Source of the DNA: an uncultured Thermoguttaceae bacterium
GTDB lineage: Bacteria; Planctomycetota; Planctomycetia; Pirellulales; Thermoguttaceae
NCBI GenBank assembly: GCA_937951625.1
Contig: CALFBP010000091.1
Coordinates: 1-37,958, forward strand
Reading direction: 5' to 3'
Length of the DNA: 37,958 nt
Positions within the stretch are counted from its first letter, which is position 1; the number at the start of each line of letters is the position of its first letter. The position numbers were made by a program, and so were the translations under genes. Below, one piece after another: positions 1 to 37,958 of the stretch. The notes below the pieces were generated by a model that was not told where the DNA came from, did not search any database, and worked only from the letters and a program-made list of their open reading frames with translations.

Positions 1-319
1 CGTCATAACGGCTGATGGCCTCGGAATCGAGGAAATGGGCGTCTTCGACCACGCGGACGTCGATGCGGGGGTCCTTGCGGAGTTGCGCCGCCAGCGCCGG
101 CGCCGTCTCCCGCCAGTTGTGATATTCGGCCCCCGTGACCAAAAGCACCTTGATGGGGATAGCGGCCTGCGGCGGTTCGGCGAATCCTGCCAGCCCGTGA
201 AAGGCCATTGCTCCGAAGAAAACAATCGACCCAACCCATGCCAAGGGTAACGCCCGTCGCGGGGCAAGCCACAATTGGGGCGCTTGACGGAACACCTGGA
301 CAATTCGGGGTTGACTCAT
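1..319 (-). CDS. ThuA-like domain protein, N-terminal part
   Basis: Only the first 106 codons are inside the window; the rest continues beyond base 1. The reading frame from the ATG at 319-317 gives a basic N-terminus, a hydrophobic stretch (about residues 29-45, WVGSIVFFGAMAF) that looks like a signal peptide, and then KVLLVTGAEYHNW followed by VEDAHFLDSEAISRYD. A beta strand (KVLLVTG) followed by a His-containing loop and an early 'L-x-x-Y-D' is characteristic of ThuA-like proteins (class I glutamine amidotransferase-like fold, trehalose utilisation family), which are abundant in planctomycete carbohydrate clusters. TTAGGAG lies about 8 bases upstream of the ATG. The exact substrate cannot be inferred. 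The gene is divergent from the sulfur module at 755. Confidence 0.75.
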   Translation of the reverse strand, partial: MSQPRIVQVFRQAPQLWLAPRRALPLAWVGSIVFFGAMAFHGLAGFAEPPQAAIPIKVLLVTGAEYHNWRETAPALAAQLRKDPRIDVRVVEDAHFLDSEAISRYD

Positions 320-754
320 GATCCATGCTCCTAAGACATCTTACGGTGCCATGATAACGTGCGAAGGGAAAGAGTTTCTCTCTGCTTCGGCTCGAACCTG
401 AGAAGCGCCTCGGCGATGGTTGCTTCGGGCGTTCGATTCTCAGCACGCGGCCGGCAGGCATTCAAGCTATCGGCTCGAGCGATCCGCGTTGCGGACCACA
501 ACCAGCCATAAAGCGGGAGCCGTGGGCTACCCCAAACACGGCATAAATCTCCAATCGCCTCCGTGGGTTATAGAACTCTTATCTTTGACGGTTTCATGTC
601 TGACGAAAGGTTTTAAATTATAGATTTATAATGGGTTAAGTCTAAATATCAGCGACTGTGTGGAAATTCTTTGTAACGAATTGCGAAATTATCAATCAAA
701 AAACTGTGAAAAAAACCGAGATTCCCGAAACTTTCAGTTCTGGAGAAACAACCC
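320..754. other. Divergent intergenic region, AT-rich towards the sulfur module
   Basis: This 435-base gap separates the divergently read ThuA-like gene and the sulfur module. No credible ORF lies in it. The right half (about 580-750) is far more AT-rich than any gene here and holds a perfect TATAAT at 627-632. No convincing -35 box sits 16-18 bases upstream; the nearest TGACG-type element (600-605) is 21 bases away. I therefore infer a promoter or regulatory region for the sulfur operon without a firm promoter call. GGAG at 742-745 is the ribosome binding site of the gene at 755. Confidence 0.4.
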
Positions 755-2806
755 ATGATTGCCCATCGATTCCTTTTGCTCGCCGTGCTGGCCATGATGC
801 TTAACACGGCCAGCGTGCAAGTGCAAGCGGCTGCGTCCGCTACGATCAAGGACGCCGAGTCGGCCACACATAGCTTTGAGGCCGCCTCCTATCAAGTGAG
901 AGACGTATACACGTTTCCCAGCTTCAAAGTGATCCAATTCGACCTGGGGGTGCTTTCTCACTATTCGTATCTTTTGGTAAGCGGGAAGGATGCCCTGGTC
1001 GTCGATCCTGGCCGCGATACGCAAACCTACCTGGAGGCGGCCAAGAAAGAGGGGGTGACCATTGTGGGCGTCTACCTGACCCACTCCCACGCCGACTTTG
1101 TTGCAGGCCACATGGAATTGGCCAAGGTCGCGCCGACTTACATCAGCGTCAAGACCGGGGCCAAATTCCCCCACAAAGCGGTCCGGGAGAACGACACGCT
1201 TGCCGTCGGCGACGCCGTGCTGAGGTTCATCGAGACGCCTGGCCACACGCCCGACGGGACCTGTGCCGTCGTCGCGACAAAGCAGCAGCCGGACCGGCCG
1301 CTGGCGATTTTCACGGGCGACACCCTCTTCATTGGCAGTGTGGGCCGACCGGACTTGTTGGGCGAGGGCATGGCCGCCTCGACGCTGGCCTCGATGATGT
1401 TCGATACCTGGCACGACAAACTCTCGAAGTTGCCCGACGATGTGAAGATCTTCCCAGCCCATGGGGCAGGCTCTTTGTGCGGTGCGCATTTGAGCGATGA
1501 GCCCACCTCCACCATCGGTGAGCAGCGCGTGGCCAACCCCTACTTCGCTCACAAGAGTCGGGGAGAGTTCGTGGCCGCCGTTTTGGAAGGGCTACCTGAA
1601 GCCCCTCAGTATTTCAAGCACAACGCACGGATCAACCATGATGGCCCGGAACTGGTGGATTGGCAGCCGGCCTCCTTGCCGATGATCCAGCCCACCGCCG
1701 AACTCACGGACCCGAATAAAGTGTATGTGGTCGATATCCGCGGGGCGGCGGAGTACTCGGCGGGCCACATCCCGAATTCAGTGAACATCGACCTGCGTGG
1801 CCGATTCGAGACCTGGGTCGGCATCATGGTGCCCTGGGATGCCCGGCTCGTCCTCTGCGGCCATGAAAAAGATCTGCCCGAGGCCCTCGCCCGGCTGCAC
1901 CGCGTCGGCTACAACCGGTCGGATAACCGCGTGGCGTGCCTGACCTTCGAGGTCTGGAAACAGGCTGGGCTTCCCGTGAAATCCAACGAGATGATCCCAC
2001 CGGCAGAACTTTACGCCCAAATGCAGTCCAAGGAGTCGCCCATCGTGGTGGATGTCCGTCAGCCCGCCGAATGGATGGCCGTGCGGATCGGGACGGTGGT
2101 CAACATCCCGCTCAGCGAATTGGCCCAAAAGGCGATCAAGCTGGATCGGCGACAGCCGGTGGTGGCTGTCTGCAACAGTGCCTATCGCTCCAACATGGCG
2201 GTCGGGATTTTGGAACGGGCAGGTTTTCAGCAGGTGGCCAGTCTGGCCGGGGGCAGCGAAGCGTGGATTCAGGCGGGTCTGCCAGTCCTGGAAGCGCGTA
2301 AGGAAGGCGGCAACGCGGCGCCGGTTCAACGCGAAATCCGCCTCGCGGAGAGGCTCTCGGCCGCGGAACTGAAGCGGTTGTTGATGGACCTACCCGGTAC
2401 CTTCCAAGTGGTCGACATCCGGCCCGCCGCACACTTCGCGGATTTCAACATCCCCGGCTCGCGCAACGTCGACATCGCCGACCTGTTGAACAACCCAGCG
2501 TATCTAACGGGGGCGGGCCCGTTGGTCATCGTCGATCGCGATGGAAGCGTGGCCATGATGGTCGGCGGCATCCTATCGCAAAAAACTCAACGTCCGGTGA
2601 AGGTGTTGTACGGCGGGCTGGCCGCCTATTGGTCGGAGGCCGGCCTGGCGGGAACGGCGACGCCGAGTGCCCCGCTTGCAACGGTCTCGGGCACAGGATC
2701 CCCGCCGGTGTCCGCGGCGGCGTCTGGCTCGACACCTTCTGCGCCGCCTGCCAAGCCGGTTGCTCCTTCGATTTCCAAACCCAAGAAGAAAAGTGCGGGG
2801 TGCTGA
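755..2806 (+). CDS. Exported MBL-fold persulfide dioxygenase-like protein with three rhodanese domains
   Basis: 683 residues. Residues 1-26 form a signal peptide. Residues 45-300 are a metallo-beta-lactamase domain of the persulfide dioxygenase (ETHE1/Blh-like) type: HSHAD at 110-114, H119, TPGH ending in H164, FTGD ending in D189 and PAH ending in H236 supply the metal ligands. Three rhodanese-like domains follow. Domain 1 (about 315-410) has C368 in an atypical loop (LCGHEK). Domain 2 (412-512) has a canonical loop with C473 (CNSAYRS). Domain 3 (533-630) has D594 where the cysteine should be. A Pro/Ala/Ser linker (635-675) leads to a lysine-rich end finishing in Cys. The family oxidises glutathione persulfide or transfers sulfane sulfur; an extracytoplasmic role in thiosulfate or polysulfide handling is inferred. 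GGAG lies 9 bases before the ATG. The stop is one base from the next start, so it is the first gene of an operon. Confidence 0.88.
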   Translation: MIAHRFLLLAVLAMMLNTASVQVQAAASATIKDAESATHSFEAASYQVRDVYTFPSFKVIQFDLGVLSHYSYLLVSGKDALVVDPGRDTQTYLEAAKKEGVTIVGVYLTHSHADFVAGHMELAKVAPTYISVKTGAKFPHKAVRENDTLAVGDAVLRFIETPGHTPDGTCAVVATKQQPDRPLAIFTGDTLFIGSVGRPDLLGEGMAASTLASMMFDTWHDKLSKLPDDVKIFPAHGAGSLCGAHLSDEPTSTIGEQRVANPYFAHKSRGEFVAAVLEGLPEAPQYFKHNARINHDGPELVDWQPASLPMIQPTAELTDPNKVYVVDIRGAAEYSAGHIPNSVNIDLRGRFETWVGIMVPWDARLVLCGHEKDLPEALARLHRVGYNRSDNRVACLTFEVWKQAGLPVKSNEMIPPAELYAQMQSKESPIVVDVRQPAEWMAVRIGTVVNIPLSELAQKAIKLDRRQPVVAVCNSAYRSNMAVGILERAGFQQVASLAGGSEAWIQAGLPVLEARKEGGNAAPVQREIRLAERLSAAELKRLLMDLPGTFQVVDIRPAAHFADFNIPGSRNVDIADLLNNPAYLTGAGPLVIVDRDGSVAMMVGGILSQKTQRPVKVLYGGLAAYWSEAGLAGTATPSAPLATVSGTGSPPVSAAASGSTPSAPPAKPVAPSISKPKKKSAGC

Positions 2807-2807
2807 C

Positions 2808-3362
2808 ATGAACGATACGAAGAACTCAGGAACGACGATCGACGGTGGGAAGCCCGCCGCGTATTGGAACCCTTATGCCGCGGGTGTGTTGCTGGGTGCG
2901 ACGTTGTTGGCGTCGTACCTGATCCTAGGAGCGGGCCTTGGAGCTTCGGCCGGGCCCGCCCGAATCGGGGCCTTTCTCGAATACTGCGTCTTGCCCCAGC
3001 ACGTCGCAAAAAGCGAGTACTTCGGCGCGTGGGTCGGATCGGCACAAGGCCTGCTTTCCTACTACCTGGTGTTCATGTTCGCCGGAACGTTTGTAGGAGG
3101 GCTTGTGTCGGCGGTCCTCGCCCGGAGGATCGATCCTGGCGTGGAACGAGGCAAGACCTTTGGCACTGCTCCCCGACTGACCCTCGCCCTGCTGGGTGGC
3201 GTGTTGGTCGGTTTCGCCAGTCGGTTAGCAAATGGTTGCACATCAGGCCAGGCCCTCAGCGGCGGCGCCATGCTCCTCAACGGCAGCCTGGTGTTCATGG
3301 TCTGCGTGTTCGTCGGTGGCTACGCCGCGGCCTGGTTTTTCAGGAGGCAATGGCATGATTGA
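2808..3362 (+). CDS. YeeE/YedE-type sulfur transporter, first half
   Basis: 184 residues with about four membrane segments (roughly 23-46, 83-106, 122-140, 158-180). The signature SRLANGCTSGQALSGGA, with C144 in an NGCTSG motif, matches the Sulf_transp (DUF395) repeat of YeeE/YedE proteins, membrane proteins that import thiosulfate or related sulfur compounds through conserved cysteines. C60 and C166 are other membrane-proximal cysteines. Classical YeeE proteins are about 350 residues with two such repeats; this one holds only one, and the second is in the next gene. The ATG at 2808 is preferred over an upstream in-frame start at 2667 because the longer version has an arginine-rich, non-homologous N-terminus lying inside the previous gene. 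It begins one base after the previous stop, and its last 8 bases overlap the next gene, so translational coupling is likely. Confidence 0.85.
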   Translation: MNDTKNSGTTIDGGKPAAYWNPYAAGVLLGATLLASYLILGAGLGASAGPARIGAFLEYCVLPQHVAKSEYFGAWVGSAQGLLSYYLVFMFAGTFVGGLVSAVLARRIDPGVERGKTFGTAPRLTLALLGGVLVGFASRLANGCTSGQALSGGAMLLNGSLVFMVCVFVGGYAAAWFFRRQWHD

Positions 3363-5409
3363 GACCTATTTCGGCGCAGAACAACTGGATTCGCCGCACG
3401 CCATGCTCGCCGCTCTGGTGATTGGTTTGGCGTTCGGGTTCGTCTTAGAGCGGGCCGGCTTCGGCAGCTCCCGCAAATTGGCAGGGATTTTCTACCTCAA
3501 AGACATGACGGTCTTGAAAGTCATGTTCACCGCCGTGATCACGGCCATGTTGGGTCTCTCCTACGCCTTTGCGTTAGGTTGGGTGGCGCCAGACCAGGTT
3601 TATGCCTTACCCACCGTGTATCCGGCCCAGGCGATTGGAGGCCTGCTATTCGGGCTGGGGTTCGTGATGAGCGGGTGGTGTCCAGGCACCAGCGCCGTCG
3701 GGGCTGCCAGCGGAAAGCTCGATGCCGGGGTGTTCTTGCTCGGCGCAGTGATCGGGGCCGTGGGATTCAACGAACTGTTCGGCGTGTTGCGAGCGATCGG
3801 CTTGGTGCCCCAAGCGGATCAAGGCGGCGTGCTGGGCGGGACGAGCGAAGCTCAAATCGCCTTCGGCTTGCCGCGAACGCTGTTCGCCTTGCTCTTCACC
3901 CTGATGGCCGTGGCAGCCTTTCACGCGGCGGAATGGATCGAGCGGCGGATGGCCGCAAGCGGATCGTACCCAGGCGGGCCGGTCCTCAAGGCCGTCAGTA
4001 TCGCCATGGTCGTCTTCGCCGTAGTGCTCTTCTTGCTGCCGGAATCCGCGCCGCTGGCCGATTCCGCAGCGGGGCCAGACATCGCAAATCTGTTGCAAAC
4101 GATCGAAGCTGCCCAAGACCACATCGAGCCTGAAGAGCTTGCCGATCGATTGATGGCGGGCGCGCAGGACGTGGTGGTCGTCGATGTACGTTCGCCGGCT
4201 GAATACGCGGCGTTCCACATCCGGGGCGCCATCCACGTGTCGTTGCCCGATTTGCCGAAGGCGCTCGAACCCCATAAGAACCGCGGTACGATCGTGCTGT
4301 ATTCCAACGGTATGACGCATCCGGCCCAGGCCCGCGACTTGCTCGCGTTGCTCGGCTTCCACAACGTGTATTTGCTGACCGACGGTCTGGCAGGTTTCGT
4401 GGAACGCTGCTTGAAGCCGGTCTCGCTCCGCGACGAACCGCTCAGCGAGCAACAAGCGGTCAAGGTCCGCGCTTGGAGGGCATTCTTCCTGGGCGGTGAT
4501 CCAGCTCGACCAGAGGTTGCTCGAAAGGCTGCCGAAAGTTCACCGACGCCGCAGGCCACGGCCAGGACCGGCGAACGCTTACCCGCTCTGGTCGATCCAT
4601 CATGGCTCGCCGCGCGGTTGAACGACCCAAACGTGAAGATTATCGACGTTCGCACCCAACCTCGCTACAGTACCAGTCACATCCCTAACGCGATATGCTT
4701 GAGCCCCGAAAGCGTGCGAGGGCCGATCGGCGGCGTACCTTCGATGTTGTTGCCTGCCGACCTCCTCGCCCGACTGCTGTCGAACATCGGTATTCGCCCC
4801 ACGGACGCGGTGGTACTGGTCTACGGGAACGATCCTGAAAATGGGGAGTTGGGGAACGGCCTTCGCGATGCAACGTTGCTCGGCATGGCCTTGGAGCGCT
4901 TGGGCCACCGCGACTGGGCGATTTTGGACGGCGGGTTCTGGCGTTGGGTCAGCGAGGGGCACCCGGTCACCGCCGCGCTGACCAAAATCGAACCGTCGGT
5001 CTATCCAGTTCCGCCCCAGCCCGACGATTTCACCGTCGATGCCCAGTACGTCGCGGCTCGACTCGAGGATCGCTCGGCGCTGATTCTCGACGCTCGGCCC
5101 GCGGACTATTTCCGCGGCGAAAAATCGGACGAGGCCCGGCCCGGCCACATCCCAGGCGCCTTGAATCGTCCGTTCAAGGCGGACTTGGGTCAAGGGGAGC
5201 GGTTCAACCCCCTCGACGAACTGGAAAAAGCTTACCAGACTCTGATTCCCTCGAAATCCAATCCGGTGATCGTCCATTGCCGCACGGGCCACCAGGCCTC
5301 GCAGACCTTCTTCCTGCTCCGCCGGGTGCTTGGCTACACGCAGGTCAAGTGGTACGACGGGGGCTGGGCGGAATGGGCCGCGCGGTTTGATCTGCCCGCC
5401 GAAAAATAA
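3355..5409 (+). CDS. YeeE/YedE second half fused to three rhodanese domains
   Basis: 684 residues. Residues 15-230 are a membrane domain with about six hydrophobic segments and the YeeE/YedE signature SGWCPGTSAVGAASGK (C109). Residues 255-355 are rhodanese domain 1, with Ser317 where the catalytic cysteine should be (LYSNGM). Residues 408-540 resemble the N-terminal, inactive half of a thiosulfate sulfurtransferase (DVRTQPRYSTSHIPNA), with no cysteine in the loop. Residues 558-680 are the C-terminal half with catalytic C642 in HCRTGHQAS. The C-terminal pair thus looks like one functional tandem sulfurtransferase, tethered to a channel half. The start at 3355 (AGGAGGC upstream) removes an implausible 41-residue extension beginning at 3232. 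The gene overlaps the previous one by 8 bases. The likely role is to take sulfane sulfur from thiosulfate at the membrane; which side the rhodaneses face is not decidable from the sequence alone. Confidence 0.87.
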   Translation: MIETYFGAEQLDSPHAMLAALVIGLAFGFVLERAGFGSSRKLAGIFYLKDMTVLKVMFTAVITAMLGLSYAFALGWVAPDQVYALPTVYPAQAIGGLLFGLGFVMSGWCPGTSAVGAASGKLDAGVFLLGAVIGAVGFNELFGVLRAIGLVPQADQGGVLGGTSEAQIAFGLPRTLFALLFTLMAVAAFHAAEWIERRMAASGSYPGGPVLKAVSIAMVVFAVVLFLLPESAPLADSAAGPDIANLLQTIEAAQDHIEPEELADRLMAGAQDVVVVDVRSPAEYAAFHIRGAIHVSLPDLPKALEPHKNRGTIVLYSNGMTHPAQARDLLALLGFHNVYLLTDGLAGFVERCLKPVSLRDEPLSEQQAVKVRAWRAFFLGGDPARPEVARKAAESSPTPQATARTGERLPALVDPSWLAARLNDPNVKIIDVRTQPRYSTSHIPNAICLSPESVRGPIGGVPSMLLPADLLARLLSNIGIRPTDAVVLVYGNDPENGELGNGLRDATLLGMALERLGHRDWAILDGGFWRWVSEGHPVTAALTKIEPSVYPVPPQPDDFTVDAQYVAARLEDRSALILDARPADYFRGEKSDEARPGHIPGALNRPFKADLGQGERFNPLDELEKAYQTLIPSKSNPVIVHCRTGHQASQTFFLLRRVLGYTQVKWYDGGWAEWAARFDLPAEK

Positions 5410-5453
5410 TCCTCACCATCGGCGGTGTTCACGAAAAAGCCGGTTGCCATGTG

Positions 5454-5492
5454 GCGCTGTCGCGCTGGGATTCGCACCGGTGGCGACAGCGC
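5454..5492. terminator. Possible hairpin between convergent genes
   Basis: A perfect 10-bp inverted repeat, GCGCTGTCGC (5454-5463) and GCGACAGCGC (5483-5492), with a 19-base loop lies in the 156-base gap between the convergent sulfur operon and the CBM9-like gene. No U-tract follows directly on either strand; on the minus strand a T5 run lies about 15 bases beyond the stem. It could end transcription from either side, but this is a weak call. Confidence 0.35.
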
Positions 5493-5565
5493 TACACTTC
5501 TTGCCCTCAAACGCTTTCGCTTCCACCGTAAGGTGGCAGGCCTGGCAGGCAACCGGCTCCGCCGT

Positions 5566-6294
5566 TCAACGCGTCAATTCCAGCGTGGCCCAGAGGCTGG
5601 GATCCTCCTGAAAAGGCATGGGCTTGCCCACGCTGAACGTCTGTTCGCCCAGTTCCCGATCGAGCACGAGATAGTTGAAGCCCAATCGGGGGTGCTCCTG
5701 GGGATCAAAGCCGGTGAGGGCTTCGGCCAGGATCAAAGCGTCTAGTACGTAGCCGTCCTGGGTGCGGCGGCTGAGCACTTTGAGTTGGCCAAGCTCGACC
5801 GGGCGGGGATGCTCACGAGCACGGTGGATGGGGACCCACTGGCCGATCGGATCGGCCAGCCGGGATCCGCCGCCGCTGGGGAGGAAAAGAAAGGCGTGGC
5901 AGAATCGCGTCGCGCGGTGGACGTTGTGCACATCGCGGGTGTCGATCCAGAATTGCACGCTATCGCTATCCTCGGGCCGGTTGGCTCGGCACCACGGGGC
6001 TTGCCGTTTCCCGGCCACAATGACCGTGAACGCCAGCCCCGCCTCGCTCCACGCCGCACGGACTTCGGCGAAGATCGGCTGGCCTTCTAATTCCGCCAAG
6101 TTCAATAACCGATAGCGACGATCGAGATTGGTCGACTGACCCGTCCAGATCGGATCGCGATGTAAGCATGGCGCCGAGAAGCGGTAAAGCAGACGTTTGG
6201 GCAACAGCGATTCGGACACGGTAACCAACGGAATGTGGAGCCCAGGGAGCGATTTCCCGTCCTGGGGCTCGAGCCCACCCGATTCTCGAGCCAA
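5566..6294 (-). CDS. CBM9-like (DOMON-type) carbohydrate-binding domain protein
   Basis: 242 residues from a TTG at 6294 (AGG about 9 bases upstream; no ATG or GTG exists between it and the upstream in-frame stop). A GTG at residue 26 is the alternative start. The body matches the family 9 carbohydrate-binding-like fold seen in planctomycetes: DSVQFWIDTRD at 111-121, FCHAFLFLPSGGG at 131-143, a GYVLDALILAEALTGFDP strand near 181-198, and a final LGFNYLVLDRELGE stretch with an LWATLEL end. In that family the WIDTRD stretch marks a beta-sandwich that binds polysaccharide. No signal peptide is evident, so it may be cytoplasmic or start elsewhere. It is divergent from the GH172 gene at 6416, which suggests a shared regulatory region and a related sugar-processing role (inference). 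Confidence 0.65.
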   Translation of the reverse strand: MARESGGLEPQDGKSLPGLHIPLVTVSESLLPKRLLYRFSAPCLHRDPIWTGQSTNLDRRYRLLNLAELEGQPIFAEVRAAWSEAGLAFTVIVAGKRQAPWCRANRPEDSDSVQFWIDTRDVHNVHRATRFCHAFLFLPSGGGSRLADPIGQWVPIHRAREHPRPVELGQLKVLSRRTQDGYVLDALILAEALTGFDPQEHPRLGFNYLVLDRELGEQTFSVGKPMPFQEDPSLWATLELTR

Positions 6295-6415
6295 AACGGA
6301 GCCTCGCAGGACGGTCGCTCGGCGGTTGTTTTCTGATGCTTGATTTTAACGCGGCAAGCTTGTACAAGAAAGTCTGTTTCAGGTTGGAGAGCATCAAGAA
6401 CCGAAAGGAGATCGC

Positions 6416-7630
6416 ATGCGCAAGATTGCCGTCGCCTTGAGTTGCGGATTGCTTTTGGCATTGGGGCTTCCGACGCCATGGGTCGCGAAGGCGGAAGAGC
6501 CGTCTGGTCGGGCCTTCAACGGACTCGATCTCCACTTGGGCAATTTGTATCGGCTCTCGAATGCCCAGACGCGAAGCATCAGTCCGGAGAACTTCACGGG
6601 CGAGAAGGGCAAGGCCGCGATGGCCACCGAGGGGACGGGCAAACATGCCGCCCGAGACTTGGGCCAAGGGTGGAAAGTTTCGCCCTCGGTTCGCATTAAG
6701 GCGAAATCGACTTTCACGTTGGCTGAGATCGTCGGCCCCGGCGCGATCCAGCAAATCTGGATGACCCCCGCCCCCATCGACCGAACCCGATTCTTCATCT
6801 TGCGGTTCTACTGGGATGATGAGGATGAACCGTCGATCGAGGTTCCCATGGGCGATTTCTTCGCCTGCGGCTGGGGAAAGTATGCCCAGATCAACTCGCT
6901 GGCCGTCTGCGTCAATCCAGGCAGCGCGTTCAATTGCTACTGGAACATGCCGTTCCGAAAAAAGGCGAAGGTCACCATGGAGAACCTGGACGACCGGGAC
7001 ATGGTGCTCTACTACCAGATCAACTACACGTTGACCGACGTGCCGGACGACGCGGCCTACCTGCACGCCCAATTCCGCCGCGTCCACAAGCTGCCAGCGC
7101 GGACTGTGTACACCATCTTGGACGGGGTGAGAGGCCGCGGTCATTACGTGGGCACCTACATGGCCTGGGAAGTCCGCAGTCCTGGCTGGTGGGGTGAAGG
7201 GGAAATCAAGTTCTACCTGGACGGCGACCAAGAGTTCCCCACCATCGCCGGCACTGGTACCGAGGACTATTTCTGCGGCTCGTACAACTTCGAGAACCGC
7301 GAGACCCGGTTGTATCAGACGTTTTCCACGCCCTACACGGGCCTGGCGCAGGTGCTGCCGCCCGATGTCGCCTACCTGCCTGGCCAGCGATTCGGACTCT
7401 ATCGCTGGCACATCCCCGACCCCATTCGCTTCCAACAAGACCTGAAAGTGACCATCCAGGCCCTGGGGTGGTATCAGGATGGCTCGGGACGCTATTTGCC
7501 GCTGGAAGACGACATCGCCTCGGTGGCCTTCTGGTATCAGACCGAACCGCACGCCAAATTCCCGAAACTACCGGATAAGGACCAATTGGCGATCGAACCG
7601 TTGAAGGTCGTCCAACCCGAAAAGAAATAA
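6416..7630 (+). CDS. DUF2961 / GH172-family exported glycoside hydrolase-like protein
   Basis: 404 residues. Residues 1-26 are a signal peptide ending AKA. The rest is a single DUF2961 domain with its hallmarks: GEGEIKFYLDGD near 260-271, GTGTEDYFCGSY at 279-290, and aromatic-rich jelly-roll strands (IQQIWMT, FYWDDED, YWNMPF). DUF2961 is the founding family of GH172, whose characterised members act on alpha-D-arabinofuranosides or difructose dianhydrides; the substrate here is unknown. The acidic residues in the EGE and GTEDY motifs are plausible catalytic residues (inference from conservation). AAGGAG at 6405-6410 lies five bases before the ATG, so the start is well supported. A hairpin follows 12 bases after the stop. 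Confidence 0.88.
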   Translation: MRKIAVALSCGLLLALGLPTPWVAKAEEPSGRAFNGLDLHLGNLYRLSNAQTRSISPENFTGEKGKAAMATEGTGKHAARDLGQGWKVSPSVRIKAKSTFTLAEIVGPGAIQQIWMTPAPIDRTRFFILRFYWDDEDEPSIEVPMGDFFACGWGKYAQINSLAVCVNPGSAFNCYWNMPFRKKAKVTMENLDDRDMVLYYQINYTLTDVPDDAAYLHAQFRRVHKLPARTVYTILDGVRGRGHYVGTYMAWEVRSPGWWGEGEIKFYLDGDQEFPTIAGTGTEDYFCGSYNFENRETRLYQTFSTPYTGLAQVLPPDVAYLPGQRFGLYRWHIPDPIRFQQDLKVTIQALGWYQDGSGRYLPLEDDIASVAFWYQTEPHAKFPKLPDKDQLAIEPLKVVQPEKK

Positions 7631-7641
7631 ACCCGCGCCTT

Positions 7642-7849
7642 CCCTTTGGGGACCAAGCGCGGCAAAGGGCCCAAACGCAAACAACTGGATTCGATCCCGC
7701 GCCGTGGTGGCCTGACGAAGGCCGATTGCGCGAAGTCCGAGCCGGAGATGGGCCTTGATGCCAGCAAACGCGACCAAGCGCGTCGCCGGGAACAAAGCGC
7801 GGAAAGGGACCTGCCTTTTCCTGTGGCGCCCTTTCCGCGGCCTGGTCGC
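7642..7849. repeat. Intergenic hairpin cluster with a repeated ACCAAGCGCG core
   Basis: The 309-base gap from 7631 to 7939 has no supported gene. It starts with a 7-bp hairpin CCCTTTG/CAAAGGG (7642-7648/7663-7669), well placed as a terminator for the GH172 gene but without a T-run. A second, larger structure has a perfect 11-bp stem CGCGGAAAGGG (7798-7808) and CCCTTTCCGCG (7829-7839), nested within GCGACCA (7770-7776) and TGGTCGC (7843-7849). GACCAAGCGCG occurs at 7651-7661 and again at 7772-7782, and the stem of the second hairpin is a near copy of the first (AAGCGCGG followed by AAAGGG). It looks like two diverged copies of one palindromic element. Confidence 0.5.
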
Positions 7850-7939
7850 CAATCCGAGGGGGCTGGCCGAAGATACGTGCGCCGCTAAATTCGCAGGGCA
7901 AACGGTTGCCTTGGATGGCTTTTGACAAGGAACATGCTC

Positions 7940-9145
7940 ATGACCCCACGCGAGCGCGTCCTGGCAACTCTGAACCGCCAGAAGGTTGATTGCATTCCCT
8001 TCGACATCGGCGGTACGGATTGTACCAGCGTCCACGTCATTCCGTATCACAAACTGCGTCAGCGGTTGGGTCTGGGCAACGGGCCCATCCGCGCCGGCTG
8101 CTTGATTCAACTAGTGGCGCAGACCGATCGGCCGGTCATGGACGCCTTGGGCACGGACGTCGAGGCCCTCTGGTTCGGCTCCCAGCGGACGAAACTTTGG
8201 AAGACCCCCTTCGGCGTCGAATTGATCATTCCCGAACGGTTCGACGTGGAGGACTTGCCCGACGGCTCGTCCGTGGTGCGCAATCCGCAGGGGGTGATTT
8301 ACGCCCGTCGGGCGGCCGACGCCTATTACCACGACCCAGTTGGCAATCCGCTGGCTAGCGTGACGTCGCCCGCTGAACTGGACAAATACGACGCCCTCTT
8401 CGAGCGCTGGGACTTCTCCTACGTCTACGACGAGCCCATGGAAGAGCTGGCGGCCCGGGCCAAGATGCAATATCAATCCACGGATCGAGCGGTGGTGACA
8501 TTGTGGCGGATGCACTACCTTCAGTCCGGGATGCTGATGCGGGGCTACGAGCAATTCCTCGTCGATTTGATGACCAACAAGGACCTTGCCCACGCGCTGC
8601 TCAGCAAGCTGCATGAGGCTTACCTGCGGCGGATCGAGATGTTTCTCCAGGCCTTCGGCCCTTGGTTCGACATTATTTTTCTCACCGACGACCTCGGCAC
8701 GCAGCAAACGGGCATGATCTCGACGGCCCTCTACCGCGAGATGATCTACCCTTACATTTCCGAGGCGGTCGCAAAGATGAAGTCGGCCGGCAAGAAGGTC
8801 GTGATGCACTCCTGCGGGGCGGTTTCCGCATTCGTGCCGTTCATGATCGAAATGGGGATCGACGCCCTCAATCCCGTGCAAGTCAGCGCCGCGGGAATGA
8901 ACCCGGCGGAGCTGGTGCGTCAATACGGCAAAGATATCGCGTTCTGGGGCGGAGGCTGCGACACGCAACATGCCCTGAACGCCGCGGACCCGGAGGTGGT
9001 GCGGGCCGACGTCCGCCGCCGTCTCCGAGAGTTCGGTCCCCACGCCCACTTGGTGTTCACCCAGGTCCATAACATTCAGTACGACGTCCCGCCCGAAAAC
9101 ATTCTCGCCATGCGGGACGAGTTCTTCCGGCAGACACGGTCGTGA
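7940..9145 (+). CDS. Uroporphyrinogen decarboxylase-like (MtaA/CmuA-type) protein
   Basis: 401 residues. MTPRERVLATLN at the N-terminus is the usual opening of the UroD superfamily. H290-S-C292-G and C340 (GGGCDTQH) form the His-Cys...Cys set that binds zinc in the methylcobamide:thiol methyltransferases (MtaA/MtbA type). True HemE proteins lack this set, so a heme role is unlikely. By family knowledge it would move a methyl group from a corrinoid or act in demethylation. No corrinoid protein gene lies nearby, so the partner is unknown; many planctomycete and Verrucomicrobia homologues sit in sugar-degradation loci. The ATG at 7940 is chosen because AAGGA lies 8 bases upstream; the ATG at 7934 and TTG at 7922 are too close to or inside that site. 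Confidence 0.8.
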   Translation: MTPRERVLATLNRQKVDCIPFDIGGTDCTSVHVIPYHKLRQRLGLGNGPIRAGCLIQLVAQTDRPVMDALGTDVEALWFGSQRTKLWKTPFGVELIIPERFDVEDLPDGSSVVRNPQGVIYARRAADAYYHDPVGNPLASVTSPAELDKYDALFERWDFSYVYDEPMEELAARAKMQYQSTDRAVVTLWRMHYLQSGMLMRGYEQFLVDLMTNKDLAHALLSKLHEAYLRRIEMFLQAFGPWFDIIFLTDDLGTQQTGMISTALYREMIYPYISEAVAKMKSAGKKVVMHSCGAVSAFVPFMIEMGIDALNPVQVSAAGMNPAELVRQYGKDIAFWGGGCDTQHALNAADPEVVRADVRRRLREFGPHAHLVFTQVHNIQYDVPPENILAMRDEFFRQTRS

Positions 9146-9262
9146 AGGGCGTCGTGCCGAATTTTCCGCAAGCGGCTTAACAAAAAATCGTCGCTGCGTC
9201 GTTTGCTCCGCGGAACTCATGATTGCCCCAGCGCAAAGCCGTCTCTATGATGCACTAAGAGT

Positions 9263-9410
9263 CTATCCCAAAAGTCCCCTCTTCCCATGGGAGAGGGGCA
9301 GGGTGAGGGCCCAAGATCTATGCAGACGACGGGAAAAAAACGCCTGCCTTGCAGTTGCCCTCACGCCCAACGCCTCTCCCGCGAGCGGGAGAGGGGAGTT
9401 TGGGGGATAG
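9263..9410 (+). repeat. MITE-like intergenic repeat, copy A
   Basis: 148 bases with imperfect terminal inverted repeats: CTATCCCAAAAGTCCCCTC at the left and the complement of CTATCCCCCAAACTCCCCTC at the right. Two internal hairpins are present: a CCCCTCT/AGAGGGG stem near 9276-9298, and a near-perfect 10-bp stem CCTCTCCCGC/GCGGGAGAGG at 9373-9394. The centre is conserved with copy B (GACGACGGGAAAAAA, CGCCTGCCTTGCAGTT). It lies 117 bases after the UroD-like stop and fills half of the 302-base gap before the PSD1 gene. The rest of the gap (9146-9262, 9411-9447) holds nothing recognised apart from the downstream gene's GGAGG site. No ORF runs through it. Confidence 0.75.
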
Positions 9411-9447
9411 GCACTAGGATTGTTGCTTGCATTCTGGAGGGTCGGCG

Positions 9448-11787
9448 ATGTTTCCCAGGGTAGGCGATCGCCGTGCGGCGTGGGCGTGGTTTGCGGGTTT
9501 GGCGGCCGTGGTTGCGGCGGGGGTGCGGCCGGCCGGCTTGGCCGCGGCTGAGAAACCAGAGAAGCTGGACTATAACCGCCACATCCTACCGATTCTGGCC
9601 GACCGGTGCTTCATGTGCCATGGCCCGGACCGGGCCAAACGGGAAGCCGACCTGCGGTTGGACGAGCTGAATGAGGCTTCCAAGAGGGTTCTTTCCCCAG
9701 GTCGCTCGTCCGAAAGTGAATTGCTGCGGAGGATTTCCAGCGCAAATCCCGAGGAGCGGATGCCGCCCCCAGAGTCGAAGAAGCCGCCGCTGACCGCCGA
9801 CGAAATCGCCCTGATCCGCCGTTGGATCGACGAGGGGGCGAAGTATCAGCCGCATTGGGCTTATGTGGCGCCTTCGAGGCCGCCCGTGCCGCATGTGCCC
9901 GACTCCTCCTGGGCGCTCAATCCGATTGATGCCTTCATTGCCGAGGGCCACGCGAAGCAGGGGTTGAAGCCGGCGGCCGAGGCGGATCGCCGCACGTTGC
10001 TCCGACGCCTATCGTTGGACTTGATCGGCCTGCCGCCAACGCCCAGCGAGATCGCCGCCTTCGTCGCGGATACTTCCCCGGACGCCTATGAAAAGCAAGT
10101 GGATCGTCTCTTAGCCTCGCCGCACTACGGCGAGCGGATGGCTGTCTACTGGCTCGATCTGGTCCGCTACGCCGACACCTGCGGCTATCACAGCGACAAC
10201 CACCGCGACGTATGGATGTACCGCGATTGGGTCATCGAGGCCTTCAACCGAAACCTGCCGTTCGATCGGTTCACGATCGAACAACTGGCGGGCGACTTGT
10301 TGCCTGACGCCAGCCGGGAACAGAAGATCGCCTCGGGCTACAACCGCCTGTTGATGACCACGGAAGAAGGCGGTGCTCAACCCAAGGAATACGAAGCCAA
10401 GTTCGCCGCCGACCGAGTGCGCAACACCTCGGCGGCCTGGCTGGGGGTGACGATGGGGTGTGCCCAATGCCATGACCACAAGTACGACCCCTTCACCATG
10501 CGCGACTTCTACAGCATGGCCGCCTTTTTCGCCGACGTCAAAGAGCTGGCCGTGGGCCGCCAGGTGCAAACGCTCATGCCCTCGCCCGAGCAAGCTGCCC
10601 GACTCAAACAGTTCGACGACGAGATTGCCAAGATTCCGCAAGATCAGAAAGAGCAGCTTGAAAAGCTGAAAAAGGAGCGCGAGGCGTTCGAAAACACAGT
10701 GCCCTCGACGCTGATCACCGAGGCCGTGCCTCCGCGTGTGGTCCGCATCCTGCCGCGCGGCAATTGGATGGACGAATCGGGCGAAATCGTTTCGCCCGCC
10801 ATTCCCGCTGCGCTCGGCAAGCTCGACACGGGGGAGCGGCGAGCCAATCGGCTCGATCTGGCCCAGTGGTTCGTCTCGGCCCAGAATCCTTTGGTTGCCC
10901 GGGTGTTTGTCAATCGGCTGTGGAAACAATTCTTCGGCCAAGGGATCGTCAAAACACTGGACGACTGCGGCACGCAAGGCGCGTTGCCCACCCACCCGGA
11001 ACTGCTCGATTGGCTGGCGGTCGAGTTTCGGGAGAGCGGCTGGGACATCAAGCGTTTGATCCGCTTGATGGTCACTTCGCGGAGCTATCGGCAATCGTCG
11101 CAGGGAAGTGCCGAGAGTCGGGAGCGGGACCCGGCCAACCACTGGTTGGCGCGGCAGGGCCGCTTCCGCCTGGAGGCTGAGTTCGTCCGGGACAACGCCT
11201 TGGCGATCAGCGGCCTTTTATCGCGGAAAATCGGCGGGCCGAGCGTGAAACCCTATCAACCGGCAGGTTACTGGTCGTTTTTGAACTTCCCCACTCGGGA
11301 ATACGTCGAAGACACGGGTGAAAATCAGTATCGCCGCGGGCTGTACACCTATTGGCAGCGGACCTTTCTTCATCCGAGTCTGTTGGCGTTCGATGCCTCG
11401 ACGCGAGAAGAGTGCATGGCCGAGCGGGCGAGGTCGAACACGCCGCTTCAATCCTTGGTGTTGCTGAATGACCCGACGTATGTGGAAGCGGCCCGCGGAC
11501 TCGCCCAGCGCATGATCCGCGAAGCCGGTCCGGCGATGCCCGATCGGGTGCGGCTGGGCTTCGAATTGGCCGTGGGCCGTCCACCGCTGCCGGCCGAGGC
11601 CGGTTTGCTGGTTGACTTGTACCAGAAGCACCATAAGCATTATGCGGCCGACGAGAAAGCGGCCCGGGCCTTGGTGGAGATCGGCCAGTCGAAGCCGCCC
11701 AGCGACATCCCCCTTGCCGAGCTAGCGGCCTGCACCTCGGTCGCCCGAGTGATCCTAAACCTTCACGAGACCATCACGCGAAATTGA
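9448..11787 (+). CDS. PSD1 family protein: cytochrome-like PSCyt1, DUF1549 and DUF1553
   Basis: 779 residues, exported (signal segment about residues 10-34). PSCyt1 at about 40-125 has a CFMCH haem-binding motif (C54, C57, H58) and the LDELNEA/RMPPPESKKPPL pattern of planctomycete cytochrome c-like domains. DUF1549 (PSCyt2) at about 150-360 includes a second CxxCH, CAQCH at 338-342, inside CAQCHDHKYDPF. DUF1553 (PSD1) at about 470-760 contains NRLWKQFFGQGIV, MVTSRSYRQSS and ARSNTPLQSLVLLNDP. Members are typically co-encoded with a DUF1501 gene, as here, and their activity is not established; a periplasmic redox or polysaccharide-linked function has been proposed. GGAGG lies 7 bases before the ATG at 9448, which is preferred over the upstream TTG at 9427. 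Confidence 0.92.
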   Translation: MFPRVGDRRAAWAWFAGLAAVVAAGVRPAGLAAAEKPEKLDYNRHILPILADRCFMCHGPDRAKREADLRLDELNEASKRVLSPGRSSESELLRRISSANPEERMPPPESKKPPLTADEIALIRRWIDEGAKYQPHWAYVAPSRPPVPHVPDSSWALNPIDAFIAEGHAKQGLKPAAEADRRTLLRRLSLDLIGLPPTPSEIAAFVADTSPDAYEKQVDRLLASPHYGERMAVYWLDLVRYADTCGYHSDNHRDVWMYRDWVIEAFNRNLPFDRFTIEQLAGDLLPDASREQKIASGYNRLLMTTEEGGAQPKEYEAKFAADRVRNTSAAWLGVTMGCAQCHDHKYDPFTMRDFYSMAAFFADVKELAVGRQVQTLMPSPEQAARLKQFDDEIAKIPQDQKEQLEKLKKEREAFENTVPSTLITEAVPPRVVRILPRGNWMDESGEIVSPAIPAALGKLDTGERRANRLDLAQWFVSAQNPLVARVFVNRLWKQFFGQGIVKTLDDCGTQGALPTHPELLDWLAVEFRESGWDIKRLIRLMVTSRSYRQSSQGSAESRERDPANHWLARQGRFRLEAEFVRDNALAISGLLSRKIGGPSVKPYQPAGYWSFLNFPTREYVEDTGENQYRRGLYTYWQRTFLHPSLLAFDASTREECMAERARSNTPLQSLVLLNDPTYVEAARGLAQRMIREAGPAMPDRVRLGFELAVGRPPLPAEAGLLVDLYQKHHKHYAADEKAARALVEIGQSKPPSDIPLAELAACTSVARVILNLHETITRN

Positions 11788-11863
11788 GAGGAATTGCCAA
11801 AGCCGGCCGCGTGGCTGCGAGGCGCGAAAACGCTTCTGCAACGCGGTCGCGGGAGGGAGTGTT

Positions 11864-13351
11864 ATGGCAAATCACGAACCGGTGACACTCGCCCAAACCC
11901 GCCGGGCATTTTTGGGTCGGGCAGCCGGAGGCGTGGGGGCGCTGGCCTTGGCGTCGCTGTTGCATCGCGGCAGTCCGCCGCCGGCCACCGCCGCAGACGC
12001 CCAACCCTCGCCTGGGAACGCCAAACCGTCAGCCGGTGGCGGAGCTGATCTTAAGGCCAGTCGTGGCGTGGTCAATCCCTTGCATTTCGTTCCCAAGGCG
12101 AAACGGGTGATCTGGCTTTATCAGTCGGGCGGACCAAGCCACCTGGAGACGTTCGACTATAAGCCCAAGCTGGCCGAACTCCACGGCACGCCCATGCCCG
12201 AGTCGGTCACCAAAGGCCGCCCTATCGCCCAGCTCCAAGGCGCCAAGCTGGTGTGCTTCGCCCCGCAGTACAAGTTCCAGAAATTCGGCTCTGGCGGCCA
12301 GGAAATCTGCGAACTGTTTCCCCACATCGGTTCGATCGCCGACGACATCTGCATCATTCGCTCGATGAAGACCGAGGCGATCAACCACGATCCGGCTCAC
12401 ACCTTCATGAACACCGGCACGCTGATCTCCGGGAGGCCCGCGGCGGGGTCGTGGGTACTCTACGGGCTGGGGAGCGAGTGCGACGATTTGCCGGGATTTG
12501 TGGTGATGGTTTCCACGGGCAAGGCCGGGCAGTCGCAGCCCATCTCAGCCCGGCAATGGCACAGCGGCTTCCTGCCCAGCCGTTACCAGGGCGTCCGCTT
12601 CAATTCTCGCGGCGACGCGGTCTATTACCTCAGCAACCCCGCCGGGGTCGGCGGTGAACAACAAAAAGACATTGTCGAGACCACCGCCGCCCTGAATCGC
12701 CTCCGCCAGGAAGCCGTCGACGATCCCGAAATCGCCACGCGCATCGCTCAATATGAACTGGCCTTCAAGATGCAGACCAGCGTACCGGGCCTGATGGACC
12801 TTTCGCAAGAGCCGAAACACATTTTGGAAATGTACGGGACCGAGGGGGCGGATGGCTCCTTCGCCGCCAACTGCCTCCTCGCCCGACGCATGGCCGAACG
12901 CGGCGTACGCTTCATCCAGCTCTACCACCGCGATTGGGACATGCACGGAGCGTTGAAACGCGATATGCCCATCGTGGCCCAGGAGGTCGATCAGGCCTCG
13001 GCGGCGCTAGTCAAGGACCTCAAGCAACGCGGGATGCTCGACGATACCCTGGTCATCTGGGGCGGCGAATTTGGCCGCACTCCCATGGCCCAAGGCGACG
13101 GACGGGATCACCACATCATGGGCTTCTCGATGTGGTTGGCGGGCGGCGGGATCAAACCCGGAATTGTTCACGGACAAACCGATGAACTCGGTTACGACGC
13201 GGTCCAAGACGTGGTCCACGTCCACGACCTCCACGCCACCATGCTCTATCTGTTGGGCATCGACCACGAGCGGCTCACGTACCGCGCGCAAGGCCGCGAT
13301 TTCCGGCTCACGGACGTGGCAGGAAACGTGGTCAAGGCGATCCTGACCTAA
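11864..13351 (+). CDS. DUF1501 protein with Tat signal
   Basis: 495 residues. A twin-arginine signal (R13-R14 in TRRAFLGRAAGG, then a hydrophobic run) sends it out of the cytoplasm in folded form. The domain belongs to the alkaline phosphatase/sulfatase-like superfamily: QSGGPSHLETFDYKP near the N-terminus, HTFMNTG, WDMHG, WGGEFGRTPMAQG and DHHIMGFSMWLAGGG carry the Asp/His residues that would bind metal. Its substrate is unknown. It lies 76 bases after the PSD1 gene in the usual order, so the two probably form one operon and one functional unit. GGAGGGAG precedes the ATG by about 5 bases. The stop is followed within 4 bases by repeat copy B. Confidence 0.92.
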   Translation: MANHEPVTLAQTRRAFLGRAAGGVGALALASLLHRGSPPPATAADAQPSPGNAKPSAGGGADLKASRGVVNPLHFVPKAKRVIWLYQSGGPSHLETFDYKPKLAELHGTPMPESVTKGRPIAQLQGAKLVCFAPQYKFQKFGSGGQEICELFPHIGSIADDICIIRSMKTEAINHDPAHTFMNTGTLISGRPAAGSWVLYGLGSECDDLPGFVVMVSTGKAGQSQPISARQWHSGFLPSRYQGVRFNSRGDAVYYLSNPAGVGGEQQKDIVETTAALNRLRQEAVDDPEIATRIAQYELAFKMQTSVPGLMDLSQEPKHILEMYGTEGADGSFAANCLLARRMAERGVRFIQLYHRDWDMHGALKRDMPIVAQEVDQASAALVKDLKQRGMLDDTLVIWGGEFGRTPMAQGDGRDHHIMGFSMWLAGGGIKPGIVHGQTDELGYDAVQDVVHVHDLHATMLYLLGIDHERLTYRAQGRDFRLTDVAGNVVKAILT

Positions 13352-13354
13352 AAG

Positions 13355-13504
13355 CTTATCCCACAACCTCCCCTCTCCCGCTCGCGGGATAGGAGTTTGG
13401 GGGGTGAGGGTAACTGCAAGGCAGGCGTTTTTTCCCGTCGTCTGCGAAGATCTTGGGCCCTCACCCCGACCCTCTCCCATGGGGAGAGGGGACTTTTGGG
13501 ATAG
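13355..13504 (-). repeat. MITE-like intergenic repeat, copy B (inverted)
   Basis: About 150 bases that, read on the minus strand, match copy A at 9263 nearly throughout: the same ends (CTATCCCAAAAGTCCCCTCT), the same GGGTGAGGGCCCAAGATCT block, GACGACGGGAAAAAA and CGCCTGCCTTGCAGTT, and the same paired hairpins. It sits between the convergent DUF1501 and TPR/VCBS genes, beginning 4 bases after the DUF1501 stop, so the hairpins could serve as a bidirectional transcription stop (inference). Confidence 0.75.
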
Positions 13505-13587
13505 ACTGTAAGCAGGGCTGGACTGATCCCCGCCGCTTGCGTTGGCGTTGCCAAGAACGATGGTCGGCGGGATTCCGAAGTCTTGGG

Positions 13588-16500
13588 CTAACGCGGCCGC
13601 ACGACCCGCGTGTTGTAGGTGCGCAAATAGGCCCGTGTCCGCTCGTTGTCCGGATAACGTTCATCCGGTCCATAGGGATACGACCGCATGGCGTGGAACG
13701 GCAGCGGCTCGACCGTCTCGCCGTGTGCCGTGTACAAGTCCATGTCCTTGCAGTAGCTGTCGGTCTTCAGGATGAAGGAACGACGAAAGCCGGGCTGCAC
13801 CGGGGCGAAGGCGTCGACTGGAAAGCGGAGTGTCACCTCTTCGCCGTGGCCCATGATCACGAACCGGTCATCGGCCTCGCGCAACAGCTCGCCGACTTCC
13901 CCGAATCGCGTGTAATTGCCGGCCATGACTTTCCACGGCACGAACCGATCCAGGCTCGCATAGTCCAGCAAATATGGTTGGCGTCCGTCGGGCGAGTATT
14001 CTCGGGGATAGCCTAGGAAGTGCAAATCGGCGCTGGATGCCGCTACCTCCTGAATTCGCAAGCCGGCGCTTGGATCGTGCATGGCCGCGAAGATCCGGTC
14101 CCAATACAAGTCCATGTTGGTCGCAATCCGCAGCTTGCGATCCGAGGGCAAGAGTTTGCCCGTTAGATCCAGGGTCATGACGTGCTGGAGGCCGGCCGGA
14201 TAGCCGACCTCGCGAAACAGCTCGACCCAGCGCCCCTCGCGCCAAGCGAACACACTGGGGGCCTCCAAACGCAGCCCGGCCTGCGCCGCCGCGAAATTGG
14301 TCGTGGAGTACGAGTATTCCACCCAGCCGTGCAAAAACAATATGATCCGATCCTGCGACGAAATGCCGCCAAACTGATCGCCGAAGTCCAGGTCGACGAA
14401 GTGAGGTTTGGCGTAGCCGATGAAACGCGGGTCGGGCTCGGTGGCGCCGGCATAGCGGCGATCCACGTTGAGAAGCTCCTCAGTCACGTCCACGCCCCGG
14501 TGGTCCACTGCCCGAACTGGCGAAATCGCCCGGCGAACGCAGAACAGTTCGAACGGGGGCGCCGGACCGTTGACCGCCGCCATTTCGTGGGGATAGACCA
14601 AGGTTCCCTCGGGATGGTCGACGGCCAGGAGTTTGGCCTCGTCAAAGTAGACCACCTCTTCCAGCGGCTCGGTGACTTGCAACACGTAATGGCCGTCGAG
14701 GGGTTCGAGCCGGGGGATGGGAACATATTCAGTGGGATCGGGCAGGGCAAACGATTCCACGCCCATCCGATAGCCCAAACCGCCCATGCCGCCAAAATCG
14801 GCCACGAAATCGAATCGCTCCCCATTCCAGGCGAACAAATGGGGACAGGAAGCAGTTTTCCGCGGCAATTCCTCGATGCGGGTGAGGCGGTCGGCGGGCA
14901 GGTCTAATTCGCCTTGGAGCACCGAGTCGGGCCAGATGATCCGAAGCCAATCCACTTGGGTATTCGGCCCGAGGCCCGCCAGGATCCGCAACGGCGGCAT
15001 GGCCGTCGGTCCAGAAGGCACTCCCACCACGTACTGTTGGATCACCTTACCGGTGCGCACCTCGACCCGAGCCCCGATCGCCGAGGCATTGGATCGTGCC
15101 TTGCCATCCCGGGGCCGCACGCCGACCAGGTCCAAGGCGATAAAGTGGCCGCCTGGCGTGACGTTTTCGATCAACATCGGTTGCTGCCCCATCTCGGCCA
15201 GCAACAGGTCGCACTTTCCGTCGTTATTGAAATCGGCCGCCACGCACGAGGCGTCGCCCTGCGTGGTGATCGCCGCCAGCAGATTCGATGGGTCCCCGTC
15301 GACGGCATTGGTGAAATGGCCGTGGAGCGGATCTTGGATGAGCAGAGCCGGGCCGCGCGAACCATCGCGGCGGCGTGCGTCGGCAATCACGATGTCCAGG
15401 TTGCCGTCATTGTCGACGTCGGCGAACTGCCCGCCCGAGCCGCCCAGCTTCCCGCATCGGTCGGCAAATTCCCGATCCAGTTCGAAGCGCCAGTCGCCCC
15501 GGTTGAGATAGAGCCGCACTTCGACGCCGGTAAACACCAACAAATCGCGATGGCCGTCCTTGTTCGGATCGCCGGAGGTGGCACTCAGCACGCCCTCGAC
15601 GTTCAGTCCCGCCGCGTCGGCCTGGCGGGTATGATGTTGCCAGACGCGGTCGTTGACCCAAAGGATCGGTTTGCCGACTTTGGGAAAGACGATCAAATCC
15701 AGGTCCCGATCGCTGTCGAAGTCGTCATAGACGACGGCCGCCACGGGAGTGTCGGGCAGGGCCAGGCCGAGCTTCTCAGCAATTCCGGCGAACGTGTCGT
15801 CCCGATTGTTGTTGTAAACGGTCGAGGGTGCGGCTGCCGGTGTGCCGCCGCTGGGAATCGAGCCGCTCCGCAGCCGGAACGAGACGAGGTCCAAATCGCC
15901 GTCGCTATCCAAGTCCAACAGGCGTGCGCAGGCGGTGAGCGTCCCATCGTCCGCCGTGAGAGGCGCAGGCGCCTTGCTGAGGTTGCCCTTGCCGTCGTTC
16001 ATCAGCAACAAGTCTGGTCCTTGGCGGCCGAGCCAAAGGTCGAGCTGTCCGTCGTTGTTCACGTCGCCAAAACAGGGCGAAACGGCCTTGTCCACCAGGG
16101 TGGGACCGCGCCGGAACTTCCCGGCGCCGTCATTGAAAAGCACCACGGCCTCGCCCGAATCGTTGGCACCCGTCAGACAGAGGTCGAGGCTCCCGTCGCC
16201 GTCGAGGTCTCCGACGGCCACGCCTGGTGAGGTCACGTCTCCGCCCGACCATTTCCAAGGCTTCAAGGCCACATCGAGCTTTTTCACGTCCGGCGAGAAG
16301 ACCACGCGACGCGCCGGCTGACCCTCGACGGGCAGCTTGGGAATTCCCTCCACGCCAATCGCCGTGTAATACTTGCCTGCCGTTCCGTAAATCTGCCGGA
16401 CGGTGAAGGACCCGCCGCTCAGCTCCTCCGCGTTCAAGGCCTTGAAACGTTGGAACAAGGGCATGGCCTTGGCGGGTTGTCGGGCCCGCTGATATTGCGT

Positions 16501-17142
16501 GGCCAAGCGGTACGTGGCCGAGACGAACCCCGGATCCAAGGCCACGGAGCGTTCCAGCATTTTCGTGCCCTCTTCTGTCTTTCCCAAGGTGAGCAAAACC
16601 TCGGCCAGCTTGTAAGCTACGTAGGGATCGTTCGGGTCCGCCTCGGCGACTTGCTGGAAATACTCCGCGGCCTTGTCGTTCTGGCCCGAATGTTGGAAAT
16701 AGATTCCTAAGCAATACAGCGCGGGCAAATGCTTTGGATCGGCCTTGAGGACCTCTTCGAAGATTCCGCGCGATTTGTCGACCAACTGGCGGTCCTCTTG
16801 AATGTTCAGGTAGGCGACGCCAAGGTTGAACCGAGCGGCGGTCCAATCGGGAAACAGTTCCAGGGCTCGGGCGAACTCCTTGGCCGCATCGGCGTAGCGA
16901 TATTGTTCCAACAGGGCTGCCCCGCGGTTGTGGGCCGTGAGGGCCTCGGAAAGACGATCGGCCGGCGGCTTGCTTTCTGCCCCGACGCCGAAAACGCTCA
17001 TGCCCGCCACAATGACGAATGCCAAAACCGCAATTCCGCCCATGCGAGTCCCCTGGCCCCGATGGCCGTATCCCATGCGAGTCCTTTCCCGCGCCGCATG
17101 GCCTTTCGCAGATATCCAAGCACAGCCTCGGATGAGCATCAT
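13588..17142 (-). CDS. Exported TPR / VCBS (FG-GAP) / UnbV protein with large C-terminal domain
   Basis: 1184 residues from the ATG at 17142 (AAGGAG 8 bases upstream). Other possible starts are 17076 (AAAGGA 5 bases upstream) and an ATG 33 bases further in. A signal/anchor segment lies near residues 35-55. Residues 68-235 hold TPR repeats. Residues 305-650 hold seven Ca-binding VCBS/FG-GAP loops of the form D-x-(D/N)-x-D-G-x-x-D-L (for example DLDGDGSLDL at 312, DVDNDGNLDI at 575). Residues 690-760 match the ASPIC/UnbV domain (IGARVEVRTG, VDWLRIIWPD). The last 420 residues begin with CPHLFAWNGERFDFVADFGG and form a less characterised beta-rich domain, found after UnbV regions in other environmental bacteria. 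Such proteins are probably surface-attached beta-propellers for binding or sensing; no enzyme motif is seen. Confidence 0.85.
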   Translation of the reverse strand: MMLIRGCAWISAKGHAARERTRMGYGHRGQGTRMGGIAVLAFVIVAGMSVFGVGAESKPPADRLSEALTAHNRGAALLEQYRYADAAKEFARALELFPDWTAARFNLGVAYLNIQEDRQLVDKSRGIFEEVLKADPKHLPALYCLGIYFQHSGQNDKAAEYFQQVAEADPNDPYVAYKLAEVLLTLGKTEEGTKMLERSVALDPGFVSATYRLATQYQRARQPAKAMPLFQRFKALNAEELSGGSFTVRQIYGTAGKYYTAIGVEGIPKLPVEGQPARRVVFSPDVKKLDVALKPWKWSGGDVTSPGVAVGDLDGDGSLDLCLTGANDSGEAVVLFNDGAGKFRRGPTLVDKAVSPCFGDVNNDGQLDLWLGRQGPDLLLMNDGKGNLSKAPAPLTADDGTLTACARLLDLDSDGDLDLVSFRLRSGSIPSGGTPAAAPSTVYNNNRDDTFAGIAEKLGLALPDTPVAAVVYDDFDSDRDLDLIVFPKVGKPILWVNDRVWQHHTRQADAAGLNVEGVLSATSGDPNKDGHRDLLVFTGVEVRLYLNRGDWRFELDREFADRCGKLGGSGGQFADVDNDGNLDIVIADARRRDGSRGPALLIQDPLHGHFTNAVDGDPSNLLAAITTQGDASCVAADFNNDGKCDLLLAEMGQQPMLIENVTPGGHFIALDLVGVRPRDGKARSNASAIGARVEVRTGKVIQQYVVGVPSGPTAMPPLRILAGLGPNTQVDWLRIIWPDSVLQGELDLPADRLTRIEELPRKTASCPHLFAWNGERFDFVADFGGMGGLGYRMGVESFALPDPTEYVPIPRLEPLDGHYVLQVTEPLEEVVYFDEAKLLAVDHPEGTLVYPHEMAAVNGPAPPFELFCVRRAISPVRAVDHRGVDVTEELLNVDRRYAGATEPDPRFIGYAKPHFVDLDFGDQFGGISSQDRIILFLHGWVEYSYSTTNFAAAQAGLRLEAPSVFAWREGRWVELFREVGYPAGLQHVMTLDLTGKLLPSDRKLRIATNMDLYWDRIFAAMHDPSAGLRIQEVAASSADLHFLGYPREYSPDGRQPYLLDYASLDRFVPWKVMAGNYTRFGEVGELLREADDRFVIMGHGEEVTLRFPVDAFAPVQPGFRRSFILKTDSYCKDMDLYTAHGETVEPLPFHAMRSYPYGPDERYPDNERTRAYLRTYNTRVVRPR
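17039..17084 (-). repeat. Duplicated start-site sequence in the TPR/VCBS gene
   Basis: The 13-base sequence GGACTCGCATGGG (minus strand) occurs at 17072-17084 and again at 17039-17051. The offset is 33 bases, so both copies are in frame and both encode TRMG. Each contains an ATG with a purine-rich sequence just upstream, so the gene has duplicated potential start sites in addition to the one at 17142. Confidence 0.55.
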
Positions 17143-17774
17143 TTTCTTGACTCCTTCGCGGCAAAAGGTTGCACAATGGCTAAGATCCTTCATTGTGGCC
17201 GAAACAGGGGCTTCAAGGAAGGGTCGGCCTTGCCGTTGCCTGCGCGCCGGTGAAGGGAAAGACGGCGGCGGGTGGGACTCTTCGCTGTTAAAGAATCGCG
17301 CGGAAATAACTTCGTCAATTCGCCGGAGTTCCGGGGGCAGTATGCGCAATTACCGCCGCACAAAGTACGTATACCGTCCCTGGAACTCTGTCCCCTGGAA
17401 CTATGGCCGTTGCTCTCCAAGAGCGTCGAAACATGGCCTCCCAGAGACAATCGATCTCACTGCCGTGGGATCGGCCCGATGGCAGGTAAGCCTGCCGTCT
17501 TGCCGTGCGCGAGCGAGAATCCGCGCTTGCGTCTTGCGGGCCAGGCTGCCGAAGACGACAATTTCGCCTGGACTCTTCGTGCGGCTTGCGAACCCCGGAT
17601 TGCTGGCCGCACAGCACGGAAAACGCCCTCTCGTCAACTTGCGGACAAGCCAGATTCCTTGGCCTTGAGTGGGCACGTGGGGGTATCAGACAAGGGATTC
17701 GGGAATCGCCGCCTGCGGCGGTGCAGCGTCGGACAAGGGGAGAGAATCTACCTTTTTTACGGATCAGCAAGGGG
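17143..17774. other. Divergent intergenic region between TPR/VCBS and alcohol dehydrogenase genes
   Basis: 632 bases with no supported gene. ORFs that cross it are arginine/proline-rich and lack homology-like features or a ribosome binding site. It contains the REP-like palindrome at 17325-17402 and a small GGCAGG/CCTGCC hairpin near 17480-17495. Further on, CCGCC/GGCGG pairs near 17710-17722 lie just upstream of the dehydrogenase. It should hold the promoters of both divergent genes, but I see no convincing -35/-10 pair. Confidence 0.4.
17325..17402. repeat. REP-like degenerate palindrome
   Basis: The left arm GGAGTTCCGGGGGCAGTATG (17325-17344) pairs, with a few mismatches, with the right arm GTATACCGTCCCTGGAACTC (about 17369-17388) around a short GC-rich loop. 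A partial direct copy of the right arm follows at once (GTCCCCTGGAACT, 17390-17402). The GGAACT/CCCCGG pattern with a nearby GTATAC resembles the palindromes found around IS200-like REP-associated tyrosine transposase (RAYT) genes. No such transposase is in the window. Assignment to REP is inference. Confidence 0.5.
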
Positions 17775-18854
17775 ATGCCTCAGAGCAACATCTTTCCCAA
17801 GACCATGCTTGCCGCGCGGCTCCATGGACCGGCCGACATGCGGGTGGAAGCCGTAGCTGTGCCTGGGCCGCCGGTGGCCGGCCAGGCGCTGTTGCGTGTC
17901 ACGGCGGTGGGCATCTGCGGCAGCGATTTGCACACGTACCGCCACGCCAGGATCGGCGATACGCGGATCGCTGGGCCGTTGATTCTGGGACATGAGTTTG
18001 CGGCCGTGGTCGAGGCGGTGGGCGCCGCCGCGCTGGATGGGATGTTTCGGCCGCTTGAGCCGGGCACGCGGGTGGCCGTCGATCCGGCCCAGCCTTGCGG
18101 CCAATGCGAATTGTGCGAGAAAGGGCACCCGAACCTGTGTCTGAACCTCCGCTTCTGCGGACTCTGGCCTGATCAAGGCGCGATGTGCCAGCAGATGCTG
18201 ATGCCGGCCCGGTCCTGCTTTCCCCTGCCCGAGACGATCGACGACGCCACCGCGGTACTCTTGGAACCGCTCGGCGTGGCGATCCATGCCGTCGATCTGG
18301 CCAAGATTCGGGTGGGCGATCGGGTGGCGATCTTGGGGGCGGGTCCGATCGGGCTGTGCATCCTCCAGGTAGCGCGGCTCGCTGGGGCCGAGGCCGTCTT
18401 CGTGACCGACAAGTTCCCTTGGCGACTGGACTTGGCCCGACGATTCGGCGCGGCCGAGGCCTGGTGCTGCGACCAAGTCGATGCGGTCGCGGCCGTGCAG
18501 AGGGCCACGGGCGGGCGGGGGGTGGACGTGGCCATCGAGGCCGCCTGGTGCGACGACTCGGTAAACCAAGCCGCCGAAATGCTGGTTCACGGCGGTCGGC
18601 TTGTCGTAGCCGGAATTCCCGAAGACGATCAACTCCGCCTCCAGCACTCCACAGCGCGCCGCAAAGGCCTGACCATCGTCATGGTGCGGCGGATGAAACA
18701 TACGTATCCTAGGGCCATCCGTCTCGTGGCGCGCGGGGCGGTCGACCTGAAACCGCTGGTCAGCCATCGGGTGCCTTTGGAGGGGGTGGCCGAGGCCTTC
18801 GCCCTGAATGCCGAATACCGCGACGGAGTGGTCAAGGCGATTGTGGAAATGTAA
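17775..18854 (+). CDS. Zn-dependent medium-chain alcohol/polyol dehydrogenase
   Basis: 359 residues. The catalytic zinc ligands C48 (ICGSDLH), H73 and E74 (GHEF) are present, as is the structural zinc set C108, C111, C114, C122 ([16 protein letters not shown]). E164 (LLEPLGVA) and the Rossmann motif GAGPIG at 188-193 complete the fold, with an NAD-type acidic residue region near VTDKF. The pattern is that of sorbitol, L-threonine or galactitol dehydrogenases, which oxidise a polyol or amino alcohol. The ATG at 17775 with AAGGGG directly upstream is the first plausible start; an ATG at 17805 is the alternative, and the longer ORF from 17505 adds non-homologous sequence. It is followed 121 bases later by an SSS transporter, suggesting a transport plus oxidation unit. 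Confidence 0.88.
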
Positions 18855-18975
18855 CATGAGTCCGTCGTGCGCGCGTGTGCCTGGCCCCCAAACAGGCCCT
18901 CATCATTCGAAGCCGCGTTGCCGGAGTGGTCGGCTGTTCATCCTGAGGTTTTCGGTCCGTCGATAGGACAACGCG

Positions 18976-20922
18976 ATGTTCATTCTTTTGGATGTCTTGG
19001 TGTTCGTGGGTTTCATAGCGGCGGTGGTGGCGGTGGGTGTCCTCATGAGCCGCCACGAAAAGGACAGCGAGGGCTACTTCCTAGCGGGCCGCGGGCTGGC
19101 ATGGTGGCTGATCGGCTTCTCGCTGATCGCCGCCAACATTTCCACGGAGCAATTCGTGGGCATGTCGGGCCAGGCGGCGCGGCACGTAGGGCTGGCCGTG
19201 GCCAGCTACGAATGGATGGCCGCGATCACGCTGGTCTTCGTGGCCTTCTTCTTTCTGCCGGCGTTTCTCCGGGCCGGGATCTACACCATTCCGGAGTTCC
19301 TCGAATACCGTTTCAACCGTCATGCCCGAACCCTCATGTCGCTGCTGATGATGCTCACCTACGTGTGCGTCACCATCGCGGCGGTGATCTATTCGGGCGC
19401 GAAGACGGTGGACGTGATTTTTCAGGAGACCACGGCCGCCGGGGTGGCGAGGGATGTCGAGTTGTTCGGAGTGCCCGTCGACGTGACGCTGGCCTCCTGG
19501 CTCATCGGGATCATGGCCGCGGCCTACGTGGTGGCTGGCGGCCTGAAGGCCTGCGCCTGGGCCGATCTGCTGCAAGGCTCTGCGTTGATTGTGGGCGGGG
19601 CCATCATTCTCGTGCTGGCCCTCAGGGCGTTGGGCCAGGCCGATCCCGCGTCGATCGGGCTATCGCCGGAGATGGCCGACGCCGGGGCGCTGGAGCGGTT
19701 TCGGGAAGTGGGGGCCCCGAAACTCCACATGGTGCTTCCCGCCTCCGATCCTTTTGTTCCTTGGACGGCCTTGGTGCTGGGGCTGTGGATCCCCAACTTT
19801 TATTATTGGGGTCTGAACCAATACATCGTGCAGCGGACGCTGGGCTCGCGGTCGCTGGCCGAGGGGCAAAAAGGGGTGGTCTTCGCGGCGGCGATGAAAC
19901 TGATCATTCCCTTCATCGTCGTGTTTCCCGGCATCATGGCCTTCACCCTCTTTAGCCGGGATATGCAGGCCGACGCGGCCTCGGGCGACAACCGAAAGAC
20001 GCTGGCCTTGCTGGAGCAGCATCAGGCAAGGCCCCAAGAGTCGGGAATCGCATTCGCGTTCGACGTCGATTTTGCCCGGCTTTACCCCGACGTGGCCCAG
20101 CACATTCTTGCCTTCAACGCCCAAGTGGTTGGCGCCGCACCGCCGTCGATCTCTGCCTCTGGCGAGATGAACGCCAAAGGGTTCGTGGAAGCGAATCAGA
20201 AACTGTTGGCGGGCATCGCGGAGAAAAACGCGCAGGCCGACACTTCGCGCCGCATCGTGATTCAAAAGGAGTTGATCGGCTACCAGTATGATTCCGCCTT
20301 TGGTCTGTTGATCAAGAAGCTGGTTCCACCGGGGTTGCGGGGGTTCGTGCTGGCGGCGATTTTCGGGGCCGTGGTCAGCTCGCTGGCCGCGATGCTCAAT
20401 GCGGCCTCGACCATCTTCACCATGGATCTTTATCGAGAGTATCTTCATAAGAACGCCTCGCAAGGCGCCTTGGTGGTGGTGGGTCGCGTGTGCGTGCTCG
20501 TGTTCACGGCCATCGGCTGCTTCATTTCGCCCTGGCTCGACGATCCGAAATTCGGCGGCATCTTTACGTATATCCAGGAGTTCCAAGGGTTCATTTCGCC
20601 GGGTATCTTGGGCGTGTTTTTATTCGGGCTGTTCGTTTTTCGGGCCCCCAGGGCGTGCGGCGTGGTGGGGCTGATCCTCAGTCCCGTGGTGTACGGCGTC
20701 TTGAAGTTGGCGATGCCCGGCATCGCCTTTTTGGACCGCATCGCGATCAGCTTTTTCCTGGTGCTGGTGGCATTAGGCGCGATGACCGCCGCCAAGCCGC
20801 TTGCAGAACCGGTGAAACTGCCCGAACAAACAAAAATCGCGTTGGACTCGTCCAGCGGCGCGAAATGGGCCGGGGTGGCCGTCGTCGTCGTGACTTTGAT
20901 CTTGTATGGAATTTTCTGGTAG
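18976..20922 (+). CDS. Sodium:solute symporter (SSS/SGLT family) with enlarged loop
   Basis: 648 residues with about 13-14 membrane segments. The family features are SEGYFLAGRGLAWWLIGFSLIAANIS, then STEQFVGMSG, a YTIPEFLEYRF stretch and SSLAAMLNAASTIFTMDLY. This is the LeuT-fold Na+-coupled symporter family that imports sugars, inositol or amino acids. Unusually, about 110 hydrophilic residues (about 325-437) lie between two membrane segments (after PGIMAFTLFSRDM, before SAFGLLIKKLVPP). The next symporter has only about 40 residues in the same place. AGGA lies 7 bases before the ATG. It is the middle gene of a probable dehydrogenase-symporter-symporter operon. The substrate cannot be read from the sequence. 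Confidence 0.9.
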   Translation: MFILLDVLVFVGFIAAVVAVGVLMSRHEKDSEGYFLAGRGLAWWLIGFSLIAANISTEQFVGMSGQAARHVGLAVASYEWMAAITLVFVAFFFLPAFLRAGIYTIPEFLEYRFNRHARTLMSLLMMLTYVCVTIAAVIYSGAKTVDVIFQETTAAGVARDVELFGVPVDVTLASWLIGIMAAAYVVAGGLKACAWADLLQGSALIVGGAIILVLALRALGQADPASIGLSPEMADAGALERFREVGAPKLHMVLPASDPFVPWTALVLGLWIPNFYYWGLNQYIVQRTLGSRSLAEGQKGVVFAAAMKLIIPFIVVFPGIMAFTLFSRDMQADAASGDNRKTLALLEQHQARPQESGIAFAFDVDFARLYPDVAQHILAFNAQVVGAAPPSISASGEMNAKGFVEANQKLLAGIAEKNAQADTSRRIVIQKELIGYQYDSAFGLLIKKLVPPGLRGFVLAAIFGAVVSSLAAMLNAASTIFTMDLYREYLHKNASQGALVVVGRVCVLVFTAIGCFISPWLDDPKFGGIFTYIQEFQGFISPGILGVFLFGLFVFRAPRACGVVGLILSPVVYGVLKLAMPGIAFLDRIAISFFLVLVALGAMTAAKPLAEPVKLPEQTKIALDSSSGAKWAGVAVVVVTLILYGIFW

Positions 20923-21019
20923 CAGCCATGTTTTGGGGGAGGCCCGCTTCAAAAGGTGTCGCTGCTTTACTCGCGTGGCCATGGGACCTCCCTCTCGTTG
21001 AACCTTTGGAGATCGGTGG

Positions 21020-22828
21020 ATGTTCCCTCGCATTACTGACTTGGTGTTGGCATCGCTGGGAGAATCTTCGCTGGGCGGGCTGGATTGGGGCGTCATTGGC
21101 TTGTACTTCCTCGCCCTGTTAGGCCTTACCTGGTACTCGGTGATGAAGAACCGCGATACGGCGGATGATTACTTCCTCGCCGGTCGCAACCTCGGTTGGT
21201 TTGTGGTGGCCGCGTCGATTTTCTCCTCGAACATCGGCTCCGAGCACCTGGTAGGGTTGGCCGGCTCCGGTTGCACCGACGGCGTGGCCATGGCCCATTA
21301 CGAATTGCACGCCTGGTGCCTGCTGGTGCTCGCCTGGGTGATGATCCCGTTTTACGCTCGATCGATGGTCTACACCATGCCGGAGTTCCTGGAGAAGCGT
21401 TTTACTCCGGCCGCGCGCTGGGTGCTTTCCACGATTTCCCTAGTGGCCTACGTGTTGACGAAGCTGGCGGTGGGGATTTTCGCGGGCGGGATCGTGTTTC
21501 AGGTCCTGCTGCCGGAGCTGCGGCTCAACCTCGGCGGTTTCGAGCTGGACAGCTTCTGGATCGGCTCGGTGGCAGTCGTGCTCATGACCGGCTTGTATAC
21601 CGTGATTGGCGGCCTTAGGGCCGTGGCCTATACCGACACGCTCCAGACGATCATCTTTATCGCCGGCTCGGCCATGGTCACGGTGTTTGGATTGATCCAG
21701 CTCGGCGGTTGGCAGCAGCTCCGCGACGTGTGCGGCTCGGACATGTTCAATCTTTGGAAGCCGCTGGTGCCGGAAGGCATGGAAGCCACGTGGGCCCCTG
21801 TCAAAGAAAGCCACCGCATTGCGTGGTATTTCAACGACAAGTTCCCGTGGTTGGGAATGCTGTTTTGCGCGCCGATCGTGGGCCTGTGGTATTGGTGTAC
21901 CGACCAGTACATCGTGCAACGGGCGTTGGCGGCGCCGAACGAACGGGTGGCGCGTCGCGGCAGCATCTGCGCCGCCTTCATGAAACTCCTGCCCGTGTTC
22001 GTCTTCATCATCCCCGGCATGATCTGTTTCGCCTTGGCCAAGACCGGCACGGCGGGCCTGAGCGACTTGTTGGTCGACGGCAAGCCGGTGGCCGACAAAT
22101 GCCAGGCCGCCTTTCCGCTGATGGTCAAGACGGTATTGCCGGTGGGAATGCGGGGACTGGTGGTAGCCGGGCTGTTGTCGGCCTTGATGAGCTCCCTGGC
22201 CGGGGCGTTCAATGCCTCCTCCACGCTATTCACCATGGATTTGTACCAGAAACTCCGCCCCGGGGCTTCTCAGCATCAGTTGGTTTGGGTGGGGCGCCTA
22301 GCGACCACGATCATGGTGCTCATCGCCCTGGCGTGGATCCCGGTGATTCGCGGTCAGCGGGGATTGTATTTCTACCTCCAAGCCGTCCAAGGCTATCTGG
22401 CCCCGCCCATCTTCGTCGTCTTCTTCTTCGGCGTGTTCATGAAGCGACTCAACGGCAAAGGCTGCCTGGCGGCCCTGATCGTGGGCTTCATTTTGGGGGT
22501 CTTTCGGCTGGCGGTCGATACGCCGGTGCTGCTCAAGCTATCGGGCTACGAAAATGGCTATCCCGAAGGCTCACTGTTCTGGATCGTCAACAATATCTAT
22601 TTCCAATACTACAGTTTGGGGATTTTCTTGATCAGCGCGGCGGTGATGATCGTAGTCAGCTACCTCACGGAGCCGCCGTCGTGGGAACGTATTCAAGGTC
22701 TAACCTACGGCACCGCCACCGAAGAGCAGCGACGCCGGACCCGGGAAAGCTGGACCTGGGCCGACGTGGCGGCCTCGGCGCTGGTGCTCGTGTGCATTGC
22801 GGCCGCTTATCTGTATTTCACGGGCTGA
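21020..22828 (+). CDS. Sodium:solute symporter (SSS/SGLT family)
   Basis: 602 residues with SSS landmarks: ADDYFLAGRNLGWFVVAASIFSSNIGSEHLVGLAGSG near the N-terminus, YTMPEFLEKRF, YWCTDQYIVQRALAA, and SSLAGAFNASSTLFTMDLY. It is closer than its neighbour to the sugar-transporting SGLT branch (SNIGSEHLVGLAG). GGAGAT precedes the ATG by about 6 bases. The gene is separated from the first symporter by 97 bases, and the two share the family but not close sequence, so they are probably paralogues with different substrates rather than a recent duplication. Confidence 0.9.
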   Translation: MFPRITDLVLASLGESSLGGLDWGVIGLYFLALLGLTWYSVMKNRDTADDYFLAGRNLGWFVVAASIFSSNIGSEHLVGLAGSGCTDGVAMAHYELHAWCLLVLAWVMIPFYARSMVYTMPEFLEKRFTPAARWVLSTISLVAYVLTKLAVGIFAGGIVFQVLLPELRLNLGGFELDSFWIGSVAVVLMTGLYTVIGGLRAVAYTDTLQTIIFIAGSAMVTVFGLIQLGGWQQLRDVCGSDMFNLWKPLVPEGMEATWAPVKESHRIAWYFNDKFPWLGMLFCAPIVGLWYWCTDQYIVQRALAAPNERVARRGSICAAFMKLLPVFVFIIPGMICFALAKTGTAGLSDLLVDGKPVADKCQAAFPLMVKTVLPVGMRGLVVAGLLSALMSSLAGAFNASSTLFTMDLYQKLRPGASQHQLVWVGRLATTIMVLIALAWIPVIRGQRGLYFYLQAVQGYLAPPIFVVFFFGVFMKRLNGKGCLAALIVGFILGVFRLAVDTPVLLKLSGYENGYPEGSLFWIVNNIYFQYYSLGIFLISAAVMIVVSYLTEPPSWERIQGLTYGTATEEQRRRTRESWTWADVAASALVLVCIAAAYLYFTG

Positions 22829-23134
22829 GCGGTAGCCACGGGGAACCGGCTTTTGCCGGAGAGATCAGTCACTACCCTCGAACGTCATGGTGGGGTCGAG
22901 GAGTTTTTCGACGTATCTGCCCGGCGCGATGATTCGAGGCAACGGGCTCCATGGTCGGGGGGCGCCATCATAGCAAACGGGTTTCCGTTGCCGGGCGGCC
23001 TAAAAATCAGCGCAAAGAACGCCAAATCGAAACACGCGCGAGGGGATAGACAATTTTTGGCCGGCATGTATAACTAGACGGACCACGGTTGAAAGCGATT
23101 CGTTTCGAAACACCGAAATACGCGGAGAGATGCC
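22829..23134. other. Intergenic region upstream of the DegT-type aminotransferase
   Basis: 306 bases without a supported gene. A small CCGGC-TTTT-GCCGG hairpin (22846-22859), 18 bases after the symporter stop, lacks a T-run. The promoter at 23047-23074 and the ribosome binding site GGAG (23124-23127) of the next gene lie in the right half. Confidence 0.4.
23047..23074 (+). promoter_or_regulatory. Sigma70-type promoter for the DegT-type aminotransferase
   Basis: TAGACA (23047-23052; 5 of 6 to TTGACA), a 16-base spacer and TATAAC (23069-23074; 5 of 6 to TATAAT). The start of transcription would be near 23081, about 54 bases before the ATG. It suggests that the aminotransferase is transcribed separately from the symporter operon. 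Confidence 0.45.
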
Positions 23135-24427
23135 ATGGCGACAGAACATGCTGCGGTGAATCAGAAACTGGCGATCCATGGGGGACCGAAGGCGGTAACC
23201 AATACCCTGATTGGCTGGCCTCGCTTTGACGACAAGGCGATCATGGCGGTGGCCGACGTGTTGCGGTCGGGAAAGGTGAACTACTGGACCGGCCCGAAGG
23301 GCATGGAGTTCGAGAAAAAATTCGCCGAGTGGCAGGGGAGCAAGTTCGGCATCAGCGTGGCGACAGGCACAGCGGCGTTGCACGTCTGCCTGGCCGCGTT
23401 GGGCATCGGGCCGGGCGACGAGGTCATCGTGCCCAGCTACACGTTCATTGCCACCAGCTTTTCCGTGGTCCAGGCTGGCGCCATCCCGCGCTTCGCCGAC
23501 GTCAACCTGGAAGACCACTGCATCAGCGTGGAGTCGGCCGAGAAACTCGTCAATGCGCGGACCAAGGCGATCATTCCCGTCCATCTCTATGGCAACGTCT
23601 GCGACATGGACAAGATCATGGACTTCGCCAAGAGACACAACCTTTTTGTCATCGAGGACAATGCGGAGGCTTTCGGCGGAGTGTACAAGGGGAAGAAGAC
23701 CGGCACGATCGGCCACATGGCCGCGTGCAGCTTCTGCCAGAACAAGACCTTCACTACAGGCGGCGAAGGCGGCATGGTCACCACCGACGACGAAGACTTG
23801 GCTTGGGAGGCCCGAAGCTTTCGCGATCACGGCTACGACGTTAAGGAACGGCTGAACCTCCTGGCGCTGGAGCAAAAACTGCCTTACATTCACAACCGGG
23901 TAGGTTGGAATTACCGCATGACCGAAATGCAATCGGCCATCGGCCTGTGCGAATTGGAACGGATGGACACCTGGAACATGCCGCGGCGTCGGCGCAATGC
24001 CCACATCCTGATCGACGCCCTCAGCGGATTGAAACAGGTGAAATACTTCCCCATCGATACGCCCGAACGGCAGAACGGCTGGTACGTGTGTGCGTTCTCG
24101 CTGGATATCGAGAACATGGGCTGCACGATTCAGCAGTTCGTCGAAGCGGCCGCCGCCGAAGGTTGCCCGTGCTGGAAAGTGTTCTGGCCGCAATGCCACA
24201 CGGAGCGGGCGTTCACCGAGCACCGCGGCTTTGGCAGGTCGGGATTTCCCTTCAAGTCCAAGGAGTACGCCGATCCGGCCAGCGTGGATTATAGCAAGGT
24301 CGAAGTGCCCAACGCCCGATGGCACGAGTCGCATACATTCACGTGCTTCGCCTTCCCCACGTTTTCGGAAGACGACATGCGGCAGATCGCGGCTGGGCTG
24401 GTGAAGGTGATCAAGGCCTTCAGTTGA
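23135..24427 (+). CDS. DegT/DnrJ/EryC1/StrS family PLP aminotransferase
   Basis: 430 residues. Fold type I PLP enzyme: ATGTAALHVCLAALGIGPGDEVIVPSYTF appears near 77-104, and D175 in IEDNAEAFGG. K204 in CQNKTFTTGGEGGMV is the PLP-binding lysine, and the HDGRF-type substrate loop is replaced by SFRDHGYD. Members transfer an amino group to nucleotide- or free keto-sugars, or act on scyllo-inosose in aminocyclitol pathways. Next to a polyol dehydrogenase and two sodium symporters, a role in keto-sugar or keto-inositol amination is plausible (inference). GGAG lies 7 bases before the ATG. Confidence 0.9.
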   Translation: MATEHAAVNQKLAIHGGPKAVTNTLIGWPRFDDKAIMAVADVLRSGKVNYWTGPKGMEFEKKFAEWQGSKFGISVATGTAALHVCLAALGIGPGDEVIVPSYTFIATSFSVVQAGAIPRFADVNLEDHCISVESAEKLVNARTKAIIPVHLYGNVCDMDKIMDFAKRHNLFVIEDNAEAFGGVYKGKKTGTIGHMAACSFCQNKTFTTGGEGGMVTTDDEDLAWEARSFRDHGYDVKERLNLLALEQKLPYIHNRVGWNYRMTEMQSAIGLCELERMDTWNMPRRRRNAHILIDALSGLKQVKYFPIDTPERQNGWYVCAFSLDIENMGCTIQQFVEAAAAEGCPCWKVFWPQCHTERAFTEHRGFGRSGFPFKSKEYADPASVDYSKVEVPNARWHESHTFTCFAFPTFSEDDMRQIAAGLVKVIKAFS

Positions 24428-24503
24428 TTGGCCTCGTTGGTGGGGCCAGGGCGGCGACGTCGGGCGACGGGGGCAGGAGAACGGAGGCGTGCGGCGGGCG
24501 CAA

Positions 24504-24538
24504 TAAAAAATCCGCCGCGTGGGTCTCGCCGCGGCGGG
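24504..24538 (-). terminator. Rho-independent terminator for the HTH-receiver gene
   Basis: On the minus strand, CCGCCGCG (24537-24530) and CGCGGCGG (24519-24512) form a strong 8-bp GC stem around a short loop, followed directly by ATTTTTTA. This is a canonical intrinsic terminator, about 60 bases after the stop of the gene at 24598. The T-run exists only for the minus direction. Confidence 0.75.
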
Positions 24539-24597
24539 TTGGATGAAATCGGCGAATCATGCTTCGCGGGATGCGACCTCCGCGGGAGAGGCTCGCA

Positions 24598-25170
24598 TCA
24601 GACCAGTTCTTTCTTCGCGCCGATCAGCGTTCGTAACCGCTCGGCCAACAGCGCGGCATCGAACGGTTTCTTGAAGGTTTCGTTGATGCTCGAGCGATCG
24701 AAGCTGGTCGAGCTTCCATCGTCCGGCAACAAGGCGATCAGGATCACGTCGCTGAACTCCGCGTTGCGGCGCAGGTTCTGGCAAATCTGAAGGGCCTCGG
24801 TGCGACCGATGGAGAAATCGACGATCATGCAGTCCGGGTGGAAGCTTTCCGCTTGAATCCCGGCATCGAAACCGCTGGCGGCCACTGCGACCTTGAACGT
24901 CCGATCCAGTGGGAGTTCCCGCTTGATGTTCTCGATCAAGATCTGGTCCTGGGCCACAATCAGGACCTTGGCCATGGCCTCATCTTCCAGGTCGCCCAAC
25001 GGCATCCCGTGTTCCTTGAGGAACTTGATCAAGTACTCACGGGGAATCCGTCGGTCTTGAGATCCGGGAATTCGGTAACCCTTCAGCCGGCCCGAATCGA
25101 ACCATTTGCTGACGGTGCGGGGGGCCACCTTACAGATCTTGGCGACCTGACCTGTTGTGAAGACCTTCAT
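24598..25170 (-). CDS. HTH (MerR/excisionase-type) regulator with pseudo-receiver domain
   Basis: 190 residues. Residues 1-58 form a MerR/helix_turn_helix_17-type DNA-binding domain (FTTGQVAKICKVAPRTVSKW, then GRLKGYRIPGSQDRRIPREYLIKFLKEHG). Residues 67-187 resemble a response-regulator receiver (KVLIVAQD, MIVDFSIG, ETFKKPFD). D118 and K168 align with the phosphorylated Asp and the conserved Lys. The usual pair of acidic residues at the start is reduced to D75 (AQD rather than DD or ED), so phosphorylation may be weak or absent. This order (HTH first, receiver second) is known mainly in planctomycetes. No kinase gene is nearby. GGAGA lies 7 bases before the ATG, and a clean terminator follows the gene. 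Confidence 0.85.
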   Translation of the reverse strand: MKVFTTGQVAKICKVAPRTVSKWFDSGRLKGYRIPGSQDRRIPREYLIKFLKEHGMPLGDLEDEAMAKVLIVAQDQILIENIKRELPLDRTFKVAVAASGFDAGIQAESFHPDCMIVDFSIGRTEALQICQNLRRNAEFSDVILIALLPDDGSSTSFDRSSINETFKKPFDAALLAERLRTLIGAKKELV

Positions 25171-25790
25171 TGCAGGCTCTCCGATATCTCACTCGCTTGG
25201 TTTCCACATTGTCCCGCGGCCGAAATCGCTACGGTCGACCCACGGAACATTCAAGCCCTTGTCCGCGAACGGACGTCTGCCCCTCGCTTTTTCGCGCTGC
25301 TAGGCAGTTCGTGCAATCCGCCGACATCTGGGTCAGGGCCTGAGATAACTCGTTTCAGGTAGGCTCGGGTTCAATCCTTGATCCGCGCCACACAAATCTC
25401 ATCGGCAACCTTGGCATCCGGAAGTCAGTGAAAATCCGTAAAATAGAGAAGCTGCGTCTCAATCCTTCCTTGACTTATCGGACAACCCGTTGGCACGATC
25501 GCCCCACGCGGTGGACCAGCAAGAGAGCATCCGCAGAAGGATCGACGAACACAGTCGTCGCCCCGGGCCCAAGCCATGGCATGAATTCCCCCCTGTTGGC
25601 CAACCCCATCGGAGCGTAGCTTCCTACACGCACCCTCTCGCGGAGTAAGCCTTCCGATGATTAGTTTCGATTCACCTTGGCGTGCGACTTTAGAAAGTTT
25701 CAATGATCGTAGCAGGCAAACCGGTCGCAACGAAAAAACCGCTGGAAGAGTTGTTGCGGATGAAGCTGACTTTGGCGAATAGGTTCAGTT
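25171..25790. other. Intergenic region between yidD and the HTH-receiver gene
   Basis: 620 bases without a supported gene. ORFs on both strands (about 60-100 codons) overlap each other, are Arg/Pro/Ser-rich and lack a convincing ribosome binding site. I searched by eye for SRP RNA, RNase P RNA and tmRNA signatures and found none. The right part carries the 3' end of yidD transcripts, the left part must carry the promoter of the HTH-receiver gene; neither a terminator nor a promoter is obvious. Confidence 0.35.
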
Positions 25791-26096
25791 TTACGGCGGG
25801 TCGTAACCCCCGGGATGCCAAGGGTGGCAGCGGCAGATCCTCAGCAGCCCCCGGATCGTTCCCCGAATCGCCCCGTACTTTCGCACTGCACCAATAAAAT
25901 AGGTGCTACATGTAGGTTGGAAACGGCAGTGCGGTCCCAAAATGGGGCTCAACGTCCACTGATATACGAAGACGGCGAGAATCAAGAGCCACGCGGGCAA
26001 CCGGATCACGCAGCGGGCCATCGCCAAAACGGCGTTCGTGGGCGAAAAACGTTTTCTCGCGTTGAATTTCACGGCCTTCTCGCGGGCTAGCGACAT
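25791..26096 (-). CDS. yidD: Membrane protein insertion efficiency factor YidD
   Basis: 101 residues. The C-terminal 75 residues are a typical YidD: one hydrophobic segment (PAWLLILAVFVYQWTLSPIL), then GPHCRFQPTCSTYFIGAVRKYG and the CRCHPWHPGGYDPP tail with the conserved cysteines. YidD assists insertion of membrane proteins with YidC. The first 25 residues (MSLAREKAVKFNARKRFSPTN) are basic and may be an over-long start; an internal ATG at residue 26 (MARCVIRL) is the alternative. The gene follows rnpA by 75 bases on the same strand. The expected yidC is absent; a 620-base empty stretch follows. Confidence 0.88.
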   Translation of the reverse strand: MSLAREKAVKFNARKRFSPTNAVLAMARCVIRLPAWLLILAVFVYQWTLSPILGPHCRFQPTCSTYFIGAVRKYGAIRGTIRGLLRICRCHPWHPGGYDPP

Positions 26097-26171
26097 TTGC
26101 CTTCTGCTCGCGTCAGGACGGCAAACCGTTAGGGGCGAGCTTTTGGGGCCTGCATTCCAACTCGGCTAAGC

Positions 26172-26552
26172 TTAGCGCCTGGGGCGCTGAGGGTGGGCGG
26201 GTCTTCGAAGCTTTCGCGCTAATTTTTGCGATAATCGGCACAACGAGGCCGTTGCCCGATCCAATTCTGGACGTACCCCTTCCCGGGGCAGGACCACCAA
26301 ATCCAACCCTGCCGGGAGCCGATCGCGGTGGAGCCGAAAGGCCTCGCGGAGGATGCGCTTCCAACGGTTGCGGATCACGGCGTTACCCAAGCGTTTCGAC
26401 ACCGATAATCCCAGCCTTGGGTGCGGCAACCCGTTCTCGCAACCGAAAATCAAAAGCTCCCCGTCGGACACCGCACACCGTTTTTGATAGACCCGGAGAA
26501 AGTCCGCGTTGCGGCGAATGCGGTAGTTGGCTGGGAAAGGGTGCTTGAGCAT
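26172..26552 (-). CDS. rnpA: Ribonuclease P protein component
   Basis: 126 residues from the ATG at 26552. The longer reading of 164 residues adds an arginine-rich extension overlapping the previous gene. The RNR motif region KRLGNAVIRNRWKRILREAF (54-73) and FLRVYQK near the N-terminus identify the RNase P protein, which helps the RNA subunit mature tRNA 5' ends. The start lies one base after the stop of the DnaJ-like gene (TAA-G-ATG), so it is translationally coupled to that gene. In most bacteria rpmH precedes rnpA; here rpmH is not present and a DnaJ-like gene takes its place. Confidence 0.9.
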   Translation of the reverse strand: MLKHPFPANYRIRRNADFLRVYQKRCAVSDGELLIFGCENGLPHPRLGLSVSKRLGNAVIRNRWKRILREAFRLHRDRLPAGLDLVVLPREGVRPELDRATASLCRLSQKLARKLRRPAHPQRPRR

Positions 26553-26553
26553 C

Positions 26554-27528
26554 TTACCAGCGGAGGTTCGCGCGGGGAGATTGCGGATGCCGTTCGCCGA
26601 TTTGCCGAATCGCCCGGCGGGCCTCTTCGTCGAGCGTCTTGGGGAGCACGATTTGAATTTCGGCAAGCAAGTCCCCTGGCAAGCCCACTTTTGGCGCCAC
26701 CCCGTGGCCCCGCACCCGAAGTTTCGTTCCGCTCGACGTGCCAGGCGGCACCTGCAAGGTGACGGTTCCGTGCGGCGTGGGCACGTCGACTTTGGCCCCC
26801 AGAGCCGCCTCGGTGAGGGTCACGGGCACCTTAACGATCAAGTTGTTGCCCTGACGCTGGAAGAAGGGGTGGGGATCGACATGCACGGTGAGGAGAATAT
26901 CTCCCGGCGGCCCTCCCGTGGGCGACGGTTCCCCCTGGCCGCGGAGCCGAATTTTTTTGCCGTCCTCGATCCCGGCGGGGATCTTGACTTGAAGGGTTTC
27001 GCTTTTTCCCGACGGGCGGACAATCGAAAGCTCCACGGTTCCGCCAGTTACCGCAGTGACAAAGGGGATTCGCAGCTCTTGGGTTAGGTCGGCGCCGCGT
27101 CGTTCGCGGGCGCTGGAGTGTCGCCGGCTGGTCCCGGCCCGACGAAACTGCTCGAACAAGTCGGCGAAATCCCCGACCCCGGCCCGACCACTTCCGAATC
27201 GCTCGCCAAAAAACTGGCCAAAATCAATGTCTTCAAAGCCACCGAACCCTCCCGCCGGTCCGTAACTCGTGTGCCACGTTGTTCCGCCCCTTGGCCCGCC
27301 CCCCATCGTCTCGAACGCACTGCCGTAGCGATCGTACATTTCCCGCTTCTTCGGGTCGTTCAAGACGTCGAACGCCGCCTGAATTCTTTGGAACTTCTTT
27401 TTGGCGGACTTGTCGTCCGGGTTCATGTCGGGGTGGTATTTCCGGGCAAGGTCGCGATAGGCCTTTTGGATTTCCTCCTGTGTGGCGTTGCGAGCCACCC
27501 CCAGAACCTGGTAATAATCTTCGGCCAT
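26554..27528 (-). CDS. DnaJ/CbpA-type co-chaperone
   Basis: 324 residues. The J domain at 3-70 contains the HPD motif (H32-P33-D34) that stimulates DnaK. A Gly/Phe-rich linker follows (about 75-125). The C-terminal substrate-binding domain (about 145-320) contains [22 protein letters not shown] and [11 protein letters not shown]. No CxxCxGxG zinc-finger region is present, so this is a type II (CbpA-like) protein. It is expected to work with DnaK, which is not in the window. It heads the DnaJ-rnpA-yidD set. The ATG at 27528 has no clear ribosome binding site, but the J domain begins immediately after it. Confidence 0.9.
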
Positions 27529-27579
27529 CGGAAGATTTGTCCGGCGTTTGCTGCCCTGACCACAACGAATCCAAAGGCT

Positions 27580-27608
27580 ATTCTAAAGATAGACTCCAGC
27601 CGGGTGAA
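27580..27608 (-). promoter_or_regulatory. Possible sigma70-type promoter of the DnaJ-rnpA-yidD genes
   Basis: Read on the minus strand: TTCACC (27608-27603; 4 of 6 to TTGACA), a 17-base spacer and TAGAAT (27585-27580; 5 of 6 to TATAAT). Transcription would start near 27573, about 45 bases before the DnaJ ATG. No CIRCE-type inverted repeat is seen in the leader. Confidence 0.35.
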
Positions 27609-27731
27609 GTGGGCCGAATATGCTACATTTATCATAATCTGCCTTGGAGTTGGGTCGTGGACAAACCAGCCCGATATGTCAACAGCCACGCTGGCCCTCC
27701 CGATTTTCGCCCAACGGCTTTCGACTGCCAA

Positions 27732-29279
27732 ATGGGGCGGCCCCGATCGACGAACGCGCAGAAGAGGTCCCTCGCCCTGCTGATGGCTCTACTGGCCATC
27801 ATGTCGGATCCTGTTGACGCGGCTAACGACGGGCAATTGGCCATCAAGGTGGTGGACCGAGCGACGGGCAAGCCCATCGCCTGCCGGATGCACTTGAAAA
27901 ACGCCACGGGCCGACCGCGCATTCCCAAGAAAGTGCCTTCCCTGGACGACCATTTCGTGGTAGCAGGCGAGATCCTGCTCAAACTGCCGACGGGAAACTA
28001 CACTTTCGAGTTGGAACGTGGGCCGGAATATAAAATTGTCACCGGGCACTTCACCATTGCGAACTTCGCCGACGATGCGAAGCTCGTGGAGTTGGAACGG
28101 GGGGCCGATCTGGCCGCCGAAGGCTGGTGGTCGGGCGATCTGGATGTCCACCGGCCGCTGAAAGACATGGAGCTGCTGATGCAAGCAGAGGACCTCCATG
28201 TAACTCCCCTGCTTACCCTGAGGAACGAACCAAACGCCCCGCCGTCGGCAAACTTGCCCAAGGAACTCCTTTCGCGTTGGGAAGAGGATCGGTTTTGCCA
28301 TTTCTTGGGGGCGCAGCACGCGCGACCGGGTGGAACCTTGTCCTACTTCAATCTTTCCTCGCCTTTGAAGCTTGGGCCAAGCAATACCGACTGTCCGCCG
28401 ATTCTCCAAACGCTCGAAAAAGTTCGCGCCCAGCCCGGGGCCTGGATCGACGCGACGAAACCGTTCTGGTGGGACGTGCCGATGCTGGTCGCCCTGGGGC
28501 AATTGGACTCGATCCAAGTCCTTCACAGCCATCTGGGCCGGACGAAGTCCGTCACCCACGAGGCCAACGGCAAGCCGCGCGATGTGAAGCGGTATCCGGG
28601 CGTTTCGGGCAATGCCTTGTGGTCGCAGGAGATTTACTTTCATCTGTTGAACTGCGGGCTTCGCATCCCGCCCACGGCCGGCAGCGGCTCCGGCCTGACC
28701 TCGAATCCCGTCGGATATAATCGGGTGTATGTTCACGTGGAGGGGGAGCTGACGTACGAGAAGTGGTGGGAGAACCTTCGGGCGGGCCGGGTGATGCTGA
28801 CCAACGGCCCTTTGTTGCGCCCCACCGTCCGCGGTGAGCTGCCAGGCCATACATTTCGCATCGAAGAGGGAAAGACCGAAGAATTCGAACTTGGCCTGAC
28901 CCTCTCCATCCGCGAGCCGGTCACCTACTTGGAGATCATCAAGAATGGCCGCGTTGTCGACGAGATTCGCTTCGAGGATTACCGTCAAAGCGGCCGACTG
29001 CCTAAGATTCGTTTCGATTCCAGCGGATGGTTCCTGTTGCGCGTGGTCGCCGAGCAGTCCAAGACGTACCGATTCGGAATGACCGGACCGTACTTCGTCG
29101 AGGCTGGCTACGGCCCACGCATCAGCAAATCGTCAGCCCAATTCTTCTTGGACTGGGTGGTCGAGCGGGCCCGACAGTTTCAGATCGACGACCCCCAACA
29201 ACGCCGCGAAGTGCTCGAGCTGCACCGCAAGGCCCGCGACTTCTGGCAAAATCTCGTCAACAAAGCCAACGCGGAGTGA
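27732..29279 (+). CDS. Exported CehA/McbA-like (PHP-superfamily) protein
   Basis: 515 residues from the ATG at 27732, giving a textbook signal peptide (LALLMALLAIMSDPVDA). A GTG at 27657 with GGAG seven bases upstream would add 25 residues and is a real alternative; the longest frame from 27279 adds arginine/proline-rich, implausible sequence. The domain resembles planctomycete CehA/McbA metallohydrolase-like proteins: EGWWSGDLDVHRPLKDMELLMQAEDLHV near 130-160, then LLNCGLRIPPTAGSGSG and GYNRVYVHV. The family's GDLHVHR is GDLDVHR here (D138 for His), so one metal ligand is altered. The C-terminal part (about residues 370-460) looks like an Ig-like/beta domain. Substrate unknown. Confidence 0.7.
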   Translation: MGRPRSTNAQKRSLALLMALLAIMSDPVDAANDGQLAIKVVDRATGKPIACRMHLKNATGRPRIPKKVPSLDDHFVVAGEILLKLPTGNYTFELERGPEYKIVTGHFTIANFADDAKLVELERGADLAAEGWWSGDLDVHRPLKDMELLMQAEDLHVTPLLTLRNEPNAPPSANLPKELLSRWEEDRFCHFLGAQHARPGGTLSYFNLSSPLKLGPSNTDCPPILQTLEKVRAQPGAWIDATKPFWWDVPMLVALGQLDSIQVLHSHLGRTKSVTHEANGKPRDVKRYPGVSGNALWSQEIYFHLLNCGLRIPPTAGSGSGLTSNPVGYNRVYVHVEGELTYEKWWENLRAGRVMLTNGPLLRPTVRGELPGHTFRIEEGKTEEFELGLTLSIREPVTYLEIIKNGRVVDEIRFEDYRQSGRLPKIRFDSSGWFLLRVVAEQSKTYRFGMTGPYFVEAGYGPRISKSSAQFFLDWVVERARQFQIDDPQQRREVLELHRKARDFWQNLVNKANAE

Positions 29280-29730
29280 AGGTGGAACGGGCCGTCCCCA
29301 CCGCGTGCGGCATCCCCAATCACCCCGGCGAGCAGCTACGATCAACACCCAGAAGAGCCTATCCCAAACGTCCCCTCTCCCTTTGGGAGAAGGTCGGGGT
29401 GAGGGCCCACGATGTTTAACACGACGGTAAAAAACGCCTGCCTTGTAGCTACCCTGACCCCCCAAGCCCTCTCCCGCTGATGGCAGAGTGGGGTCGACGT
29501 TCGGTCGAAAACCAGGTAGCTTAGTTATATCGTGAAACTCGCTTGTTCTTTCAGAGATATTCCAAGGCACCAAGAACTCCCCCCAGTGCAGGCGATCCGT
29601 GGATTGGAGAAGGAACCTGCCTATCCAGGATGGATTGGCAGGTCGCCGGTTATGTGGGCTAGGAGTCCAAGTTTATCGCCGAATCGTAATAAATCGTTTG
29701 GAAGCGGGCAGAATTGCTGGCCAAGATGCT
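29280..29730. other. Intergenic region holding repeat copy C upstream of tRNA-Leu
   Basis: 451 bases without a supported gene. The first half carries repeat copy C (29359-29494). The second half should carry the tRNA promoter; the sequence is AT-richer near 29675-29700 (GTAATAAATCG) but no clear -35/-10 pair stands out. Confidence 0.4.
29359..29494 (+). repeat. MITE-like intergenic repeat, copy C (diverged)
   Basis: About 136 bases in the same orientation as copy A. It shares the left end (CTATCCCAAACGTCCCCTCT), the GGTGAGGGCCCA block and CGCCTGCCTTG, and a recognisable but mismatched right hairpin (CCTCTCCCGC then GGCAGAGTGGGG). The right terminal repeat is lost into unique sequence near 29495. 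It lies 80 bases after the CehA-like stop. It is the most diverged of the three copies and so probably the oldest. Confidence 0.65.
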
Positions 29731-29816
29731 GGCCGAGTGGCGGAATCGGTAGACGCACGGGACTTAAAATCCCGTGAGGGGTTCCCCTCGTGCGGGTTCG
29801 AGTCCCGCCTCGGCTA
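29731..29816 (+). tRNA. tRNA-Leu(UAA)
   Basis: An 86-base class II tRNA. Acceptor stem GGCCGAG/CTCGGCT (with a G1-U72 pair) and discriminator A73. The D-arm is GCG...CGC with GGTAGA, the anticodon stem CGGGA/TCCCG with loop CTTAAAA, and the anticodon TAA lies at 29765-29767. The long variable arm is GAGGGG-TT-CCCCTC, and the T-arm is GCGGG-TTCGAGT-CCCGC. CCA is not encoded. The convergent gene on the other strand ends at the very next base. Confidence 0.95.
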
Positions 29817-31277
29817 TTACTTTTCCTTTCCCGCAGGTGGGGAGTCTCGCCCGCTCGCTTCCATCCGGACTCGGGCATAGCAAATGGTGGTGTTGCTGCC
29901 CAATCGCTGGCCGAGCATGTCGAGGATTTCCGACAAGGCCGAGCCGGCTCGAGGTGTGGCCGTGAAGTAGGACGTCATGGGGTGCTTCAGAGGGATCGTG
30001 GCTTGGCCGACCACGGTCCCGTCGGGCCCGAGTTCCAAAAGCCTGTTTTCGGCCACCGACTTGCCCTCGGCGTTGGTGCCGGAGACGAAGCAGACGACGA
30101 GCAGGCGGTGGTCGGGCATGATGTGGAAACGCCCGGCGGAGGGGATTTCACCGCCTCGGCCTTCGACGGCCTCGATCAAGGCACGGCGCAACAATACCTT
30201 GCCGTCGCGGACCTGGGCATAGTTCAGGGCGTGCGACTGTTTAGCGTCGGGAAAGAACTTCGGTCGCAAGCGCTCGTCGATGGCCCGTTCCATCCACAAC
30301 AAATGAACCACTCCGTCGGGAGCGACCCACAGGTCGCCCGGCGTGATCCACCCGCACGTCTTCTCGCGGCTGGAAATCTCGACCCAGGGCTGGAACTCCG
30401 TTTTCGTGATGTCCGGGGTCCACGTATAGAAGAGTCGGCGGAAATCGAAATCCCAATCCCGGCCGGTCAGTTCCTTCTTGAAGGCCCGCCACTCGGGATT
30501 CGGCTCCACGATATCGCTGACACCGCAGAAGTAAACGGCGCGATCTTTCAGGGCCACGTTGGGATAGCAGACGCGGATAGGACCCGGCTTGGGATATTCT
30601 GCGCCCCAGGGCCAAACCAGTCTGCCGGCGGCCGACCACGCGCCGTCGCGGTCGCGGAACACCCATTCCGCATGTGTGTAGCCGATGTTTTGCAGCAAGA
30701 TCAACTCGCCGCGGGCCCCGTCGGCCGCGAAACTGCGGTAGGAGTGCTCCGTGAATGCTGGCTCGTCTTGCCATTTTGGCAGGAGCGTTTGGTACGGCGC
30801 GGTGAGGTCCGCGGGATCGAACTGAAGCACCTCGGGACGTGCCGGGACGCCGTATTTGTCGGGATCGCTCACCAACGTAGGATTGGCCGAGAGGAACACC
30901 GGACCATGCTCGAAACACGCCAAGGGACACGGTTCGCGGGTTCGGCCCTGGGTGTCCACTTGCTGGAGTTTCCAACCGTCGGTGCCGCGCTGCCAAAGGG
31001 TCCAGCGGACGTTATTCAGCGGACGCACTTGGGGCAGCGTTTCCAATCCGCTGGCCACCACCTTATCACCGAGACGAACCAGACAGGTTGAACCGTGGCA
31101 CCACAGCGGCCCCGCTCCGTTGTTGGCCGGTTCGAAACGGTAAACTTCTTCCTCGATTTCCACCACCGGCCGCAGGCTGGTGGAGTGTGGGGGGCTGGGC
31201 TGGGAAGACAGCGCCAGCGAGCCCCAACTTACGGCAGCAGCGGCGAAAGCGGCGATCCAGGGGGAGAAACAGCGCAT
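29817..31277 (-). CDS. Exported protein of unknown function
   Basis: 486 residues. The ATG at 31277 is chosen because AAGGAGG lies five bases upstream; starts further upstream precede this site. The signal peptide spans about residues 1-25 (FAAAAVSWGSLALS). The mature part is beta-rich with many Trp/Gly/Asp motifs (HAEWVFRDRDGAWSAAGRLVWPWG, TPGDLWVAPDGVVHLLWMERA, HIMPDHRLLVVCFVSG). These repeated strand-turn units look like a beta-propeller (BNR/sialidase-like in general shape), but no Asp-box or catalytic set can be assigned. It follows the 158-residue gene by 61 bases on the same strand. Its stop codon abuts the 3' end of the tRNA on the other strand. Confidence 0.7.
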   Translation of the reverse strand: MRCFSPWIAAFAAAAVSWGSLALSSQPSPPHSTSLRPVVEIEEEVYRFEPANNGAGPLWCHGSTCLVRLGDKVVASGLETLPQVRPLNNVRWTLWQRGTDGWKLQQVDTQGRTREPCPLACFEHGPVFLSANPTLVSDPDKYGVPARPEVLQFDPADLTAPYQTLLPKWQDEPAFTEHSYRSFAADGARGELILLQNIGYTHAEWVFRDRDGAWSAAGRLVWPWGAEYPKPGPIRVCYPNVALKDRAVYFCGVSDIVEPNPEWRAFKKELTGRDWDFDFRRLFYTWTPDITKTEFQPWVEISSREKTCGWITPGDLWVAPDGVVHLLWMERAIDERLRPKFFPDAKQSHALNYAQVRDGKVLLRRALIEAVEGRGGEIPSAGRFHIMPDHRLLVVCFVSGTNAEGKSVAENRLLELGPDGTVVGQATIPLKHPMTSYFTATPRAGSALSEILDMLGQRLGSNTTICYARVRMEASGRDSPPAGKEK

Positions 31278-31338
31278 GACGACCTCCTTCAATCCGAGAG
31301 AAACCATCACTATTATAGCGGCTGTGTCGGGCTTCGTC

Positions 31339-31815
31339 TTACAGGCCCATTCCTAGGTAACCGCCCTGGCTGTCGCTGGCTTCCTGGAACCGGGCGAGGC
31401 GTTCGATCGTCCGCTTCAGGTCGCCGGCCGCGATGTAGCGATCGAACTCGACCATCACGGCACGGTGGACCGTCTCGCGGAACCAGGTCACGATCGGTTC
31501 GGTGAGCCAGTCGCAGGTCTCGCCCGCCAGCGACACATCGAGTTCGGCCCCCACAGTCTTCAAGTCCGACTCATCGGTCAACACGGTTCCCTCGAAGCGG
31601 AAAGTCAACATGCCCAGGGCCGGGTCGTTGGTCAAATGATAGGTGCAGCGGGCATCGTACAGGTAGTAGGTGTTATGGGCGCCGTGGCGTTGGATCGCAT
31701 GGCGAATCCGCTCCGCCAATGCGCGAAAACTCGGCGAGGCGTCCACCGGTATGTCTAATCGCGGTACCGAACGCAAGGGAAGACAACGGAAAGAGATTTC
31801 AACAGGGTCTTTCAC
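31339..31815 (-). CDS. Conserved-looking small protein, function unknown
   Basis: 158 residues from a GTG at 31815. GTGA overlaps the stop of the gene upstream (4-base overlap), and AAGG lies 7 bases upstream. A TTG start at 31890 would add 25 residues that overlap the previous gene and is less likely. No signal peptide is seen. Recognisable stretches are IRHAIQRHGAHNTYYLYDARCTYHLTN, then GMLTFRFEGTVLTDESD, and a short C-terminal GGYLGMGL. The order is beta-rich with a helix at the end (FDRYIAAGDLKRTIERLARFQEA). I do not recognise the family. The overlap makes it the translational partner of the 709-residue exported protein. Confidence 0.7.
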   Translation of the reverse strand: MKDPVEISFRCLPLRSVPRLDIPVDASPSFRALAERIRHAIQRHGAHNTYYLYDARCTYHLTNDPALGMLTFRFEGTVLTDESDLKTVGAELDVSLAGETCDWLTEPIVTWFRETVHRAVMVEFDRYIAAGDLKRTIERLARFQEASDSQGGYLGMGL

Positions 31816-33941
31816 GAGGATGCCTTGGGTTTGCTGGAGGGCGGCGCCTGCTTCCATGCCATGAGCAGCCAGCCATTCGTGGTTTCCCAATGAGTCAACT
31901 CGAGTTCCAGAGGCTTCTGTCCTTCCGTAGCCAAAACGAGATTGTTAGGTTTCAATTCGGCCTCAAAAAATCTACCGAAACGTCGCTCGAGTACCTTGCG
32001 CAAGACTTGTTCCCGGGCGGAGAGCTGCCGCCCGCTGTCGAGCCGGAAGCCAGGCGGCAGGACCACAAGATCTCCCTGACGGACGGCCTTCCAACCGCCT
32101 TGGGACCTTTGAATTTTGTAATGGGCCGTGACGTTCATGCCGGGATACACGTTCCCCTCGTTGGCATAGGCCCGTCCCTGAATCGTGACCGAGAAGGCAT
32201 TCTCGCCGAAGGTGACGATCACCGGCTGCCGTCGCGCGAAGGTGATGGCCCAATTTTCGGGATCGGCTTGGTCCGGGCCGCGCTTCGGGGCTCCGAGCGA
32301 TTCGGTCAGGATGCGGTCCAGTCGCCGCTCGTCGAGCACCACGCCCCCTAATGCCGTGCCCGTCAGATTGTTGATCGCTGATTGATGAATTCGAACCGTC
32401 AAATCTCCCTCCACGTTGAGCTTTGGGGGCGATCCCGCCGCGGCCAACGACCCCTCGCCGATCTGCATGGCGGTGATGGCGAGTGCGTCCCGACTGGTAC
32501 TGAACCGCAGCAACTCTGGGAACAACCGACGTTCGATCAAGGGTCGGCGAAACCGTTCCGTGTAGCGCTGGTTGGCCTCGGACAGGAGTTTTTCGGCGCG
32601 GGCATCCAGTTGTTCGTTGAACCGCTGTTCGGCATGGCGCGAGGCGATCCACTCGGCCTTGGGACGCTGCTTTTCGGCCCGGCGACAAGCAGCGCCCGCC
32701 ACCACCCGGCCTCCCCGTTGGGCACGGATGCCGTGGATCGTGGTGTGCGTCTCGGCTTCGGAGACCGCGGAATCCGCTGAAATCTTTTCGGCGTTGATCG
32801 TGATCCTCTTACGGGCCGAAATCCGTGTGTTGCCATTGGCGTACACCTCCAGGGAGCCACGGTACCCCACGCTGTCCGTGGCTGTGTCGCCTGCAAACAC
32901 CAAATCGAATTGCCCCTGCTCTTCCGACGGAGCCAGCTCCACGTTCAAATCCCCTCGGGTGTGGCCAGTCGCGTGGATATCGGTCTTCAAGATGCAATCG
33001 CGAATCGGTCCGACTTCGTCAACTGGTTGAGCCACGCGCGAGGCGATCAACCCCGCCGACACCTCGACAAAAACATTGGGATGCGAAAGCTGGCTGCCAA
33101 TGGCCTTCACCAGCCAGCCGGCCTGGCCCGCCTCTTGCAGCCAGTCCAGACGCTGGTCGATTTCCTCGGCAAGTTCCGCGGAGGGCTGCTGGTGGTATTT
33201 TTCCAACCGGCTGGCCAAGTCTTCCAGGACAATTTCATACTGCTGGCGGACCTTGGGGTTGTTGAGGGTTCGGGCGGTGAGGAGGTACTTCCGTAGCGCG
33301 TTGCGGACGTCGAGGAAGGCAACACGGCCTAAGCCTTCTTCCCCGGACGCGAAGCGCAGATAGGCTGCGTCGAGGGTGGTCAAGTCAGGGTCGTCGGGCC
33401 GGGCCAACTGGCGACGCACCTCGTCGAGCTGCAAAAACGCCCGCCAATCCCGTTCGCCCGCCGCGGCGGATTGAAGCTCCCTTTCCAAGCGTTCCACCGC
33501 CGCGGTCAACGCCTGCTTGGCGTCCGCGAGGTCAACTTGCGTGCGGGGCTGAAACACTGGTTTGGCGGCCCTGACCGCCGCAGCAAGCGTGGAAACCGGC
33601 GGCGGCGGCAAGCTCGCCAGCCATTGATCCAAGCCCTGACGGACCCGAACAAACGGCTCCATCGCCAAGCCTGGGTCGTTGCCGCCGAACCGACTGAGGA
33701 TCTCCGCCACTGCACCGAGGTCGGCCGCCGGTCCTTTGCCCAGCTCACGATCCAGTTGATCCAGGAGCAATAGCGGACGCCATGCCTCCAGTACATTGCC
33801 CTCGGCAAGCCATTGCTTCAATTCCCCCAGCCTCGCGCGGAGCGACGCCTCCGGCGTTTGAGCCAAAGCAGAGCCAAGGGATAGGACCACGATGAAAACG
33901 AGCCCTGCGATTCCCCTCAAGGCCGGCCCAACACGCTGCAT
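31812..33941 (-). CDS. Large exported protein of unknown function
   Basis: 709 residues. Signal peptide 1-27 (IVVLSLGSALA). Residues 30-280 are mostly helical and charged (several DVRNALRKYLLTARTL-like helices). The second half (about 300-700) is beta-rich with VFVEVSAGLIASRVAQPVD, EVYANGNTRISARKRITINAEK and NVYPGMNVTAHYKIQR. I do not recognise the family; the layout resembles conserved planctomycete secreted proteins without named domains. GGAGG lies 8 bases before the ATG. It overlaps the next gene by 4 bases (GTGA) and is the first gene of a probable three-gene operon down to 29817. Confidence 0.75.
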   Translation of the reverse strand: MQRVGPALRGIAGLVFIVVLSLGSALAQTPEASLRARLGELKQWLAEGNVLEAWRPLLLLDQLDRELGKGPAADLGAVAEILSRFGGNDPGLAMEPFVRVRQGLDQWLASLPPPPVSTLAAAVRAAKPVFQPRTQVDLADAKQALTAAVERLERELQSAAAGERDWRAFLQLDEVRRQLARPDDPDLTTLDAAYLRFASGEEGLGRVAFLDVRNALRKYLLTARTLNNPKVRQQYEIVLEDLASRLEKYHQQPSAELAEEIDQRLDWLQEAGQAGWLVKAIGSQLSHPNVFVEVSAGLIASRVAQPVDEVGPIRDCILKTDIHATGHTRGDLNVELAPSEEQGQFDLVFAGDTATDSVGYRGSLEVYANGNTRISARKRITINAEKISADSAVSEAETHTTIHGIRAQRGGRVVAGAACRRAEKQRPKAEWIASRHAEQRFNEQLDARAEKLLSEANQRYTERFRRPLIERRLFPELLRFSTSRDALAITAMQIGEGSLAAAGSPPKLNVEGDLTVRIHQSAINNLTGTALGGVVLDERRLDRILTESLGAPKRGPDQADPENWAITFARRQPVIVTFGENAFSVTIQGRAYANEGNVYPGMNVTAHYKIQRSQGGWKAVRQGDLVVLPPGFRLDSGRQLSAREQVLRKVLERRFGRFFEAELKPNNLVLATEGQKPLELELTHWETTNGWLLMAWKQAPPSSKPKASS

Positions 33942-34413
33942 GGAAAAACCCTCCGTGAGCCTTCGACAGGCGTTTCCTCCCCGCCGGACTTATGCCATCA
34001 CCCACGCCTCAGGCCCCACCCCATTAGGGTGGAGCATCCCGGGATGCCAATTTGATCCCAGAGGCCTCGTGCGAGGTGGACGACGCGCAGGGGGGATTCA
34101 AAAGTCCTATTTTAGCAGCTTCGACGAATGGCACTATCCAGGTTAGTCGAATTCCCTGGTTTTTGCCGTTTCCACGGAACGCACAACCGATCCAGGTCGC
34201 TCATTCCATATAGGCGGTATAGACATTACAACCGCGCGGGCCGCTGCGATACGAGGATTTGGCTGCGAAGAGGATGGAGACGGCAAGGTTGCGAAGCACC
34301 CATGTTCTGGCTGTGGGAGAGGAAACGGCCGAGAGACCACGAGCGATTCAAACCATGCTCATCCCCGACCATACTCCAACCGAGCGGAAGGGGATCGCCT
34401 AAGCAAGAGCTTG
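33942..34413. other. Intergenic region between the sulfatase and the exported-protein operon
   Basis: 472 bases without a supported gene. Two adjacent palindromes lie near 34016-34047: a 6-bp hairpin CCACCC-CATTA-GGGTGG (34016-34032) and the perfect 14-base palindrome GCATCCCGGGATGC (34034-34047). A TAAAAT element on the minus strand near 34109-34114 has no matching -35. The leader of the gene at 33941 and the 3' end of the sulfatase lie here. Confidence 0.35.
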
Positions 34414-35862
34414 TCAGAGCGTTCCCGCCGGGCGGACATTGCGGCCGGTCCGCTTCGTAAGGGAATCACCGAGGTCGTCGCGGGCCTGTTCAGCCAGGGC
34501 CTGGAGGTGGCGGACGACGTCCGGGTATTTGTCCGCCACGTCGGTGGTCTCGCCCACGTCGGCTTCCAGGTCGAACAGCGCCAAGCCGATTTTCTTTTGC
34601 ACCAAGCGGCCTGGTTTTCCGCCGCCGCCGAGAGGTTCGCCGGGTGAGGGATAGGCATGGGGAAGATGCAGTTTCCAACGCCCGCTCCGCACGGCTTGGA
34701 GCTCCTGGTTCCAATAGTAGTAGTAGGCCTCGTGCGGGCTCTTGGCGCCGGGCTGGCCCGACATCAGCGGCCAGATATCCTTACCGTCGATGATCCGGTC
34801 TTTGGGGAGTTCCACACCAACCAATTTCGCGATGGTAGGCAACAGGTCGATCGTGGCCGCCAGCTCGTTGGTCGCCGTGCCGGCGGGGATTTGGCCAGGC
34901 CAACGCATGATGCACGGCACGCGCATGCCGCCCTCGAACGTCGTCCCCTTGCCTTCACGAAGCGGCTTGGCCGATCCGCCGTGATCCCCATAGACGAGCC
35001 ACGGGCCGTTGTCCGAGGTGAAGATGACCAGCGTGTGCTCGTCGAGTTGGAGACGTTTGAGGGCCTCAAGAATCTGGCCCACGGACCAGTCGATCTCCAT
35101 GATCACATCGCCATACAGACCGCGCGGCGATTTCCCTTGGAACTTGCTGGACACAAACAGGGGCACGTGGGGCATGCTGTGGGCGACGTAAAGGAAGAAG
35201 GGCCGATCCCGGTTGGCCTCGATGAATTTCACCGCCCGTTCCGTATACCACGTTGTCAATTGCGATTGATCGGGCATTTCCTGCACGACCTTGTCGCCCT
35301 CGATCAGCGGCAGGGGCGGGAAGTTCTTGCCGTGGGTCGGATGGCGGGGCCACATGTCGTTGGAGTAGGGCAGACCGAAATACACGTCGAAACCGTGCCG
35401 GGTGGGAAGAAACTTGGGATGGTGGCCCAAGTGCCATTTGCCAAACGCGGCGGTCGCGTAGCCCCGCTGCTTGACCACCTCGGCCAACGTCAGCTCTTCG
35501 TCGGCGATCCCGTGTTGGTCGTTCGGGTTCAGTGCCCGGAGGATATTAATCCGATTGGGGTAACATCCGGTCAACAACGCCGCCCGCGACGCGGAGCAGA
35601 CTGCTTGGGCCACGTAAAAACTCGTAAAGCGGATGCCCTCGCGAGCCATGCGATCCAAGTTCGGCGTCGCGATGTCCGGCGAGCCGAAACAACCCACGTC
35701 TTGGTAACCTTGATCGTCCGTGAACACGATGACGATGTTAGGCGTGTTCGGCCGGTTGCCGTTGCCGAGTTCCCGGAAATCAGCCGAACCCGAACCCACT
35801 TCTGCCCCAACAACGTTCGCAAGCGGCAGAATCGCGCAAAAACCGAGACTCAACCAGCGCAT
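34414..35862 (-). CDS. Type I sulfatase (formylglycine-dependent), exported
   Basis: 482 residues with a signal peptide (residues 1-20). The catalytic signature CSASR (C89 to be converted to formylglycine, then S90-A91-S92-R93) lies in [17 protein letters not shown], the typical position after the N-terminal metal-binding [10 protein letters not shown] (D49, D50). Other family hallmarks are [21 protein letters not shown] and SDNGPW. Such arylsulfatase-like enzymes remove sulfate from polysaccharides, in keeping with the abundant sulfatases of planctomycetes. Its sulfate ester substrate is unknown. GAGGAG lies 9 bases before the ATG. No sulfatase-modifying enzyme is encoded nearby. Confidence 0.93.
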
Positions 35863-36124
35863 GGCGTTTTTCTCCTCGAAAGCTGATTCGCCAACCGAGT
35901 ACAGGGACTGATCCAGTTTTCAAGGCAACTCCCGCGGCTTGGGGATTGCTTCTCGTTGAAGAACCACGCTGGCGAGTCTACCGGTGGTTCCTGCCGCTTT
36001 GAGCCAGCCCTTCCAGGTCATGTGCAATCATATTGCCTCCGCAGGCCTGACGCCACTAGCTGGGATGGCCAGCGCCGCCTAAAATAAATGACCTTGCGTT
36101 TCTTTCCGTGACAAGGACTATCCC

Positions 36125-37957
36125 ATGCGATCCGACACCATCAAGCTGGGCGATGCCCGGGCGCCGCACCGAAGCCTCCTCCGGGCCACCGGGGTCACCG
36201 ACGACGATTTCCGCAAGCCGTTCATTGCTATTTGCAATAGTTATACGGACATCATTCCCGGTCACGTGCATTTGGACAAGGTTGGCGAGTACGTCAAGCA
36301 GTGCGTGCGCGAGGCGGGCGGTGTCCCGTTCGTTTTCAACACGATCGGCGTGGACGACGGGATCGCGATGGGCCACAGCGGCATGAAGTTTTCGCTGCCC
36401 AGCCGCGAATTGATTGCCGACAGCGTCGAGACGATGCTCATGGCCCATTGCTTCGACGGCATGATCTGCATTCCCAATTGCGACAAGATCGTGCCGGGAA
36501 TGCTGATGGCCGCGGTTCGCTGCAATCTGCCAACGATTTTCGTTAGCGGCGGGCCGATGGAGGCGGGCAAGCTGCCCGACGGCCGTACGGTGGACCTCAT
36601 CGACGTCTTCGCTGGGGCCGCGGCGAGGCAACAGAACAAGCTCTCGGCCGAAGAACTGCTGGCTTTGGAAAAGGCGGGGTGTCCGACCTGCGGCTCCTGC
36701 TCCGGCATGTTCACGGCCAACAGCATGAATTGCCTTTGCGAGGCCCTGGGGATGGCGTTGCCCACCAACGGTACGCTGCTGGCCACCAGCGCCGAGCGCA
36801 AACGACTGTTCCGCCGCGCGGCCCAACGCATCGTCGAGATGGTCCTCCAGTTCGAGAAGCTCGGCGAGGGCCACGGCCTGTTGCCTCGGGAGATCGTTAC
36901 GGTCGAGTCGATCGACAACGCCATGATCCTGGACATGGCCATGGGCGGGAGCACGAACACGGTCTTGCACACCCTGGCTGTCGCCCACGAGGCCGGGGTC
37001 CGATACGATTTGGAGCGGATCAACGGGCTGAGCCGGCAGACGCCCAACGTTTGCCGTGTCGCCCCCAGCAGTCATTATCACGTGGAAGACGTGCATAACG
37101 CGGGCGGGGTCCACACGATCCTCGGCGCCGTCAACCGCGGCCGACCCGGGCTGCTGCACCTGGATTGTCCCACGGTCAGCGGCAAGACGCTGGGCGAGAA
37201 CATCGCCGAGTACGACGTGCGGGCAAGCACCGCGGTTCAAGAGGCGCTGGAGCTGGCCGCTGTCACCGCGGGCCGCGAGCGCACGAATCAGGGCATGACT
37301 GTCGCCCGGCGGGCAGCCTCTGTCCGCGAACTTTCCAAGGAACAGTTGGGGTTCGATCCCTACGACTGTATTCGGGAAGCGGAAAATGCCTATAGTCAAG
37401 AAGGCGGGCTGGCGATCCTCCGCGGCAACCTCGCGCCCAACGGCGCCGTCGTCAAGACGGCTGGGGTCCGGCCTGAAATGCTCAAACACTCCGGGCCCGC
37501 CGTGATCTTTGAATCCGAACCCGAGGCCTACGCCGGGATCGTCAATGGCAAAGTGAAGGCTGGCGACGTGGTGGTGATCCGCTACGAGGGTCCACGGGGC
37601 GGACCGGGCATGCAAGAGATGCTCGCTCCCACCTCGGCGATCAAAGGTGTGGGCCTCGACGACAAGGTGGCGTTGATCACCGATGGGCGATTTTCCGGGG
37701 GCACGGCCGGCGCGTGTATCGGCCACATCAGCCCGGAAGCCGCCGTCGGCGGCCCGATCGGGCTGCTCCAGCCCGGCGACATCATCGACATCGACATCCC
37801 CGGCCACACGCTCAACGTCCGGTTGAGCGAAGAGGAGCTGGCACGACGGCGCCAGCAGTGGAAGCCGATCGAGCCTCGCTTCAAGACCGGCATCTTGGCG
37901 AAATACGCCTCGATGGCCACCAGTGCCGACACTGGCGCGGTGCTCAAGTGGGCGTAA
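36125..37957 (+). CDS. ilvD: Dihydroxy-acid dehydratase
   Basis: 610 residues, close to the usual length of IlvD (about 560-620). The iron-sulfur ligands lie in ICNSY (C37), IPNCDK (C119) and GSCSGMF (C192), with the Mg-binding neighbourhood CDK (K121) and [18 protein letters not shown]. The C-terminal domain has the [11 protein letters not shown] motif. It dehydrates 2,3-dihydroxy-isovalerate and 2,3-dihydroxy-3-methylvalerate in branched-chain amino acid synthesis; the related sugar-acid dehydratases (Edd, XylD) are a possible alternative but the sequence fits IlvD well. AAGGA lies 7-8 bases before the ATG. The stop codon is one base from the window edge. Confidence 0.93.
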
Positions 37958-37958
37958 G

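Follow-up and report, generated by a model that had tools for sequence, protein, structure and literature searches.

Organisation of the locus

The window analysed here, a 37,958-nucleotide stretch of Thermoguttaceae DNA, carries three adjacent genes on the + strand (ORF calls; Table 1). They are tightly packed, as a previous sequence-only reading of this DNA had stated: a 1-base gap separates gene 1 from gene 2, and genes 2 and 3 overlap by 8 bases. A Pfam scan gave matches above the curated cut-offs in all three, namely Lactamase_B and three Rhodanese stretches in gene 1, profile positions 175-309 of Sulf_transp (PF04143) in gene 2, and profile positions 2-158 of the same model together with three Rhodanese stretches in gene 3. 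With the Sec-like signal peptide seen by eye at the N-terminus of gene 1, these matches bear out the anatomy proposed in that reading, of an exported MBL-triple-rhodanese protein, a half YeeE and a YeeE half joined to three rhodaneses.

Table 1. Genes, domains and key residues of the locus, in window coordinates
Feature	Position	Strand	Remarks
Gene 1: exported type III persulfide-dioxygenase-like protein; signal peptide, MBL, three rhodanese folds, linker, SAGC tail	755..2806	+	683 aa
Gene 1, signal peptide region, residues about 1-24	755..826	+	By eye; helix 2-28 in structure model
Gene 1, MBL (persulfide dioxygenase-type), residues 56-305; putative Fe triad His110, His164, Asp189; THSHADF motif	920..1669	+	
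Gene 1, RHD1, pseudo-rhodanese	1670..1969	+	Loop Cys in 30/74 homologues
Gene 1, RHD2, CNSAYRS loop; Cys473 codon 2171-2173	1970..2290	+	Cys in 74/74
Gene 1, RHD3, pseudo-rhodanese, DRDG loop	2330..2644	+	Asp594 in 72/74
Gene 1, Ala/Pro/Ser linker (flexible), KKKS and terminal AGC; Cys683 codon 2801-2803	2645..2803	+	AGC in 74/74
Gene 2: YeeE half, PmpA-like, C-terminal half by Pfam; Cys144 codon 3237-3239 in GCTSG	2808..3362	+	184 aa
Gene 3: YeeE half (PmpB-like, N-terminal half by Pfam) and three rhodanese folds	3355..5409	+	684 aa
Gene 3, YeeE half with additional last helix; Cys109 codon 3679-3681 in WCPGT	3355..4050	+	
Gene 3, RHD1, pseudo-rhodanese, Ser317 loop	4102..4419	+	Ser317 invariant in 49
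Gene 3, RHD2-RHD3, tandem TST/MST-like; RHD3 loop CRTGHQAS, Cys642 codon 5278-5280	4576..5406	+	

Gene 1 resembles CstB-type persulfide dioxygenases

The closest known structures to gene 1 were 3tp9 from Alicyclobacillus (E 2.1e-67; Foldseek TMt 0.86) and 3r2u (E 3.3e-51; TMt 0.85), with 32% and 30% identity in the two Foldseek rows. The 3r2u entry itself reads metallo-beta-lactamase from S. aureus COL, and we take it to be CstB, a cytoplasmic enzyme of Staphylococcus aureus that is not known to carry such a tail. Common to these proteins and gene 1 are the MBL, a pseudo-rhodanese and an active rhodanese, over gene-1 residues 65-511, and also a Phe in place of the third motif His. This Phe (Phe115) was found in 73/74 gene-1 homologues, the other having a gap, and excerpts of PMC6060420 give replacement of the third His by Phe or Tyr as the mark of type III persulfide dioxygenases. 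The residues of the putative Fe site (2-His-1-Asp), whose ligand roles are described in the same excerpts, were each conserved in 73/74, the remaining sequence again being a gap. The persulfide-dioxygenase-type MBL named in the sequence-only reading is thus supported both by the structural matches and by the conserved positions of the triad.

The order of a pseudo-rhodanese followed by an active-type rhodanese was also evident among the homologues (the window being counted in the 30/74 with an RHD1 Cys). Only C242, C473 and C683, of the six Cys in the window protein, are invariant among the homologues, which are 42-73% identical to it (58 aligned); the mean column identity of the alignment is 57%. 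Complete 5′ ends were available for 68 distinct homologues, and in these the hydrophobic 12-mer N-terminal to the MBL had a mean hydropathy of at least 2.0 in 64 and at least 1.7 in 67, the lowest value being 1.675. For six of 12 two-rhodanese homologues the sequence ahead of the MBL was too short, and in the remaining six the value did not exceed 1.43. On sequence grounds, gene 1 is a predicted exported relative of the CstB-type (type III) persulfide dioxygenases; because of the hydrophobic N-terminus and the AGC tail, it was filed as an exported variant and not as CstB itself, to which it adds a signal peptide, a degenerate third rhodanese, a long linker, the AGC tail and a split-YeeE neighbour. 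The model for Blh, a bifunctional sulfur transferase/dioxygenase (NF040641), scored 23.6 bits against a cut-off of 625.

Genes 2 and 3 encode two YeeE halves and a TST-like pair

Genes 2 and 3 correspond to the two halves of a single family, PF04143, as was proposed from the sequence, and in this they resemble PmpA/PmpB of Serratia, each of which is a YeeE half with a single conserved Cys (excerpts of PMC11582611). Models of the thiosulfate transporter TsuA agreed with Pfam on the half assignment, whereas two selenium YedE models, with scores below their own cut-offs, placed the halves in reverse, so that the assignment of the halves carries some doubt. The curated TsuA cut-offs (400 bits for NF052577, 645 bits for NF041049) were reached neither by gene 2 (24.4 and 20.9 bits) nor, for NF052577, by gene 3 (29.1 bits), and such full-length cut-offs are hard to reach for half-size proteins. 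Cys144 of gene 2 was invariant in 23 sequences and Cys109 of gene 3 in 49. In S. thermophila YeeE the conserved Cys of the two halves are at positions 293 and 91 (PMC11582611, in part). Among PDB sequences the gene 3 half matched this protein (8j4c, E 0.012), and the alignment paired Cys109 with the Cys near residue 91; the same search with gene 2 gave one weak irrelevant match. Cys144 and Cys109 probably stand for positions 293 and 91, the former equivalence resting on the profile halves rather than on a direct alignment, and we infer that the two proteins pair into one YeeE-like pore. The YeeE half was poor in the model of gene 3 (10-residue blocks with pLDDT 44-92; whole-model pTM 0.48), and the absence of YeeE from the 50 structural matches listed for gene 3 is uninformative, as one domain filled the list.

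In the rhodanese part of gene 3, the loop of RHD1 carries the Ser found in 49/49 aligned sequences and that of RHD2 has no Cys. RHD2-RHD3 together matched 3hwi (Z 32.4, rmsd 2.1, 261 aligned), and we regard the TST-like pair as convincing. Rhodanese folds in series are also known from the three-rhodanese sulfurtransferases EanB and YnjE; gene 3 differs in joining its set to a YeeE half, and rmsd exceeded 22 in the EanB alignments, indicating either a different arrangement of the domains or one that the model does not predict. An outward orientation of the gene 3 rhodaneses is probable. It is favoured by the charge pattern and by separate rhodanese ORFs with a preceding hydrophobic stretch in six loci, although Arg174 (0.61 Arg/Lys) runs counter to the charge rule, as it falls on the side assigned as outside. 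The suggested sulfane-sulfur type domains were supported, and they are probably located outside the membrane. The count of six rhodanese domains stands for folds; as catalysts it does not, since a conserved catalytic Cys is confined to RHD2 of gene 1 and RHD3 of gene 3.

An invariant cysteine at the C-terminus of gene 1

The C-terminal part of gene 1 is a disordered linker followed by KKKSAGC, with pLDDT below 50 at residues 631-664, 668-673 and 679-683 of the structure model. All 74 gene-1 homologues with an MBL and a third rhodanese end in AGC; they represent 71 distinct loci, the count of 74 still containing L116, L133 and L168, duplicates of L067, L069 and L068. The same end was found in 0/594 other ORFs of these loci, on which count a chance origin of the tail was rejected, and in 0/12 two-rhodanese MBL homologues. 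A Cys was present among the last three residues in 25/594 of the other ORFs, and within the last five residues in 0/62 ORFs bearing the last rhodanese of gene 3 (fragments and the three duplicates counted in). The weight of these counts is limited by the kinship of the loci by descent and by the retrieval of 61/71 via gene 2. In one locus (L162) the carrier gene is disrupted beside a transposase-like ORF (named by eye) and the tail is lost; this locus was excluded from the counts. The Ser codon of the SAGC tail in the window is AGT. Neither this Cys arm nor the counterpart described below had been mentioned in the sequence-only reading.

The genes are grouped in other genomes

Co-occurrence in planctomycete genomes, the check suggested with the original description, was examined in a sample of 294 genomes of the phylum. 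Ten matches, that in the window's own genome among them, proved to be gene 1 with its full set of three rhodaneses (weaker matches were checked in part), and a gene-2 homologue adjoined gene 1 in 10/10, so the grouping is not due to chance and the outcome of genes never co-located elsewhere did not occur. Gene 2 lay on the strand of gene 1 in 71/71 distinct gene-1 loci, 61 of which were fetched via gene 2, from a locus set comprising the best 80 of at least 584 gene-2 relatives. A second-phylum sample of five genomes, two of them (those of L163 and L156) already in the locus set, showed co-location in 2/3 new loci. By their genome labels, relatives of the locus occur in planctomycete, PVC-type and Desulfobacterota-type genomes.

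Cysteine tails in a sister system and on standalone proteins

A sister system, present in the window's own genome too, lacks gene 1 and has a Gly-Cys-type tail on, or downstream of, a YeeE half. Among 27 such loci (L166 was excluded, its gene 1 lying beyond the contig start), 25/25 complete ends were GGCG, GGCGG, GGGC, GGCS, EGC or MGC, or 24/24 without L085, whose ORF was chosen partly by its tail; L081 and L086 were left out because contig ends truncate them. L080 ends in GGCGG and many of the others in GGCG, compared with SAGC in the window. Cys was absent at the aligned rhodanese loop in 25/25 of the tail proteins, and in 18/25 the tail Cys was the sole Cys of the last 215 residues. For four of the 25 (L077, L078, L085 and L180) the rhodanese models gave no match and the loop alignment is unsure; Pfam did find a rhodanese in L180 but none in L085. 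The neighbours are often PsrA-like or octahaem-cytochrome genes, and include a PsrA-type molybdoenzyme (2vpw, E 9.3e-221), NrfD and, in the window's own genome, an octahaem cytochrome (TIGR04315, 606 bits; cut-off 375). A GGCG-stop DNA pattern proved useless as a marker, as it gave 11 matches in that genome and 20 for the reversed control.

In two loci (L152 and L163) a small exported protein, made up of a pseudo-rhodanese, a linker and SAGC, is encoded upstream of genes 2 and 3, and an MBL of the gene-1 type is absent; Pfam assigns it to Rhodanese, not SoxY. These proteins appear to be the degenerate third rhodanese and tail of gene 1 standing alone after fission. Selenocysteine was rejected as the cause of the missing MBL, the small ORFs having their own signal peptide (by eye). 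On the opposite strand of L152 (2484-3527) is an MBL-like ORF, RNase-Z-like by eye, with no match to the gene-1-type MBL model.

Discussion

The reading towards which we lean is that the locus encodes an extracytoplasmic sulfane-sulfur relay, in which a C-terminal Cys arm would serve the split YeeE channel. The TST-like pair of gene 3 would take sulfane sulfur from thiosulfate or polysulfide and pass it on, in persulfide form, to Cys683, the end of the gene-1 arm, which might swing among Cys642, Cys473, the MBL iron site and the pore mouth. Sulfur would be delivered for import at the mouth of the gene 2/3 pore, and surplus persulfide oxidised with O2 at the iron site. In the sister system, whose arm is carried by the YeeE half or follows it, the place of the dioxygenase would often be taken by a respiratory enzyme, either a PsrA-like molybdoenzyme or an octahaem cytochrome. 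Several observations count against this reading: His112 is replaced by Asn in 8/74 homologues, and its counterpart is important for A. caldus PDO activity (excerpts of PMC6060420); in G399 genes 1 and 2 are on different contigs. A dioxygenase would also be unexpected in L132, L159 and L164, from groups known as strict anaerobes.

By analogy, the arm might act like the C-terminal Gly-Cys arm of SoxYZ, a carrier that works outside the cytoplasm: the Cys of the SoxY GGCGG motif binds sulfur substrates (excerpts of PMC6067878) and the motif sits on a swinging arm (excerpts of PMC5336275). Here, however, the arm would be borne by a catalytically dead rhodanese fold and ends in AGC rather than GGCGG. 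The SoxY domain (PF13501) was absent from gene 1 in the Pfam scan; a search for SoxY in the window's own genome gave no match, but neither did the control genomes. Similar part types occur in the PQQ-associated ped cluster, with a SoxYZ-like carrier, the MBL SoxH and a rhodanese, and in Hyphomicrobium, where pmpAB lies near Sox(YZ) and SoxH, adding a split YeeE to the list (PMC11582611, as excerpted); their carrier fold differs and the context is PQQ-dependent alcohol oxidation. The original remark that no characterised system has this architecture needs trimming, since CstB and the yeeE-yedE-pdo2 operon of Acinetobacter, which also includes a persulfide dioxygenase (excerpts of PMC7315123), are known, as are the PmpA/PmpB relatives. 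What distinguishes the present locus from the latter two is the additional helix and three rhodaneses of gene 3 and a dioxygenase that is exported and armed. Among the matches listed, open-access titles and abstract openings held no description of an armed rhodanese beside a split YeeE.

More tentatively, and with somewhat less than even confidence, we propose that the tail proteins are covalent sulfur carriers of a new class, consisting of a catalytically dead rhodanese fold with a long, flexible arm that ends in one Gly-Cys. Such a carrier would be an extracytoplasmic shuttle dedicated to split YeeE channels and coupled interchangeably to a dioxygenase, Psr-type molybdoenzymes or octahaem cytochromes, across at least 10 phylum-level labels.

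The conserved tail Cys may serve a role other than sulfur carriage. It seems unlikely to us, although it fits the closeness of gene 1 to the CstB-type proteins 3tp9 and 3r2u, that the locus is an exported sulfide/persulfide detoxification system, in which the split YeeE releases or exchanges sulfur, the CstB-like enzyme oxidises persulfide to sulfite/thiosulfate outside and the role of the tail is confined to substrate channelling inside the gene 1 protein. The yeeE-yedE-pdo2 operons are described as sulfur detoxification in excerpts of PMC7315123, and in L117, from the cultured Neorhodopirellula pilleata, an exported AhpC-type peroxiredoxin is encoded immediately upstream of gene 1. Against this, the L152 and L163 carriers retain the tail without the gene-1-type MBL, the sister-system neighbours are often respiratory enzymes, and the YeeE relatives described in the literature excerpts, those of PMC11582611 included, are importers. 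Somewhat less probable still is that the terminal Cys serves in anchoring, sorting, metal binding or disulfide formation and not as a sulfur carrier: most of the tails inspected do have basic residues before the Cys, as would suit an attachment signal, but an anchor is superfluous in the sister system because many of its tail proteins are already fused to a membrane half (for example L005, L075 and L080), and the sister loop Cys was lost in 25/25 while the tail Cys was kept. The chain first proposed for the locus, with import of thiosulfate or polysulfide, transfer along active rhodaneses and MBL oxidation, and with the tail incidental, is very improbable, for although Pfam finds all its domains and the gene 3 pair fits it, four of the six rhodaneses lack a conserved catalytic Cys and the tail is invariant in an alignment of much lower mean identity.

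If the armed relay operates, it would be an undescribed route of sulfur hand-over to a transporter. According to excerpts of the SoxT paper (PMC11582611), the entry of sulfane sulfur into the cytoplasm takes place ‘by unknown means’ (introduction), and hand-over from SoxYZ to SoxT is only proposed. A conserved armed carrier beside YeeE-type channels offers a concrete, testable thiol for how sulfur bound outside gets to them. The results suggest that dead rhodanese folds can be retained as carriers; if the carrier class is real, it would be a second solution, beside SoxYZ, for extracytoplasmic covalent sulfur carriage, and a donor for YeeE-type import. By the genome labels, many planctomycete, PVC-type and Desulfobacterota-type genomes seem to harbour a sulfur system that has so far escaped recognition.

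Operon anatomy and co-location

The three genes located by the sequence-only reading were confirmed at the same positions, with a 1-base gap followed by an 8-base overlap, on a contig (C91) that makes up the entire window and belongs to an assembly of 4.59 Mb. Pfam identified an MBL domain and three rhodanese stretches in gene 1, a YeeE half (PF04143, profile 175-309) in gene 2, and in gene 3 a PF04143 half (profile 2-158) followed by three rhodanese stretches. The NCBIfam TsuA models placed the halves in the same way, and two selenium YedE models placed them in the opposite order, which is compatible because the YeeE family is internally repeated. Among the named records listed, the closest relatives of gene 2 carried Planctomycetaceae and Pirellulales labels (74% and 73%).

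Features of the operon, its neighbours and the compared loci
Feature	Location	Strand	Description
Gene 1	window 755-2806	+	exported MBL, three rhodaneses, linker, AGC tail (683 aa)
Gene 2	window 2808-3362	+	YeeE half
Gene 3	window 3355-5409	+	YeeE half, three rhodaneses
Downstream gene	window 6416-7630		DUF2961 protein; no sulfur link visible
Downstream gene	window 7922-9145		uroporphyrinogen-decarboxylase-family protein; no sulfur link visible
Own-genome sister system (second split-YeeE system; contig C14)	L005:4331-9553	-	octahaem cytochrome, cytochrome b561-like ORF, YeeE half, YeeE half + degenerate rhodanese (GGGCG end)
Separate YeeE-half and rhodanese ORFs in distant gene-1 systems	L070:5005-6143, L071:5883-7015, L074:6209-7296
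Leaderless two-rhodanese MBL protein	L132:9516-10931		adjoins exported armed system (Desulfoferrobacter suflitae)
AhpC-type peroxiredoxin	L117:3914-4801		immediately 5' of gene 1; sequence cluster also in five more gene-1 loci (L067, L111, L114, L118, L131), not always adjacent
Broken standalone carrier gene	L162:2461-4045		Accumulibacter genome; end/tail lost beside transposase-like ORF (by eye); gene-3 region also broken into several ORFs

The expectation that the genes would be co-located elsewhere was borne out. In 294 sampled planctomycete genomes, where weaker gene-1 matches were checked in part, ten matches (own genome included) were identified as three-rhodanese gene 1, and gene 2 adjoined it in all ten. 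Across 71 distinct loci, 61 of them found via gene 2, gene 2 always lay on the strand of gene 1, at a distance (counted up to where the model match starts) of ≤150 bases in 68 and ≤1 kb in three. An in-frame start allowing the 8-base overlap was present in 61/71, an upper bound because M, V and L were accepted as starts.

Gene 1 is a dioxygenase-type protein with a cysteine-tipped arm

Residues 65-511 of gene 1 aligned to the MBL-rhodanese structure 3tp9 (E 2.1e-67) and residues 65-498 to the S. aureus MBL-rhodanese structure 3r2u (E 3.3e-51), which we take to be CstB; structure comparison showed a resemblance of both also at the fold level. Gene 1 represents a variant of CstB-type proteins, extended by a signal peptide, by a third rhodanese fold whose loop reads DRDG, and by a tail. 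The iron-ligand places (His110, His164 and Asp189) were kept in 73/74 homologues, the remaining one having a gap, and Asp594 of the DRDG loop in 72/74. Gene 1 has Phe115; passages of PMC6060420 describe Phe at this position as a mark of type III dioxygenases, and report 6.6% activity left in an A. caldus protein with Ala at the counterpart of His112. This histidine was replaced by Asn in 8/74 homologues, which speaks against dioxygenase activity in some.

All 74 ORFs with an MBL domain and the third rhodanese, which include three duplicate loci (71 distinct), terminated in AGC (SAGC 70, PAGC 2, NAGC 1, DAGC 1), and Cys242, Cys473 and Cys683 were the only cysteines that never varied. The linker consensus ahead of the tip was mostly unconserved, and most of residues 631-683 were modelled at pLDDT <50. 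Of the remaining ORFs in these loci that reach 150 aa (594, called mechanically so that some are not genes), none ended in AGC and 25 had Cys among the last three residues. The AGC end was likewise absent from 12 two-rhodanese relatives, as was a signal-peptide-like stretch, although six of the 12 upstream stretches were too short for scoring. Since the gene-1 homologues share descent, the weight of the tail rests on the invariant tip as against the variable linker.

Topology and rhodaneses of gene 3

Averaged hydropathy gave six helices for the YeeE half of gene 3, one side of which carries conserved Arg/Lys at 33-55, 121, 197-199 and 212; Arg174 (0.61) lies on the side opposite to that expected by the positive-inside rule. 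This rule puts both ends outside, so that the gene 3 rhodaneses are predicted to be extracytoplasmic. The predicted topology agrees with the cytoplasmic orientation of S. thermophila YeeE residues 28 and 98 described in passages of PMC11073785. Six loci (L070-L074 and L174) encode the YeeE half in one ORF and gene-3-type rhodaneses in another, the rhodaneses being preceded by a hydrophobic stretch (by eye); the rhodanese ORF of L174 has the first rhodanese alone. Residues 406-684 form a TST/MST-type pair (against 3hwi: Z 32.4, rmsd 2.1, 261 aligned), with Cys642 invariant in 49 sequences. CRTGHQ was found in 57/62 ORFs with the last rhodanese, and none of the 62 had Cys within the last five residues.

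The arm occurs without the dioxygenase

A small ORF immediately 5' of genes 2 and 3 in L152 (Candidatus Accumulibacter) and in L163 (Desulforhabdus sp. TSK) comprises a signal peptide (by eye), a pseudo-rhodanese, a linker and SAGC, and no gene-1-type MBL was found within either locus. Thus the armed pseudo-rhodanese can occur without the dioxygenase. A carrier-only search of 247 genomes sampled from the phylum to which L163 belongs found five with the carrier, all ending in AGC, and genes 2 and 3 came after it in four; as two of the five (L163 and L156) were already counted, the new evidence is 3/3 tails and 2/3 neighbourhoods. The exception, G399, has gene 2 on a different contig, behind a molybdoenzyme-type gene set. 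In this genome (contigs C105 and C37; L194, L196) gene 1 stands alone, and elsewhere gene 2, together with the second YeeE half, comes after a molybdoenzyme-FeS-NrfD-like set (by eye); the arm may act on the channel in trans.

Scanning genome contigs with the gene-2 alignment gave at least 588 stretches, at least 584 of them relatives; the best 80 of these comprised 64 with gene 1, 12 of the sister type, three with a standalone carrier (one broken) and one truncated. The gene-2 clade also occurs without gene 1, the own genome included, where the octahaem cytochrome matched the tetrathionate-reductase-family model TIGR04315 (606 bits against a cut-off of 375). In the sister layout a YeeE half is fused to, or followed by, a degenerate rhodanese, and 25/25 complete ends were GGCG, GGCGG, GGGC, GGCS, EGC or MGC (24/24 without L085, a next downstream ORF selected partly by its tail). 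Of the 25 tail proteins, 20 scored highest with the model for the first rhodanese of gene 3, and one (L176) with the model for the third rhodanese of gene 1; L077, L078, L085 and L180 (4/25) matched neither, and Pfam gave a rhodanese match for L180 but not for L085. None of the 25 had Cys at the aligned catalytic loop, where the alignment is unsure in degenerate ones, and in 18 the tail Cys was the sole Cys of the last 215 residues. The arm is thus borne by different rhodaneses in the two systems.

The neighbourhoods also differed: a molybdoenzyme cluster lay near 12/27 sister loci against 1/74 distinct gene-1/carrier loci (L174), and a multihaem/cytochrome b cluster near 9/27 against 0/74. 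At least one was near 20/27 sister loci, L084 having both, and L179 has FeS and NrfD genes at the contig end. The L077 molybdoenzyme matched the Thermus 'thiosulfate reductase' structure 2vpw (E 9.3e-221), which we take to be the polysulfide reductase PsrABC; the NrfD-type subunit of sister neighbourhoods is PF03916.

Record titles of gene-1/carrier loci named Planctomycetota, Desulfobacterota-type taxa, Verrucomicrobia, Lentisphaerae, Kiritimatiellae, Omnitrophota, Auribacterota, Hydrogenedentota, Riflebacteria, Wallbacteria, Myxococcota, Methylomirabilis and Accumulibacter, and those of sister loci included Gemmatimonadota, Ignavibacteria, Acidobacteria, Holophagales, Fimbriimonas and a deltaproteobacterium; most are MAGs, whose bins are possibly mislabelled.

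A proposed role for the arm

From these conserved and co-located parts we infer a persulfide on the arm, pairing of the YeeE halves, import and the sulfur donor. Rhodaneses outside the membrane would charge the arm with sulfane sulfur, and the loaded arm would serve the YeeE pore and the dioxygenase. Outward detoxification by the system is a real alternative, but both the fission loci (L152, L163) and the sister system argue against placing the dioxygenase at the centre.

Genes 2 and 3 are variants of the PmpAB kind, and a dioxygenase with YeeE halves within one operon is already known from passages of PMC7315123. Excerpts from the literature describe a parallel set in PQQ clusters (a SoxYZ-like carrier, SoxH MBL and rhodanese), and, for Hyphomicrobium, pmpAB close to genes of Sox(YZ) and SoxH. 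The open-access papers listed by the literature searches yielded no description of the armed pseudo-rhodanese, and a bolder reading would make it a carrier class.
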